From: Cyanobacteria bacterium SIG29
GTDB taxonomy: Bacteria > Cyanobacteriota > Vampirovibrionia > Gastranaerophilales > Gastranaerophilaceae
Assembly: GCA_015152515.1 (NCBI GenBank)
Contig: SUTV01000002.1
Location: 186,001 to 250,000 of the forward strand
DNA length: 64,000 nt
Direction of reading: 5' to 3'
Below the pieces are notes generated by a model, which did not search any database, was not told where the DNA came from, and saw nothing but the letters and a program-made list of their open reading frames with translations. The position numbers were made by a program, and so were the translations under genes. Position 1 is the stretch's first letter; every line of letters starts with the position of its first letter. Below, piece by piece: positions 1-64,000 of the stretch.

Positions 1-74
1 ATTTTCCTTATGATGATACGCTACATTCTTTACAGAGATTATTTTAGCATATTTTTCAAGAAAGACACAATAAA

Positions 75-983
75 TTAAGATAAAAAATCTTTTAAATGAT
101 TAATATTATTAGAATTACGCAGTTTTTTAATTGCCAAAGTTTCTATTTGTCTAATTCTTTCTTTAGAAAATCCCATTTCATTTCCAAGTTGTTCTAATGT
201 TCTAGGCTTTTTACCATCAATGCCAAATCTTTTTATTATAATATTTTTTTCCTTTGGAGAAAGTTCTTTTAATATTTTTTCTATATGGATTTTCAACATT
301 ATATCTTTTGTGTTGTCTTCAGGTGTAGTTGTGTGTTGTTCTGATATATAATCTTCAAGCGTTAAATTTTCGGTAATTTGCACATTTAAACTTAAAGGTT
401 CTATTTTGATTGTATTTAGTGCAGTTTCAACTTGTTTTAATGGCATTTTTAGTCTTTTGGAAATTTCTTGTGCATTAGCTTCTTTACCTGTTTCATAGTT
501 AATATCAAATATTGCTTTTTTTACTTGCCTAATTTTATCAATCATATGAACAGGAATTCTAATTGTTTTAGAGTTATTTGCAATTGCACGGACAATTGTT
601 TGCCTAATCCACCAAGTTGCATAGGTTGAAAATTTAAATCCTTTTGTATAGTCAAATTTATTTACTGCTTTTATTAATCCTAAAGAGCCTTCTTGCACTA
701 AATCCATAAATAAAACTCCTTGTCCTGTGTATTTTTTTGCAATACTTACAACTAATCTTAAATTAGCTTGGATGAGTTTCTTTTTTGCGATCAATGCTTC
801 TTTTTCATCTCCTTGAATTATTTCTTTGCCCAAAGAAAGTTCTTCATTTCGTTTTAAAAGCTTTGTTTTTCCAATGTCTTTTAAATACATTTGCAAAATA
901 TCGTCTTTAAAAACAATGTTATTAAAAGTCGTAATGTTTTCATCTTCTTCAAAATAATAGTCGTTAATAAATTGAATACTCAT
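75..983 (-). CDS. RNA polymerase sigma-70 family factor (RpoD/SigA-like, group 1/2)
   Basis: Region 2 motif [57 protein letters not shown] and region 4 [11 protein letters not shown]; short N-terminus. Confidence 0.93.
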
Positions 984-1046
984 TTAAAATCCCCTCTCTA
1001 ATTGTAGATAATGACGAGGTTTTTTGTTTTGAGTTCCAATTAAGAA

Positions 1047-1607
1047 TTATAGAAAATCTATCATTTTTTTAGCTTCGCCAAATTCAAGATTAAGTTCTTT
1101 TGCTAAAGGGATATTCATAACAACTTTATTGCTTAAGCGAAAAATTTTAGGAAAGATTTTAAACCCTCTTTTTTTATAAAGCTCGCTTGATAGGTGACCT
1201 TTTTCTTTATCGTATATTTGAGAAAAATTTAGTCCCATAGTTGCGCATAGAGGGTATGATGGATTGCCACTAGCATCTTCTGTTAAAACTCCAAAAGCAC
1301 GGCAAACTATTGGACGATTGTTATAAACACTACATTTGTTATTTATTAAAAATGGGCAAATGTATGAGTCTGTGTTCCCTTTTTTCGTATTTTTTATATT
1401 TTCTTGAATTATACTTTTAGTTTCTTCGTTTAATTTTTCATAGCCTAGCATTAAGTATTTATATTCAAGTTCTGACAAAGGGAAATCGCCTTGTTTACAA
1501 CAATGAGCACAGCCTTCTTTACAAAAAATATATTCTTGTTGATATTCAAAAATTTTTTTTAAATCATCACCAAGTACTTCTAAAAATTTTTCGTATTTTT
1601 CAATCAT
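1047..1607 (-). CDS. YkgJ-type cysteine cluster protein (putative Fe/Zn binding)
   Basis: CKEGCAHCCKQGDFPLSELE ... CPFLINNKCSVYNNRPIVCRAFG cysteine pattern typical of the YkgJ family. Confidence 0.8.
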   Translation of the reverse strand: MIEKYEKFLEVLGDDLKKIFEYQQEYIFCKEGCAHCCKQGDFPLSELEYKYLMLGYEKLNEETKSIIQENIKNTKKGNTDSYICPFLINNKCSVYNNRPIVCRAFGVLTEDASGNPSYPLCATMGLNFSQIYDKEKGHLSSELYKKRGFKIFPKIFRLSNKVVMNIPLAKELNLEFGEAKKMIDFL

Positions 1608-2572
1608 TATACGTGTTCAGCTTTTTTATCTGATTTAATAACGTGAATATTTCTTGTTTCTGACATCATTTGTCTAGCAGCAGCTAATTTTTCTCTGTTT
1701 TCTTTACTGATACTGCCTGAAGAAATTAATCTATCAACAAAATTATTGTTTAATTTAACAGCTTTTGGAAGTGCACCAATTTCATCTAAAACATCTTTTA
1801 TTTCAACAAAATCATATGCATAACTTTGTTTTGATTGATAAACAAGAGTTTCGCCATTTGGTGAGTGTATGCTTTCGCCACCTTTTTCAAAATATAATCT
1901 AAATACTGATTTTAAATCTTGCATTTCTGATTGCATTATTTGAACAGCTTGTTGAATTCTTAAATATCTTTCAAATAAATAATCAACATTATCTAGTTGT
2001 TGAATTTGCCAAGCATATTTTTTTTCATAAAGCTTTTTAAGTTCAGGATATGCCATTGCAAGTCCTTCTGTATCTGCCATTGCTCTATGACGAGTAGAAA
2101 AATCTACATTGAATTTTGTCATTAAACTTTCTAATCCGCAAGATTCAAGTTCTGGGTAAACTTCTTTAAACATCATTTGAGAGTCTATTCTTGTGTTTGT
2201 AATTGGTTTACCTGTTTGTCGAATGCTAGCTTCATTGATAAATGAATAATCAAATATAGCATTGTGTGCAACGATTGGATAATCACCAATAAAATCAAGA
2301 ATTAAAGGCATTGCTTCAGCTTCGGTTGGAGCATCTTTTACATCATCTTCGGTAATTCCGTGAACGGCAATACTTGATTTTCTAATATGTTGTTCTGGAT
2401 TAATTAATGTTTCAAAACGGTCTTTCATTTTGCCATTTTCTAAACGAATAGCAGCAAACTCAACCATCTTCTCTTTTGTATAATCTAAACCTGTTGTTTC
2501 GACATCTAAAACGATTTCTATACACTTTTTTTTTGGCACAGCCTCAATCTCCCTATATTTGAATGATAACAT
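1607..2572 (-). CDS. 3'-5' exonuclease, DnaQ/PolC epsilon-like
   Basis: Exo I motif VLDVETTGLDYTKEKMVEFAAIRL, exo II VAHNAIFDYSFI, exo III RHRAMADTEGLA. Confidence 0.88.
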   Translation of the reverse strand: MLSFKYREIEAVPKKKCIEIVLDVETTGLDYTKEKMVEFAAIRLENGKMKDRFETLINPEQHIRKSSIAVHGITEDDVKDAPTEAEAMPLILDFIGDYPIVAHNAIFDYSFINEASIRQTGKPITNTRIDSQMMFKEVYPELESCGLESLMTKFNVDFSTRHRAMADTEGLAMAYPELKKLYEKKYAWQIQQLDNVDYLFERYLRIQQAVQIMQSEMQDLKSVFRLYFEKGGESIHSPNGETLVYQSKQSYAYDFVEIKDVLDEIGALPKAVKLNNNFVDRLISSGSISKENREKLAAARQMMSETRNIHVIKSDKKAEHV

Positions 2573-2693
2573 AAAGATGTTTAACAGGCAAAAAGTTCAT
2601 AATTGCTCTAGTGGTTTAAACAAAAAGTGATTTCTTTATATTATTTTTCTTTTTATCGTAAAAAACTGGTAAATTTAATAAGTAAGTAGTAAC

Positions 2694-2933
2694 ATGAAAG
2701 AAGAACAGAGAAATGGTAGTTCATTAATGGGAAGAATAGTTTTAGATAGAGATAAATGTAAAGCTTGTTATTTATGTGTTGATTCTTGTCCTAATAAGGT
2801 TTTAGAAATTGATAAAACGGTAAATGCTTTAGGTTATTATCCAGTAAAGGTAAAGGAAAGTGCCAAATGTGTAGGTTGTGCTATTTGCGCTAGAGTTTGT
2901 CCTGATTTGGTTATTGAAAAGGTGTATAGATGA
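2694..2933 (+). CDS. 2-oxoacid:ferredoxin oxidoreductase, ferredoxin (delta) subunit
   Basis: Two 4Fe-4S motifs (CKACYLCVDSCPNKV, CVGCAICARVCPDLV); first gene of a four-gene KOR/VOR operon. Confidence 0.88.
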   Translation: MKEEQRNGSSLMGRIVLDRDKCKACYLCVDSCPNKVLEIDKTVNALGYYPVKVKESAKCVGCAICARVCPDLVIEKVYR

Positions 2934-4027
2934 GTAGAAAAAAACAACTTTTGAAGGGTAATTATGCAATTGCTCAAGCAGCTATTGAAGCAGGATGTCA
3001 AAGTTATTTTGGTTATCCGATTACTCCTCAAAGTGAAATTGGTGAATATTTAAGTGAAAAAATGCCAGAAAATGGAAGAGTATTTGTGGCAGCTGAAAGT
3101 GAAGTCGCGGCGATTAATATGCTTTTAGGTGCTGGTTCTACTGGTGTTAAAGCGATGACATCATCTTCATCTTGTGCTGTTGCTTTGATGCAGGAAGGCT
3201 TATCATTTATAGCTGGTGATGAAATTCCTTGTGTACTTGTAAGCGTTATGCGTGGTGGACCTGGACTTGGTTATATTTATCCATCTCAAGGTGATTATTT
3301 TCAAGCTACTAAAGGTGGGGGAAATGGTGATTATAAAATTGTTACTTATGCTCCATCAAGTGTTCAAGAATGTATTGATTTAACATATAAATGTTTTTAT
3401 GTCTCTCAAAAATATCGTACGCCAGTTTGTTTGTTGGCTGATGGAATGCTTGGTCAAATGATGGAACCAGCTATTGTTGGGGAGTATCCATACGAAGAAA
3501 TTGACCAATCTTCTTGGGCTTTAGACGGTGCTAAAAATAGAGAAGCGCGTTATATTGCTTCTATTGATAGAGAACAAGAAAGTTTGAGAAAACGAGTTGT
3601 TAAACTATTTGAAAAATATAATCAAATTTTAGGAAATGAAAATTTATTTGAAAAATATGAAATTGATGGGGCTAAATTAGTTATTACAGCATTTGGTTCT
3701 ATTGCAAGGATTGCAAAAGCTGCAGTTAAAAAAGCTCGAAAAAATGGTTTAAAAGTTGGTTTATTCAGGCCTATTTTAATTAATCCATTCCCAGAAAAAA
3801 TTGTGGCAGATATTGCTCAAAAAGTTGATGGAATATTAGATATCGAATTAAATTGTGGTCAAATGCTTCAAGATATAAAATCAAGTGTTGCTGGAATTAC
3901 AACAATTCCTATAGAATTTTTTGGACGACCAGCTGGTATGATGATGACAGTTGAAGAAATTTATGAACAAATTGAAAAAACATATAAAAAGATTGTAGAG
4001 AAAAAATATGGAACAGCTTGTATATAA
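2930..4027 (+). CDS. 2-oxoacid:ferredoxin oxidoreductase alpha subunit (VorB/KorA-like)
   Basis: LLKGNYAIAQAAIEAGCQSYFGYPITPQSEIGEYL and MRGGPGLGYIYPSQGDYFQATKGGGNGDYK are typical of VorB/KorA. Confidence 0.92.
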   Translation: MSRKKQLLKGNYAIAQAAIEAGCQSYFGYPITPQSEIGEYLSEKMPENGRVFVAAESEVAAINMLLGAGSTGVKAMTSSSSCAVALMQEGLSFIAGDEIPCVLVSVMRGGPGLGYIYPSQGDYFQATKGGGNGDYKIVTYAPSSVQECIDLTYKCFYVSQKYRTPVCLLADGMLGQMMEPAIVGEYPYEEIDQSSWALDGAKNREARYIASIDREQESLRKRVVKLFEKYNQILGNENLFEKYEIDGAKLVITAFGSIARIAKAAVKKARKNGLKVGLFRPILINPFPEKIVADIAQKVDGILDIELNCGQMLQDIKSSVAGITTIPIEFFGRPAGMMMTVEEIYEQIEKTYKKIVEKKYGTACI

Positions 4028-4763
4028 AAAACCAGAATCTGTAAAAGATGATTTTAAGGTGAGTTTTTGTCCAGGATGTGACCATGGTGTTGCATATAAA
4101 ATTTTGGCAGAAGTTCTTGATGAGCTTGGTGTTAGGGAAAAAACGATTGGCGTTGCGTCTGTTGGTTGCAGTGTTTTTTCTTATGACTATTTTAATGTAG
4201 ATATGATAGAAGCGCCTCATGGTAGAGCTTTAGCTGTTGCAACTGGTGTAAAACGTTCTAAGCCAGATAAAGTTGTTTATACATATCAAGGTGATGGCGA
4301 TTTGGCTTCAATTGGTATGGGTGAAACAATCCACGCTATGACAAGAGGTGAAAAAGTTACTGCTATTTGTATTAATAATACAACTTATGGTATGACTGGT
4401 GGTCAAGGTGGACCTACAACTTTAATAGGTCAGGTTACAACAACAACTCCAAAAGGTAGAATGGTTGAACAATCAGGTTATCCAATAAAAATTTCAGAAA
4501 TTTTAAAAGAAGTTGATGGAACAGCTTTTGTTGCAAGGGTTTCATTAGATACACCCGCAGCTATTATGAATGCAAAAAAATGTATTAAAAAAGCATTTGA
4601 AGTTCAGTTAAAAGGTTTAGGGGCTGGTTTTGTAGAAATTTTAGCTACTTGTCCAACAAACTGGAAAATGACGCCACAAGAAGCTCATGAAAGAGTTAGA
4701 ACGCAAATGGCAGAAGTTTTTAAATTGGGAATATTCAAAGATAGATTAAGCGAGGCACAATAA
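4008..4763 (+). CDS. 2-oxoacid:ferredoxin oxidoreductase beta subunit (TPP-binding)
   Basis: FCPGCDHGVAYKILAEVL, GDGDLASIGMGETIHAMTRGEKVTAICINNTTYGMTGGQ (TPP-binding motif). Confidence 0.92.
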   Translation: MEQLVYKKPESVKDDFKVSFCPGCDHGVAYKILAEVLDELGVREKTIGVASVGCSVFSYDYFNVDMIEAPHGRALAVATGVKRSKPDKVVYTYQGDGDLASIGMGETIHAMTRGEKVTAICINNTTYGMTGGQGGPTTLIGQVTTTTPKGRMVEQSGYPIKISEILKEVDGTAFVARVSLDTPAAIMNAKKCIKKAFEVQLKGLGAGFVEILATCPTNWKMTPQEAHERVRTQMAEVFKLGIFKDRLSEAQ

Positions 4764-5299
4764 TGGATTCAAATGTATTAATTGCTGGATTTGGCGGCCA
4801 AGGTGTACTTTTTGTTGGTCAATTATTTGCTAATGCTTGTATGAATGAAGGTTTAAATGTTACTTGGTTTCCTGCTTATGGTGCAGAAATGAGAGGTGGA
4901 ACAGTTAATTGTACTGTTTGTATGTCTGATGATGAAGTTGCTTGTGCTTATGTTGATAAGCCAGCCAATGTTATCGCACTTAATGAACCTTCTTTTGAAA
5001 GATTTGAAAATCAAATTAAAGCTGGTGGTTTAATGGTTGTAAATTCATCTATTGTAAAAGCAAAACCATCAAGAACTGATATAACTTATAAATATGTTCC
5101 AATGACAGAAATTGCTAAAAATATTGGCAATCAAAAATTTGCTAATATAGTTTCTTTGGGTGCATTTGTAAAGGCTCTTCCAGTTGTAAAAATTGATAGC
5201 GTTATAGACATAATGAAAGAAAAATTAACTGGTAAAAAAGCTCAAATGTTAGAGTCTAACATTCAAGCTTTAAAACAAGGTTTTTCATATTTTAATTAA
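4763..5299 (+). CDS. 2-oxoacid:ferredoxin oxidoreductase gamma subunit
   Basis: IAGFGGQGVLFVGQLFANACMNEGLNVTWFPAYGAEMRGGTVNCTV. Confidence 0.92.
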   Translation: MDSNVLIAGFGGQGVLFVGQLFANACMNEGLNVTWFPAYGAEMRGGTVNCTVCMSDDEVACAYVDKPANVIALNEPSFERFENQIKAGGLMVVNSSIVKAKPSRTDITYKYVPMTEIAKNIGNQKFANIVSLGAFVKALPVVKIDSVIDIMKEKLTGKKAQMLESNIQALKQGFSYFN

Positions 5300-5674
5300 T
5301 TATGCTGCAATATCTAAGCCTTGAGGTTTTTCGTTTGGTTTAATAAATGTGTCTAAAAACCAATCAACAGCACCTTTTCCCATAGTACCAATTACAGCAA
5401 TAACTTCAAGCCATTTAAGTGCATCTGCTGGACTCATAGAAGGCATTGAACCTATTTTTGGTGCTTGAGCACTGGCTTTTAAGCATAATGTATCAGTTGG
5501 GATATTTTGTTTTTCACTTAAAACTTCTAATGATTTAATGAAAGCTTCTTTTTCGCTTTTACCTTCATTTATTTGGCTTAAAAATTCAATCTGTGCTTGT
5601 TGTGTTTTATCTATTTGTTTTTGTTCACAACAATTAGCCTGTGTTCTAACAGAATTGATACCTTGAATAGTCAT
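5300..5674 (-). CDS. Hypothetical protein (124 aa)
   Basis: Intact ORF with proper spacing and convergent to the VOR operon; no recognised domain. Confidence 0.55.
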   Translation of the reverse strand: MTIQGINSVRTQANCCEQKQIDKTQQAQIEFLSQINEGKSEKEAFIKSLEVLSEKQNIPTDTLCLKASAQAPKIGSMPSMSPADALKWLEVIAVIGTMGKGAVDWFLDTFIKPNEKPQGLDIAA

Positions 5675-5776
5675 ACTTTACACTCCTTATTTTAAACTTA
5701 CATTCCTTTATATTTTTAAAGGAAAATGAAGAGGTAAAATTTACTTAATAAGGAAAATTATTAAATATTATTAAAT

Positions 5777-7003
5777 TTATTTTATTAATTTTTCAACAAT
5801 GCCTTTAAGTGCAATTTTAACGTGTGCATAATTTAAGCCACCTTGCATATAAACGGCATATGGTGGTCTAACTGGACCATCTGCTGATAATTCAAGAGTA
5901 GAACCTTCTATAAAAGAACCGCCAGCCATAATTAATTTATCATCATAACCTGGAACTTCATCAGGAATTGGAGTTAAGTATGATTCAATTGGCGAGTATG
6001 TTTGTAATGTTTTACAAAATTCTATTAAAGGTTCAGGTTTTCCAAATTTAATTGTTTGGATTAAGTCAGTTCTTATTTCGTGTGGTTTTGGTGTTGAAAT
6101 AAAACCAATATCTTCAAAAACTTGAGAAGCTAAAATCGCACCTTTAACAGCTTCAGATACAATAGAAGGTGCCATAAAAATGCCTTGGAAAATTAATCTT
6201 GATTGGTTTAGCATTGCGCCACCTTCTGAGCCAATACCAGGAGCTGTTAATCTATAAGCGGCTTGATCAACATATTCTTCTTTTCCTGCAATGTAACCAC
6301 CAGCTTCAACTATACCACCACCTGGATTTTTGATTAATGAACCAGCAATTAAATCAGCTCCCACTTCAAGTGGTTCTAGTTTTTCTACAAATTCACCATA
6401 GCAATTATCAACAAAACAAATACAGTTTGGATTTTTAGATTTAACTATTTCAACAATCTTTTTAATAGTTTCAATATTTAAAGATTTTCTTAAAGAATAT
6501 CCTCTAGAACGTTGAATTAGAACCATATTTGTTTTTTCATCAACTTTATTTTTTATACCTTCAAAATCAACATCCATTTCGTTAATTAGTGGTACTTCAT
6601 CATATAAAATACCATGTCCAATTAAAGAAGCTCTTTTATCTCCACGAGTTCCAATAACCTCTTCCATTGTGTCATAAGGTGTGCCAACCACCGAAATTAA
6701 TTTTTCGCCATATCTTAAATTACCAAAAAGGCAACAAGCTAAAGTATGTGTACCAGATACAAAATGATTTCTAACAATAGCTTTTTCAGCTTTAAATACA
6801 TCAGCAAAAACTTTATCTAAAGCTTCTCTTCCTATGTCATCATGTCCATAGCCTGATACTGTTGAAAAGTGTTCTAGTCCAATTTTATTGTCATAAAACG
6901 CTTTTAAAACTTTTTCTTGGTTATATTCTTTTATTTCATCAACAAGTTCAAAATACTTTTTAACTTTTTCTTCTGCTTGTTTTATTATTTCATTCTTATT
7001 CAT
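5777..7003 (-). CDS. Methionine gamma-lyase family PLP protein ('aluminium resistance' type)
   Basis: GYGHDDIGREALDKVFADVFKAEKAIVRNHFVSGTHTLACCLFGNLRYGEKLISVVGTPYDTMEEVIG; SLIKNPGGGIVEAGGYIAG PLP lysine region. Confidence 0.9.
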   Translation of the reverse strand: MNKNEIIKQAEEKVKKYFELVDEIKEYNQEKVLKAFYDNKIGLEHFSTVSGYGHDDIGREALDKVFADVFKAEKAIVRNHFVSGTHTLACCLFGNLRYGEKLISVVGTPYDTMEEVIGTRGDKRASLIGHGILYDEVPLINEMDVDFEGIKNKVDEKTNMVLIQRSRGYSLRKSLNIETIKKIVEIVKSKNPNCICFVDNCYGEFVEKLEPLEVGADLIAGSLIKNPGGGIVEAGGYIAGKEEYVDQAAYRLTAPGIGSEGGAMLNQSRLIFQGIFMAPSIVSEAVKGAILASQVFEDIGFISTPKPHEIRTDLIQTIKFGKPEPLIEFCKTLQTYSPIESYLTPIPDEVPGYDDKLIMAGGSFIEGSTLELSADGPVRPPYAVYMQGGLNYAHVKIALKGIVEKLIK

Positions 7004-7096
7004 ATAAGAATTTTATCATAAACAAATTAATTAGCTTTTTTGAGGGATGTGTATTTCATATTTTTTGAAGTAAAATATTTAAAGAAGGATTAAACA

Positions 7097-8431
7097 ATGG
7101 CAGAATTGAAGGATAAAGAAGAACAATATAATGTCTTTTTAAAATATAAAGAAAAATCAGAAGAGGACACTAGCAAAATGATTATTACCCTTCGAGTAAT
7201 ATTTATTTCGTTTTTTGTTGTGCTTCTAACAATGTTTGTAATGTTTATTATTGATAATTCTTCAAATATTTCTGCTATTTTTGAAAGCTTTACTGATAAA
7301 AATCTTAGTGGGGTTAAAATAACTGAAAAGAAACCTGATTTATCTCCTTCTAAATTTAATTTTAAAATGTTGAGTAGATATCAAAATATTATGGTATTAG
7401 GTGTGGATTCAAATGGACCAAATACTTTGCCATTTTCAGGTGTTCGCTCTGATACAATACTTATTTTAAATGTTGATATTCACGGTAAAACTGTAAATGC
7501 TATTTCAATTCCAAGAGATAGCAAAGTATATTTGGCTGATGAACATGGCGTTCAAAAAATTAATGCTGCATATGCTTTGGGTGGTGTTGAATTAACAAGA
7601 AAAACTATTGAAGAAACGCTTGGCATTAAAATTCATAATTATGTTATTGTTAATGCTCAAGGTGTTAGAAAATTAATTGATGCAATAGGCGGTGTGCCAA
7701 TTTATGTAGAGCAAGATATGTTCTATCGTGATTATTCAGGTAAGTTGTTTATTAATTTGCATAAAGGTAAAAATGTATTAACTGGCGAAGAAGCCGAAGG
7801 TTATTTAAGATATAGAAAAGACTATTTGGGTGATATTGGTAGGGTTCATCGTCAGCAAAAATTCATTAAAGCATTGATTGAAAAAGTAAAATCTCCTGAA
7901 GCTTTAAGAAAAATACCTGAAGCATTGAAAATTGCGAGTTTATATACAAGAACTGATTTAAACTTATATCAAATGTCTCAATATGCTGCTATTGCTAGAG
8001 AAATTGATTTGAATAAAGTAGAATTTGTAATGTTACCAGGTGGCCCAAATAAGAAAGGAATTACAAGTTATTGGATTTTAGATCCTGAAAAAACTCAACA
8101 AGTAATTAATAGACTTATTTATAGAAAAAAATCTGATGTTGCTAAAAAAGATATAAGTGTTGGTGTTATGTACACAACATCAAGAGAAGTTGATGCACTA
8201 AATGTAAAAGAACAAATTAAAAATCTTGGCTATGATTTTAATTGTATTGGTCGTTCAACTAATATTTATCAATCTGAAATTGTTGGATATAATACAGATA
8301 TTTCAACTGATTTAATAAAATCACTACAAAAGGAAATTGAAGAAATACATAATCTTCATTATGTTCATAATCCTGTTAGAAATTATTGCAGTGATAGTGA
8401 TTTTGTAATAACTCTTGCTGATGAAGAATAA
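7097..8431 (+). CDS. LytR-CpsA-Psr (LCP) family cell-wall glycopolymer transferase with LytR_C-like C-terminus
   Basis: N-terminal TM helix; LGVDSNGPN..GVRSDTILILNVDIHGKTVNAISIPRDSKVYL; RYRKDYLGDIGRVHRQQKFI. Confidence 0.92.
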   Translation: MAELKDKEEQYNVFLKYKEKSEEDTSKMIITLRVIFISFFVVLLTMFVMFIIDNSSNISAIFESFTDKNLSGVKITEKKPDLSPSKFNFKMLSRYQNIMVLGVDSNGPNTLPFSGVRSDTILILNVDIHGKTVNAISIPRDSKVYLADEHGVQKINAAYALGGVELTRKTIEETLGIKIHNYVIVNAQGVRKLIDAIGGVPIYVEQDMFYRDYSGKLFINLHKGKNVLTGEEAEGYLRYRKDYLGDIGRVHRQQKFIKALIEKVKSPEALRKIPEALKIASLYTRTDLNLYQMSQYAAIAREIDLNKVEFVMLPGGPNKKGITSYWILDPEKTQQVINRLIYRKKSDVAKKDISVGVMYTTSREVDALNVKEQIKNLGYDFNCIGRSTNIYQSEIVGYNTDISTDLIKSLQKEIEEIHNLHYVHNPVRNYCSDSDFVITLADEE

Positions 8432-8443
8432 AAGGAATAAAAA

Positions 8444-9310
8444 ATGGAAGTATTGAAAATTGCGATACCTAATAAAGGTAGGTTATCAGAAAAAATTTAT
8501 GATTTATTGAATTGTGCTGGATTAGTTTTTCCATCAAAAGATGAAAGAACATTGCAAGTAACTACAAAAGATAAAAAATATTCAATTATTTTTGTAAGAA
8601 CACAAGATATTCCAATGTTTGTAGAAAATGGAATTGCAGATATTGGTTTTACTGGTTTTGATATTTTGACTGAATTAAAATCTAATGTTGATAAAATTAT
8701 GGACTTAGATTTTGGTTATTGTGAGATGGTTGTAGCTGTTAAAGATGAAGATACATATAAAACATCATCTGATTTACCTCAAAATTTAAAAATTGCTACT
8801 TCTTTCCCAAATATCGCAAGAGAATATTTTGAAAAAATGGGTAAAAATCCTAAAATTATTGAAGTTTCAGGTGCAACAGAAATCACACCTCGTTTAGGTT
8901 TATCAGATGTCGTTGTTGATATTACTTCATCTGGTTCTACATTAAAATCAAATAAACTTAGAATTATTGATAAAATTTTAGAATCAACTGCTGTTGTAAT
9001 TTCTAATAAAACTTTAAGTGATGAAAAGAAAGAAAAAACTCAAATCGTTTTAAGAGCTTTAAAATCAGTAATTGATGCTAGAGAAAAGAAATATTTGATG
9101 GCTCATGTTCCAAAAAGTTCATTAGATGAAATTAGAAAGATTTTACCAGGATTATCATCTCCAACACTTATGACTTTAGCTGGTGATGACGAACACGTTG
9201 TTATGCACGTTGTTGTTGATGCTGATAAAGTTTTTGATAGTATTGATAACTTGAAAAGACTTGGCGGACAAGGCATTTTGATTATGACAGTTGATCAAAT
9301 GGTGAGATAA
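8444..9310 (+). CDS. hisG: ATP phosphoribosyltransferase (long form)
   Basis: IAIPNKGRLSEKIYDLL, ADIGFTGFDIL, LGLSDVVVDITSSGSTLKSNKL; C-terminal regulatory domain. Confidence 0.93.
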   Translation: MEVLKIAIPNKGRLSEKIYDLLNCAGLVFPSKDERTLQVTTKDKKYSIIFVRTQDIPMFVENGIADIGFTGFDILTELKSNVDKIMDLDFGYCEMVVAVKDEDTYKTSSDLPQNLKIATSFPNIAREYFEKMGKNPKIIEVSGATEITPRLGLSDVVVDITSSGSTLKSNKLRIIDKILESTAVVISNKTLSDEKKEKTQIVLRALKSVIDAREKKYLMAHVPKSSLDEIRKILPGLSSPTLMTLAGDDEHVVMHVVVDADKVFDSIDNLKRLGGQGILIMTVDQMVR

Positions 9311-10080
9311 TGAATTATCCTAATTTAGAACGCTTAATTGAAATTATTGAAATTTTAAGAAGTGAAAATGGTTGTAAATGGGATAGAGAACAGACTCATG
9401 CAACTTTAAAACGCAATATGTTAGAAGAAGCTTATGAAGCTGTTGATGCTATTGATGATGATGACATGAAACATCTTCAAGAAGAACTTGGGGATGTTTT
9501 GTTGCAAGTTGTTTTACACGCTCAAATTGCAAAAGAAGAAAAGGCTTTTGATATTGAAGATATTTCAAAAGGAATTTCTGATAAACTTGTTCATCGTCAT
9601 CCACATGTTTTTGGAAATGTTAAAGTTGATTCAACTCAAGAAATTCTTGATAATTGGGAAAAATTAAAGAAGGAAGAAAAACCACATAGAACTTCTATTA
9701 TGGATGGTGTTTCTAAATCTCAAGCTGCTTTGATGAGCGCTCAAAAAATTAGTAAAAAGGCTGTAAAAGTTGGTTTCGAATGGCCAAATGAAGAATCTTT
9801 GTATGATTGTGTTTTATCTGAAATAAAAGAATTTAAAGAAGCTAAAACTCAAGATGAAAAAGAAGATGAGCTTGGTGATATTTTATTTGCTGTAGTAAAT
9901 CTTGCAAGATGGAATAAAATAGATGCAGAACAAGCACTATTAAGAGCAAACAGAAAATTTACAGCTCGTTTTCGTCAAATGGAAGCTTTAGCTGATAAAG
10001 ATTTAGAACAATTATCACTTGATGAGTGGGATAAACTTTGGAAACAAGCTAAAAAACAAATTGAAGATAGTGTTAAATAA
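9310..10080 (+). CDS. mazG: Nucleoside triphosphate pyrophosphohydrolase MazG
   Basis: LRSENGCKWDREQTHATLKRNMLEEAYEAVDAIDDDDMKHLQEELGDVLLQVVLHAQIA; second MazG domain. Confidence 0.93.
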   Translation: MNYPNLERLIEIIEILRSENGCKWDREQTHATLKRNMLEEAYEAVDAIDDDDMKHLQEELGDVLLQVVLHAQIAKEEKAFDIEDISKGISDKLVHRHPHVFGNVKVDSTQEILDNWEKLKKEEKPHRTSIMDGVSKSQAALMSAQKISKKAVKVGFEWPNEESLYDCVLSEIKEFKEAKTQDEKEDELGDILFAVVNLARWNKIDAEQALLRANRKFTARFRQMEALADKDLEQLSLDEWDKLWKQAKKQIEDSVK

Positions 10081-11572
10081 CATTATTTGATATTGTTTCA
10101 GGTACTTGTCTATCAAGTGCATCTGGCAAAATATAATCTGTTGAAAGTTCATTATCTTTTACTAAAGATGCTAAAGCAAATGCGCAATTTAGTTTTATTT
10201 CATTTGTGATTTTCTTTATGTCATTTTTCAAAACACCATTAAATAACCCTGGGAATACTAATGAATTATTTATTTGGTTTGGGAAATCGCTTCTTCCTGA
10301 AGCAGAAATAAATGCACCATATTGTTTTGCAACATCCGGCATGATTTCAGGTGTTGGATTAGCTAATGAGAAAATAATTGGCTTAGATTTCATTGATTTA
10401 ACCATTTCTTCATTTAAAAGATTTGGCGCAGATAAACCAATAAATACATCAGCATTTTTAATGCCTTCTTTTAATGAACCTTTAAAGCTTGATAAATTTG
10501 TATGTTTTGAAATTTCTTCGTGTGCAAAATTATTTTGTTCTCTGCCTGAATAAATAGCGCCATCTATATCAAACATTGTTATATTTTTAGCACCAACTGC
10601 CAATATTAATTTGCATACAGCAATTGCTGCTGCGCCAGCGCCAGAAAATACTATTTTTACGTTTTCAACTTTTTTATTTGCTAAATGAAGTGCATTTAAT
10701 AATCCTGCTAAAACTACAACGGCAGTACCGTGTTGGTCGTCATGAAAAATAGGTATTGTAGCTTTTTCAATTAATTTATCTTCTACTTCAAAACATCTAG
10801 GTGCTTTAATATCTTCTAAATTAATACCAGAAAAAGAGTTTTGTAGTAGTAAAACAATTTCTACAATTTCATCGGGATTTTGAGTTTTTAAGCATAATGG
10901 AAGTGCGCTAACATCACCTAATTCTTGGAATAATACGGCTTTTCCTTCCATAACAGGAAGTCCAGCCAATCCGCCAATATCACCTAAGCCTAAAACTGCA
11001 CTGCCATCAGATACTATGCCAACGGGTTTTAATTGTTTTTCTTCTGTAAGTTCAACTTCAATAACACCGCCAGCCATTTTTCTAAGTTGTAATGACTTTT
11101 CGTCTTTTGTGCCGGTTAGGTTATCGTAACTAAACATAAATAAATTTTTAGAAACGCATAAGAAAAATGATTTTAAATCATTAACAGCACCTTTTAATAC
11201 TGGAATAGAAACTTTAAAATCAATATTTTTAACTTCATTTTCAATTAAACTTAAATCTATTGCGCCAAAAGAAGGTTCAATATTTTCTACAACAAGTTTT
11301 ATTTTATCTTCTTTTGTTGATGATATTTCAAATGGATAAGCGTCAATCCCTAAAACACTTTTAAGAAAAATAGCTCTTTGAAGTGCTTGTTCATAGTCAA
11401 AGGAAATAACAGCAACGGAATTTTCTCTATTTGTATATTCATAAGAATTTTCTGGATTTTCTTTTATTTTTATACAAGAAGCTGCAACTCCTGGAGTATA
11501 AACAATTGATAGTGCTTCTTTATCTTTAACTTCTACCTTAGATACAATTTTTATTCCGTTGAATTTAGACAT
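10073..11572 (-). CDS. NAD(P)-dependent malic enzyme, atypical (internal about 130-aa insertion)
   Basis: YTPGVAASCIKIKENP, VSDGSAVLGLGDIGGLAGLPVMEGKAVLF, INLEDIKAPRCFEVEDKL, IPIFHDDQHGTAVVVLAGLLNAL. Confidence 0.9.
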   Translation of the reverse strand: MSKFNGIKIVSKVEVKDKEALSIVYTPGVAASCIKIKENPENSYEYTNRENSVAVISFDYEQALQRAIFLKSVLGIDAYPFEISSTKEDKIKLVVENIEPSFGAIDLSLIENEVKNIDFKVSIPVLKGAVNDLKSFFLCVSKNLFMFSYDNLTGTKDEKSLQLRKMAGGVIEVELTEEKQLKPVGIVSDGSAVLGLGDIGGLAGLPVMEGKAVLFQELGDVSALPLCLKTQNPDEIVEIVLLLQNSFSGINLEDIKAPRCFEVEDKLIEKATIPIFHDDQHGTAVVVLAGLLNALHLANKKVENVKIVFSGAGAAAIAVCKLILAVGAKNITMFDIDGAIYSGREQNNFAHEEISKHTNLSSFKGSLKEGIKNADVFIGLSAPNLLNEEMVKSMKSKPIIFSLANPTPEIMPDVAKQYGAFISASGRSDFPNQINNSLVFPGLFNGVLKNDIKKITNEIKLNCAFALASLVKDNELSTDYILPDALDRQVPETISNNVI

Positions 11573-12183
11573 TATTTTCTAACTTTATTTTCTTTACCTT
11601 CTAATAATCTTTTAATGTTATCTTTGTGCATAAGAACAACATAAATTGCACCAATTGCAGCAAAACAAATATAGTAAACATTTTGGTCAAACATAGTCAT
11701 TAATATAGGTGCTAAAGAAATAGCAACAACTGAACCTAATGAAACATATTTAGATGTATATGTAATTACACCCCAAATTGCAGCAATACATAATCCAACA
11801 ATTGGGCAAAGTGCAAGGATTGTGCCAACGCCTGTTGCAACAGATTTTCCACCAGTAAAACCTAGGAAAATAGATTTGCTATGACCTAGAATTGCAAAAA
11901 TTGCGGCTAAAACAGGGGTTAAGCCATAACAAATTACAAAATTAAAATATTTCAAAGCAATAAGAACAGCTAAAGCACCTTTTAGTGCATCTAATAGCAT
12001 TACTGTAAAGAACCATTTTGTTCCCATAATTCTTTTTACGTTAGTAGCACCAGTTGAACCAGAGCCTGTTTTTCTTATATCAATATTTTTGAATTTTTTT
12101 ACGATTAAATATCCTGTAGGAATTGAACCTAATAAATATGCTATAACAATTACCAATAAAATTTTTAAAATAAGCATTAACAT
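11572..12183 (-). CDS. plsY: Glycerol-3-phosphate acyltransferase PlsY
   Basis: AYLLGSIPTGYLIVKKF, RKTGSGSTGATNVKRIMG, GHSKSIFLGFTGGKSVATGVG. Confidence 0.95.
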   Translation of the reverse strand: MLMLILKILLVIVIAYLLGSIPTGYLIVKKFKNIDIRKTGSGSTGATNVKRIMGTKWFFTVMLLDALKGALAVLIALKYFNFVICYGLTPVLAAIFAILGHSKSIFLGFTGGKSVATGVGTILALCPIVGLCIAAIWGVITYTSKYVSLGSVVAISLAPILMTMFDQNVYYICFAAIGAIYVVLMHKDNIKRLLEGKENKVRK

Positions 12184-13511
12184 TATTTCTTTTCTCCCTT
12201 TTCTCTAGCAGAGATTCTAATAGGACTACCTTTAAAACCAAAGGAATCTCTTAATTTATTTTCTAAATATTTAATATAATTATCTTTTAACAAGTCTTCG
12301 TTATTAATGAATAAAACAAAGGTTGGTGGTGCAGCTTTTACTTGAGTTACATAATAAAGTTTTAAACGTTTGCCACGAATACTTGATGGTGGATTAATTG
12401 AGATAGCATCTAAAACAACTTTATTTAATAAACTTGTAGAAATACGTTTTGTTGTTTCAGCAAATACTTCATTTGAAAGTTTGTAAATGCTAACTAATCT
12501 TTGTTTTGTTTTTGCGCTAATAAAAATTTTAGGAACGTAGCTTAAAAATGGCATTTCTTTTTCAATTTCTTTTTCAAAATGGTTGATAGTTGTAGATTTT
12601 TTATCTTCAATCAAATCCCATTTGTTAATTGCTAAAATCATACCTTTGCCAGCGTCAATAATGGTTCCTGCGATTTTTTTATCTTGGTCTGTAATGCCTT
12701 CAGTTGCATCAACAACTAAAACTGCAATGTCACAATTTCTAATAGCGCGAATTGAACGATCAACTGCAAATTTTTCAACGCCCCAATCAACTTTAGATTT
12801 TTTTCTAATACCTGCAGTATCAACTAAAATAAATTCTTGACCTTCGTATTTAACTTTGGAGTCAATAGCATCACGAGTTGTACCTGATATGTTAGAAACA
12901 ATAACTCTTTCTTTGTTTAAAAGAGCATTTACTATTGATGATTTACCAACATTTGGTTTGCCAACAATTGCAATACGAATATTTTCAGATTTTTCTTCTT
13001 TTTCAATGTATTCAAAATCTTTTGTAACAGCGTCTAATAAATCACCAACACCACCTGAACCGTGAAGTGCTGAAATTGCGATTGGTTCACCAACAGCAAG
13101 AGCGTAGAAATCTGTAATGCTTAAAAATTTATCTGGGCTATCAAGTTTATTTACAGCCAAGAAAATTTCTTTGCCACTTCTTCTTAAAACATTAGCAATA
13201 TCGTAATCTATTGGGTTGATACCTTCTTTACCATCAACAATAAAAATGATTTTATCTGCTTCATCACAAGCTACTTTTGCTTGAGTGAAGATATTAAGCA
13301 TAATTTCATCTTCATCACCAGGGATAATACCGCCTGTATCAATGATAGTAAATTCTTTTTCCATCCATTCAACGTCAAAATAAATTCTGTCACGAGTAAC
13401 ACCCGCTTGGTCATCAACGATAGAATGTCTTGCACCTAATAATCTATTAACAAATGTAGATTTACCTACATTTGGTCTGCCTACGATTGCTACTATTGGT
13501 TTGTCTGCCAC
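12183..13511 (-). CDS. der: Ribosome biogenesis GTPase Der (EngA)
   Basis: Two G domains (GRPNVGKSTFVNRLLG, GKPNVGKSSIVNALLN), DTGGI/DTAGI, KH-like C-terminus. Confidence 0.96.
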   Translation of the reverse strand: MADKPIVAIVGRPNVGKSTFVNRLLGARHSIVDDQAGVTRDRIYFDVEWMEKEFTIIDTGGIIPGDEDEIMLNIFTQAKVACDEADKIIFIVDGKEGINPIDYDIANVLRRSGKEIFLAVNKLDSPDKFLSITDFYALAVGEPIAISALHGSGGVGDLLDAVTKDFEYIEKEEKSENIRIAIVGKPNVGKSSIVNALLNKERVIVSNISGTTRDAIDSKVKYEGQEFILVDTAGIRKKSKVDWGVEKFAVDRSIRAIRNCDIAVLVVDATEGITDQDKKIAGTIIDAGKGMILAINKWDLIEDKKSTTINHFEKEIEKEMPFLSYVPKIFISAKTKQRLVSIYKLSNEVFAETTKRISTSLLNKVVLDAISINPPSSIRGKRLKLYYVTQVKAAPPTFVLFINNEDLLKDNYIKYLENKLRDSFGFKGSPIRISAREKGEKK

Positions 13512-13569
13512 TCTTCAAAATTCCGTTATCTGTTACAGAGTATATTTTATTACAAATATGAGCTCGAGA

Positions 13570-14457
13570 CTACATTTGGTAACAATCATTAAGATATTGC
13601 TTAATATCAATTCCAAGCTGTTCTATTTTTTCTGTATTTCTGTTTATTTTGTATTCTTTATTAGATGAGATTATTACAACATTTGTGATGTCTATAACTC
13701 TTTCGTCTATGTTGAAAAAAGCTTTATAATAAATTTTATCTGATTGGTTACCTTTGAATACAAAATTGTTTTTAAAATTAGTTTTATAAATTGGGAAAAA
13801 TTCCTTAAAAAAGACATTTTTCTTATTTTCAAAATCAGGGCTGGCGCACATGTTAGAAACAAAAATGCCATTCTTTTTTAGTGATTTTTTTATAGAAGCA
13901 AAATATTCTTCGCTTAAAAATCTTAAATCTATACCATCATTGTTTGCTACATCAACAACAATTAGGTCATATTTCTTTTTGTTATTTCTTAAATAAGTTA
14001 AACCATCTTGTAAAATAAAATTGAATTTTTGGCTAGGGTTAAAGTCAAAATAATTTTTGGCTATATTAACAATATTTTCTTCTAAATCTACAACATCTAT
14101 TGATTTTAAATTATCAAATAAAGCCTCAAATTGTGTTACTATCTTGCCTGAACCCAAACCTATAAGTAAAATATTTTCAATTTCTTTGTTCATTAGATAT
14201 GGGATAAGAAAATAATTTATGTATGGAAGATTTCCTTTATAAAAATCTGTATTGATAAAGCCAGCTTGATATGTATCTTGATAATGCAAGAATTTTCCAA
14301 CTTCATTTTCAATAATTCTTATGTCGTGAAAATCAGAAGCTAATTCAAAAAGAACTTTATCATTAAAGGTTTTTTCATTGATAATCTTTAACAGTTCTTT
14401 TTTAGGCTTTTTTATAGCTAATTCTTCCGGTATTAAAATTAAATCTTCTCTGTTCAT
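13570..14457 (-). CDS. Spermidine synthase-like class I methyltransferase-fold protein
   Basis: ENILLIGLGSGKIVTQFEALF ... IDVVDLEENIVNIAKNYF ... YDLIVVDVAN. Start moved to MNREDLI (14457), which removes the overlap with lysS. Confidence 0.7.
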   Translation of the reverse strand: MNREDLILIPEELAIKKPKKELLKIINEKTFNDKVLFELASDFHDIRIIENEVGKFLHYQDTYQAGFINTDFYKGNLPYINYFLIPYLMNKEIENILLIGLGSGKIVTQFEALFDNLKSIDVVDLEENIVNIAKNYFDFNPSQKFNFILQDGLTYLRNNKKKYDLIVVDVANNDGIDLRFLSEEYFASIKKSLKKNGIFVSNMCASPDFENKKNVFFKEFFPIYKTNFKNNFVFKGNQSDKIYYKAFFNIDERVIDITNVVIISSNKEYKINRNTEKIEQLGIDIKQYLNDCYQM

Positions 14458-14544
14458 AAAATTATTATACAATACATGTTTTTCTTTAAAAAAAACATGT
14501 TGATGATAAAATTTAATTATAAAAATAATTAAGTTGGAGGCACT

Positions 14545-16041
14545 ATGCAAGAAAATATTACTAAAGAATCAACTTCTTCTATTGATGTTATTAGACAAGG
14601 AAGAATAGACAAAGCTCAAACACTTCGTGAACAAGGCGTTAATCCATACCCATATAAGTATGAAAAAACTGCAAGCGCGAAAGAGCTTCAAGAAAAGTAT
14701 GCAAATCTTGCAGATGGTGAAGAAACACAAGACAGATACAAAGTTGCTGGGCGTGTTATGGCTATCAGAAACTCTGGCATGTTTATTGATTTAATGGATG
14801 ATACAGGAAAAATTCAAATTTTCTCACACAAACAAAATATTGATCCAGAAAAAATTAAACTTTTAAAACTTGTTGATATCGGTGATATTATGGGGTTTGA
14901 AGGTGATATTAGAAGAACACCTCGTGGCGAATTAAGTATTAAAGTTGTAAACTTTGAAATTTTAACAAAATCATTAAAACCATTACCTGAAAAATTTCAC
15001 GGTTTAACAGACGTTGAAACAAAATATCGTCAAAGATATATTGATTTGATTATTAATGAAGAAACTCGTGATACTTTTAGAAAAAGAAGCTTAATTGTTC
15101 AAAAAATCAGAGAGTTTTTAGCTGCTAGAGGATATTTAGAAGTTGATACTCCTATTTTGCAAACAGTTGCATCTGGTGCTAATGCTAGACCATTTAATAC
15201 TCATCATAATGCTTTAGATATGGATATGACAATGAGAATAGCTCTTGAGTTATACCTAAAACGTTTAATTGTTGGCGGTGTATCAGAAAGAGTATATGAA
15301 ATTGGTAAATGTTTTAGAAACGAAGGTATTGATACACGTCATAACCCAGAATTTACTATGATTGAGTTATATCAAGCATATGCTGATTATAACGATATGA
15401 TGGAATTAACAGAAAATATGGTTGCTTTTGTTGCTCAAGAAGTTCTTGGTACAACAAAAATTAAATATGGTGAAAATGAAATTGATTTAACTCCACCATG
15501 GGATAGAAAAACTATGATTGGTGCTATTGAAGAATATACAAAAGCTGATTTTTCAAAATGTGCTAATTTGGAAGAAGCTGTTAAATTGGCTTCAACAATT
15601 CACGTTGATGTTGAAGATTGTGATTGCTGGGGTAAAGTAATTGATAAAGTATTTGAAGAAAAAGTTGAACCAAGTTTAATTCAACCAGTACATATTATCG
15701 ATTATCCATTAGAAATTTCTCCATTAGCTAAAGTTCATAGAGATAATCCAAGATTAACAGAACGTTTTGAAACCCGTGTTAATGGTTGGGAAATAGCAAA
15801 TGCATTTTCTGAATTATCAGACCCAATAGATCAAAGACAAAGATTTGAAGGTCAAGCTTTAGCAAAAGCTAATGGTGATGAAGAAGCGATGGAAATTGAT
15901 GAAGATTTCATTGAAGCTTTAGAATATGGTATGCCACCAACAGGCGGTATGGGTATGGGTATTGACCGTTTAGTTATGTTATTAACAAATTCACAAACTA
16001 TTCGCGATGTAATTGCCTTCCCAACAATGAAAAATAAATAA
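14545..16041 (+). CDS. lysS: Lysyl-tRNA synthetase, class II
   Basis: RQRYIDLIINEETRDTFRKRSLIVQKIREFLAARGYLEVDTPILQTVASGANARPF; GMGMGIDRLVMLLTNSQTIRDVIAFP. Confidence 0.97.
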   Translation: MQENITKESTSSIDVIRQGRIDKAQTLREQGVNPYPYKYEKTASAKELQEKYANLADGEETQDRYKVAGRVMAIRNSGMFIDLMDDTGKIQIFSHKQNIDPEKIKLLKLVDIGDIMGFEGDIRRTPRGELSIKVVNFEILTKSLKPLPEKFHGLTDVETKYRQRYIDLIINEETRDTFRKRSLIVQKIREFLAARGYLEVDTPILQTVASGANARPFNTHHNALDMDMTMRIALELYLKRLIVGGVSERVYEIGKCFRNEGIDTRHNPEFTMIELYQAYADYNDMMELTENMVAFVAQEVLGTTKIKYGENEIDLTPPWDRKTMIGAIEEYTKADFSKCANLEEAVKLASTIHVDVEDCDCWGKVIDKVFEEKVEPSLIQPVHIIDYPLEISPLAKVHRDNPRLTERFETRVNGWEIANAFSELSDPIDQRQRFEGQALAKANGDEEAMEIDEDFIEALEYGMPPTGGMGMGIDRLVMLLTNSQTIRDVIAFPTMKNK

Positions 16042-16080
16042 AATATCGCTAAAATTTATACCCACATTGAAAAATAACTG

Positions 16081-16108
16081 TTGACTACTTCTGAAAAACA
16101 GTTATAAT
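16081..16108 (+). promoter_or_regulatory. Sigma-70 type promoter upstream of the HU gene
   Basis: TTGACT (16081-16086), 16-nt spacer, TATAAT (16103-16108), followed by an AG-rich SD (gagaaagg) before ATG 16145. Confidence 0.75.
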
Positions 16109-16144
16109 AGATAATGTAGGATATAGAGAAAGGGGTTTTATACC

Positions 16145-16423
16145 ATGAATAAAGAAGAATTAGTACAAGAAATTTCAAAAAAAGCAAAAGTTACTCAAAA
16201 AGAAGCTGCAGAAGTTTTAAATGCAATAATGTCAACAGTTGAAAAAACAGTTGCTAAAGGTAAAAAAGTTACTTTAGTTGGTTTTGGTACATTTGAAGCT
16301 AGAAAAAGAGCTGCTCGTACAGGTCGTAACCCACAAACTGGTGCAGCAATTAAAATTGCTGCAAAAACAGCTCCTGTATTTACAGCTGGTAAAAAATTCA
16401 AAGATATCGTAAACAAAAAATAG
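16145..16423 (+). CDS. HU-family DNA-binding protein
   Basis: MNKEELVQEISKKAKVTQKEAAEVLNA ... VTLVGFGTFEARKRAARTGRNPQTGAAIKIAAKTAPVFTAGKKFKD. Confidence 0.96.
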   Translation: MNKEELVQEISKKAKVTQKEAAEVLNAIMSTVEKTVAKGKKVTLVGFGTFEARKRAARTGRNPQTGAAIKIAAKTAPVFTAGKKFKDIVNKK

Positions 16424-16463
16424 TTGAATTTACGAGAGGAAGTAAATTCAATACAGAATTACA

Positions 16464-16493
16464 AAAAGACCGATAAGAAATTATCGGTCTTTT
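16464..16493 (+). terminator. Intrinsic terminator after the HU gene
   Basis: AAAAGACCGATAAgaaaTTATCGGTCTTTT hairpin with T-tract. Confidence 0.85.
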
Positions 16494-16616
16494 AGTTTGT
16501 AAAAATCACAAACTACTCTAGTCTTGATTCAAAATACACAATCATAATAACATATTTCTTTTCGATATACAATGGTGATTAGTAATTCTATTATTTTTTT
16601 ATAATATAATATTTTT

Positions 16617-18986
16617 ATGAATAAAAAAGCGTTAGAAATTCTTGAATTTGATAAGGTTTTAAGCTACTTAAGTGCACACGCACTCAGTAAATTAGGTAGC
16701 CAAAGATGTCTTGATGCCATAGTTTTTGAAGATGTTAATACAATAAAAAAAGAATTGTTATTAACTACTCAAGCGCGAACAGTTATAAATAATGCTTTAA
16801 ATGTTCCTTTAGAAAATATTTATGATATTGAAAAAAGTTTAGAAGATGCGAAGAAAAAACTTCGTTTATGTGAAGAAGAAATTGTTGATATCGCAAAAAC
16901 ATTAAGAACTTCTAGATTAATGAGGAACTTTTTAGATGATATTTCAAAAGATTATTTTGAATTATCTCAAATGCGAGAAATTTTATTTGCAAATAAAGAG
17001 CTTGAAGATAAAATTTTTAATACTTTTACGCCTTCATATACTGTTAAAGAAGATGCTACACCGGAATTAAAAGGTTTATATCAAACATTGAGAGATACAA
17101 CTTCAAATGTTAGAACCTGTGTTGCTTCATTATTACAAAATTCTGATTTTACTTCTAACCTGCAAGATACTATCCATACTCAAAGAGATGGCAGGACTGT
17201 TTTTCAGGTAAAAGCAGAATGTAAAAATAAAGTATCTGGTATTGTTCATGATGTATCTCAAAGTAACCAAACATTCTTTATAGAACCAGAAATTTTAGTT
17301 GGTTTAAATAATAAAATTAGAGAAACTCAGGTTCAAATTAATATTGAAATAGAGCGTATTTTAAAAGTTTTATCTAATGAAATTGGTTCATATTTTGAAG
17401 AAATTAAAAATTCTAATTTGCAATTAATTGAGCTTGATTTTATTTTTGCAAAAGCGAAATATTCAGCTTCTTTTGATGGTGTTAGTGCAAAGGTTGTTGA
17501 TGAAAAAATTATCGATTTAAAAATGATGAAAAACCCTGTTTTAATCAAATCAAAAAAAGAAATTGTAGAAAATAATTTTTATATTGATTCAAATAAAAAT
17601 TGTATGGTTATCACAGGTTCAAATACAGGTGGTAAAACAGTTGTATTAAAAACAGTTGGGCTTTGTACTTTGATGACAAAAGCTGGACTTCATATTCCTT
17701 GTTATGAAGCAGAAATATATCCATTTAAAAAGGTTTTTGCTGATATTGGAGATGAACAAAGTATTATTCAAAATCTTTCAACTTTTTCATCTCATATGAC
17801 AAATATTGTGAATATAGTAAATCATGCAGATGAAGAAACTTTGATTTTACTTGATGAAATCGCTGCTGGAACTGACCCTAAAGAAGGTGCTTCTTTAGCT
17901 CAAGGTATTTTGGAATATTTACAAAAGAAAAAGTCTTTTATTGTTACAACTACTCACTATGGAGAGTTAAAATCATTAGCATATTTAAATCAAGGATTTA
18001 TTAATGCTTCTGTTGAATTTAATATAAATACTCTTCAACCAACTTATAAGCTTTTAATCGGTATTCCTGGTGCTAGTAATGCTATTTCAATAGGTAAAAA
18101 TCTCGGTTTAAAAGCTGAAATTATTGAAGCTTCAAGAGATATTTATTTTAATCAAAAAGACAATACGGCAAAGGTTTTAGAAGAATTACAAAAAACTCAA
18201 CAAGAATTGTCTGATTCTAAAAAAGTTATTGAAGAAAAAGAAGAAAATGTTAGAAGATTAGAGCAAAGTTTAAACGATAAGTTATCTGAAATCAAAAAAG
18301 ATAAAAAGAAAAATATTCATTTATACAAGAAAAAATATGAAACTTCTTTAGATGAAGCGCGTGAAGAAATCAAAGATATTTTAAAACAAATGCGTGAAGA
18401 ACAATCAGAAAAAATAGCACGCAGAAGTTTTCAAAGGCTTGCTAATATTGAAGTTGCAATGCGCAATGGTTTCCGTAAAGATGAAGATGAAGTTGCGGAA
18501 AAATATACTCCTATTGATTGGGAAAAGGCAAAAGTTGGCGATAAAGTTATGGTTATGGATTTAAATCAAGAAGTTGTTATTCTTTCTTTGCCTGATAAAA
18601 ATAAGAATGTTCAAATTCAAATGGGCTTGATGAAAACAAAAATTAAGCAAAATAAATTAGCTGTTTTAAATAAAAATTTAATTAAGCGTGAAGCGAAAGC
18701 GAAGGGTGTTTATAAGACTAATTTTGCTATTGAGCGTCGTTCATTATCTCAAACATTAGATCTTCGAGGTTATCGTGTGGAAGAAGCATTAGATGAAGTT
18801 GAAGCGTATTTAGATAAAGCAAGTTTAGTAAATTTAAGCCCTGTTTATATTATTCATGGACACGGAACTGGCGCGCTAAAACAAGTAATTAGAGATTATT
18901 TAATGAATTCACCATATGTAGCTAAATTCAGAGCTGGTGAAAGTGCTGAAGGTGGAGATGGTGTTAGCGTAGTTGATATTAACTAA
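16617..18986 (+). CDS. mutS2: MutS2 family protein (ATPase + Smr endonuclease domain)
   Basis: ITGSNTGGKTVVLKTVGL Walker A, LLDEIAAGTDPKEGASLAQ, C-terminal Smr LDLRGYRVEEALDEVEAYLD..IIHGHGTGALK. Confidence 0.96.
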   Translation: MNKKALEILEFDKVLSYLSAHALSKLGSQRCLDAIVFEDVNTIKKELLLTTQARTVINNALNVPLENIYDIEKSLEDAKKKLRLCEEEIVDIAKTLRTSRLMRNFLDDISKDYFELSQMREILFANKELEDKIFNTFTPSYTVKEDATPELKGLYQTLRDTTSNVRTCVASLLQNSDFTSNLQDTIHTQRDGRTVFQVKAECKNKVSGIVHDVSQSNQTFFIEPEILVGLNNKIRETQVQINIEIERILKVLSNEIGSYFEEIKNSNLQLIELDFIFAKAKYSASFDGVSAKVVDEKIIDLKMMKNPVLIKSKKEIVENNFYIDSNKNCMVITGSNTGGKTVVLKTVGLCTLMTKAGLHIPCYEAEIYPFKKVFADIGDEQSIIQNLSTFSSHMTNIVNIVNHADEETLILLDEIAAGTDPKEGASLAQGILEYLQKKKSFIVTTTHYGELKSLAYLNQGFINASVEFNINTLQPTYKLLIGIPGASNAISIGKNLGLKAEIIEASRDIYFNQKDNTAKVLEELQKTQQELSDSKKVIEEKEENVRRLEQSLNDKLSEIKKDKKKNIHLYKKKYETSLDEAREEIKDILKQMREEQSEKIARRSFQRLANIEVAMRNGFRKDEDEVAEKYTPIDWEKAKVGDKVMVMDLNQEVVILSLPDKNKNVQIQMGLMKTKIKQNKLAVLNKNLIKREAKAKGVYKTNFAIERRSLSQTLDLRGYRVEEALDEVEAYLDKASLVNLSPVYIIHGHGTGALKQVIRDYLMNSPYVAKFRAGESAEGGDGVSVVDIN

Positions 18987-20244
18987 AATTATCTATAATA
19001 TCGTCTGCTGGAGTGCGTTTTAAACTAATATATTCATAAACACAATCAAGATATTTTTCTTCTTGCATGTTGTTTGATTTTAAACTTGCGTAAGAAATAT
19101 CAAAAAATTCTTTTATAAAATCTATAATTTCAAAATTGCCGAGTTTCGATTTAATAGCGTGTTTTGGTGCTTCTTCTCTTAATTCCATAAAATCTTCATA
19201 GGTATATTTTGAAAGAATTTTTTCTATTTCAGAAATTGCATCTTCATTATACATAATGCCCTTCCAAAAAGCCGGAACGCTAAAAGTCATAAGTGGAGTT
19301 TGTGCATCATGATTTCTTATTTCCACATAGCTTTTTAGTCTAACATCTGGGAAATATAAGCTTAAGTGTGTCATCCAATCAGACAATTTTGCCTGTTTTG
19401 TTTGAAGATATTGTCTAAAAGTTTGTGTAGTTGGAATGTATGAATTATTTTGTTGTACAAAAATCATTGGAATATCTAATAAAATTTCGACATAATCTTT
19501 AAAGGTAAAATGTTCATTTTTATCAAATAGTTTTTTACTAATGTATCCACATCTTTGTTCATCAACATTTAACCAAGAGTTTGCTCTAAAAGACTTATAA
19601 CCGTTTAATTCCCCTTTTCTTATTGGTGAATTAGAGTAAATTGCGCTAATAATTGGGCTCATTTTAAGCGCTAGAGATAATTTTTTAATGGCATCATCTT
19701 CATTTTTATAGTCAAAATTTGCTTGAATACCAGCAGTTTCTCTCATCATAACAAAAGGTTCATTTCCTTTTGTTGGCAAGTATTTTGTCATATATTCATA
19801 ACGCTTTTTTGGAATAATAGTAATATCTTCATAAGTTGATATTGGTTGAATACCAAAATTTAAAACTTTTGTTCCATTAAGTTGTGCGTAGTTATCAAGG
19901 TTTGCATAGTATTCAATTAGTTTTGCATTAATTTCTTCTAAACTCTTAAATGGTTGTAAGCTTAATTCTATTTGGCTACCTGGTTCAAGAGAAATTATTC
20001 CAAAATTACTTTTTAAACCCATTAAATTGTTATTTTCATATAATTCTTGCCATTCGTTTTTATCAAAACAATTTAAAATTTTAACAACATCATCATATTT
20101 AACGGCTTGATTATTATTTTTATAAACAAGTAATTTTTCAGATTCAACACCAATTTTTTGTTCGGTTTTACAACCAGAATAAAAAATTTCAGCTAGTTGT
20201 TTTTCATCAAAAATTAAATCTGTTTCATTATCTTTTAACAGCAT
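18979..20244 (-). CDS. gshA: Glutamate-cysteine ligase (GCS2/EgtA-like, plant/cyanobacterial type)
   Basis: GIISLEPGSQIELSLQPFKSLEEINAKLIEYYANLDNYA; RETAGIQANFDY; RANSWLNVDEQRCGYI. Start moved to MLLKDNE (20244). Confidence 0.85.
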   Translation of the reverse strand: MLLKDNETDLIFDEKQLAEIFYSGCKTEQKIGVESEKLLVYKNNNQAVKYDDVVKILNCFDKNEWQELYENNNLMGLKSNFGIISLEPGSQIELSLQPFKSLEEINAKLIEYYANLDNYAQLNGTKVLNFGIQPISTYEDITIIPKKRYEYMTKYLPTKGNEPFVMMRETAGIQANFDYKNEDDAIKKLSLALKMSPIISAIYSNSPIRKGELNGYKSFRANSWLNVDEQRCGYISKKLFDKNEHFTFKDYVEILLDIPMIFVQQNNSYIPTTQTFRQYLQTKQAKLSDWMTHLSLYFPDVRLKSYVEIRNHDAQTPLMTFSVPAFWKGIMYNEDAISEIEKILSKYTYEDFMELREEAPKHAIKSKLGNFEIIDFIKEFFDISYASLKSNNMQEEKYLDCVYEYISLKRTPADDIIDNFS

Positions 20245-21220
20245 AAGTCCTTTCTTTTGAAAAATGTTTTTCAATCATTTCTTCAAAACAAGCCATAATT
20301 TTATCTTCAAAGTGAATTCCATAGTGTTGATTAATTTCTCTAATAAAATAACAAGGACTTGTTACATTTATTTCAATGACTTTTTCTTCAATAACATCTA
20401 AACCAATAAGATAAATACCTTTTTTACTTAAAGTGCTTGCAATTTCTTGCGCCATAATTCTTTCATTTTCAGATAGTTTTGTGCCTTTAAAATATTTATC
20501 ATTATGAATAGAAAATTTAAAATTATGTTCGGCTGGAAGTTTTTGAATACATTCTTCCATTACAGTTTCGCCGATAATTAAAACTCTTTTATCTCCATAT
20601 TTTGCTTCTGGAAGATATTTTTGAACCATGACAGGAGTTTTTCCTTCTTCTGTCATATTGTTTATTATGGTTAAAAGATTTTTATCTTCGCTGTTCATGT
20701 AATATACACCACTGCCAAAACAACGATTTAATGGTTTTAAAATTGCTTCTTTTTCTTTTTCTACAAATTCCATAATTAATTCAGCACAACTTGTAATAAT
20801 ATTTTTTGGTGCGTGGTTTGGGAAATAATTAACATGGAATTTTTCATTGAAGTTTTTAACTTCATTTGGGTCATTAATAAGCAAAGTTTTTTCCCTATCA
20901 ACATAGTCAAAAACATAGCAAGCGTTTATGTAATTTATATCAACAGGAGGGTCTGGTCTAAAAAATACAACATCATAGTCATTTACTAAATGTTTATTTT
21001 GGTTTTTTTCGCAGAAAATATTTTCATCTTTTAAAGTAGATTTTCTTGATGAAACACAAGCTTTTGCGTTTTCTATAAAAAGGTCGCGTTTAATAGCAAT
21101 ATCTACAATATAATTTCTTTTTAGAAATTCTTTTATGAACCAAAAGTTTGTTACTAAATCATTAAATTCAAAGTATTTTAGTTCTATATCATCAATTATA
21201 AATAAAATCTTTTTAGTCAT
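20228..21220 (-). CDS. gshB: Glutathione synthase (prokaryotic ATP-grasp)
   Basis: VVFFRPDPPVDINYI.ACYVFDY; EAILKPLNRCFGSGVYYM; VMVQKYLPEAKYGDKRVLIIGE; GLDVIEEKVIEINVTSPC. Confidence 0.9.
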   Translation of the reverse strand: MTKKILFIIDDIELKYFEFNDLVTNFWFIKEFLKRNYIVDIAIKRDLFIENAKACVSSRKSTLKDENIFCEKNQNKHLVNDYDVVFFRPDPPVDINYINACYVFDYVDREKTLLINDPNEVKNFNEKFHVNYFPNHAPKNIITSCAELIMEFVEKEKEAILKPLNRCFGSGVYYMNSEDKNLLTIINNMTEEGKTPVMVQKYLPEAKYGDKRVLIIGETVMEECIQKLPAEHNFKFSIHNDKYFKGTKLSENERIMAQEIASTLSKKGIYLIGLDVIEEKVIEINVTSPCYFIREINQHYGIHFEDKIMACFEEMIEKHFSKERTYAVKR

Positions 21221-21269
21221 TTTCTAACCTTTTTATTTAATTTATCACTTAAAATCCAAAGTGCAAACA

Positions 21270-22160
21270 CTACTTTTGGCTATTATTTAGCGCAATATTT
21301 AGTATTCCATTTGCCTCTTTTAATTTTATTTTTGCTTCTTCATTTGTTAGGTTGCATTTTATCTGTAAAATAGCTTCTTTAACATTGTAATTATTCTGTT
21401 CAAGATATTGTTTTGCAAGTGTTTGTTCACATTGAGCAATGTCTGCAACAATTCTTTGGGCTCTATCTTTTAGTTTTATGTTTGTTGGTTTAACATCAAT
21501 CATAAGGTTTTTATATACTTTTCCGATTTTTACCATAGCGCCAGTTGTAAGCATATTTAAAACCATTTTTTGAGCTGTTCCAGCTTTCATTCTAGTTGAG
21601 CCTGTAATTGCTTCAGCACCTGTTTCGATACAAATATTTATATCTGCAAATTCGCTCATTTTTGCGTTAGGGTTACAAGTTATGGCGATAGTTTTAATAT
21701 TTTTTTCTTTTGCTAATTTTAAAATTTCTATAACATAATTAGCATTGCCACTTGCTGAAATTGAAACGACTGTATCATTTTCGTTTATGTTTAATTTATT
21801 AAAATCTTCTTGAGCAAGTTCAATGCTATCTTCAGCACCTTCAATAGCAAATCTTAAAGCTTTGTCTCCGCCTGCAATTATCCCTTGCACCATATCAGGT
21901 GATGAGCTAAAGGTTGGAGGGCATTCAGACGCATCTAACACGCCAAGTCTTCCGCTTGTTCCAGCTCCAAAATAAAATAATCTGCCATCTTTTAGAAAGT
22001 TTTGACTAATAATATCAATTGCTTTTGAAATAGGTTCTAAATTTTCTTGTATTTTTTGTGCTACTTTTAAATCTTCGTTGTTTATCATTTGTGCAATTTC
22101 GTAAGAGCTTGCACTATCGATGTTTATAGTATTAGGATTTGTTTTCTCTGTAATTATCAT
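21270..22160 (-). CDS. murQ: N-acetylmuramic acid 6-phosphate etherase
   Basis: GRLFYFGAGTSGRLGVLDASECPPTFSSSPDMVQGIIAGGDKALRFAIEGAED; TGSTRMKAGTAQKMVLNMLTT. Confidence 0.95.
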   Translation of the reverse strand: MIITEKTNPNTINIDSASSYEIAQMINNEDLKVAQKIQENLEPISKAIDIISQNFLKDGRLFYFGAGTSGRLGVLDASECPPTFSSSPDMVQGIIAGGDKALRFAIEGAEDSIELAQEDFNKLNINENDTVVSISASGNANYVIEILKLAKEKNIKTIAITCNPNAKMSEFADINICIETGAEAITGSTRMKAGTAQKMVLNMLTTGAMVKIGKVYKNLMIDVKPTNIKLKDRAQRIVADIAQCEQTLAKQYLEQNNYNVKEAILQIKCNLTNEEAKIKLKEANGILNIALNNSQK

Positions 22161-23005
22161 AATACTTCTTCAACTCCTGTTTGTATTGTTTTTAGGCCTT
22201 CAAAAATGTCAAAATTATCATTAAATTTTGTGGTCAATTTTGGCTCTAAAACAAAAAAGGTTGAACCACTACCAGACATTAATGAGCCTTTTAATTTTGA
22301 TTTTATTTCTCTTAAAATTTCATAGCTTGGAAATAACGCATTTTCTAAATTGTTATAAATTAAGGTTTTATCAAATTCGCCTTTTTCTAATAATTCAATT
22401 AACTTTTTAGTATTATTTGGAATAGTTTTATCTTCTAATTGAGCAAATTTTGTATATGCTTCTTTTGCACTTATACCAAGATTTTTAGGTTTAACTAAAG
22501 ATACATTTTGTTCAACAAAAGGTAATTTTTGTGTAATTTCACCGCGAGAAGTGCATAGCATACATCCACCATTTAAACAAAAATTCAAATCAGAACCCAT
22601 TGAAGCGCATAATTCTTCAAGTTGAGATTTTGATAATTTATTAAATGTTTTATTTAAGGCGAATAAAGTGCCAGCAGCATTCGTGCTTCCACCTGCCAAA
22701 CCAGCAGAAATTGGAATGTTTTTTTCAATAAAAACAGTTATTTTTTTGTTTTTTATATTTGCTATATCTAAATATTTTTGTATGGCTTTATAAACTAAAT
22801 TTTTTTCGTTATATGGAATTTCATCTGAATTTCCACTTAAAAAGATTTCATTTTGATTATTTTCTCCAATTTCAAAGGTTAAATAATCATACAAATTTAT
22901 TGTTTGCATAATAGATTGAAGATTATGAAAGCCATCTTCTCTTTTGTTTAAAACTTCAAGTGTAAGATTAATTTTTGCAGGTGTTTTAACTTTTAGTTTA
23001 ATCAT
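22157..23005 (-). CDS. ispE: 4-diphosphocytidyl-2-C-methyl-D-erythritol kinase
   Basis: KTPAKINLTLEVLNKREDGFHNLQSIMQTINLYD; PISAGLAGGSTNAAGTL; MSGSGSTFF. Confidence 0.95.
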   Translation of the reverse strand: MIKLKVKTPAKINLTLEVLNKREDGFHNLQSIMQTINLYDYLTFEIGENNQNEIFLSGNSDEIPYNEKNLVYKAIQKYLDIANIKNKKITVFIEKNIPISAGLAGGSTNAAGTLFALNKTFNKLSKSQLEELCASMGSDLNFCLNGGCMLCTSRGEITQKLPFVEQNVSLVKPKNLGISAKEAYTKFAQLEDKTIPNNTKKLIELLEKGEFDKTLIYNNLENALFPSYEILREIKSKLKGSLMSGSGSTFFVLEPKLTTKFNDNFDIFEGLKTIQTGVEEVL

Positions 23006-23838
23006 AAGTTTGATTTCAGCTTTTCGCTTAATTCTCCCATTTGTTTAATAGAAAGAGTTTCGCCTCTTAAATTTTCATTAATATTTAGTTCTGATAATGT
23101 TTTTTCAACTGCGTTTTTAGCGTAGCCAACATTTATCAATGAATTTTTTATATTTTTTCTTCTTGTTGCAAAACAACCTTTAACTACTTTTTTAAAGAAA
23201 TCATAGTTGGAAAGTTGTAATAAAGGTTCTTTTCTAACATTTAATTTAACGATGGCAGAATCAACCTTTGGCGATGGGAAGAAAGATTTTGAACCAACTT
23301 TTTTAACAAATTCAATATCTGCCCAAAATTGAGCTAATACTGAAAGCAAGCCAAATTCTTTAGATGGTGATGATTCATTTGCTACAAGTCTTTTTGCTAC
23401 TTCATATTGAACCATTAAAACAACTTGAGAAATTGAATTTCTGTTTTTGTTATCTAAATCATTAACTTCGCCAAGTAAGTGCGCTAAAATTGGAGAAGTT
23501 ATGTAGTATGGTATATTAGCAACTATTTTAATATTTTCACCAAATTGTGATAAATCGGTTTTTAAAATATCATTATGGATAATTTCTAAATTGTCAGTGT
23601 CGATTTTAGATATTTCATTAACCATATCTTCATCTAATTCAACAGCATAAACCTTTTTTGCAAGTTTAACTAATTGTTCAGTTACAAAACCAAGTCCAGG
23701 ACCTATTTCAACAACGATATCATCTTTTGTGATGTCAGATGTATCAAGGATTGTTTCAATAGCTTTTTCATCAATTAAAAAATTTTGACCTAATCTTTTT
23801 TTTGCTCTAAATTTTCTTGCGCGTTCAAAATAGTTCAT
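23002..23838 (-). CDS. rsmA: 16S rRNA (adenine1518/1519-N6) dimethyltransferase
   Basis: KKRLGQNFLIDEKAIETIL; VVEIGPGLGFVTEQL; IVANIPYYITSPILAHLL. Confidence 0.96.
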   Translation of the reverse strand: MNYFERARKFRAKKRLGQNFLIDEKAIETILDTSDITKDDIVVEIGPGLGFVTEQLVKLAKKVYAVELDEDMVNEISKIDTDNLEIIHNDILKTDLSQFGENIKIVANIPYYITSPILAHLLGEVNDLDNKNRNSISQVVLMVQYEVAKRLVANESSPSKEFGLLSVLAQFWADIEFVKKVGSKSFFPSPKVDSAIVKLNVRKEPLLQLSNYDFFKKVVKGCFATRRKNIKNSLINVGYAKNAVEKTLSELNINENLRGETLSIKQMGELSEKLKSNL

Positions 23839-23840
23839 AA

Positions 23841-26153
23841 TTAATCTTCTTCAATGTATGAAACAATTTTGTTAATGTTTGTATTAAAGCCTTTAATACC
23901 TTCATTAGCAGCAGCTGTTTGAGTCGCAATGTATGTAAGAACATCTTTAATTTCATAATTATTATGTTCTTCTGACATAGCATCAATTAATTTATCAAAT
24001 TTAGTAGATAAATTATCAATTTTTTCTTCAAGAGCAACGATTTGTTTAGATTGAAAATCAATTTTTTCTTTCATAGCTGTTTCAAGCTCTGTGAATTTAT
24101 TATTATTTTCTTCTGATAATTTATCGATTTTCGCATTTAATGAATCAATATCTGGAGTTAATGCAGTATTTAACTGAACCATAATTCCTGTTAATTGACT
24201 TTTTATTTCAGAAATATCTTCAGCTGGTAAAGAAGAAACTGTCTTTTCTAATTCTGAAATTTTTTCTAATGATTCATCTGTTTCTTCTTTTAATTCATTA
24301 AGGTTTTCAGCATTAATATTTTGAGAATTTGTTTTTAAAGTAGCAATATCATTTGCCATATTGTTCAAAATACCACCTGTTGCATCAATCCATTCTGCTA
24401 AATAGATAAATGCATTATTAATATTTTGATTTGCAGTTAGGTTTGTCTGCATTAATTTAACCATTTCTGTAAGTTTTTCACTAATTAATGTGAATTTTAA
24501 ATCAGGGTTAAATTCTGCTCTTTGTATATCTAATGCTTGAATAGTATTCTTAAAAGTCTCAAGATATGATTTAAATTCTTTATTTGATTCATCTGCAGAT
24601 AGAATTAATTTGTTTGTTCTAATGCTAATGCTAGAAATATCATTATTTAATTCTTCAAATTTTTCTTTTAAAGAATTAATATCGTTTGTTGTTGTGTTAG
24701 TCTTATCATCAAGGAATTGATGTAATTTTAGGAAGTCTGATTCAATGTCTAAAAGGGTATAAATGTATGAATCAGCATCGTTTCTAGTTGAACGAGTAAT
24801 TGTATTTAATTCGCCTGATAAGTTTTCTAATTGGTCTTTGATGTTTGGTACATCTTCAATAATCTTACTTGCATTTGTTAAATTTTGAGTAAGTTCGTTG
24901 ATTTTCGTATCTAATTCATCACTACGGTTAGAAATATTATCTATTCTACTTACCCATTCATTTAATAAGCCAATATTTTCATATATCAAATCAACTTTTG
25001 AAGAAATCATATCTTCTTCAAAAGCATTATTCATTGTTGAAACTTTTTCATTGATAACGTCAACTTTTGCAGCCCAATCATTGATTGCAGATAAGTTTTC
25101 GTAAACGATATCCATTTTGTTTGTAATATCTTCAAAATCAAGTTCTTCCGAAAAAGTATTTTCAAATTTTTCTTTGATAATTGAAATTGTATTAGATATG
25201 TTTTTTGTATCTGCCATAAATGCGCTAAGTGATGCAATTTTAGATTGCATATCAGTCATAGCACCATCAACAGAGTCGATTTTTGATGTCCAATTGTTTA
25301 ATGCGCTGATGTTTTCATAAATGATATCAACTTTTTCTGCAACATCATCAAAGTCTATGCTTTCGCCAAGTCTAGCATAAACGTTTTCTATTGATTGGTT
25401 AATGTAACCAACTTTATCAATCCAAGTGCGAATTATAGATAAACTGTCATAAATTTCATCAATTTTTGATAATTGATTCGCAAAATCTTTATTTTCAAAG
25501 TCAGCTTGGAAACCTTTGAATTTTGTTTGTAATTCTTTTATTAGTGTATTTGTTTGTTTAATGCTTTTTTGTTGAACACTACTTAAATCTGCCATTATTG
25601 AACTAATTTGGTCAATATCTGGAGTGTTTTCAACTTTTGTAACCATTTGTTCTATGTATGTAGAAAGGTTTTTGTGCAAGTTTTCTAACTGATTTTCAAG
25701 TCTTTTAATTCCTTCTGAATTATCAACAACTTGAGCACCTTCTTTTATTGCAGTTAATTCTTGGTAAATATTTTCATTTGTTTTTAGTGCTAAATCTAAT
25801 TGTTGCTTTTGAAATTCTTCAAATTCTGCACTTGTAAGTGCTAGATTTTGAACATTTTGTAGGTTTTCTATGTGTTGACTAACACTGTTTGAATTTTCTT
25901 TTAATTCATTAATATCGCTAAATAAATCTTTTAATAGTGCTTCGTTGCAATTGTCAATTTGGTCTGCAAGTGTTTCAAGCTTATCTTTAATATCTTGAAA
26001 ATTTAATTTTGCTTGTGTATCAGTAATTAAGCCTTCAATTGCTTCAACAGAACTTTTAATTTCTAAAACATCTATTTCCTTAATTGCATCAAGACTATTT
26101 ATTTTTTCACAAACTTCTTCCAAAATCTCTTCGTAATTATTTTCAGTCGCCAT
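23841..26153 (-). CDS. Large coiled-coil protein with internal K[IVM]DxxYENLSxxNxW repeats (unknown function)
   Basis: 770-aa ORF, almost entirely heptad-like helix; no signal peptide or TM; four recognisable internal repeats. Confidence 0.8.
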   Translation of the reverse strand: MATENNYEEILEEVCEKINSLDAIKEIDVLEIKSSVEAIEGLITDTQAKLNFQDIKDKLETLADQIDNCNEALLKDLFSDINELKENSNSVSQHIENLQNVQNLALTSAEFEEFQKQQLDLALKTNENIYQELTAIKEGAQVVDNSEGIKRLENQLENLHKNLSTYIEQMVTKVENTPDIDQISSIMADLSSVQQKSIKQTNTLIKELQTKFKGFQADFENKDFANQLSKIDEIYDSLSIIRTWIDKVGYINQSIENVYARLGESIDFDDVAEKVDIIYENISALNNWTSKIDSVDGAMTDMQSKIASLSAFMADTKNISNTISIIKEKFENTFSEELDFEDITNKMDIVYENLSAINDWAAKVDVINEKVSTMNNAFEEDMISSKVDLIYENIGLLNEWVSRIDNISNRSDELDTKINELTQNLTNASKIIEDVPNIKDQLENLSGELNTITRSTRNDADSYIYTLLDIESDFLKLHQFLDDKTNTTTNDINSLKEKFEELNNDISSISIRTNKLILSADESNKEFKSYLETFKNTIQALDIQRAEFNPDLKFTLISEKLTEMVKLMQTNLTANQNINNAFIYLAEWIDATGGILNNMANDIATLKTNSQNINAENLNELKEETDESLEKISELEKTVSSLPAEDISEIKSQLTGIMVQLNTALTPDIDSLNAKIDKLSEENNNKFTELETAMKEKIDFQSKQIVALEEKIDNLSTKFDKLIDAMSEEHNNYEIKDVLTYIATQTAAANEGIKGFNTNINKIVSYIEED

Positions 26154-26299
26154 TTTGCACTCTCTATTTTTTAACCATATTATCCTTCTATAATAGCAAA
26201 CATAAGCGATATCGTCACAATTTATTGATTTAAAATTGTTTGTATTGGTTTGATGTGGTCAAAAAGCTTGTTATTATTGACTTTTGGAAAAATAAAATA

Positions 26300-26485
26300 T
26301 TACAAATGATTAAGTTTGTTAATTCTACCTTTTTTGTAATGATAATACAAATTTGAGCCATCTTTTTTTAGACAAAAGTATAACCAATAAAAATAGGCAT
26401 TAAGTGTAATGAAGCAATATAGAAAATACCTTATTATAAAAAGGTAAATCCTCAACTCTTCTGATTGCTTATTCTTAGTGCTCAT
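26300..26485 (-). CDS. Small putative membrane protein (61 aa)
   Basis: ORF downstream of the GH57 gene with SD AGGAAGG; central hydrophobic segment IYLFIIRYFLYCFITLNAYFYWLYF. Confidence 0.4.
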   Translation of the reverse strand: MSTKNKQSEELRIYLFIIRYFLYCFITLNAYFYWLYFCLKKDGSNLYYHYKKGRINKLNHL

Positions 26486-26511
26486 TCCCTTCCTTCTCGG
26501 AAGGGTTTTCT

Positions 26512-28758
26512 TTATGGTCTAGTTAATGAAAGAGGAATATCTTTTGGATAAATTTCTTCTGTTACACCACTACAACCTGTAATTACAAAGAAATCAAAAT
26601 TTTCATTTCTTTCTATATTTAAATCTTCAAAAGGTATGCAAACTTCAAAAATTTCTTTGTGTTCATATTTTATATGATGTCCCCAGTGAAGTTCCCATAA
26701 TCCATCTTTAACTGCACGAGAATATTGTAGAGGATATTTTCTATTGCTAGTTAGTGCAAATTTAACTTCGTGATTATATCCATCAAGTAAAACAGGAAGT
26801 AAGCTATCTTTTTTGTTTGTTGTTCTTGTTGGAGAAGCAAGACTTTCTTCACTATTGTATGTTTTTATGTATACATAAATTGAAAAATATTCTTTAAAGC
26901 TTTCTTTTCTGCTCATTAAATATTTGTTGATATCAAAACGCATGTATAAATTATCTTTATCAGTGCCAAAATAAATTCTATCAATTAATTTGTTTTCTTG
27001 AATAACAGGACCGTCTGGGATATCAATACACCCAGCTGAAAGCCATTCATCATTATCTTTTACCATACCATTTATTAATGGAGTTATATTTCTTTTTGGG
27101 TTTTTTAAAGGTTTTCCCATAAATGAAATTAAAGGCATTTCTAAATAGCTTGGTATTGGTTTTTCAATAATGTTATAAACATTTTTTAAATGTTCTCTAA
27201 ACATAAAATCAAAAATATGATCTTGCCCAGAATTATTTGGTTCGCCATACCACCAGAACCAGTCAGAACCTTCTGCAATATAAATTTCATCTTTTGCATT
27301 TTTTATTTGTTCTTTTGATAATCTGCCAGAATTTTCAGCTTCTTTTAAATCATTTCTTGTTTGGACTAAATATTTCCAAGCTAAATTTTTTGTTGGTTCT
27401 GCTATCCATAATTGGAATTCTTGGTTTACCCAAGAGCCTGAAGTTACTTTTTTAAGTAATTTTTCTGTTTTTTTATTTTTTTCAATATAATCACTAATTA
27501 AAACTGTCTTTATTGCTTTATCATTGTTAATTAGTGAATAAATTCTTTCTAAGAAAATAGCACCGTCTTGTTCATATGAATCCCAATTGTTTTCACCATC
27601 CATAGCGATTGTGAACAAGTGTTTTTTGTCTGGTGAATTTTTAAGTTTATCATATACTGTTTTTATTCTGTCAAATAAATCATTAGCGCATAATGTGCTA
27701 TTGTGATGAGCATATTCAAAGTTTATTAAGTTAGGAATAATTGAATCTCTGAATACTAAATTGATTTCTTTTTCGCGTTTTGTTTTGTATAAATATAAAG
27801 AGCAAACGTCGTATGGGTCTTCGTAACAACCTCTAAAATCTCTTATAAATTCTTTTTTTAGTGAGTTTGATAAAACACTTTCATCACTTATTGCCCATTC
27901 AAAGCCTAAGTTTGCAACAACATCAAGTGTTTTTTGGCTTATACAGTGTTCGCTAGGCCAAAAACCTTTTGGTTTTCTTCCGAAAGTTTTTTCTATTTTT
28001 TCAATAGCTAGTTTGATTTGTTCTTTTATATCTATCATTAAAGCTATTTTACAATCAGGCATAGCATATTTTAATGCAGGTGTTTTTAAATCATTTGGAT
28101 TGATTAAAATTGGCGCAATAGGGTGATTGTATGGGCTTGTGATTATTTCAATTCTTTTGTCATCTTGATATTTTTTGAAAGTAGGAATAATTTGTTTGAT
28201 GATTTTTCTATTTAAATTTATTAAATCTTGTCTATCTTTAAGAGTATAATTTCTTCCCTTTTTTTCAAATTTCTTTAATTCTGGATATACTTCTTTCCAA
28301 CTTGGGTCAAACCAAACAAGATTGAAAAGCATCATAATGTCGCTATATTCTTCAAGTGAAAAATTTTCAATACCGATTTCAGCATTAGAATATCTTTTTA
28401 TGTATAATTCGTTATATCTAGGATTTTTTGAAATTAATGTTTCATAATTTGCATCAAAAAAGTAATTAAGAATATACAATTTATCATCATCGGTTAATTC
28501 TTCAACAGGTGTAACTGCAAGTTTGGAGTGAATATCGTGACCTTCTTTGCTATAATCTTCAATTGCATCAATGAGTTCAGCCCCAATACTAAAATTTAGT
28601 TTTATATTTGGAAATTTATCCAAAATTAAAACCATATCTAAATAGTCTTTTATCGCGTGCAATCTAGCCCAAGGCATTAATCTGATGCCGTTTGGTTGGG
28701 TTTGATAATTTGGTTGGTGAAAGTGCCAAACAAAAGCTACGGATAATTCTTTTTGCAT
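26512..28758 (-). CDS. GH57 family glycoside hydrolase (alpha-amylase/amylopullulanase-like)
   Basis: VAFVWHFHQPNYQ, GFWPSEHCISQKTLDVVANLGFEWAISDESVL, MDGENNWDSYE; C-terminal DOMON-like extension. Confidence 0.9.
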   Translation of the reverse strand: MQKELSVAFVWHFHQPNYQTQPNGIRLMPWARLHAIKDYLDMVLILDKFPNIKLNFSIGAELIDAIEDYSKEGHDIHSKLAVTPVEELTDDDKLYILNYFFDANYETLISKNPRYNELYIKRYSNAEIGIENFSLEEYSDIMMLFNLVWFDPSWKEVYPELKKFEKKGRNYTLKDRQDLINLNRKIIKQIIPTFKKYQDDKRIEIITSPYNHPIAPILINPNDLKTPALKYAMPDCKIALMIDIKEQIKLAIEKIEKTFGRKPKGFWPSEHCISQKTLDVVANLGFEWAISDESVLSNSLKKEFIRDFRGCYEDPYDVCSLYLYKTKREKEINLVFRDSIIPNLINFEYAHHNSTLCANDLFDRIKTVYDKLKNSPDKKHLFTIAMDGENNWDSYEQDGAIFLERIYSLINNDKAIKTVLISDYIEKNKKTEKLLKKVTSGSWVNQEFQLWIAEPTKNLAWKYLVQTRNDLKEAENSGRLSKEQIKNAKDEIYIAEGSDWFWWYGEPNNSGQDHIFDFMFREHLKNVYNIIEKPIPSYLEMPLISFMGKPLKNPKRNITPLINGMVKDNDEWLSAGCIDIPDGPVIQENKLIDRIYFGTDKDNLYMRFDINKYLMSRKESFKEYFSIYVYIKTYNSEESLASPTRTTNKKDSLLPVLLDGYNHEVKFALTSNRKYPLQYSRAVKDGLWELHWGHHIKYEHKEIFEVCIPFEDLNIERNENFDFFVITGCSGVTEEIYPKDIPLSLTRP

Positions 28759-28893
28759 ACTTTTTTACCTGTTTTGATAAATAATATCATTTTTTTTTTA
28801 ATTATACAATACGCTCCAATATTGATTTTGAAGGAAATGTTAAGATATTTAACAAATACTTGTAATGAACAAATACGTTAGTATTATTGGATG

Positions 28894-29088
28894 TTGAGTG
28901 TATTTGATACATTTTATTTTTAAAAAACTTGAAATCCCCACTGTACAAGAACATGAAATAATGCTTTAATGTATTCAATGAGATTTAAGTAAGTGAAAGA
29001 ACCTGTAATAAAAGTTTAGTCGAAAGACTATTAGGGAGAGGAGATTTGGAGTAAATCCAAACGAGGCCGCAAGAAGAGCGGCTTTTTT
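28894..29088 (+). ncRNA. Unassigned structured RNA candidate, terminated intrinsically
   Basis: Promoter-like TTGTAA-N16-TATTAT (28860-28887); hairpins TAGTC-GAAA-GACTA and TTTGGA-gtaaa-TCCAAA; terminator GCCGC..GCGGC-T6; no ORF. Confidence 0.45.
29066..29088 (+). terminator. Intrinsic terminator of the plus-strand RNA candidate
   Basis: GCCGCaagaagaGCGGCTTTTTT. Confidence 0.75.
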
Positions 29089-29104
29089 ATTGCCTAATTT
29101 TAAA

Positions 29105-30157
29105 TTACATTCTAGAAAAAACTTCTACTTCTAATGAATCCATTGTGTTTGCTAAAAAGTATGCGCTAGATGCTATCATTGCTGCATTATCTGTGCAATA
29201 TTTCATTTCAGGAGCATATATGTTGTAGCCTTGTTCTCTAAGTGCAAAAAGTTTTTTTCTAATTTCAGAGTTTGCTGCTACTCCTCCTGCTAAAACGATT
29301 GTATTTGAATTTATTGCATCTGCTGCTTTTTTTGTTTTTTTGAATAAAGTAGTACTTACTGTTTCTTGGAAACTTGCAGCAATATCTGCTTTTGGAAGTT
29401 CTTCATATTCTTTTTTTAATTTTTGAATTAATTGAAGTGAGGCTGTTTTTAAACCTGAAAAACTAAAATCATATTCATTTTGGAGTTTTGCTTCAGGAAG
29501 TTTAAATGCGTGTGGGTTGCCAGTTTGTGCTAATTTATCTAAATTGATACCACCTGGGTATGGCAATCCAATTAATCTTGCTACTTTATCGTAGGCTTCA
29601 CCAATAGCATCATCTATTGTTTCACCAATAATGCGTTGTTCTGTATAGCTTTTAACTTCAATAATCTGTGTATGACCACCGCTTATTAAAAGTGCAATAA
29701 AAGGTGGTTTTAAATCTGTATTTAAATAGTTTGCGCAAACGTGTGCGTTTAAGTGATTTACGCCTATAAATGGTTTATCATTTGCTAATGCAAGAGCTTT
29801 TCCTGCATTCATACCAACCAAAAGAGAACCAACTAAGCCTGGTCCTACTGTTGCTGCAAATGCTGTAATATCGTTTGGAGTTAAATTTGCTTGTTCAAAT
29901 GCTTGAGCTATAACTAAATTTATAGCTTCTAAATGTTCTCTAGCTGCAACTTCTGGAACTACTCCACCAAATTCTATATGGGTTTTAATTTGAGAAGCTA
30001 CGACATTTGATAGAACTTCTCTACCATTTTTTACGATGGCTGCTGCTGTTTCATCACAACTTGATTCGATAGCAAAAATTATATTGTCTTCTTTGCTATC
30101 TGGTCCAATTAATACTGGTTTATCTGTGATTGTAGTTCTAAATTCTTTAACAGGCAT
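29105..30157 (-). CDS. tsaD: tRNA N6-adenosine threonylcarbamoyltransferase
   Basis: IFAIESSCDETAAAIV, GVNHLNAHVCANYL, LLISGGHTQIIEV, LAGGVAANSEIRKKL. Confidence 0.96.
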   Translation of the reverse strand: MPVKEFRTTITDKPVLIGPDSKEDNIIFAIESSCDETAAAIVKNGREVLSNVVASQIKTHIEFGGVVPEVAAREHLEAINLVIAQAFEQANLTPNDITAFAATVGPGLVGSLLVGMNAGKALALANDKPFIGVNHLNAHVCANYLNTDLKPPFIALLISGGHTQIIEVKSYTEQRIIGETIDDAIGEAYDKVARLIGLPYPGGINLDKLAQTGNPHAFKLPEAKLQNEYDFSFSGLKTASLQLIQKLKKEYEELPKADIAASFQETVSTTLFKKTKKAADAINSNTIVLAGGVAANSEIRKKLFALREQGYNIYAPEMKYCTDNAAMIASSAYFLANTMDSLEVEVFSRM

Positions 30158-30218
30158 TTTATTCTCCGATATTTTATTCTATAATAACACTTAAATAGTT
30201 TTTGTGTGAGGATTTATT

Positions 30219-31484
30219 ATGACAAGACCAATGAATATAACAGAAAAAATTTTGGCAGATCATGCTGGTTTAAGTGAGGTTGAAGCGGGTCAATTAATTA
30301 GTGCTAAAGTTGATATTACTTTGGCTAATGATATTACAGGACCTGTTTCTATAAATGAGTTTAATAAAATTGGTGTGGACAAAGTTTTTGATAAAGACCG
30401 TGTTGTTTTTGTTCCAGATCACTTTGTTCCAAATAGAGATATTAAATCCGCTCAACAAGTAAAACAAGTGAGAGAGTTTTCTCGCACTCAAAATCTTCAG
30501 CACTTTTTTGAAGTAGGTAGAATGGGAATTGAACACGCATTATTACCTGATAATGGTATTGTTACTGCTGGTGATATTGTAATTGGTGCAGATTCACATA
30601 CTTGTACTTATGGTGCTTTAGGGGCTTTTTCAACAGGTATGGGCTCTACTGATATTGCTTGTGCTATGGCTTCAGGTGATACTTGGTTAAAAGTTCCATC
30701 TGCTATTAAAGTTGAATTTAATGGTAAATTGAATAAATATGTTACTGCTAAAGATTTAATTCTTCATTTAATTGGTGATATCGGTGTTGATGGTGCATTA
30801 TATAAAACATTAGAAATTGGTGGTTCTACAATTAGAGAATTACCTATGGATGGACGTTTTACTATTTGCAATATGGCGATTGAAGCTGGTGCTAAAAATG
30901 GCATAATTATTCCTGATGAAATCACAAAAGAATATTTAAAAAATAGAAGCATTAGAGAACCAAAATTTTATACAAGTGATGAAGGTGCAAGCTACGAAAG
31001 AGTTATTGTTTACAATACAGAAGATATTGAACCTGTTGTTGCCTTCCCTCATTTGCCAGAAAATACAAAACCTGTATCTAAAGCTGGTGATGTAAAAATT
31101 GATCAAGCTGTAATTGGTAGTTGTACAAATGGCAGATTATCAGATATTGCTGCGGCAGCTGAAATCTTAAAAGGTAGAAAAGTTCATAAAGATGTTCGTT
31201 TGATAGTGTTCCCAGCTACTCAAGAAATTTATTTGCAAGCATTAAGAGCTGGTTATTTAGAAACTATTATTGAAGCTGGTGGAGCTGTTTCTACTCCAAC
31301 TTGTGGTCCTTGTTTAGGTGGACACGCTGGTATCTTGGCAGCAGGTGAAAGAGCAATTTCTACAACAAATAGAAATTTTGTTGGCAGAATGGGACACGTT
31401 GATAGTGAGGTTTATTTGGCATCACCTTATGTTGCAGCAGCTAGTGCAATTATGGGTAAAATAGCATCACCTATGGATTTATAA
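30219..31484 (+). CDS. leuC: 3-isopropylmalate dehydratase large subunit
   Basis: [77 protein letters not shown]. Confidence 0.93.
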
Positions 31485-31546
31485 TTAGATTAAATTCTAG
31501 GCAAAATAAGAAACTGGATGGTTCTAGGTTAATTAGCAATATAAGA

Positions 31547-32176
31547 TTAAATGCTAATAGTTACTCTAGAACCTTCTTTATGGTAGTTTCCACCTCCACA
31601 AATAGTTTCAACAACTTTTAATAAAAATTCTCTAGGAGCTTCCATTTGATTGATATAAAATTCTTGGTTACCAAGATGTCTGATTTTTATAATAGCTTTT
31701 CCACTTTTATCAGCTGGAACATATAAAGAAGCTACTTCCATATCTAATAATTTTTGTTCAATTTCGTCATTATAGCCTTGTTTTAATTCTGGTAAGAAGC
31801 CTTTAATTGCGATAATTCTACCAGTGAACAAAGGCACATCTTTTTCTCTATGTAAAGCTTTTGGGTTATCCTTCATATTAGTAAATAAAGTGATTGAATG
31901 CCATAAGATATTCATTACAGCAATATGTCTTTGTTTATCATATTCATAATAGATATTTTCTGAAGGAATTCCTCTTGTTGTGAAGGATTGTTTTAAGTAT
32001 TCAACAGTTAATGACATATTTTCTACCATTTTTTCGAACAAAATAGCAGTATTTGCATTTGATTGTTGATATTCTAAAAATTGTTTATACATATGACTTG
32101 ATACAAGACTCATACGTTCTTGTATTACAGAAGACTTTCTAACGGTCGTTTCTAAATCATCAAAATTGTTGTTCAA
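31547..32176 (-). CDS. Hypothetical protein (209 aa)
   Basis: Intact ORF with good codon content; no recognised family. Confidence 0.7.
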   Translation of the reverse strand: MNNNFDDLETTVRKSSVIQERMSLVSSHMYKQFLEYQQSNANTAILFEKMVENMSLTVEYLKQSFTTRGIPSENIYYEYDKQRHIAVMNILWHSITLFTNMKDNPKALHREKDVPLFTGRIIAIKGFLPELKQGYNDEIEQKLLDMEVASLYVPADKSGKAIIKIRHLGNQEFYINQMEAPREFLLKVVETICGGGNYHKEGSRVTISI

Positions 32177-32303
32177 AAAATTCCTTCACTTTCTGATTTT
32201 ATTTTAGTCTAAAATCAATATTAATAAAACTATTTTAAACTTTTTTATTACAAAAACGAATACTTAATTTACATTATTTTGATTATAAAATATTATATAT
32301 TAT

Positions 32304-33254
32304 ATGAAAATTGTACTTGTTGGTTATGGTGAAATGCTTCAGGCGTTAATATTAGGTGTTTTGAAAACAAAACATCAGATTGTTGGCGTATTAAGACATG
32401 AAAAAATTTTGTATGGACCTATAAAATCTAAAATTTATGATTATTTAAAACCATCATCAGATTATACTTTTTTGAAAAATTCTAAATTGTATGATATTGA
32501 GGCAACTAGTGTTAATAGTGAACAATTTAGACAAGAATTAGTAAAATTAAAAGCCGATTTAGTTTTGGTTGGTTCTTGGAGTGAAAAATTCTCTGTGCAA
32601 ACAATTAATATTCCTAAATTTGGTTGTATTAATGTTCATCCTTCTCTTTTGCCAAAGTTCAGAGGTCCAAATCCTTATATGCAAGCTATTTTGCATGATG
32701 AAATTCAAAGTGGCGTTACTTTTCATGTAATGGATGTTAATTATGATACTGGTGCTATTGTTCATCAATCACCCACTTTGGTTTTCGCTAATGATACAGG
32801 TATGTCTTTAAAATTAAGATGTTGTGATTTGGCTATGAATGAAGTAGAGATATTTTTAAATAATTTTAAAGAGAAAATGGCAAATCCTATTAGTCAAAAT
32901 GAAGGTGAAGCAACATATTATCCGCAATTGCCTTTGGTTGATACAATTTTGAATTTTGAAAAAGAAACTTCTTTAGAAATTGATAGAAGAATTAGAGCGT
33001 TAACTCCTTGGACAAAAACTTATATTCCATATAAAAATAAGTTTTTTGAGTTTGAAACTTATAAACTTTATAATAAAATTTATACAAAAGATGCATCTCA
33101 AATAGTCAGAGTTGTTGGTGATTCGGTTTTTATTGTTTGTGCTGATAAAAAAGTAATAGAATTTTCTGGTTTGAAATTAAAAAATCCTTTGGGAAAAATC
33201 CTTTCAAATTTATATGTGAACAAATATATAAAAGTTAATTCCAAAGCGATTTAA
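32304..33254 (+). CDS. fmt: Methionyl-tRNA formyltransferase
   Basis: FGCINVHPSLLPKFRGPNPYMQAILHDEIQSGVTFHVMDVNYDTGAIV. Confidence 0.85.
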   Translation: MKIVLVGYGEMLQALILGVLKTKHQIVGVLRHEKILYGPIKSKIYDYLKPSSDYTFLKNSKLYDIEATSVNSEQFRQELVKLKADLVLVGSWSEKFSVQTINIPKFGCINVHPSLLPKFRGPNPYMQAILHDEIQSGVTFHVMDVNYDTGAIVHQSPTLVFANDTGMSLKLRCCDLAMNEVEIFLNNFKEKMANPISQNEGEATYYPQLPLVDTILNFEKETSLEIDRRIRALTPWTKTYIPYKNKFFEFETYKLYNKIYTKDASQIVRVVGDSVFIVCADKKVIEFSGLKLKNPLGKILSNLYVNKYIKVNSKAI

Positions 33255-33294
33255 TGTTGTATAATAAAATAAAAAAATAGATGGGATATTCAAA

Positions 33295-34125
33295 ATGTTA
33301 GACTTACATGCAATTTATGAGATTATAACTTTCGCAATTGGGGATACAAAAGCAGGTTCTAAAATGGGAAAATTACAAGTTCGCAATATGGACAATGGAA
33401 CTGTTTTAAACTGTATTTTATGGGAAGAAACACTTAATAGATTAGATTCAAAATTATTCCGTTCTTCTAACCAAATTAGAATTAATTCTGGTACTTATAA
33501 CGAAAAATATAATAATTGTTTAGTTTCTGATATTGAACTTGTTAAAGAAGCAAAACTTGGTTTAGATGAAGAACAAAGAGAAGAAATTTTTAATAAAATA
33601 ATGACTTTTGTTAATGAAATTGAGGATAAAAAATTATCAGAATTTGTTGCGGGGTTGTTATTTGAACACGAAAAAGAATTTAAAATAACACCTGCTGCTA
33701 AATTAATGCACCATAATTATATTGGTGGATTATTAGAACATACTTATGAATGTTTAGATATTGCGAAAACTGTTCTTACAAAATGTAATGGAAAAATAAG
33801 TTCTGATATTGTATATGCGGCTTGTATTTTACACGATTTTGGCAAAATTTTTGAATACAATGTGGATTTAGAAACTGGTTTAATTGAATATAATGAAGAA
33901 TTCAGAAAAGATTGGAGAACTCATTCACAATGGGGATTTTCAATTTGTATGAATAATGGATTTAAAGAAATTGCAAAAATGATTGCAGCACATCATGGAA
34001 GAACAGACTGGGGTGCATTAATTGATTTAAACGAAAAAGATGCAGAACCATATATGTATATTATTCATCATATTGATGACTTATCTGCAAAATTTGGTAA
34101 AATTTGTATAGCTGATATTGGCTAG
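33295..34125 (+). CDS. OB-fold + HD domain 3'-5' exoribonuclease (YhaM-like)
   Basis: GLLEHTYECLDIA...AACILHDFGKIFEY...HSQWGFSI...IAAHHGRTDWGA; N-terminal OB-like segment. Confidence 0.85.
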   Translation: MLDLHAIYEIITFAIGDTKAGSKMGKLQVRNMDNGTVLNCILWEETLNRLDSKLFRSSNQIRINSGTYNEKYNNCLVSDIELVKEAKLGLDEEQREEIFNKIMTFVNEIEDKKLSEFVAGLLFEHEKEFKITPAAKLMHHNYIGGLLEHTYECLDIAKTVLTKCNGKISSDIVYAACILHDFGKIFEYNVDLETGLIEYNEEFRKDWRTHSQWGFSICMNNGFKEIAKMIAAHHGRTDWGALIDLNEKDAEPYMYIIHHIDDLSAKFGKICIADIG

Positions 34126-34136
34126 AGGGGATAAAA

Positions 34137-34847
34137 ATGAAAAAATTATTTTCTTTATTGATTACCGTTTTAGTTTTATTCACCATGAGTGCAACTACTT
34201 CTTATTCGGCAATAACATTGAATAAGAAAATGAATGCGAATATTAAAACAAAAAGAGTTCCTGAAGGAACTACTATTAAATTAAAAGTATTAAATCCAGT
34301 GAGTTCTGCGAATGGAAATGTTGGTGACAGACTTGATTTAATGGTTGTTGATAATATTAAAGTTGATGGAAGTGTTGTTATCCCTAAAGGTAGCGTTGTA
34401 AGAGGCACTCTTGAAGAAGTTAGTGCTTCAAAAATGCTTTATAAAGGCGGAATGGTTCGTTTAGATTTTGACCATATTGTTAGTTCAACAGGCAAACAAG
34501 TTCCATTTACTGCTGGTATTTGTAATAACCCTAATGTTACTTATGATGGTGCATTAAGTACAAAAACAAATTATATGACAGCATTAACAAAGACTATTGA
34601 AAAATCAAAAGATATTATAGTTACACCTGTTACTTGGGCTTGGGATAAGGGTTCTGAGTTATGGAATGGTTCACCGAAATATGTTTTTGCACCATTAACT
34701 GCTATAGTTAGTGCACCAGCTGGTGGTATTTATTTTATTGGTGATGCAGTTTATGATTGCTTTAAAAAAGGTGAAAATATTAGTATTAGTCAAGGTGAAA
34801 CAATTCAAGTACAACTTTTAAAACCATTGGATATGCCAGTATATTAA
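34137..34847 (+). CDS. Secreted hypothetical protein
   Basis: Signal peptide MKKLFSLLITVLVLFTMSATTSYSA; beta-rich VPEGTTIKLKVLNPVSSANGNVGDRLDLMV. Confidence 0.7.
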   Translation: MKKLFSLLITVLVLFTMSATTSYSAITLNKKMNANIKTKRVPEGTTIKLKVLNPVSSANGNVGDRLDLMVVDNIKVDGSVVIPKGSVVRGTLEEVSASKMLYKGGMVRLDFDHIVSSTGKQVPFTAGICNNPNVTYDGALSTKTNYMTALTKTIEKSKDIIVTPVTWAWDKGSELWNGSPKYVFAPLTAIVSAPAGGIYFIGDAVYDCFKKGENISISQGETIQVQLLKPLDMPVY

Positions 34848-35383
34848 TGATGTTGATAAATTTAAAATTCATAGTTAAAAATATTTATTCAATCCTTGCG
34901 TTATCAAGAGAAAAAAAGATTGCGCAAGTTCTTGTTGATAAAAGTTTAAAACTTGGTGTTGTTGAATCTTGTACTGGTGGATTAATAAGTTCAAGAATGA
35001 CTGATTTATCAGGATCTAGCGCATATATCCATCAAAATTTTGTGACATATTCATATGAAGCTAAAAGCGAAATTTTAGGTGTGAATATGGAAACAATAAA
35101 AAATAATGGTGTTGTAAGTTCGCAAGTTGCGCTAGAAATGGCAAAAGGTTTACTTGAAAAATATAAACCAGATATTGCGATTGCTACAACAGGGATAGCT
35201 GGACCTCTTGGTGCAACTCCAAATAAACCAGTTGGTTTAATTTATATTGGAATAGCTAATGAAAAAGTGCAAAAAACATATAAGTTTGAGGCTAATTCAA
35301 AAATATCTAGAAGATTAATGAAATATGCTTTTTCTAATAAGGCTTTAGATTGTTTGATAGAATTTTTAAAAGAAAATTATTAA
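34847..35383 (+). CDS. CinA C-terminal domain protein (nicotinamide-nucleotide amidase-like)
   Basis: LGVVESCTGGLISSRMTDLSGSSAYIHQNFVTYSYEAK...ATTGIAGPLGATPNKPVGLIYIG. Confidence 0.88.
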   Translation: MMLINLKFIVKNIYSILALSREKKIAQVLVDKSLKLGVVESCTGGLISSRMTDLSGSSAYIHQNFVTYSYEAKSEILGVNMETIKNNGVVSSQVALEMAKGLLEKYKPDIAIATTGIAGPLGATPNKPVGLIYIGIANEKVQKTYKFEANSKISRRLMKYAFSNKALDCLIEFLKENY

Positions 35384-35437
35384 ATGTTTATTGTATTATA
35401 AGAAAAAGTAAAAACTAGGAATATTGAGCGGAATAAA

Positions 35438-36280
35438 ATGAAAAAAGTATCTATAATTATACCTTGTTATAATCAAGAAAGTTTTATTACAGAAGCAATT
35501 GAATCTGCACTTAATCAAACATATAAAAATTTGGAAATAGTTGTTATAAATGATGCTTCAACAGATAATAGTGCTCAAATTATTCAGAGTTTTGCTGATA
35601 AAAATAGTAATATAGTTTTTCTTAATGAAACTGTTAATAAAGGTGTAGTAAAATCAAAAAATTTAGCTATTAGTAAATGTAGTGGTGATTATATTTTACC
35701 AGTTGATGGTGATGATAAAATTGAAAATACTTATGTAGAAAAAGCCGTAGCTATTTTAGATAAGGATGAAGATGTAAGAATTGCATATGCAAGAACACAA
35801 CTTTTTGGTTCTATTAATGAAGAGTTTAAATTGGCCGATTTTTCGCCTGCAAAAATTATTTTTAATAATTGTATTCCAAATACAGCAATGTTTAGAAAAG
35901 AAGATTTTATTTCGGTTGGTGGTTATCACGAATATATGAAAGATGGCTGGGAAGATTGGAATTTATGGATTTCAATATTAGAAATAGCTCAAAATAGAGA
36001 AAAGTGTGCACAAAGAATTGATGAAAAATTGTATTTGTATAGAATGTTAAACACGCAGACTCGTTCTAGCTTTGGTTATGAAGTTAAAAATAAGTTATTT
36101 GTGAATATTATTTCTAATCATCAAAAATTATATTCTGAAGTTTCTGATTTTTATAAACATATTCATAAGTCTTTGCCATCGAAGTTGGAAAAGAAAAATA
36201 GAATTATTAAAAATCTGATAATTTTTTCTTCAATATTATTATTGATAATTATTGTTCAGTTTTTATTTTTAATATTTTAA
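35438..36280 (+). CDS. GT2 family glycosyltransferase with C-terminal TM helix
   Basis: VSIIIPCYNQESFITEAIESALNQTYKNLEIVVINDASTDNS; DYILPVDGDDKIE; C-terminal hydrophobic tail. Confidence 0.9.
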   Translation: MKKVSIIIPCYNQESFITEAIESALNQTYKNLEIVVINDASTDNSAQIIQSFADKNSNIVFLNETVNKGVVKSKNLAISKCSGDYILPVDGDDKIENTYVEKAVAILDKDEDVRIAYARTQLFGSINEEFKLADFSPAKIIFNNCIPNTAMFRKEDFISVGGYHEYMKDGWEDWNLWISILEIAQNREKCAQRIDEKLYLYRMLNTQTRSSFGYEVKNKLFVNIISNHQKLYSEVSDFYKHIHKSLPSKLEKKNRIIKNLIIFSSILLLIIIVQFLFLIF

Positions 36281-36889
36281 TTAATAATTTTTATGCTCAA
36301 AATATTTTAGTCTAGTAAAAGGCCAGAAAATTACTTTTGCTCTGCCAATAAAGTGGTTTTCTTTTAGTGCTCCCCAGTATCTCGAGTCTGATGAATGACC
36401 ACGATTGTCGCCCATCATAAAATATTCATCTTCGCCTAGAACCATTGGTCCACAATGCATAGAAGGTGTGCATATTGGGTATTCAAATTTATCCATAATA
36501 TATGGTTCATTCAATGGTTTATCGTTAATTAAAACTTGGCTAGAACCATCTTCGTTTTGAATAATTTCAAATTTTTCGTTCGGTAGCGCAATAACTCTTT
36601 TTATGAAGGCAATATCTTTACAGCCAATGCCTGTAAGTCTAGAAAATAAAGAAATTGGGTCTATTTTTAGTTTTGTATTTGGTGGATAAAAAATCATAAC
36701 ATCACCGCGATTAGGTTTAGAAAAGAAGTGTGAAACTCTTTCTACAAAAACTCTGTCACCTTCTAATAGTGTTGGATGCATAGATGCTGATGGTATCCAT
36801 CTAACTTCGCAAATAAAAAATCTTATTATAATTAGTGCAACTATTACAAAAACGACTGTATCTATTGTTTCTTTTACTGCTTTATTCAT
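36281..36889 (-). CDS. lepB: Signal peptidase I
   Basis: IPSASMHPTLLEGDRVFVERV; FIKRVIALPNEKFEI; YFMMGDNRGHSSDSRYWG. Confidence 0.95.
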   Translation of the reverse strand: MNKAVKETIDTVVFVIVALIIIRFFICEVRWIPSASMHPTLLEGDRVFVERVSHFFSKPNRGDVMIFYPPNTKLKIDPISLFSRLTGIGCKDIAFIKRVIALPNEKFEIIQNEDGSSQVLINDKPLNEPYIMDKFEYPICTPSMHCGPMVLGEDEYFMMGDNRGHSSDSRYWGALKENHFIGRAKVIFWPFTRLKYFEHKNY

Positions 36890-37830
36890 TATATTGCCTT
36901 GTATAAATCTTCACTTAATTTGATTAATTCTTGTTTATATTGATTATCGCTGATATTGTTTAATGAGGCAATAGCCATATCAGCATACTTTTTAATTAGG
37001 TTTATGGTTTTTTCTTTAATTTCTTTTTGTTGAGATAAATTGATAATATCTTCATCTGAAAGGTTTTCTATATTTTTATTTAGTAGAATTACTGGCGCTG
37101 TATAAATTTTGTTTTGAACATCATTTAATGTTGGTTTTAATAAATCAGTTTCTAGTATATTTTTCAAGTCATCTTTTATTTGAAAAGCTATTCCAAAATA
37201 GGTTGCAAAGTTTAGTGCATTTTTTTCATCTTGATTTGTAATTTTGCATAAAGAAGTTAAACTTGCTATAAATAATTCAGCAGTTTTTTTCTTTGATTTT
37301 TCAATATATTCTTCCATTGTAGGAAGTTTTCCTTTTGTGAAGTGTTGAGAAATTTCACCTTCGCACATAAGTTTTAGTGAGTTTGAAAATATTTTAAAAC
37401 AATCTATATTGTTGCATTTTGAAAGAAAATCCATAGAAAGAGATAGTAAAAAATCACCCGCTAAAACACTTAAGTTGTTACCTAGTTTTTTATTTAAACT
37501 TTGTTTTCCTCTACGAAAAATAGCGTCATCAACAATATCATCATGAATTAATGTTGAATTATGTAGCAGTTCTGTGCAAATAGCTAGATTTATAATTTCT
37601 TCTGAAATTTCTATTTCTAGTGCTTTTGCGTACAGAAAAATAATTTTAGGTCTTAATTTCTTTGATTTTGAAAAAATAAAATCAGAAAGGTCATATGAAA
37701 TTTCATTTTTCTTTTCTGATAAATATTCAGATAAAGTTTTATCAAATGTAATTAGTGCATTTTTAATGATATTCAAAACCAAGCTACCTCTTGATAACAT
37801 TTTAATATAAATATTAACAAAATAAATCAT
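36889..37830 (-). CDS. Polyprenyl synthetase family protein
   Basis: LLHNSTLIHDDIVDDAIFRRGKQSLNKKLGNNLSVLAGDFLLS; AFQIKDDLKNIL. Confidence 0.9.
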   Translation of the reverse strand: MIYFVNIYIKMLSRGSLVLNIIKNALITFDKTLSEYLSEKKNEISYDLSDFIFSKSKKLRPKIIFLYAKALEIEISEEIINLAICTELLHNSTLIHDDIVDDAIFRRGKQSLNKKLGNNLSVLAGDFLLSLSMDFLSKCNNIDCFKIFSNSLKLMCEGEISQHFTKGKLPTMEEYIEKSKKKTAELFIASLTSLCKITNQDEKNALNFATYFGIAFQIKDDLKNILETDLLKPTLNDVQNKIYTAPVILLNKNIENLSDEDIINLSQQKEIKEKTINLIKKYADMAIASLNNISDNQYKQELIKLSEDLYKAI

Positions 37831-37864
37831 GTTTGGTTTTTATATTATCAAGAAAGAGTATATT

Positions 37865-38200
37865 ATGAATTTAATTACGAATTATCAAGCACCTGTAAAT
37901 GCTACAAAACCTGTAGTGCAACAACAAGAACCAGCTAAACCAAAAGTTGAATATAAACCAGATATTTTAGATAAATTAAGTAATCATGTTGTTAGTCGTC
38001 GTGATTTAACAGATAATGTTACAGTGCCAAGATCAATTTTTAAAGGTTATTTGTGTTTTACAGCAGGTAGTGCATTAAGTTCAATTTCTTGCATGTTGAA
38101 ACAAGGTAAAGCAACAAAAGGATTGGGTATTGCTGGTGCATTACTTTCTATTTTTGGAACTTATAATTTTGTAAAATCTTTTTTAGTAAAAGATAAATAA
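37865..38200 (+). CDS. Hypothetical small protein with hydrophobic C-terminal half
   Basis: MNLITNYQAPVNATKPVVQQQ...; start chosen at MNLITN. Confidence 0.5.
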   Translation: MNLITNYQAPVNATKPVVQQQEPAKPKVEYKPDILDKLSNHVVSRRDLTDNVTVPRSIFKGYLCFTAGSALSSISCMLKQGKATKGLGIAGALLSIFGTYNFVKSFLVKDK

Positions 38201-38253
38201 TTGACTGAAATGGGAAAATAAATTATCGTAATAAATAAAAGAGGAATTTTATT

Positions 38254-38454
38254 ATGAGAGCTTTTGGTTGGTTAATTTTATTAGCAGCAATTTATTTTGG
38301 TTATCAACAAGGTTGGTTTGACTTTGTAATTGATTATTTTTCAGAATCTTCAAGAAATGCTAGAGAAGAAAGAGTAATCGAACATGAAGATGGTAGTATT
38401 ACTACTGTAAAATATAGAAATGTGTTTGATGTATTAACTTCAGGAAAAAAATAA
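38254..38454 (+). CDS. Small hypothetical membrane-anchored protein (66 aa)
   Basis: MRAFGWLILLAAIYFGYQQGWFDFVIDYFSES; good SD (gaggaa). Confidence 0.5.
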   Translation: MRAFGWLILLAAIYFGYQQGWFDFVIDYFSESSRNAREERVIEHEDGSITTVKYRNVFDVLTSGKK

Positions 38455-38506
38455 AAAAAGTACTTGAAATTAAAAATTGTGCATGTATAATTAAGTTCAT
38501 AAGGAC

Positions 38507-38578
38507 GCGGGAGTAATTCAGTGGTAGAATGCTTCCTTGCCAAGGAAGATGTCGCGAGTTCGAGCCTCGTCTCCCGCT
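38507..38578 (+). tRNA. tRNA-Gly (anticodon GCC), CCA encoded to 38581
   Basis: GCGGGAG/CTCCCGC acceptor stem, CTTCC-TTGCCAA-GGAAG anticodon arm, GCGAG-TTCGAGC-CTCGT T arm, followed by T-CCA. Confidence 0.96.
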
Positions 38579-38579
38579 C

Positions 38580-38617
38580 CATTAAAAAAGACACCTTAGA
38601 TGGTGTCTTTTTTAATG
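38580..38617 (+). terminator. Terminator after tRNA-Gly (16-bp stem); first copy of a duplicated unit
   Basis: CATTAAAAAAGACACC-ttagat-GGTGTCTTTTTTAATG. Confidence 0.85.
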
Positions 38618-38645
38618 GAATAGAATAGAAAAGGTTGAACGAGCG
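38583..38645. repeat. Direct repeat unit copy 1
   Basis: taaaaaagacaccttagatggtgtcttttttaatgga[a/t]..agaatagaaaaggttgaacgagcg; near-identical to 38738-38799. Confidence 0.9.
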
Positions 38646-38737
38646 ACTGTTGCGATACAAAGCGAAACGGCGAAGAATGAGCCGATTGAGCCTGTATCCG
38701 GAGGTGCGAAGCGCCGTAGGTGTGAGAGCCGTATAAA

Positions 38738-38799
38738 TAAAAAGACACCTTAGATGGTGTCTTTTTTAATGGAAAAGAATAGAAAAGGTTGAACGAGCG
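38738..38799. repeat. Direct repeat unit copy 2 (contains second terminator hairpin)
   Basis: taaaaagacaccttagatggtgtcttttttaatggaaaagaatagaaaaggttgaacgagcg. Confidence 0.9.
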
Positions 38800-38813
38800 C
38801 TAGGGGTAGTTTC

Positions 38814-38895
38814 GTGTCATTGCGAGCGAAGCGTGGCAATCTAGAATTTGTTATTCAACTGGATTACTTCGTCATTATATTCCTCGTGATGACAC
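38814..38895. repeat. MITE-like imperfect palindrome with 13-bp terminal inverted repeats
   Basis: GTGTCATTGCGAG ... CTCGTGATGACAC (11/13); both halves carry GTCATNNCGAG...GAAG[CT][GA].. AATC[TC]AG-like cores. Confidence 0.75.
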
Positions 38896-38914
38896 AAATC
38901 AGTGTATGAAGAGA

Positions 38915-39952
38915 TTAATCTATTTTATTTATATGGTTTTTTTCTTCGATTTTTATGCTTCCTTCATAACCAGCATTAGTGTTTGTATAGGTTAAGTTAT
39001 AAGATGTAAAATCATTTTTTATAGAAGAAATATAATCTTGATTTTGTTCAAATGAGTTATTTGTTTGTGCCATCATTCCATTAATTTTTTCTATTTTTAT
39101 TGTGTTTATGATTGTTGGGTCATAAAATACCCAACCATATTCAGGGAAATAAACTTCTACCCAAGTATGTTTTGTATCTGTTTTTCTTGCTATGTTTCCA
39201 GAAACAACTCTAGCTGGAATATTTTTTGCTCTGCATAGAGCAACCATAGCTGCAGAAAATTCTCCACATTTACCTTGTTTTGCCTGAAGTGTATATTTTG
39301 CACTAGGAAAAACTCCACCATCTACGTAGTTGATATTTTTTCTAACATATTCATATATGTTTTGAACAATTTCAGTTTGAGTTTTTCCTGTTATTGATTT
39401 AGCAACTTTTTGAATATATGGGTCATTAACTTCTATACCTAGTTCTTTTTTTAGATAATTTTCTAAATTTTCTAGTGCAGAAATATTTTGATTTACTTTT
39501 TTTGCTTCAACAATATCATATCTTTTTAGGTGTGCAATTCCATCAATAGTTATTATTAGTTTACCTTTTTGTAGGTTTTGTAGTTTATATTCTGCAATGG
39601 TATTTTTATTCGCAGTGAAAGTTCTAAAAGGTTTTGGTTGAATTTTTAATTCTGTTATGTATTGTTTTTTATTTTCGTTATTTGGTACAGGGATTTTTAA
39701 TGTTGCTAAGTCAACTGCACCATCAACATTTAGGATATATTCATATCTGAATCTATATTTGTTATATTTTTTTAATTCGTTATCAGAAGGTTTAATATTT
39801 TCAATATCAAAAAGTGGTTCTTCAATGCCTTGTGGATTATAGGCGCTAGTATTTTCATATTTCATATTGTCGTTTGAGCCAACATTACAATATAAAAATA
39901 TAATTGCGCTAAAAACTATAATGCATAATATTATTTGAAATAATGTTTTCAT
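38915..39952 (-). CDS. Transglutaminase-like domain protein, signal/TM anchored
   Basis: KQGKCGEFSAAMVALCRAKNIPARVVSG...HTWVEVYFPEYGWVFYDPT; N-terminal hydrophobic helix. Confidence 0.9.
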   Translation of the reverse strand: MKTLFQIILCIIVFSAIIFLYCNVGSNDNMKYENTSAYNPQGIEEPLFDIENIKPSDNELKKYNKYRFRYEYILNVDGAVDLATLKIPVPNNENKKQYITELKIQPKPFRTFTANKNTIAEYKLQNLQKGKLIITIDGIAHLKRYDIVEAKKVNQNISALENLENYLKKELGIEVNDPYIQKVAKSITGKTQTEIVQNIYEYVRKNINYVDGGVFPSAKYTLQAKQGKCGEFSAAMVALCRAKNIPARVVSGNIARKTDTKHTWVEVYFPEYGWVFYDPTIINTIKIEKINGMMAQTNNSFEQNQDYISSIKNDFTSYNLTYTNTNAGYEGSIKIEEKNHINKID

Positions 39953-40017
39953 AAGTTCACCTGATAAAATTATATCAGATTATTTGGGCAATTTGTATAA
40001 TGTTGCAAATGCAACGA

Positions 40018-40233
40018 TTAATCATAGTCCCAGCAGTTGATTTGTCCACAGTACCTACAAACCGCATGATTGTTCATAAAAGTAAGGTCTGGAATGAATG
40101 TGTATCCATCAACTGTAATTTGAATGTCGCCATTTATAGTATTTGCGATATCGAAATTTTTTGTACCTTGATAACTTGGATTGAACATTAATTCAAACTT
40201 GTCATCAGAGTGGCATTTTTTGCACTTAAACAT
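40018..40233 (-). CDS. Small zinc-ribbon-like protein (71 aa)
   Basis: CKKCHSDDKFEL ... CRYCGQINCWDYD with paired CxxC motifs. Confidence 0.6.
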   Translation of the reverse strand: MFKCKKCHSDDKFELMFNPSYQGTKNFDIANTINGDIQITVDGYTFIPDLTFMNNHAVCRYCGQINCWDYD

Positions 40234-40242
40234 ATCCCAGTA

Positions 40243-41178
40243 TTAATTCTTTCCTTTTTTACTTGTTGCTCTCTTAACTATTTCATCGGTACTTTTTGAA
40301 TTTTCTTTAATTTTGTCTGAATCGTACATCCTGTATAGTTCTGTAAAACAGCAACATCTGAAAGGAAGCGTAAAACCTATAATTACGAAACTTAGCATGG
40401 CGTAAAATGAATACATTGCAAGTTCTGTAACGTTTGTGCTCATATTAATATTTGATAAAATTTCATTATAATTTTCAATTGGAAGAAGTGAATAGAAAAT
40501 CTCTAGTTTTGTAAGTACAAAAGTTGATAGAGAAACTTTTTCTGATACCCACATAAATAATTCTGGTAGGAAATAATATGTAGAGCCCCAACATAATATA
40601 ATCATTATTATTGTTGGTATTATATTGTCTTTAACTAATTCAAAACTTCTAGAAAATGCTTTAGGTGCTGAAACATCACCTTCTAAAGCAAAAACTTGGA
40701 AGCATAAGCTTAAAAAGATTAAAATTGGTGGAAATATTGAACATAAACTAACTATTAATAGTAGAAAAATGTAGTTCGGTAATTTTCTTTTAATTACATT
40801 ATCATTTGCACAAAAGTCTATGTTTTTGCTTTTTTTGCTCTTTGAATTTGTGAAAAATAGTATATTTAAAGAACAAAATGCAATTAAATAATTAAAAAAT
40901 GCTTTTAAAAATACTAATAGAAATGGCGCAATAATGACATAAAAAGTTGTTAGTAAGTGTTTGTCATTATTAAAAAATTCATGGATATTTTTAATATTTT
41001 CAATATTAGTTGCAAAGAAGTAGGTTATTGTTAAAAGTAAAACAAGGCTTATAAGTTGTCCAAATATAGGAAATGCAAGGTATTTAGCACATTGATCTAA
41101 ATATAAAAAATAAGTTTTTATACTTGCAAAAAATATTTGAAAAGCTCCAAAGAATTTATTTGATTTTTTCCTAGCCAT
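40243..41178 (-). CDS. Polytopic membrane protein (EI24/DUF-type)
   Basis: Multiple TM segments (LISLVLLLTITYFFA, VIIAPFLLVFLKAFFNYLIAF, IFLLLIVSLCSIFPPILIFLSL). Confidence 0.7.
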   Translation of the reverse strand: MARKKSNKFFGAFQIFFASIKTYFLYLDQCAKYLAFPIFGQLISLVLLLTITYFFATNIENIKNIHEFFNNDKHLLTTFYVIIAPFLLVFLKAFFNYLIAFCSLNILFFTNSKSKKSKNIDFCANDNVIKRKLPNYIFLLLIVSLCSIFPPILIFLSLCFQVFALEGDVSAPKAFSRSFELVKDNIIPTIIMIILCWGSTYYFLPELFMWVSEKVSLSTFVLTKLEIFYSLLPIENYNEILSNINMSTNVTELAMYSFYAMLSFVIIGFTLPFRCCCFTELYRMYDSDKIKENSKSTDEIVKRATSKKGKN

Positions 41179-41216
41179 ACTTCCTCTTTTTTGTATTTTA
41201 TATTAGCATATATATC

Positions 41217-41858
41217 ATGAGAAAAGAAGAATTAAAAAAATTATTATCCTCTTTTAAAGAAGAAGATTATTACAAAAATGTTGATTTACATATTCATTCG
41301 AATGAATCTGATGGGGGTTTAACCCCGATTGAAATTTTAAATCAAGCTCATAAAAAAGATTTAAAATATATTTCAATAGCTGATCATAATACAATTGATG
41401 CTTACATTTCAACGAATATTATGGCAGATGATATTGTAATTCCTGCTGTTGAATTTGATTGTATATTTAAAGGAATTCCTATTCATATTTTGGGTTATGG
41501 TTTTGATATTGATAATAGAGAAATGAAAACTTTATATGCTAAAAATAGATTTGGTGTGACAACAAATTGGTATAGAATTTTTCATTTAAGAAATCCAAAA
41601 GAAGTAATTGAAAAAATAAATAATGCGGGTGGGTTATCTGTTTTAGCACATCCTTGTTGTTATTGGACTTTAAATTTAGATAAATTTATTGGTGATTTGG
41701 TTAAAATGGGTTTAGATGGGGTGGAAGTTTATTATCCATATAAAGGGATGCGAAGCATTGTTAAATTCCATTCACGCAAAAATATTGCACAAATTGCTGA
41801 TAAATACAATTTAATTAAAACAGGTGGAACTGATTGTCATACTAAAAATTTGTTATAA
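41217..41858 (+). CDS. PHP domain phosphoesterase
   Basis: NVDLHIHSNESDGGLTPIEILNQAHKKDLKYISIADHNTIDAY; LSVLAHPCCY; KTGGTDCH. Confidence 0.9.
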   Translation: MRKEELKKLLSSFKEEDYYKNVDLHIHSNESDGGLTPIEILNQAHKKDLKYISIADHNTIDAYISTNIMADDIVIPAVEFDCIFKGIPIHILGYGFDIDNREMKTLYAKNRFGVTTNWYRIFHLRNPKEVIEKINNAGGLSVLAHPCCYWTLNLDKFIGDLVKMGLDGVEVYYPYKGMRSIVKFHSRKNIAQIADKYNLIKTGGTDCHTKNLL

Positions 41859-42404
41859 ATCTTTGGTTATTTCTTTTATGTATTTTTTTACGCCTTTTGT
41901 AATAAGTAGATTTTTTTCTTTATCGCAAAAGTCATCTAAAATAGTTATTCCTAATGAGTTATCACCTTTTTGGATATATAAAAGTCCAAGTAAAACATTA
42001 TTTAATGGTGAATCTGTTTTTTCGTGATAAAGTGCTATTTTCTCATCTAACAAACCAAGTTTTTTATAATTTTGTGCAAGTTTTAAGTAATAATCAAAAC
42101 ATAAAATATTTAGTGAAACTGCTTTTTCAAAGCAAGGTTTTGCTAGTTCATCATAGCCTATTTTTTCATATGTTGTACCAAGATTAACATAATAAACAGC
42201 ACTAGCTTGAGAGTTTGGGTTTAAATTTATTGCAATTTGAAATTCTTTAATTGCTCCAAAATAATATTTTTCTTTAAGGTAGTTAATGCCTTGATTATTG
42301 TGCTGATAAGCATTGTTTTGTGCCTTTATTTCGTGGTCAGCAAAGGCAAATATTGGTGATAAAAAAATTATTAATAAGCTTATTAAAAAATTTTTTATAA
42401 ACAA
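41853..42404 (-). CDS. Tetratricopeptide repeat protein with signal peptide
   Basis: ISLLIIFLSPIFAFA signal; TPR-like helices (YYFGAIKEFQIAINLNPNSQASAVYYVNLGTTYEKIGYDELAKPCFEKAVSLN). Confidence 0.75.
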   Translation of the reverse strand: MFIKNFLISLLIIFLSPIFAFADHEIKAQNNAYQHNNQGINYLKEKYYFGAIKEFQIAINLNPNSQASAVYYVNLGTTYEKIGYDELAKPCFEKAVSLNILCFDYYLKLAQNYKKLGLLDEKIALYHEKTDSPLNNVLLGLLYIQKGDNSLGITILDDFCDKEKNLLITKGVKKYIKEITKDL

Positions 42405-43333
42405 ATTTCAAGCCCTTCTTTTGCTAAAAAATAGTTCTTATTTTTGTTATTAAAGATATTTTCTATGAATGTCAATTTTTCATCATTGTATGATGGGTCA
42501 AAATGGTAAAATGCTAATTTTTTAACATTTGCTGCATTTGCTGTTTCGTATGCCATATCAAAGGTTGAATGACCAAATCCTTGTTTTGGCATAGCGTTTG
42601 ACAAGTAATCTTCTGTTGTATATTGGCTATCGTGGATTAGTAAATCAGCATCTTTAGCAAATAATTCTAATTTTTTAGAACCACCAGAATAACATTCTGT
42701 ATCTGTTGCAAATACTAGATTTTTTCCTTGATATGAGATTTTAAAACACATTACACCATAATTAGGGTGAGAATTTGATTTCATAAAGGAAATAATTACA
42801 TCATCTTTTTTAGGTTTTATTTCAGATAAGTCAGAAATTCTTTTAACAAGAGGTGTTGGAGTTTCTTTGTTTAAGATTAAAATATCAGCTTCTGAGATAT
42901 CTGCGAAACAGCAATCAGCAGTAATGTCGTATAAGTTAATAGGAAAAGATTTTCCATAAATAAGTTCTGATAAATTTTCGTATAAGGTTGTGTCAAACCC
43001 GCTATATCCAAATAGTGAAAATTGAGTATTTAAGATATTTATAGGTTTAAAGAAGTTCAAACCTTGAATGTGGTCTTGGTGAACGTGACTCAATAAAACA
43101 GTAACATTGATTGGTGTTCTATCAAGTGCATTTTCAGAAGAGGAAATATATTCTTTGAAAATTTTATCACCAAGTGGAATAATACCTGTTCCACCATCTA
43201 AAATAATTCTGTGAGGACCGGCTATTACTTCAACGCAGGAAGTGTTTCCTCCATACTTTAAAAAGTTTTGATTGGCAACAGGGTAAGAACCTCTTGTTCC
43301 CCAAAATTTAACTTTAAATTCGTTGTTTTTCAT
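42395..43333 (-). CDS. MBL-fold metallo-hydrolase
   Basis: VKFWGTRGSYPV, LLSHVHQDHIQGLNFF (HxHxDH), ATDTECY. Start chosen at MKNNEFK (43333). Confidence 0.88.
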   Translation of the reverse strand: MKNNEFKVKFWGTRGSYPVANQNFLKYGGNTSCVEVIAGPHRIILDGGTGIIPLGDKIFKEYISSSENALDRTPINVTVLLSHVHQDHIQGLNFFKPINILNTQFSLFGYSGFDTTLYENLSELIYGKSFPINLYDITADCCFADISEADILILNKETPTPLVKRISDLSEIKPKKDDVIISFMKSNSHPNYGVMCFKISYQGKNLVFATDTECYSGGSKKLELFAKDADLLIHDSQYTTEDYLSNAMPKQGFGHSTFDMAYETANAANVKKLAFYHFDPSYNDEKLTFIENIFNNKNKNYFLAKEGLEICL

Positions 43334-43343
43334 AATGTCCTCT

Positions 43344-44294
43344 TTATTTTTTATCGATTGTAATAGTTGTATTTCTGTCTTTTTCTTTTCCGTAGTATCT
43401 AGCACCACCTAGTGTTAGAATTCTAGTTTTTGCTTGTACATCTTTTAGATTTGTTTCTATAAATTTAAAGTTAAAGATAACTTTATTTCGTTTGTTGTTT
43501 ACTTCTACAATTCTAAATGCGTTAGGGTAACCAGCTAAAGATGGTGTTGAAACATGTAAAATATTATCTTTTTTAGTTATTTTTGTCATATGGTAATGTC
43601 CAGAAAAAATTGCAATTGGCATTTTATATTGGTCTAAAATTTTTTTAAATTCATTCGCGTTTAAAATTTCGTGGTTTGGTGAGTTAAACGGTGCAACTAA
43701 CGGGAAGTGGATAAAAATTAGAACTACATCTTTTTTAGAACGCTTTAGTACATTATTAAGCCATAGTAATTCTTCTTGTGGCAATATTCCGTGTGATGAA
43801 ATACCTTGATTTTTAGCTCCATCAAGTACAATAATTCTGTAATTGTATTTTTTGAAAGTATAATAAGTCGAATTAAAAGTGTAATTTTTATTTTTAAATT
43901 TTAATTCCTGTAATAAATTTTTTTTGGTTAAATAGCCATCAGTTGTTGTATCGTGATTACCTACTGCTAAATACCAAGGGTATTTTAATTCATTTAAAAT
44001 TTGAGTAACTCCATCAAAAGATTCTTTTAACGGTTTATCAATAAAATCTCCAGTAATCATTACAAAATCAATATTTTTTTCGTTATTGATTTGCATAACA
44101 GCATCTTCTAATAAGGGCTGAGTTTTATCTAAAAGTTTATATCCATTTTCTACTACTCTTTTAGAGTAGTGAATATCAGAAACTTGTGCAAATTTAATTG
44201 TGCGAGAAAAAGAAGGCTGGTCACTTATAAAAAATAAAATAGTAACCACGAATAATATATAAAGACAGTCTTTTAATAATTTTCTCATAGTCAA
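43344..44294 (-). CDS. Calcineurin-like metallophosphoesterase, exported
   Basis: AQVSDIHYSKRV, MITGDFIDKP, LAVGNHDTTTDG, IFSGHYH; N-terminal hydrophobic helix. Confidence 0.9.
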   Translation of the reverse strand: MTMRKLLKDCLYILFVVTILFFISDQPSFSRTIKFAQVSDIHYSKRVVENGYKLLDKTQPLLEDAVMQINNEKNIDFVMITGDFIDKPLKESFDGVTQILNELKYPWYLAVGNHDTTTDGYLTKKNLLQELKFKNKNYTFNSTYYTFKKYNYRIIVLDGAKNQGISSHGILPQEELLWLNNVLKRSKKDVVLIFIHFPLVAPFNSPNHEILNANEFKKILDQYKMPIAIFSGHYHMTKITKKDNILHVSTPSLAGYPNAFRIVEVNNKRNKVIFNFKFIETNLKDVQAKTRILTLGGARYYGKEKDRNTTITIDKK

Positions 44295-44334
44295 ATTATA
44301 TCAGATATTTTAAATATCTCAAAAAAGAAAAGAA

Positions 44335-45597
44335 TTGTTTTTAGAAGTGAAAACGATTAAAATTGTAGTTATGGGAAAAGAAGTTAAAATAAAAAATATA
44401 GTATTTAATTTATTTTTTATAATAGCCTTGATTTGTGTGTTTGATGTTTTTTTTAAACCATTAGAAAAAGTTAATTTTGTTTTTATAAACAAAATTTTAA
44501 ATTCAACAAGACAGGCTCAAAATGTTGCACCTCAAAGGTTGTTTATTAATGCGTGGAGAATAGCCAAAATTGAATATGTAGATTCAACTATGAACAATCA
44601 AAATTGGTATAGATGGCGAGTTAAATATGTTAAACATATCAAAACAATGGAAGATGCAGATGTTGCAATAAATTCAATGCTTTTAAGTTTGAATGACCCA
44701 TATGCAAAATTTTTAAAATCAAAATCTTTTTCTTCTCAAAAAATGATTTTAGATTCAAAAATAACAGGTGTTGGGGTTATGTTTAACAAAACTGGCGAAG
44801 AGGTTATTGTTAATCATATTTTAAAAAATTCGTCTGCTCAAAATCAAAATATTTTACCAGGAGATAAGATTGTAAGTATTAATAATATAGATGTTAAAAA
44901 TATGTCATCTGAAGATATACATTCTTATATGGAAGGAAATAAGAAAAAAAATATCAATATAGTTATTCAAAGAGGTGAAAAACTAATATCTAAAAAGCTT
45001 GAACAAAAAGAAATTTATCTTGATACGATGAGTTATAAAACGACTAAAGATAATATTTCGATAATTAGGCTTTCTAATATTATGGGTGAAAAAGCTCTTT
45101 TAGATTTTAAAAAAATTATTTTACAAACTAATAATTCAAAAGGTTTGATAATTGATTTAAGAAATAATTATGGTGGAATATTAGCAAATGCTGTTTTAAT
45201 GTCTGATTTAATGTTACCAGAACATAAAAAAATAGTTAGTCTTTATTCAAGAGGTGTTTCTAAATTTGATATTTTTGCAGATGAAGAAAATATTTTTATT
45301 GAAAAACCAATAGTTATTTTAGTTAATAAAAAAACTGCCAGTTCTGCTGAAATTTTAGCAGGTGTATTAAAAGATAGTGCTGATGCTATTTTAATTGGGG
45401 AAAATACATATGGTAAAAATTCTATTCAACAAATTATTCCAATGACAAATAATTCTGGCATGATTATTACAAGTGCAAAGTATATTCTTCCTAATGGTGA
45501 AGATATTAATGATATTGGTATTAAACCAGATATATATGTAGAAGATAAATATGTAATCCAAGAAGCTATTAATTTGATTAATAAATTAGCTGATTAG
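44335..45597 (+). CDS. S41 family C-terminal processing peptidase (CtpA-like, PDZ)
   Basis: PGDKIVSINNIDVKNMSSEDIHSYMEG (PDZ), LIIDLRNNYGGILANAVLMSDLML, VLVNKKTASSAEILAGVLKDS. Confidence 0.92.
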   Translation: MFLEVKTIKIVVMGKEVKIKNIVFNLFFIIALICVFDVFFKPLEKVNFVFINKILNSTRQAQNVAPQRLFINAWRIAKIEYVDSTMNNQNWYRWRVKYVKHIKTMEDADVAINSMLLSLNDPYAKFLKSKSFSSQKMILDSKITGVGVMFNKTGEEVIVNHILKNSSAQNQNILPGDKIVSINNIDVKNMSSEDIHSYMEGNKKKNINIVIQRGEKLISKKLEQKEIYLDTMSYKTTKDNISIIRLSNIMGEKALLDFKKIILQTNNSKGLIIDLRNNYGGILANAVLMSDLMLPEHKKIVSLYSRGVSKFDIFADEENIFIEKPIVILVNKKTASSAEILAGVLKDSADAILIGENTYGKNSIQQIIPMTNNSGMIITSAKYILPNGEDINDIGIKPDIYVEDKYVIQEAINLINKLAD

Positions 45598-45635
45598 TAG
45601 GCTTTTTTTAATAAAAATTATGTTATAATGATAAT

Positions 45636-45800
45636 AGCTCTATGCGGGTATTTATTTTGTTCCTACATTTTGATTAATAGGGAAAGAAGACTCTAATAAC
45701 ATTGAAGTAGACCTGCCAAGTAGCAGGAAACGGATGTGTTAAGGCGCTTACCCACCTGTGGAGCATTCACAGGTAACAAAATCGTACTTGTATAGGGCTT
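45636..45800 (+). ncRNA. 6S-like regulatory RNA (putative)
   Basis: TATAAT at 45624-45629; 14-bp terminal stem 45636-45649/45786-45799; second stem ATTTTGTT/AACAAAAT; hairpin CCTGTG-gagcatt-CACAGG in the 3' bubble strand; tip hairpin CCTGC-caagta-GCAGG; U-rich end. Confidence 0.55.
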
Positions 45801-45811
45801 TTAATTTTTAA

Positions 45812-46225
45812 TTAGTTATAAGAAAAATATCTATCGAAATCAACATCATCAAAGTTGCATAAAAGTCTATAGACTTCATCATCTTCATCCATTTTTTGGA
45901 ATTTGAATTCATCAAATTTCCATAATTTAGGATTGATTCCAAAAACTCTTATAATTTCTTTATCTAAAAGTATTTTTAATTTCTTTTTAACAGTTTCTAA
46001 TGGCATATCTAAAGCTTTAGAAAGTTCAACAGCAGAAATGCCACCATCTCTTGAGCATTTTTCTGGTGTTAGGAACATAAGTTCTAATCCTACTTTCTTT
46101 AGATCATTATCTTCTATTATTGCCATACTCTTAATACCTGTTTTGTCATTTTCATGTTCGGCATTTTTTTTAAATACTTTAATTATTTTATTACATATAT
46201 GTTTTTTTACATAAATATTGTACAA
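45812..46225 (-). CDS. Winged-helix-like DNA-binding protein
   Basis: GLELMFLTPEKCSRDGGISAVELSKALDMPLETVKKKLKILLDKEIIRVFG; start may be internal (MAIIEDN). Confidence 0.65.
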   Translation of the reverse strand: MYNIYVKKHICNKIIKVFKKNAEHENDKTGIKSMAIIEDNDLKKVGLELMFLTPEKCSRDGGISAVELSKALDMPLETVKKKLKILLDKEIIRVFGINPKLWKFDEFKFQKMDEDDEVYRLLCNFDDVDFDRYFSYN

Positions 46226-46252
46226 TTTAACTGATAGATTGGGTTAATTTTT

Positions 46253-49132
46253 ATGCAAGATTATAATATTTGTTACAGTTTAGATACTAATTATGTAGAA
46301 CAATTCTGTGTTTCGGTTGCTTCTATATTAAAAAATGCTAATGATAATGACAATATCAAGCTATATATTCTAGATGGTGGAATATCAAAAAAAGATAAAA
46401 CAAATATTGAATTATTAAAAAATATTAAAAGTTTCAGTATCGAATATTTTAAAATTGATAAAAAAGAATTTGCAAATTGTCCAATTTTAAATAAAAAAAG
46501 TGCAAAGCATAAAAATTATCACGTTACTTTACCAACATATTTTAGGTTTAAATTACCTGATTTATTAAAAAATTTAGATAAAGTTTTATATTTAGATTGT
46601 GACGTTATTGTAAGAACATCTTTAAAAGAATTATATGAAATTCCGTTTGAAGATAATGCTGTTTTAATGATTAAAGATGTTGAATCTAAAAAAGAAGCTA
46701 AACGTTTAGATATTAAAAATTATTTTAATGCTGGTGTAATGCTTATAAATCTTGATTATTGGAGAAAAAATAATGTTTCAAATCTTTTATTTGAATATGC
46801 AAAAAATAATCAAGATAAAATATTATGGCAAGATCAAGACATTATAAATGTTGTTTTAAATGGAAAAATTAAAAATATTGATATTAAGTGGAATTTTCAG
46901 TATTTTCTTTTTGAAAAGTTAGATGAAAATTTACTTCAAGATTGTTGCATATTGCATTTGGCTGGTCGTTTTAAACCGTGGTTAATGCCTTTTGAACACT
47001 TTGTTTATGATAGTTATTATTTTTATTTGTTATTAACTCCATACAAAAATAGATTTTTGGATTATAGGCAAAAATCAAGTGGAAAATTCTTGAAAAATAA
47101 TATTGGCGGCAGTGTAACCAATATTTTAAATGTTGCATCTGATTTTGATATTCAAAAAGTATATGAAGAAATAACTAAAAATTATGAATATACTAATAAT
47201 TTGTCAAAACAAAATGAACAAAAGATAGAACAAATTGATAATGAAATTGTAGAAAAAATTTCAGATGCTCATAGCGTGACAGATGAAAAGATTGCCAAAG
47301 TATATGAAGAAATAACTAAAAATTATGAATATACTAATAATTTGTCAAAACAAAATGAACAAAAGATAGAACAAATTGATAATGAATTTGTAGAAAAAAT
47401 TTCAGATGTTCATAGCGTGACAGATGAAAAGATTGCCAAAGTATATGAAGAAATAACTAAAAATTATGAATATACTAACGATTTGTCAAAACAAAATGAA
47501 CAAAAGATAGAACAAATTGATAATGAAATTGTAGAAAAGATATCAGATGTTCATAGCGTAACAGATGAAAAAATCGGTAAGGTATATGAAGAAATTACCA
47601 AGAATTATGAATATACAAATGATATAAAAGATGTTTTATTTACCGAAATATCTCAAAAAGAGAATTTTTTAAATGAAAAATTAATTTTAGTTGAAAAAAA
47701 TCTATTATCTGAAATAGATGATTCGCTTTTGGATTTTAAAAATGAAGTTCAATGCTTGTATGATAAAGTTGTGCTTAATGATGAAAATTTAAGACGCGAT
47801 TTTGAAGAATTAAAACAAATATTTTTAGATAAATTAAATTTTTATCAAAATCAAATAATTGAAAAATTGCGTGATGAAATAAATCAAAAAATAGAGTCTG
47901 TTAATAATATAACAGATGAAAAGATTACAAAAGTATATGAAGAAATTACTAAAAATTATGAATATACAAATGATTTGTCAAAACAAAATGAACAAAAGAT
48001 AGAACAAATTGATAATAAAATTGTAGAAAAAATATCAGATGTTCATAGCGTGACAGATGAAAAGATTACAAAAGTATATGAAGAAATTACTAAGAATTAT
48101 GAATATACAAATGATTTATCAAAACAAAATGAACAAAAGATAGAACAAATCAATAATGAAATTGTAGAAAAAATATCAGATGTTCATAGCGTGACAGATG
48201 AAAAGATTGCAAAAGTATATGAAGAAATTACCAAGAATTATGAATATACAAATGATTTATCAAAACAAAATGAACAAAAGATAGAACAAATCAATAATGA
48301 AATTGTAGAAAAGATATCAGATGTTCATAGTGTAACAGATGAAAAAATTGGCAGAGTATATGATGAAATTTCTAAAAATTATGAATATACAAACGAGATA
48401 AGAGATTCTTTAAATGAAAAAATAAATCAAAAAATCAAAGAAAATGTTGAGATGATAAATAGTGAAATATCTAAAAATCAACAAAAAATTGAAAAGGTTA
48501 ATCAAGAAAATAAAGATTTAGTAAATAGGGTTAAATCAGAAATGAGTGAAAGTATAACCAAAACTAAATCTGAAATTCAAGAAAATATTAGCAATGTTAA
48601 ATCTAATATAGAAAATGAAATACAACAAAATATTGGAAGTGTAAAAGATGAAATTCAGAATAAAATTGCTGATTTAGAAGAAGTTCAAAATAGAAAAAAT
48701 GATTTGCAATTTTCTCAAGTATATTCGTATGCAAATAATGAGCTAACTAAAATATTTGAACAAGTAAATAAAAATAATAATAATCTTGAAAATAAAATAG
48801 AATATAAAGCCCAAGAAATTTATAAAGATATTTGGAAAGAAGGTCAAAGGGTTAGCAATGTTGAACAAACTTTGTTTGATAAAGCAAATTATTCAGATAT
48901 TGCTAGTTTAGAAAAGAGTTTTGAGGAAAAATTAAAAGCTCTTAATTCTGCTAATGAAAAACAAATTGTAGATTTGATTTCAGATTTTGAAAATCAGTTA
49001 AATGAACAACGTATTAAATATGAGAAAAAGCTAATTTCAATGGAAAATACTATTTTTGATTTGGAACAAAAATATATTGAAAGTAGAAAAAATTTTTTCG
49101 TTAAAGTTATTGAAAAATGTGTGAAGAGATAA
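46253..49132 (+). CDS. GT8-like glycosyltransferase with very long repetitive C-terminal coiled coil
   Basis: ICYSLDTNYVEQFCVSVASIL, DKVLYLDCDVIVRTSLKELYEI (DxD), YFNAGVMLINLDYWR, QDQDIINVVL; then about 690 aa of coiled coil with 47-aa repeats. Confidence 0.9.
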   Translation: MQDYNICYSLDTNYVEQFCVSVASILKNANDNDNIKLYILDGGISKKDKTNIELLKNIKSFSIEYFKIDKKEFANCPILNKKSAKHKNYHVTLPTYFRFKLPDLLKNLDKVLYLDCDVIVRTSLKELYEIPFEDNAVLMIKDVESKKEAKRLDIKNYFNAGVMLINLDYWRKNNVSNLLFEYAKNNQDKILWQDQDIINVVLNGKIKNIDIKWNFQYFLFEKLDENLLQDCCILHLAGRFKPWLMPFEHFVYDSYYFYLLLTPYKNRFLDYRQKSSGKFLKNNIGGSVTNILNVASDFDIQKVYEEITKNYEYTNNLSKQNEQKIEQIDNEIVEKISDAHSVTDEKIAKVYEEITKNYEYTNNLSKQNEQKIEQIDNEFVEKISDVHSVTDEKIAKVYEEITKNYEYTNDLSKQNEQKIEQIDNEIVEKISDVHSVTDEKIGKVYEEITKNYEYTNDIKDVLFTEISQKENFLNEKLILVEKNLLSEIDDSLLDFKNEVQCLYDKVVLNDENLRRDFEELKQIFLDKLNFYQNQIIEKLRDEINQKIESVNNITDEKITKVYEEITKNYEYTNDLSKQNEQKIEQIDNKIVEKISDVHSVTDEKITKVYEEITKNYEYTNDLSKQNEQKIEQINNEIVEKISDVHSVTDEKIAKVYEEITKNYEYTNDLSKQNEQKIEQINNEIVEKISDVHSVTDEKIGRVYDEISKNYEYTNEIRDSLNEKINQKIKENVEMINSEISKNQQKIEKVNQENKDLVNRVKSEMSESITKTKSEIQENISNVKSNIENEIQQNIGSVKDEIQNKIADLEEVQNRKNDLQFSQVYSYANNELTKIFEQVNKNNNNLENKIEYKAQEIYKDIWKEGQRVSNVEQTLFDKANYSDIASLEKSFEEKLKALNSANEKQIVDLISDFENQLNEQRIKYEKKLISMENTIFDLEQKYIESRKNFFVKVIEKCVKR
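47156..47623 (+). repeat. Tandem array A: three full 141-nt (47-aa) units plus a partial fourth
   Basis: Unit starts at 47156, 47297, 47438, 47579 (exact 141-nt spacing), each encoding KVYEEITKNYEYTN[ND]LSKQNEQKIEQIDNE..EKISD.HSVTDEKI.. Confidence 0.97.
47930..48397 (+). repeat. Tandem array B: three full 141-nt units plus a partial fourth
   Basis: Unit starts at 47930, 48071, 48212, 48353 (exact 141-nt spacing). Confidence 0.97.
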
Positions 49133-49134
49133 TT

Positions 49135-50349
49135 ATGAACAATCCAAAAGTATCTATAATAGTTACATATCATAATGCACAAGATACAATCGAAAATTGT
49201 ATTAAGAGCGTTTTAAAACAAACCTTTAAAGATTTTGAATTAATTTGTATAAATAATGCATCGACTGATGAATCAGAAAAGATTGTTATTGATTTAACTT
49301 CAGAAATGGATTTTGTTAAAAGGATAAGTTTATCTTTTCAAGTTACAAATCAAGAAGCACAAGATAATGCTTTGGCAATATCATCAGGTGATTATATTTG
49401 TTTTTTAAATGCAGATAAAATTTTTGAAGAAGCTTTTATTGCAAACCTTTTTACTAAGTCATTTAGTGTGAAAAATAATTATCAAAATATTCTTTTTGAA
49501 AAAATGTATAAGAGAGATTTCTTTGAAAATAGTGATATTCTTGATGAAATAATAAAAAATAAAGTAAATTTTTATTTTCAAGAATTAAGAGATATTGTTG
49601 ATAAAAACCAAGATTATGTTAAATCAGAACTTGATAAAAATGAAAAAATAAATTTAGAAACAATAAATAATAAAATTTTTGAAATTGTTTGTAGATTTAA
49701 CCAATTAGAGAAAAATGTGTATGAAAATATTTCAAATTCATCTAATACTTTAGATGAAAAAATTGTTGTTTTTAATAAAGAACAGCGTGAAAATATTGAT
49801 AAAGTTTATGTTGATATTACTAAAATTTATGAATATATAAATAGTGAATTTAATAAAAAAGGACATGAACTTGGAAAAGTATATGAAGAAATTACAAAAA
49901 ATTATAAATATACTGAAAGCATTGTAAATACAGCAAAAGAAGATGTTTTAAATAATACTAATCAAGAAAATTCTAATTTAAAAGGTAGAGTTGAAAAAAT
50001 TGAAGCAGAATTATTGGATAGATATTCTAGCTTGAAAAAAATATTAGATTTGCAAGTAGACGAATTAGATTCTAAAATACAAGCTTTGAATGTAGAAGGT
50101 AGTGAAGATTTTACTCAAAAAGTTGAAGGTATTGATGTATCAAAGGTTTTAAATGAAAATATTGAAAATATTTATTCTCATATGAATAAAACAAATGCTC
50201 AATTTTATGAAGAATTATCTAAAATTTATAAAGAATTAAATGATAAATTAGTTGAAAAAATGAATATGCAACAAGCTTCTTTAGATTCTAAAATAGAAGC
50301 ATTGAGAGAAGAATTTGATAAAAAAATAGAAAATTTGAGAGGAAACTAA
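49135..50349 (+). CDS. Truncated GT2-like domain (probable pseudo-enzyme) fused to coiled coil
   Basis: VSIIVTYHNAQDTIENCIKSVLKQTFKDFELICINNASTDES but DxDD replaced by NADK; no acceptor domain; coiled coil with VYVDITKIYEYI and VYEEITKNYKYT. Start chosen at MNNPKVS (49135). Confidence 0.85.
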   Translation: MNNPKVSIIVTYHNAQDTIENCIKSVLKQTFKDFELICINNASTDESEKIVIDLTSEMDFVKRISLSFQVTNQEAQDNALAISSGDYICFLNADKIFEEAFIANLFTKSFSVKNNYQNILFEKMYKRDFFENSDILDEIIKNKVNFYFQELRDIVDKNQDYVKSELDKNEKINLETINNKIFEIVCRFNQLEKNVYENISNSSNTLDEKIVVFNKEQRENIDKVYVDITKIYEYINSEFNKKGHELGKVYEEITKNYKYTESIVNTAKEDVLNNTNQENSNLKGRVEKIEAELLDRYSSLKKILDLQVDELDSKIQALNVEGSEDFTQKVEGIDVSKVLNENIENIYSHMNKTNAQFYEELSKIYKELNDKLVEKMNMQQASLDSKIEALREEFDKKIENLRGN

Positions 50350-50350
50350 T

Positions 50351-51868
50351 ATGACTAAAGTTTCAATAATAATTCCATTTAATAATGTTGAAAGTTATAT
50401 TAGAGAATGCTTGGATAGTGTTTTAGCGCAAACATTGCAAGAAATTGAAATTATTTGTATAAATGATGCTTCAACAGATTCTTCTTTAGATATAGTTAAA
50501 GAATATATGCAAAAAGATTCTCGCATTAAGTTGTTAGAAACTTCTGAACGTTTAGGACAAGGTTATGCAAGAAATAGAGGCATAGAAATTGCAACAGGTG
50601 AATTTATCGGTTTTGTTGATTCTGATGATTTTATTAAACCTGAAATGTTTGAAAGACTTTATAATGAAGCAAAAAATAATGATAATGATATTACAATGTG
50701 TCAAACAGTTGAATATGATGATACAACAGGTGAATATATTCAATCAGATTATTATTCTTTAAATTTGTTGAAAGAGTTTGAAAATAGAGTTTTTAGCGCA
50801 GAGGAAACTCAAAAATATGTTTTAGATATTAATGTTGCTTTATGGAATAAACTTTATAAACGAGAATTTTTATTAGAAATTGGCGAGGTTTTCCCAGAAG
50901 GTTTTATTTATGAAGATTTACCATTTTTCTTTGGAACTTACCTAAAGGCTAAAAAAATCCAAATTGTTTGGGAAGAGTTTTATTTTTACAGAATTAACCG
51001 TAAAAATTCAACTATGAGGCAGTTTAATAATAAAATTTTAGATAGATTGCCTATGGTCTCTTTGACATATGAAAAAATGAAAAATACTCCATTCTTGCAT
51101 AATATGAAAAAATCTATACAGGCTTGGATTATTAATGATTTGTTTCATAGATATACTTTGTTGAAAGAAAATTATCAAAAAGAATTCTTCTTCTTGATGA
51201 AAAAAGTGTTTGAAAATCTAGAAATAGAAGATATTAATGATAATTATTGGAAAAGAGTATATCATTTTGAAGGTTATTTACTTGTTATGAATAATACTTT
51301 TGAAGATTTTAATCAAAAAGTTTTTAATGAGTATTTAGATATTCATAAGGTAGAAGATAGAATTCGTTCTCAAGTAGTTGAAATAGAAGAATTCGATTCT
51401 AGAATTTCTAGCATATATTCAGATATTGGAAAAAATTATAAATATACAGAAGAAATTGTCGAAAAAGTTGATAAAAAAATTACTGATGTATATTCAGATA
51501 TTGAAAAAAATTATAAGTATACAGAAGAAATTGTTGAAAAAGTTGATAAGAAGATAGTTGATATTTCTTCTTTAATTGAACATTTGCAAGAAGGTGAAAA
51601 AACTATAAAATATGATATTGCTCAAATTGGCAATATGATAAATATGGTAGGAAAAGACCTTGATAAAATACAATCAGATTTTGGTGTAAAAGTTATAGAA
51701 CTAGAAAATCAATATAAATTTTTGCTTGAGGAACAAAACAAAAAGCATGATGAAGAAATTAATCAATTAAAGCAGGAATTATTGCAAACAGAACAAAGAA
51801 TCTATGAAGAATTAACACCAAGGTGGAAAAAATTTATTAGAAAACAATTTTTAAATAGAGAGAAATAA
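50351..51868 (+). CDS. GT2 glycosyltransferase with C-terminal coiled coil (GT-A)
   Basis: VSIIIPFNNVESYIRECLDSVLAQTLQEIEIICINDASTDSS; IGFVDSDDF; two IYSDI.KNYKYTEEIVEKVDKKI repeats. Confidence 0.93.
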   Translation: MTKVSIIIPFNNVESYIRECLDSVLAQTLQEIEIICINDASTDSSLDIVKEYMQKDSRIKLLETSERLGQGYARNRGIEIATGEFIGFVDSDDFIKPEMFERLYNEAKNNDNDITMCQTVEYDDTTGEYIQSDYYSLNLLKEFENRVFSAEETQKYVLDINVALWNKLYKREFLLEIGEVFPEGFIYEDLPFFFGTYLKAKKIQIVWEEFYFYRINRKNSTMRQFNNKILDRLPMVSLTYEKMKNTPFLHNMKKSIQAWIINDLFHRYTLLKENYQKEFFFLMKKVFENLEIEDINDNYWKRVYHFEGYLLVMNNTFEDFNQKVFNEYLDIHKVEDRIRSQVVEIEEFDSRISSIYSDIGKNYKYTEEIVEKVDKKITDVYSDIEKNYKYTEEIVEKVDKKIVDISSLIEHLQEGEKTIKYDIAQIGNMINMVGKDLDKIQSDFGVKVIELENQYKFLLEEQNKKHDEEINQLKQELLQTEQRIYEELTPRWKKFIRKQFLNREK

Positions 51869-53061
51869 TGCCTGAAATTTCTGTCATAATACCTGTTTAT
51901 AATGTGGAAAAGTATCTTTCAGAATGTTTAGATAGTGTTATAAATCAAACATTTTCAGATATTGAAATTATATGCGTAAATGATGGCGCAACTGATAACT
52001 CTAGAAAAATTTTAGTTGAATATCAACAAAAAGATGAACGAATTAAAATTGTTGATAAACAAAATGGTGGCTTATCATCTGCTAGAAATGCTGGTATGAA
52101 GGTTGCAAAGGGGAATTTTATTTTCTTTGTAGATTCTGATGATTGGCTTGATTTAACTATATTAGAAAATTTACATCAAAATATAACTAAATTAAATACA
52201 GATATTTCTATGTGTGCTGTTCATCAATTTGATGAAACAACCAAAAAAATTGATGATACTAATAAATATTTTAATCTTAATTGTTTTGATAAAAGCTTTG
52301 ATAATAGAGTTTTTTCTTACAAAGATACAAAAGAATTTTTAATGAATGTACCAGTTATGGCTTGGAATAAATTATATAGAAAAAGTTTTTTGGATGAGTG
52401 TCAGGCATATTTCCCTGATGGGTTAATTTTTGAAGATGGACCATTTTTCTTTTCTATTTTCTTTAAAACTCAAAGAGTATCAATAGTTAGAAAATTTTTA
52501 TATTATTACAGAATAAACAGAAAAGGTTCTATCTTAAAAAATGCAGGTAAAAAATTCTTTGATATTATCAGGGTTGTTAATTTAATGTATGAAAATGTTA
52601 AATCAACTGAAATTTTTGAAGATATTAAAAATGAATTTTTCAATCAAAAGGCAAATGATATTTTTTACCGTTATGAATTAATTGATTTATCATTAAAAAA
52701 TTCTTTTGCAAAAGAATTTAAAAAAGAATCTTGTTTATTAGATGAAACTGTTTTTGATTTTTCTTTGTTAAATCAACTATATCCAATAACTTATAAAAAA
52801 GTGTGCGTTCTAAAAAGCTCTACAAGTGTTTTTTCTTTTTATTGTAGAAAATTTGAAAAAAGATTTATGTATAAAGTAATGCAAGTTCTATATACAGAAA
52901 AAGACATTTATTACTTCAAATTTTGGCAATTAATATTTAGATTTAAAAAAAGAGCAAATATCTGTGATATTTGGTATGAGAATGATAGAATATATTTTGT
53001 ACTTTTGAGTATAATAAAATTCAATTTTAAGTTTAGTTATTCGAAGTTAGAACAAGATTAA
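51868..53061 (+). CDS. GT2 glycosyltransferase (GT-B)
   Basis: ISVIIPVYNVEKYLSECLDSVINQTFSDIEIICVNDGATDNS; FFVDSDDW. Confidence 0.94.
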   Translation: MPEISVIIPVYNVEKYLSECLDSVINQTFSDIEIICVNDGATDNSRKILVEYQQKDERIKIVDKQNGGLSSARNAGMKVAKGNFIFFVDSDDWLDLTILENLHQNITKLNTDISMCAVHQFDETTKKIDDTNKYFNLNCFDKSFDNRVFSYKDTKEFLMNVPVMAWNKLYRKSFLDECQAYFPDGLIFEDGPFFFSIFFKTQRVSIVRKFLYYYRINRKGSILKNAGKKFFDIIRVVNLMYENVKSTEIFEDIKNEFFNQKANDIFYRYELIDLSLKNSFAKEFKKESCLLDETVFDFSLLNQLYPITYKKVCVLKSSTSVFSFYCRKFEKRFMYKVMQVLYTEKDIYYFKFWQLIFRFKKRANICDIWYENDRIYFVLLSIIKFNFKFSYSKLEQD

Positions 53062-53062
53062 T

Positions 53063-54271
53063 ATGAAAAAACCGATAATATCAGTAATAGTGCCTGTTTA
53101 TAATGTAGAAAAGTATTTATCTAAATGTTTGGATACTATACTTAATCAAACCTTTTCAAATATTGAAATTATTTGTGTTAATGATGGAAGTACTGATAAC
53201 TCTAGAAAAATTCTTTCTGATTATCAAAAAAAAGATTCACGAATTAAAATTGTTGATAAAAAAAATGGTGGTTTATCATCAGCTAGAAATGCCGGCATGA
53301 AGGTCGCTGTTGGCGAGTTTTATAGCTTTATTGACTCAGATGACTGGGTTGATGAAACAATGCTAGAAAAACTCTATAAAAATACAATGATGTTTAATAG
53401 CGATATTTCTATTTGTGCAGTTCATCAATTTGATGAAACAAATCAAAAAATAGATGATTCTAATCCATATTATACACTTGGATTTTTTGATGAAAGTTTT
53501 GATAATAGGGCTTTTTCATATCAAGATACAAAACCATTTTTGCTTGATGTATGTGTTATGGCTTGGAATAAACTTTATAGAAAAAGTTTCGTTGATGAAT
53601 GTCAAGCACAGTTCCCAGATGGTTATATTTTTGAAGATGGACCATTTTTCTTTTCAATATTTTTTAAAACAAAAAGAGTTTCGATTGTTAGAGATTTTCT
53701 ATATTATTATCGAATTAATAGAAAGGGCTCTATTGTTCAAAAAGCTGGGAAAAAGTTTTTGAATGTTATTGATGTTGTTGAAATGATGTACAACAAAATA
53801 AAAGAAATTCCTGATATTGATGATGTTAAATATACTTTCTTTAGAAAAAAAGTAGAAGATTTTATTTTTCGTTTTGAAAATTTAAATCCAAAATATAGAG
53901 TGGCTTTTGCTAGAAAATTAAAAAGGGATAGCTCTTTAGTTGATGAAAAGTTATTTCCGTTTGCTACTAAAATAGGACCTTTTGGGTATAATTACTTTTT
54001 GTTTGAAAATTTAAAAACAGGAAATGTATTATTTTATGATTTTCAAAAATTTAAATTAAAAATGATGTATAAAACAATGCAAATTTTATATTTTGAAGAA
54101 GGTGTTTATTATTTAAAATATAAGAAATTGGTATTAAGAATAAAAAAACGTCCTAAATTTTATGATTTTTATTACACTAATGATAAAATCTATGTAAGGT
54201 TACTTACAAAAATAAAATTTGAAATTCCTTTTAAATTCTCAGAATTGGAGAAATTTAACGAAAATGACTAA
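53063..54271 (+). CDS. GT2 glycosyltransferase (GT-C), tandem paralog of the preceding gene
   Basis: ISVIVPVYNVEKYLSKCLDTILNQTFSNIEIICVNDGSTDNS; FIDSDDW; shared C-terminal MYKTMQILYFE.GVYYLKYKKLVLRIKKR domain. Confidence 0.94.
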   Translation: MKKPIISVIVPVYNVEKYLSKCLDTILNQTFSNIEIICVNDGSTDNSRKILSDYQKKDSRIKIVDKKNGGLSSARNAGMKVAVGEFYSFIDSDDWVDETMLEKLYKNTMMFNSDISICAVHQFDETNQKIDDSNPYYTLGFFDESFDNRAFSYQDTKPFLLDVCVMAWNKLYRKSFVDECQAQFPDGYIFEDGPFFFSIFFKTKRVSIVRDFLYYYRINRKGSIVQKAGKKFLNVIDVVEMMYNKIKEIPDIDDVKYTFFRKKVEDFIFRFENLNPKYRVAFARKLKRDSSLVDEKLFPFATKIGPFGYNYFLFENLKTGNVLFYDFQKFKLKMMYKTMQILYFEEGVYYLKYKKLVLRIKKRPKFYDFYYTNDKIYVRLLTKIKFEIPFKFSELEKFNEND

Positions 54272-55640
54272 AGTATCAATAATAATTCCATATCAAGATG
54301 TTGAACAATATATTTCAAAATGTCTTTCATCTGTTTTATCTCAATCTTTAGATGATATAGAAATAATTTGCATTAATGATTCATCAACAGATTCATCAGT
54401 TGAAATAGTTAAAAAATATGCAAACGCAGATGATAGAATAATTATGCTTGATACAGAAAAACCATCTGGTCAATCTTATGCAAGAAATATGGGCTTGCAA
54501 ATAGCAAAAGGTGAATATATTGGCTTTGTTGATGCTGATGATTGGGTAGAACTTGAAATGTTTGAAAAGCTTTATAATAAAGCAAAATCTGTTGATGCTG
54601 ATATTACAATGTGCCCTGCTCAATTGTATGATGATAAAACTCAAGAAATTTATACAGATGAATATTATAGTTTGAAATCTTTAGAAAAATACGCTGATAG
54701 TGTATTTAATGGTGAAATAACAAAAAATGAAATTTTAGATATAAATGTAGTTTTATGGAATAAAATTTATAAAAAAGAATTTTTAGATAATATTCAAGCT
54801 AAGTTTCAAGAAGGTTTTATTTATGAAGATATGCCATTTTTCTTTGAAACTTATCTAAAAGCAAATAGAATAAATGTTTTATGGGAAAACTTGTATTATT
54901 ATCGAAAAAATCGCAGTTTTTCTACTATGCAAAAAGCAAATAAAAAAGTATATGACAGGGTAGATATGGCTGCATTAACTTTTGATATTTTAAAACAAGC
55001 ATCTTTTTATCAAGAAAGACAAGATGATATTCTTCGCTGGATTGTTGATGACGTGTTTCACCGTTATACTTTGCTTGAAGATAAATATTATGAAGAATAT
55101 TATGAGAAAATGCGTTCATTTTTCATTGATTTGAACTTAAATGAAGAGCAAAAGGATTATTTAAGAACAAGTTATTGTTATGATGAATTTTGTTGTATTT
55201 TAGAAAATGACTATTATGGTTTTTGGAAGTTTGTAATAGAAAAATATAGAACCGCTAATAAGCGCATAAAATATACTGAACATAAATGTAATGAAGATGT
55301 CACAACTATTAAAAATTATATTGAAGAATATAAACAACAAGTAAAAGAAGAAAAAGAAGCAATTGTTGCGTGGTGGCAAAATTATACTTTTCAAGAAGTT
55401 GAAAAGAAAAAATATGAAATGCAAAAGTGGCGTAATGATTCAATGCGAGAGCAAGAAGAAAAATTAACAGCTGATTATAAGTGGAAACTAGAAGAACAAA
55501 AGCAACATTTTATGCAATCTTTACAAGAACAAAAATATTATTATGAAAATCATTATTTCTTGGTTAAAATCATGTTAAAAGCATATAAAAAGTTAGATCA
55601 AATTCATAATAAATTTAAGAAAATTTTGAAAAAGAATTAA
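54264..55640 (+). CDS. GT2 glycosyltransferase with C-terminal coiled coil (GT-D)
   Basis: VSIIIPYQDVEQYISKCLSSVLSQSLDDIEIICINDSSTDSS; IGFVDADDW; long charged helix; start chosen at MTKVS (54264), overlapping the upstream stop. Confidence 0.92.
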   Translation: MTKVSIIIPYQDVEQYISKCLSSVLSQSLDDIEIICINDSSTDSSVEIVKKYANADDRIIMLDTEKPSGQSYARNMGLQIAKGEYIGFVDADDWVELEMFEKLYNKAKSVDADITMCPAQLYDDKTQEIYTDEYYSLKSLEKYADSVFNGEITKNEILDINVVLWNKIYKKEFLDNIQAKFQEGFIYEDMPFFFETYLKANRINVLWENLYYYRKNRSFSTMQKANKKVYDRVDMAALTFDILKQASFYQERQDDILRWIVDDVFHRYTLLEDKYYEEYYEKMRSFFIDLNLNEEQKDYLRTSYCYDEFCCILENDYYGFWKFVIEKYRTANKRIKYTEHKCNEDVTTIKNYIEEYKQQVKEEKEAIVAWWQNYTFQEVEKKKYEMQKWRNDSMREQEEKLTADYKWKLEEQKQHFMQSLQEQKYYYENHYFLVKIMLKAYKKLDQIHNKFKKILKKN

Positions 55641-55648
55641 GGCGAATA

Positions 55649-57157
55649 ATGACAGAAAAAGATGAACAATATTATAAATTAGAAAAACAACATAAAGAAG
55701 AATTAGAAACACAAAAACGTTTTTATGAAAGTGAACTTTCTTTGTTGAAGTCTAAATTTGAATATGAAAAATCTAAATTAAAAATCGAATATGAAAATAA
55801 TGAATTGAAATTAAGACAAGAGCTTGAAGAATATTTCGGTTCTAAAAATTATAAAGATATGCAAAATATAAAGGATTATTATGAGTCAGAAATAAAATCT
55901 CAACGAGATTGGTATGAGGTTGAAATTGAAAGACGTAAAAAAGAAACTGAAACTTGGCATATAAATAATTTGGAAGTAAAAACAGCCGAATTAATTAAAA
56001 ACTATGAAGAAATGCTCCAAGCTCAAAAAGACAAGTTTGATGTAGAAATGCAGGTTTTAACTGAACAAATTATTGAACAAAACAGATATTATGAAGAGCA
56101 ATTAAAACCTTATAAACGAATTATTAATTTTAGAAAAAAAGTAGAGAAAAAATTTAATTTAGAAAAAAAATCACAAGAAGTTTTAATTGAAAATAATATA
56201 GAAACAGAAGAACAAAATTTTTCTTCTGATCCAAAAGTTTCTGTAATTTTGCCTGTTTATAATGTTGGCAAATATTTAAGACAAGCTTTAGATAGTTTGA
56301 TAAATCAAACATTGAAAGATATTGAAATAATTTGTGTGAATGATGGTTCAACAGATGATAGCTATGAAATTTTAGAAGAATATAAGGAAAAAGATTCTAG
56401 AATAAAAGTTATTCATAAGGAAAATAAAGGTACGGGTGCAGCAAGAAATGATGGTTTAAGGCTTGCAACAGGTGAATGTATTGGTTTTGTTGACCCAGAT
56501 GATTGGGTTAAACCAAATATGTTTGAGCGTCTTTATTCTTTAATTAAAGAAAAAGATTTAGATATTGCTATGTGCATGCCTGATGGATATGATGAAAAAA
56601 ATGGAGTAAATGCACCATTCCCATATTTTGTGGACGCAAATTTTGAAAATATTATTGATGATAGAATTTTTAACTGGCGCGATTTGTCACCATTTAGTTA
56701 TCCAATGTGCGTTTGGAATAAGCTTTATACTAAAAAATTATTTGATGAACATAATATAGAATTTGCTGAAGGTCTTGATTTTGAGGACCATAAAGTTATT
56801 TTTGGTACACTTTTAACTGCTCAAAAAATGTTTTTCATTAGAGAAAAACTTTATGTGTATAGATTTAATCGTGAGGGTTCTGTTTTAACAGATAATAATA
56901 GACGATTAATAGATCATATTGAAATATTTAATATTGTTGAAAATTTAATGAAAGAAACAAATACTTTTAATGTTTTAAGAAATGATTTTCTAACATATAA
57001 AATTCATAACATATTATATTATTACAGCATGATAAAAGAAGAATTTAAGTCTGAATATGAAAAATGTATGATTAAATCTATTAATGATATGAATTTAAGT
57101 TTTGAAGAAGCAAAAATGCTTTGTGAAAAATATCCAGAATTAAAATCATATATTTAA
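55649..57157 (+). CDS. GT2 glycosyltransferase with N-terminal coiled coil (GT-E)
   Basis: About 170-aa N-terminal coiled coil, then VSVILPVYNVGKYLRQALDSLINQTLKDIEIICVNDGSTDDS; IGFVDPDDW. Confidence 0.93.
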   Translation: MTEKDEQYYKLEKQHKEELETQKRFYESELSLLKSKFEYEKSKLKIEYENNELKLRQELEEYFGSKNYKDMQNIKDYYESEIKSQRDWYEVEIERRKKETETWHINNLEVKTAELIKNYEEMLQAQKDKFDVEMQVLTEQIIEQNRYYEEQLKPYKRIINFRKKVEKKFNLEKKSQEVLIENNIETEEQNFSSDPKVSVILPVYNVGKYLRQALDSLINQTLKDIEIICVNDGSTDDSYEILEEYKEKDSRIKVIHKENKGTGAARNDGLRLATGECIGFVDPDDWVKPNMFERLYSLIKEKDLDIAMCMPDGYDEKNGVNAPFPYFVDANFENIIDDRIFNWRDLSPFSYPMCVWNKLYTKKLFDEHNIEFAEGLDFEDHKVIFGTLLTAQKMFFIREKLYVYRFNREGSVLTDNNRRLIDHIEIFNIVENLMKETNTFNVLRNDFLTYKIHNILYYYSMIKEEFKSEYEKCMIKSINDMNLSFEEAKMLCEKYPELKSYI

Positions 57158-57211
57158 ATGGTAAAAAATTTCCCTATAAAGTTATAATTATACTATGGGG
57201 AAACTGTAAGC

Positions 57212-57742
57212 ATGGACATTTCATCAAATAGCTTAAATCAACCCGTAAGTTTTTATAATAAAAATACGGGAAATATGATAAATACGGCAATAAATGAAGA
57301 CAATCATTTATATGCTAGTAATTTTTTTGCTGCAGAAAATCCAATAACAAAAGAAACAAAAAAAGCAACTAAAAAGAAAAGACATAGTAAAAGATTAAAT
57401 ACTATGGATACTGATTACTTGCCAGATGAAACAAGAGAAGTTGAAATTAAAAAGGTAGATAACTTCTTTGTTGATAGTGAAAAACCGAGTGTAGTAACAA
57501 GGTTTAAAAAAGCAATGGAATATTTTTTTACAGTAACTCCATTAGTTAATTATTTTTTCTTGAAACAAAAAACAAAAAAAATTCAACAAACAGTACAAAC
57601 TTTAAATGATATAAATCAAAATGTAGACGAATTATTAAATGCCGTTGTTCCATATGGAGAGGAAACAACTCTTTATACGAATATAGCGAAAAATTTGACA
57701 GATGCGGCTACTATTTTAGGAAAAGCAAACAAAGAATTATAA
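57212..57742 (+). CDS. Hypothetical protein (176 aa)
   Basis: Intact ORF between the GT cluster and ftsZ; no recognised domain. Confidence 0.6.
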   Translation: MDISSNSLNQPVSFYNKNTGNMINTAINEDNHLYASNFFAAENPITKETKKATKKKRHSKRLNTMDTDYLPDETREVEIKKVDNFFVDSEKPSVVTRFKKAMEYFFTVTPLVNYFFLKQKTKKIQQTVQTLNDINQNVDELLNAVVPYGEETTLYTNIAKNLTDAATILGKANKEL

Positions 57743-57863
57743 AAACATAAACATATATTAATATTTCATGGTTTTTTTCTTTACTATTTATTTGATTTAC
57801 AATACTATGTTCATGTAAGTACGAAATATAGCAATGTAAATAGAATAAAAAGAGGGCGCATAA

Positions 57864-59030
57864 GTGGAAAATTTTGTTCCAGAGATTTTTGGCAAGAAAG
57901 ACAATAACCAAACTCCAACACAAGCTGGTGGTACACCTGCAGATATTAAAGTTATCGGTGTAGGCGGTGGCGGTGGAAACGCTGTAAACCGTATGATTAA
58001 AGCTGGTTTGGCTGGCGTGGAATTTTGGGCTATGAATACAGATGTTCAAGTTCTCGAAATGTCATTAGCTGAAAATAAAATAAGAATAGGAAGTAAATTA
58101 ACAAATGGTTTAGGCGCAGGCGGAAACCCTGAAAAAGGTGAAAAATCTGCTGAAGAAACTAGAGATGATATCGTAAATGCTATCGGAAAAGCAGACATGG
58201 TATTTGTTACAGCCGGCATGGGCGGTGGTACAGGTACAGGTGCAGCTCCAGTTGTAGCTAAAATTGCTAAAGAATTAGGTGCTTTAACTATTGGTGTTGT
58301 TACAAAACCATTCAGCTTTGAAGGTAAGAAAAGAATGAATCAAGCTCTTCAAGGTCTTGAAAAATTAAAAGAAACAGTAGATGCTTTAATCGTTATTCCT
58401 AACGATAAATTATTAGAAGTAGTTGACCGTAGAACAACAATGAGAGAAGCTTTCCAAGTTGTTGACGAAGTTCTTTTAAGAGGTGTTCAAGGTATTTCTG
58501 ATATCATTACTGTTCCTGGTATGATTAACGTTGACTTCGCAGATGTAAGAAGCGTAATGGAATCATCAGGTTCTGCATTAATGGGTATTGGTCGTGGTAC
58601 TGGCGAAGGCAGAGCGTTAGAAGCTGCTAAAGCGGCTATTAATTCTCCATTGTTAGAAACTTCAATCAATGGTGCTTCTGGTATCATTATGAATGTTACT
58701 GGTGGACCAGACATGACATTATACGAAGTTACAGATGCTGCTCAAGTTATTCATGATGCTGTATCTGAAGATGCTACAGTTCACTTTGGTTCTGTTATTG
58801 ATGATAGAATTCAAGGAGAAATTCAAATTACGGTTATTGCTACTGGTTTTGAATTAAAGAAAAATGAAGTTGAAAGATTTAATCAACAACCTGAAGAAGC
58901 AACAAGATTAAAACCTGAAGATTTCTTCCAAGGTGTTAATTTAAATGCTCCATCAACTCCAAAAATTTCTAAATCAGCATCTGATTTCGCTAATAATATT
59001 ATCGATATTCCAGACTTTTTAAAGAAATAG
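57864..59030 (+). CDS. ftsZ: Cell division protein FtsZ (GTG start)
   Basis: [54 protein letters not shown]. Confidence 0.98.
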
Positions 59031-59050
59031 TTGGAAGAAAAATTTAAAAG

Positions 59051-59078
59051 AAAAGAGAGATGAAAATCTCTCTTTTTT
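59051..59078 (+). terminator. Intrinsic terminator after ftsZ
   Basis: AAAAGAGAGAT-gaaa-ATCTCTCTTTTTT. Confidence 0.85.
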
Positions 59079-61914
59079 ATTTATTTAAATTTAATTCATC
59101 TAATGTTTTTTGACTTGCAATAATTGAAGTTACAGGTGGATTTTTAAATACAAAATTTGCTGTAGCTTTTAAGTCTTCAACAGTTATTTCATCAATTAAT
59201 TTGAAGGTTTCTTCTAAATGTTTAAAACCGTATGCTGAATTTCTAAAGTCATGCATTTGAGAAGTAATATCAGCATTTGCTTCTCTGTTATTAAGGATGT
59301 TTGTTTTTAATTTTATTTTAGCTTGTTTTAATTCTTCTTCCGTTACGCCTTGAGTTTTTAAGTCTTCAACATTTTTGTTAAATGCATTCATTGCTTTAAT
59401 TGCATTTTCAGGGGAACCCTCTCCTTTTGTTTCAGGGTCTGTTGTTGTTGCTGTGCTTAATTTTATTATGCCGGTATCATTTTTGTATGATAATCTAGAA
59501 CGAACAGAATAGCATAATTTTTCTTTTTCCCTTAAAGAGGTGAATAATCTTGAAGACATGCCTTCACCTAAGATTATATTTAATAGTTTTATTTTCACTT
59601 CATCTTCTGCGTTATATGATTCAGGGAAAGTGTATGCTTGTATTATTTCTGCTTGGGCGCGTTGTTCAACATCTGTAATTATTTTTGCAGTAGTGTTTGG
59701 CGAATATAATTTTGTATTTGCTTCTCTATTGATTACTGCGCTTTGGAAAACTGGTAAACCTGTTGATAATTCTCTGTTTAATATATCTTGCATATAAGGC
59801 TTTTCATCTATATTTGTAGCGCAAGTTACTTCACATTGTGAGTTTGCCATAATTCTAAAATATAGATTTTGAATATCTGCTAATGTTAAAGCTTCAAGTT
59901 CAGCTAGTTGTTCTTCTTTTGAATTGTATATTTTTACATCTTTAAATAGTTCTTTATACAATAAGTCATTTGCTGATTTATTTGAACTTAATAAAGTAGC
60001 TTTTATATTTTGTTTTGCGCGTTGGAATTCTGCTTCTGTAAAGTTTGGCATATTTAATACTTCTTTGATTGTAGAAAGAGAGTGTTGCATTTTTTCGTCA
60101 TTGAAATATGCAAATACATTTATGCCTTCTGAAGTAGCATCAAAACCCATTGAAATATTATTTCTGCTTAAATTTTTATTAAAATTGTCAACGCCACTAA
60201 TTGAACTACCTCTATTTAATAATTCGCTTAAAACGGATAATGCAGAGGATGATACATCTTTCATTGTATCGGTTTGGATTGACATTTTAAGAGTTGATTG
60301 ACCAACAGATGGTGCGTCAATAATTGCGGTTTCAATATTATTCCAAAGTTTAAATTCTCTAATGTTTCCAATTTCATTATGGATGTCATTTAATGGTTTT
60401 GAACTTCCAAATGAAACTTGAGCTGGCTTTTTATTTTTTTCATAATTGTTATTTATAGCTTCATTTGTTGTTCCTTCTGCGTGTCCTACTGCAATAGAAA
60501 CTTTATTTAAGTTCATGAATTTTCTTGCCACATTTGAAATATCATAAGGCGTTAAAGAATTTAAGAAATATTTTTCATTTTCAAAATAATTATAATCATT
60601 ATCTAACACCATAGAGGTTAGTGTGCTATTAATCACTTCTGAATATTCAGCAGATTCTTCTAGTCCTCTTAATTTTGCTGTTTTAATATCTTGGAATTCT
60701 TCAAAAGTAGGTGGATTATTAGCAATATGATTAATTTCTTCGTATAAAATTTTTAAAACTTTTTCTACTTGTTCTTCTGGCAAACTTATATCTAAACAAA
60801 GAGCTTCTGCGCCATTTGGTTTATTTTGCATTTTATTTGAATAAAATATTGGGTTTAAACCATATTTATCTAACTCTTTTGATAATCTAGAATTTGGTGA
60901 AGATAAAATACTTTTTAGTACATTGATTGCTGTTTTTTCAGCTTCTGTTGTGTTTTCTGGTACGGCAAAGCCCATAGAAATATGTGAATAAGATGAACCT
61001 TTTTGTACAAAATCATTTCTTATTGGTTGTTGAGTATATGTTAATGGTTCATAATGTCTTTGATTAATTCTGCTAAAATCGGCTGGTTTATTGTAATATT
61101 TTGATGCCAAATTAATTGTTTCGTTAACATCAACATCGCCAGTTATAACGGTTATTGTATTGTCTGGAGTGTACCATGTATTATAGTAATCAAGCACTTT
61201 TTGTTGATTAAACGAATTTATATTTTGTTTTGTTCCCAATATAAAATTTGTTGATTGAGTATCTATATTAAATAGATTTTTTAACATTTTTGATTGTGCT
61301 ACATCTTCAATAGAGTCTTTATATACATCAATTTCTGATTTAACAGCTTCTTTTTCTTTTTCTAGTTGCTCTGGTGGGAATGTTGGAAATTGTGTTTGGG
61401 CAGCATTAATTTTAATTCCTTCTTCAAGGAAAGAATTATCTAAAAGTTGCATTGATAAATAATAGTCTGTTGTGCAAAAACTTGTTGAAGCGTTTGTATA
61501 TCCACCAAGATTAGATACTCGTTTATCATATTCTTTTGGCGCAAGACCTTTACTTCCATTAAATAAATTATGTTCAATATAATGGCTCATACCACGAATA
61601 TCTTCAGTTTCATTTAAAGAACCAACATTGAAAGTTGTATTAATCATTGTTGGACCTTTTTTCGGCAAAATAATAATTTTTTGACCATTAGCAAGTCTAA
61701 AAATACTAGCTTTTTCTTTTAAATTTGGAATTGAAATTTCGCCAAGTTTTGTATATGCGACAGGCAAATTACTATTAATTTGAGAAACACCGGCACTATA
61801 AGTAGAAGGTAATTGTTGCATATTATTACCAAAAGTAACATTATCTTTTTTCAAAGATTTTGTTTTTTTTATGTCCGCAATCTGTTTGTGTGCGCCGATA
61901 TTATTAATTTGCAT
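59077..61914 (-). CDS. M16 family (insulinase-like) metallopeptidase, two-domain
   Basis: GMSHYIEHNLFNGSKG (HxxEH), distal EKEAVKSEI; second M16 half without HxxEH; no signal peptide. Confidence 0.92.
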   Translation of the reverse strand: MQINNIGAHKQIADIKKTKSLKKDNVTFGNNMQQLPSTYSAGVSQINSNLPVAYTKLGEISIPNLKEKASIFRLANGQKIIILPKKGPTMINTTFNVGSLNETEDIRGMSHYIEHNLFNGSKGLAPKEYDKRVSNLGGYTNASTSFCTTDYYLSMQLLDNSFLEEGIKINAAQTQFPTFPPEQLEKEKEAVKSEIDVYKDSIEDVAQSKMLKNLFNIDTQSTNFILGTKQNINSFNQQKVLDYYNTWYTPDNTITVITGDVDVNETINLASKYYNKPADFSRINQRHYEPLTYTQQPIRNDFVQKGSSYSHISMGFAVPENTTEAEKTAINVLKSILSSPNSRLSKELDKYGLNPIFYSNKMQNKPNGAEALCLDISLPEEQVEKVLKILYEEINHIANNPPTFEEFQDIKTAKLRGLEESAEYSEVINSTLTSMVLDNDYNYFENEKYFLNSLTPYDISNVARKFMNLNKVSIAVGHAEGTTNEAINNNYEKNKKPAQVSFGSSKPLNDIHNEIGNIREFKLWNNIETAIIDAPSVGQSTLKMSIQTDTMKDVSSSALSVLSELLNRGSSISGVDNFNKNLSRNNISMGFDATSEGINVFAYFNDEKMQHSLSTIKEVLNMPNFTEAEFQRAKQNIKATLLSSNKSANDLLYKELFKDVKIYNSKEEQLAELEALTLADIQNLYFRIMANSQCEVTCATNIDEKPYMQDILNRELSTGLPVFQSAVINREANTKLYSPNTTAKIITDVEQRAQAEIIQAYTFPESYNAEDEVKIKLLNIILGEGMSSRLFTSLREKEKLCYSVRSRLSYKNDTGIIKLSTATTTDPETKGEGSPENAIKAMNAFNKNVEDLKTQGVTEEELKQAKIKLKTNILNNREANADITSQMHDFRNSAYGFKHLEETFKLIDEITVEDLKATANFVFKNPPVTSIIASQKTLDELNLNK

Positions 61915-62059
61915 AATTGCTCTTTTTTTTATTTATACTTATAAAAGGGTCAAAAACAAAAAATATTGATATAATAATTTAGGTTTTTTATAAATATTTA
62001 CAAACAAATAATAGCAAAAAAGCTTATGTTTTGCGTTTATACGAGTAAAGGTAAAAAGC

Positions 62060-62578
62060 ATGGACATGTACCGCGTAAATCGATTATATCCTCAATATCA
62101 GAGGAGTGGAGATAGGAGACAACAAAGTATTCCTGTTGCTGTTGAGCGCCGTAGCGGTAAAGATAGACGTAGTGAAGATAGAGTTGTTTTAGATAAACAA
62201 CTTACTAAAGATTTATATGATGTAAAAAGTAAGGTTTCTAAATTAGAAGCTCTTTCCCCTAAAATGTTTGAAAATAATATTACAACGCAAGCTCCAGCTT
62301 TTGCTTCAATGAATAATATGACTCAAGATATTTTGGTTAAAGAATCAAAACCTGATTATGCTGAAATAGCTAGAAGAGAAGCCGAAATTGAACGAAAAGA
62401 AGCAACAAAATTCCAAGTTACAATGATTGCTTTTGCATTAATAGCAGCAATTGGTCTTTCTATGATGAGTAGTGCCGGTGCTGTAATTGCAATTGGTACT
62501 GGTTTGTATGTTGGCGCAAGAATTTTAAAAGCTTTAATAGCAAAAGAAATTAAAAACGAAGATTCAAAAGATAAATAA
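62060..62578 (+). CDS. Hypothetical protein with C-terminal TM segments
   Basis: VERRSGKDRRSEDR basic N-terminus; hydrophobic VTMIAFALIAAIGLSMMSSAGAVIAIGTGLYVGARIL. Confidence 0.6.
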   Translation: MDMYRVNRLYPQYQRSGDRRQQSIPVAVERRSGKDRRSEDRVVLDKQLTKDLYDVKSKVSKLEALSPKMFENNITTQAPAFASMNNMTQDILVKESKPDYAEIARREAEIERKEATKFQVTMIAFALIAAIGLSMMSSAGAVIAIGTGLYVGARILKALIAKEIKNEDSKDK

Positions 62579-64000
62579 TTATCTATGTCTTTTTGGAACA
62601 ATAGTAATCATTGTTCCATCTTCAGAAAATACAGCCTCAATTACATTTGAGTTGTAGTTATGGTTTGTTATAATTCGATTATTTATGTCTGTTCCTCTAA
62701 TATCTATTGGGGTTTGCACATAAACAGAAGAAAATAAATTTTTCAATTTCGATTTAGTTTCTTCTGTGTATAGTGTTTTTATATCAGTGGCTTCATCAAG
62801 ACCAAATCTATCTATTGCACGCAATTTTGCGTGTAAGCTAAGATTTGGTGTTCCTTGTGTAGAAAAATCAAGCCAGTCCGTAGAATTAACAAAATCTACG
62901 AATTCTTTTGGCAAAGATTCTTTTATTGCCTTTATGTGTAAATAATCTGAAGCATCTTCACCAAGTCCTAATTGAGTTTTTTCTAAATTTAATAATCTTG
63001 ATATGTTTTGATAAGATTCACTAGAAAATTTCATTTTGAAAACTAATTCTTCAGCTATTTTTCTTGCGTCATAAATTCTATGGTTAGTATCTTTGCTTGC
63101 TTGAAGCTGTGTTAAAAAATTTCCGTTTTCATCTGCATTATGAATATTGTTCATAATAGAGATAATATCGGATGATTCTATTTCTTTTTTCTTTTTAATT
63201 GCACTTGTATCGATTTTATTAATATTGTCTGCATTGATTTGCAATGGAAGATTTAATTCATCAATTTTCTCTTGTAATGATGTTAAAAGCTGTGTGCTTT
63301 GTGAAAAATTAATATCTTCTGGTAAATTCTTTAAAAATTCTAATAATTCTTTACTAGAATCATTTGATGTATTGTATAGTCTAAAGAATTTTTCTAATTG
63401 GTTTAATGATGGAATTTTTTTATCAGCAATTAAGGATAGAACTTCAACCTTAGTTTTTAGAGAAGGCATTTTTTCTAAGAATTCTTTTAATCTATTTTGT
63501 GATTTTAATAAAAAGCCAGATGTTGCATAAAATTCAATTCTGTCTTGAACTTTTTTGTGTGGAGTTGAATTATAAACAGCATTTAGTATTTCTAAACAAC
63601 TTTCTTTATATTCTTTTGAATCTTCTTCTAAATTTATTTCATTTGTATTTATAAATTTTAAAAGAGAATCGTTTGATGGGAAGAATTTTTTGAATTTTTC
63701 TAATTCTTCTGATTTTTGTTTATATTGTTGTGAGGTTGAAATATTAAAATCTACAATATTTTGTAAAATGTTTTGTACTGATTCATTTTTATCTTGGAAT
63801 AAGTGATAGTAGTTTTTATAAATATTTTGAACTGTTTGACCTGCAAAAAAGGCACTTTCATCACTAGAAATGAAACTTTCGATTTCTTTTGATACTACAT
63901 TAAATTTTTCTTTTTCTGCTTTTAATATTTGTCCTACTGGGATTTTTTGTTTTTTGGCAGTATCTATAAGATTTTTTGCATCAACAAAAGCAAAAGATTG
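62579..64000 (-). CDS. Large hypothetical protein, truncated by the window edge; possible DUF4258/toxin-like C-terminus
   Basis: The listed ORF starts at an internal Met (63469); the same frame is open to base 64000 (..QSFAFVDAKNLIDTAKKQKIPVGQILKAEKEKF..KEFLEKMPSLKTKV..). Confidence 0.75.
   Translation of the reverse strand, partial: QSFAFVDAKNLIDTAKKQKIPVGQILKAEKEKFNVVSKEIESFISSDESAFFAGQTVQNIYKNYYHLFQDKNESVQNILQNIVDFNISTSQQYKQKSEELEKFKKFFPSNDSLLKFINTNEINLEEDSKEYKESCLEILNAVYNSTPHKKVQDRIEFYATSGFLLKSQNRLKEFLEKMPSLKTKVEVLSLIADKKIPSLNQLEKFFRLYNTSNDSSKELLEFLKNLPEDINFSQSTQLLTSLQEKIDELNLPLQINADNINKIDTSAIKKKKEIESSDIISIMNNIHNADENGNFLTQLQASKDTNHRIYDARKIAEELVFKMKFSSESYQNISRLLNLEKTQLGLGEDASDYLHIKAIKESLPKEFVDFVNSTDWLDFSTQGTPNLSLHAKLRAIDRFGLDEATDIKTLYTEETKSKLKNLFSSVYVQTPIDIRGTDINNRIITNHNYNSNVIEAVFSEDGTMITIVPKRHR

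Follow-up and report, generated by a model that had tools for sequence, protein, structure and literature searches.

Introduction

A few systems of Enterobacteriaceae are known to use coiled-coil stalks that keep glycan-assembling enzymes at a distance from the membrane. In WbdD, the coil is a ruler by which the length of the O-antigen is set (PMC5082667, PMC11231755). A tail predicted to form an amphipathic membrane helix is also found at the C-terminus of LgtC (PMC9952996).

The locus described here occupies part of a 64,000-nucleotide stretch, referred to throughout as the window (positions 186,001 to 250,000 of contig SUTV01000002.1, assembly GCA_015152515.1). Its host is a Gastranaerophilales MAG from a genus near Ca. 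Avigastranaerophilus (assembly of 1.54 Mb, 82.5% complete), and related contigs belong to Candidatus Gastranaerophilales, including Ca. Avigastranaerophilus faecigallinarum. The Gastranaerophilales are little-studied gut bacteria, a lineage that is almost uncultured. Among the papers searched, none relevant dealt with tandem-repeat coils in glycosyltransferases or with the glycosyltransferases of Gastranaerophilales. New here are a repeat core that is modular across a whole genus, empty sites of the island that carries it, and the move of a stalk between two enzymes.

Results

Locus and distribution

The GT8-coil gene (Table 1) comes first in a conserved series of seven glycosyltransferase genes, the last of which lies next to a small ORF and ftsZ. 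The left-edge ORF directly adjoins the ftsZ-side ORF in four genomes of this genus (L126, L127, L128 and L133), and the seven-gene cluster is therefore an accessory island; the operon is present in most, not all, species of the genus. No such island lies upstream of ftsZ in stretches from 18 other genera, one of which (L117) has GT2 genes at that place that look unrelated (34-39% identity). At E <= 0.01, the repeat was present in 35 of the 41 genomes of the genus, and a phylum-wide sample of 386 genomes (E <= 1e-5) contained it in this genus only. A family sample added one sister-genus genome with a 48-residue version (G052, L111), together with two weak matches. The sister-genus GT8-coil gene with 48-residue units (L111:4742-7072) sits in a four-glycosyltransferase cluster, and its ftsZ is found on a different contig.

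Table 1. Coordinates, in the window, of the glycosyltransferase island and of the parts of the GT8-coil gene.
Feature	Position	Strand	Match or remark
Conserved divergent small ORF	45812..46225	-	left edge of island; no Pfam match
GT8-coil protein, 959 aa	46253..49132	+	PF01501, 1.5e-47; GT8 domain, helical stalk with two repeat arrays, basic tail
GT8 catalytic domain, residues 5-244	46265..46984	+	LgtC match, 3.2e-28
Array A, three full 47-aa units	47156..47578	+	units at 47156, 47297, 47438
Truncated cap unit of array A	47579..47623	+	closest to unit 48212
Non-repeated helical interval	47624..47929	+	homologue in nearest relative G003 (L035), with different flanking units there (by eye from the sequences)
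Array B, three full 47-aa units	47930..48352	+	units at 47930, 48071, 48212
Truncated cap unit of array B	48353..48397	+	
Distal helical stalk	48398..49081	+	homologous stalk end fused to a GT2 domain in seven other species
C-terminal basic amphipathic tail	49082..49129	+	SRKNFFVKVIEKCVKR; putative membrane anchor
GT2 with short coil	49117..50349	+	one core motif copy, KVYEEITKNYKYTE, at about 49876-49917
GT2 with coil (GT2_50351)	50351..51868	+	two 25-aa core units, 51413-51564; basic C-terminal tail RWKKFIRKQFLNREK
Two GT2 proteins without repeat core	51868..54271	+	51868-53061 and 53063-54271
GT2 with fixed-length coil (GT2_54264)	54264..55640	+	strongly basic amphipathic C-terminal tail; internal control, length equal in close species
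GT2 with N-terminal helical extension	55649..57157	+	
Conserved right edge	57212..59030	+	small ORF 57212-57742 and ftsZ 57864-59030

Judged from its motifs, the GT8 domain of the first gene is intact. The PF01501 profile match spans the domain and includes the DxD and HxxGxxKPW motifs; DCD (residues 115-117) and most of HLAGRFKPW (235-243) are invariant across 18 aligned orthologues. Structure comparison matches the fold to WbbM, LgtC and GlyE, and the enzyme probably builds surface sugars. Some 660 residues of predicted helix follow the domain.

Elsewhere in the window, 7097-8431 (+) encodes a LytR-CpsA-Psr family protein (PF03816). Proteins of this family attach glycopolymers to peptidoglycan in other bacteria, and this one is a possible outlet for cell-surface glycan in this lineage.

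Repeat arrays

Both arrays consist of three full 141-nt units and a truncated fourth, the cap, which retains the first 45 nt and is divergent afterwards. An earlier note on this DNA had placed eight unit starts, all of them correctly, and its 141-nt spacing is exact within either array. It had also described 47579-47930 as a divergent interval of 351 nt; the span is right, but the cap accounts for its first 45 nt, and 306 nt are unique sequence. TRF scores of 818 and 838, against 50-234 for all other rows in the window, exclude chance as the origin of the arrays. Pairs of full units show 2-15 differences over 141 nt, and 14 of the 21 variable columns fall at third codon positions (binomial p = 0.0018), which indicates purifying selection on the encoded unit sequence.

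How the two arrays are related proved less simple than the copying of one array as a block, which had been suggested from variants common to units 47438 and 48212. These variants are real, but they are limited to the unit's last 41 nt, where the two differ at 3 sites and 47438 differs from the other units at 6-8. Unit 47438 falls with its own array over the first 60 nt (2 differences, as against 3-6 to the other). Register-matched units, at 9.7 differences per unit, are barely closer than neighbouring registers (10.5-12.5), and cap 47579 differs from unit 48212 at 1 of 45 positions and from cap 48353 at 8 of 45. Since units group by array at their 5' ends, 47438 pairs with 48212 at the 3' end and cap 47579 also goes with 48212, the pattern points to repeated exchange and not to a single block copy. 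Read in this way, arrays A and B are a patchwork that would require at least two exchanges, and the block copy is only partly right. The different units flanking the interval homologue in G003 suggest that 47-residue units spread to both sides of it after the lineages split.

The core module

Each unit, in any gene or species, contains a 22-residue core close to TDEKISKVYEEITKNYEYTNEL, and core units occur in neighbouring GT2 genes as well as in the GT8 gene. Asp2, Lys4, Val8 and Thr19 of the core are conserved even though the search pattern did not demand them. Core identity between genes is 61%, that of the following 11 residues 17%; variable spacers set the unit length at 25, 33, 40, 44, 47 or 51 residues, with other values rarer. 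Successive cores are spaced in phase with a turn of 3.65 residues (p = 0.0018 over 29 distinct spacings). Between close orthologues, differences in length had the same tendency, not significantly (p = 0.16).

A lattice composed entirely of 7s and 11s was considered as a rule and rejected: it fits 25, 33, 40, 44, 47 and 51, and fails for 48 (sister genus), 27 (once) and 19 (GT8 of one subclade). Given the 19-residue repeats, the phase lattice describes a tendency, not a strict rule.

Two further repeat types were observed. The GT8 of the subclade just mentioned (L055:2300-4102 (-), L053:11276-12943 (-)) carries 19-residue repeats, SIYENVNKTIExxIKETC, which are not of the 33/47/51 type, and the stalks of three close species in it differ by 95, 114 and 209 residues, equal to 5, 6 and 11 units. 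The distal GT2_50351 stalk at L056:9395-11761 (-) contains a second repeat family of 22 residues, DDVYTYINQxTDETVEYQNKTK, which is expanded in G020 relative to G036.

The stalk as a probable helical rod

Hydrophobicity along the window stalk has a Fourier peak at 3.630 residues (its power is 38.8, where the 95th percentile of shuffles is 6.4), in agreement with an earlier hand count of about 13 hydrophobic core positions per 47 residues (3.615). One period, 3.63, runs through the arrays, the interval and the distal stalk, and nearly all relatives give 3.60-3.70; a period of 3.6-3.7 is thus sustained along the rod, as in hendecad-type coils. An undistorted alpha helix has a turn of 3.63 residues (PMC9858780), and a coil with this period should be nearly straight. 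Single-chain AF2 models are almost all helix, with low confidence (array pLDDT about 32-46 in the full model; mean pLDDT 50.7 for a helical fragment modelled on a repeat-only alignment), so the idea of helical repeats compatible with a continuous coil is supported by both approaches. We infer a coiled-coil oligomer and not a lone helix.

A 770-residue protein that looks all-helical, encoded at 23841-26153 (-), has diverged internal repeats (VDIIYENISALNxW...) with a period of 3.40-3.49, unlike the glycosyltransferase stalks.

Stalk length among relatives

Copy number is not invariant among relatives; it differs between related species. The counts come from MAGs, one genome per species, so that change is seen between species. 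Among pairs with catalytic domains of at least 92% DNA identity, GT2_50351 stalks differ by 51 residues (G035/G027), 88 residues (44+22+22; G036/G020) and 131 residues (G013/G019), and GT8 stalks by 51 residues (G012/G014). The GT2_54264 coil has a length difference of 0 in comparable close pairs (e.g., G035/G027, G036/G020 and G012/G014), and length variation therefore belongs to the array-bearing stalks. A repeat-bearing ORF runs off the end of its contig in 15 of the 36 fetched loci, which leaves the unit numbers of those assemblies incomplete. Across species, stalks range from about 250 to 1025 residues, or 37-154 nm when fully extended at 0.15 nm per residue. The lengths of GT8 and GT2_50351 stalks are not correlated (rho -0.33, p = 0.20), and the comparison thus gives no sign that the two proteins pair.

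Exchange of the stalk between enzymes

Homologues of the stalk end and tail of the window GT8 are carried by GT2_50351, and not by GT8, in seven species. If the GT8 of these genomes is complete, it ends just past one core and has no basic tail. Where GT8 lacks the tail, the GT2 bears one of the GT8 type. Among complete GT8 or GT2 proteins with a stalk, nearly all end in a basic amphipathic tail of conserved type, and the basic residues gather there only. The tail of the window GT8 matches the GT2 tail of G032 (45%, 2.7e-31) and has no match to the window's own GT2 tail. In the GT2_50351 tree, the GT2-borne stalk has a single origin (support 97/97); a tree of another island gene did not resolve the seven genomes as one group.

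On the evidence of these homologies, the stalk has been exchanged between enzymes. The GT8/GT2 junction lies near the core, which would fit recombination through repeated DNA. Together, the differing numbers and sizes of blocks and the presence of the stalk on another enzyme suggest that length can be changed by recombination. From its composition, the tail may bind the membrane.

Discussion

Our preferred reading, to which we lean with some reserve, is that of a coiled-coil stalk of variable length, tethered to the membrane, which would position the glycosyltransferases of the operon and bring them together. A long, nearly straight coiled coil would link the N-terminal GT8 domain to a C-terminal, basic amphipathic tail that binds the membrane, thereby holding the catalytic domain at a distance. 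The 22-residue core, shared with the neighbouring GT2 enzymes, would be a phase-keeping coiled-coil module and would most likely mediate both self-association and association between these enzymes, which could then act jointly, as a single assembly, at the inner face of the cytoplasmic membrane. The DNA of the core is near-identical between units and may serve as a recombination joint, through which units would be gained, lost and exchanged; the whole stalk with its tail would have moved once, from the GT8 gene to the GT2 gene or in reverse. Glycogenin also has a GT8 fold, and a glycogenin-like self-glycosylation of the core tyrosines may be entertained as a remote idea.

A first alternative, doubtful in our estimation, is that the stalk is a permissive linker whose copy number drifts by repeat recombination, neutrally or nearly so, with no functional consequence of its length. 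As such drift would predict, species vary in unit type, in copy number and even in the enzyme that bears the stalk, and the length differences between close species are not significantly in phase. Drift sits poorly, however, with a core sequence under purifying selection, with core spacings that are in phase, with a tail that is kept or transferred along with the stalk, and with a sibling coil of fixed length.

Secondly, the stalk might be an evolvable molecular ruler in the manner of WbdD and WbbB, its length setting the distance of the catalytic domain from a membrane-bound polymerase, and hence glycan chain length, with unit number as a heritable dial. We regard this as rather unlikely. The order of parts is that of WbdD, in which an N-terminal catalytic domain is followed by a coil and a C-terminal amphipathic membrane helix (PMC5082667, PMC11231755). 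The units keep phase, array-bearing stalks vary in length while the sibling coil is constant, and the LPS pathway is present in the genus (LpxC in 37 of 40 genomes, Wzy_C in 39 of 40); the failure to find LpxC in this genome, which is 82.5% complete, is probably due to incompleteness given that genus-level frequency. Against a ruler, a Pfam search of the island genes found no chain-terminating methyltransferase or kinase domain, the catalytic domains being GT8 or GT2 only, and Wzt_C (PF14524) was not found in this 82.5% complete genome. GT8 is, to our knowledge, not a known chain terminator. The extended stalks are also much longer than the coil of about 20 nm in WbdD. In its fullest form, the same idea would have unit number set surface-glycan architecture, with lineages altering it by gaining or losing units and by moving the ruler between the operon's enzymes, a proposal for which we would claim only a small likelihood.

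Thirdly, the stalks could be amphipathic 11-mer helices lying on the membrane, as in apolipoproteins or perilipins, and not coiled coils. The near-11-residue periodicity and a weak Pfam Apolipoprotein match (5.5e-7, 29.9 bits) speak for this. The stalks nevertheless have a negative net charge (-3 to -8 per 100 residues is typical) and a narrow hydrophobic stripe (26-37% hydrophobic, as in coiled coils), with basic residues confined to the tail. Membership of PF01442 was rejected on score (the cut-off is 90 bits) and on charge, and we hold membrane-lying helices to be improbable. Finally, that a metagenome assembler created the unit number or the array duplication is highly improbable: contigs of many relatives do break within arrays, yet the longest exact repeat is 90 nt, each unit can be told apart by variants of its own, and independent assemblies contain similar arrays well within long contigs, one of them of 220 kb (L032).

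Comparison with known systems

Bacterial GT8 enzymes of PF01501 (LgtC, 1g9r, 3tzt, GlyE 5gvv, WbbM 6u4b) share the fold and motifs of the domain studied here. In LgtC, the tail is joined directly to the domain, whereas hundreds of helical residues intervene in the present protein. The hendecad rods FilP and Scy (PMC9858780) are similar in their period near 3.63-3.67, very little supercoil and great length; they are, however, Gram-positive cell-division or cytoskeletal proteins with alanine-rich cores, in contrast to the Tyr- and Asn-containing core found here on glycosyltransferases.

A close likeness also exists to WbdD and WbbB, which combine an N-terminal cytoplasmic catalytic domain, a long coiled coil and a C-terminal amphipathic membrane helix in a glycan-assembly cluster (PMC5082667, PMC11231755), an order of parts that is read here from sequence. 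The differences lie in the domain, which is GT8 or GT2 and not a kinase/methyltransferase or other known terminator; in the stalk, which is several times longer and made of near-identical tandem units in variable number; in the exchange of the attached enzyme; and in Wzt_C, absent from the hits in this genome. The layout is comparable to the Enterobacteriaceae stalks, but built of exchangeable tandem units that vary among closely related gut bacteria. If stalk length matters for the glycan, these species would offer a natural length series in which the control of polysaccharide assembly by spacing could be tested, and the arrays would give gut bacteria a route to vary their surface.
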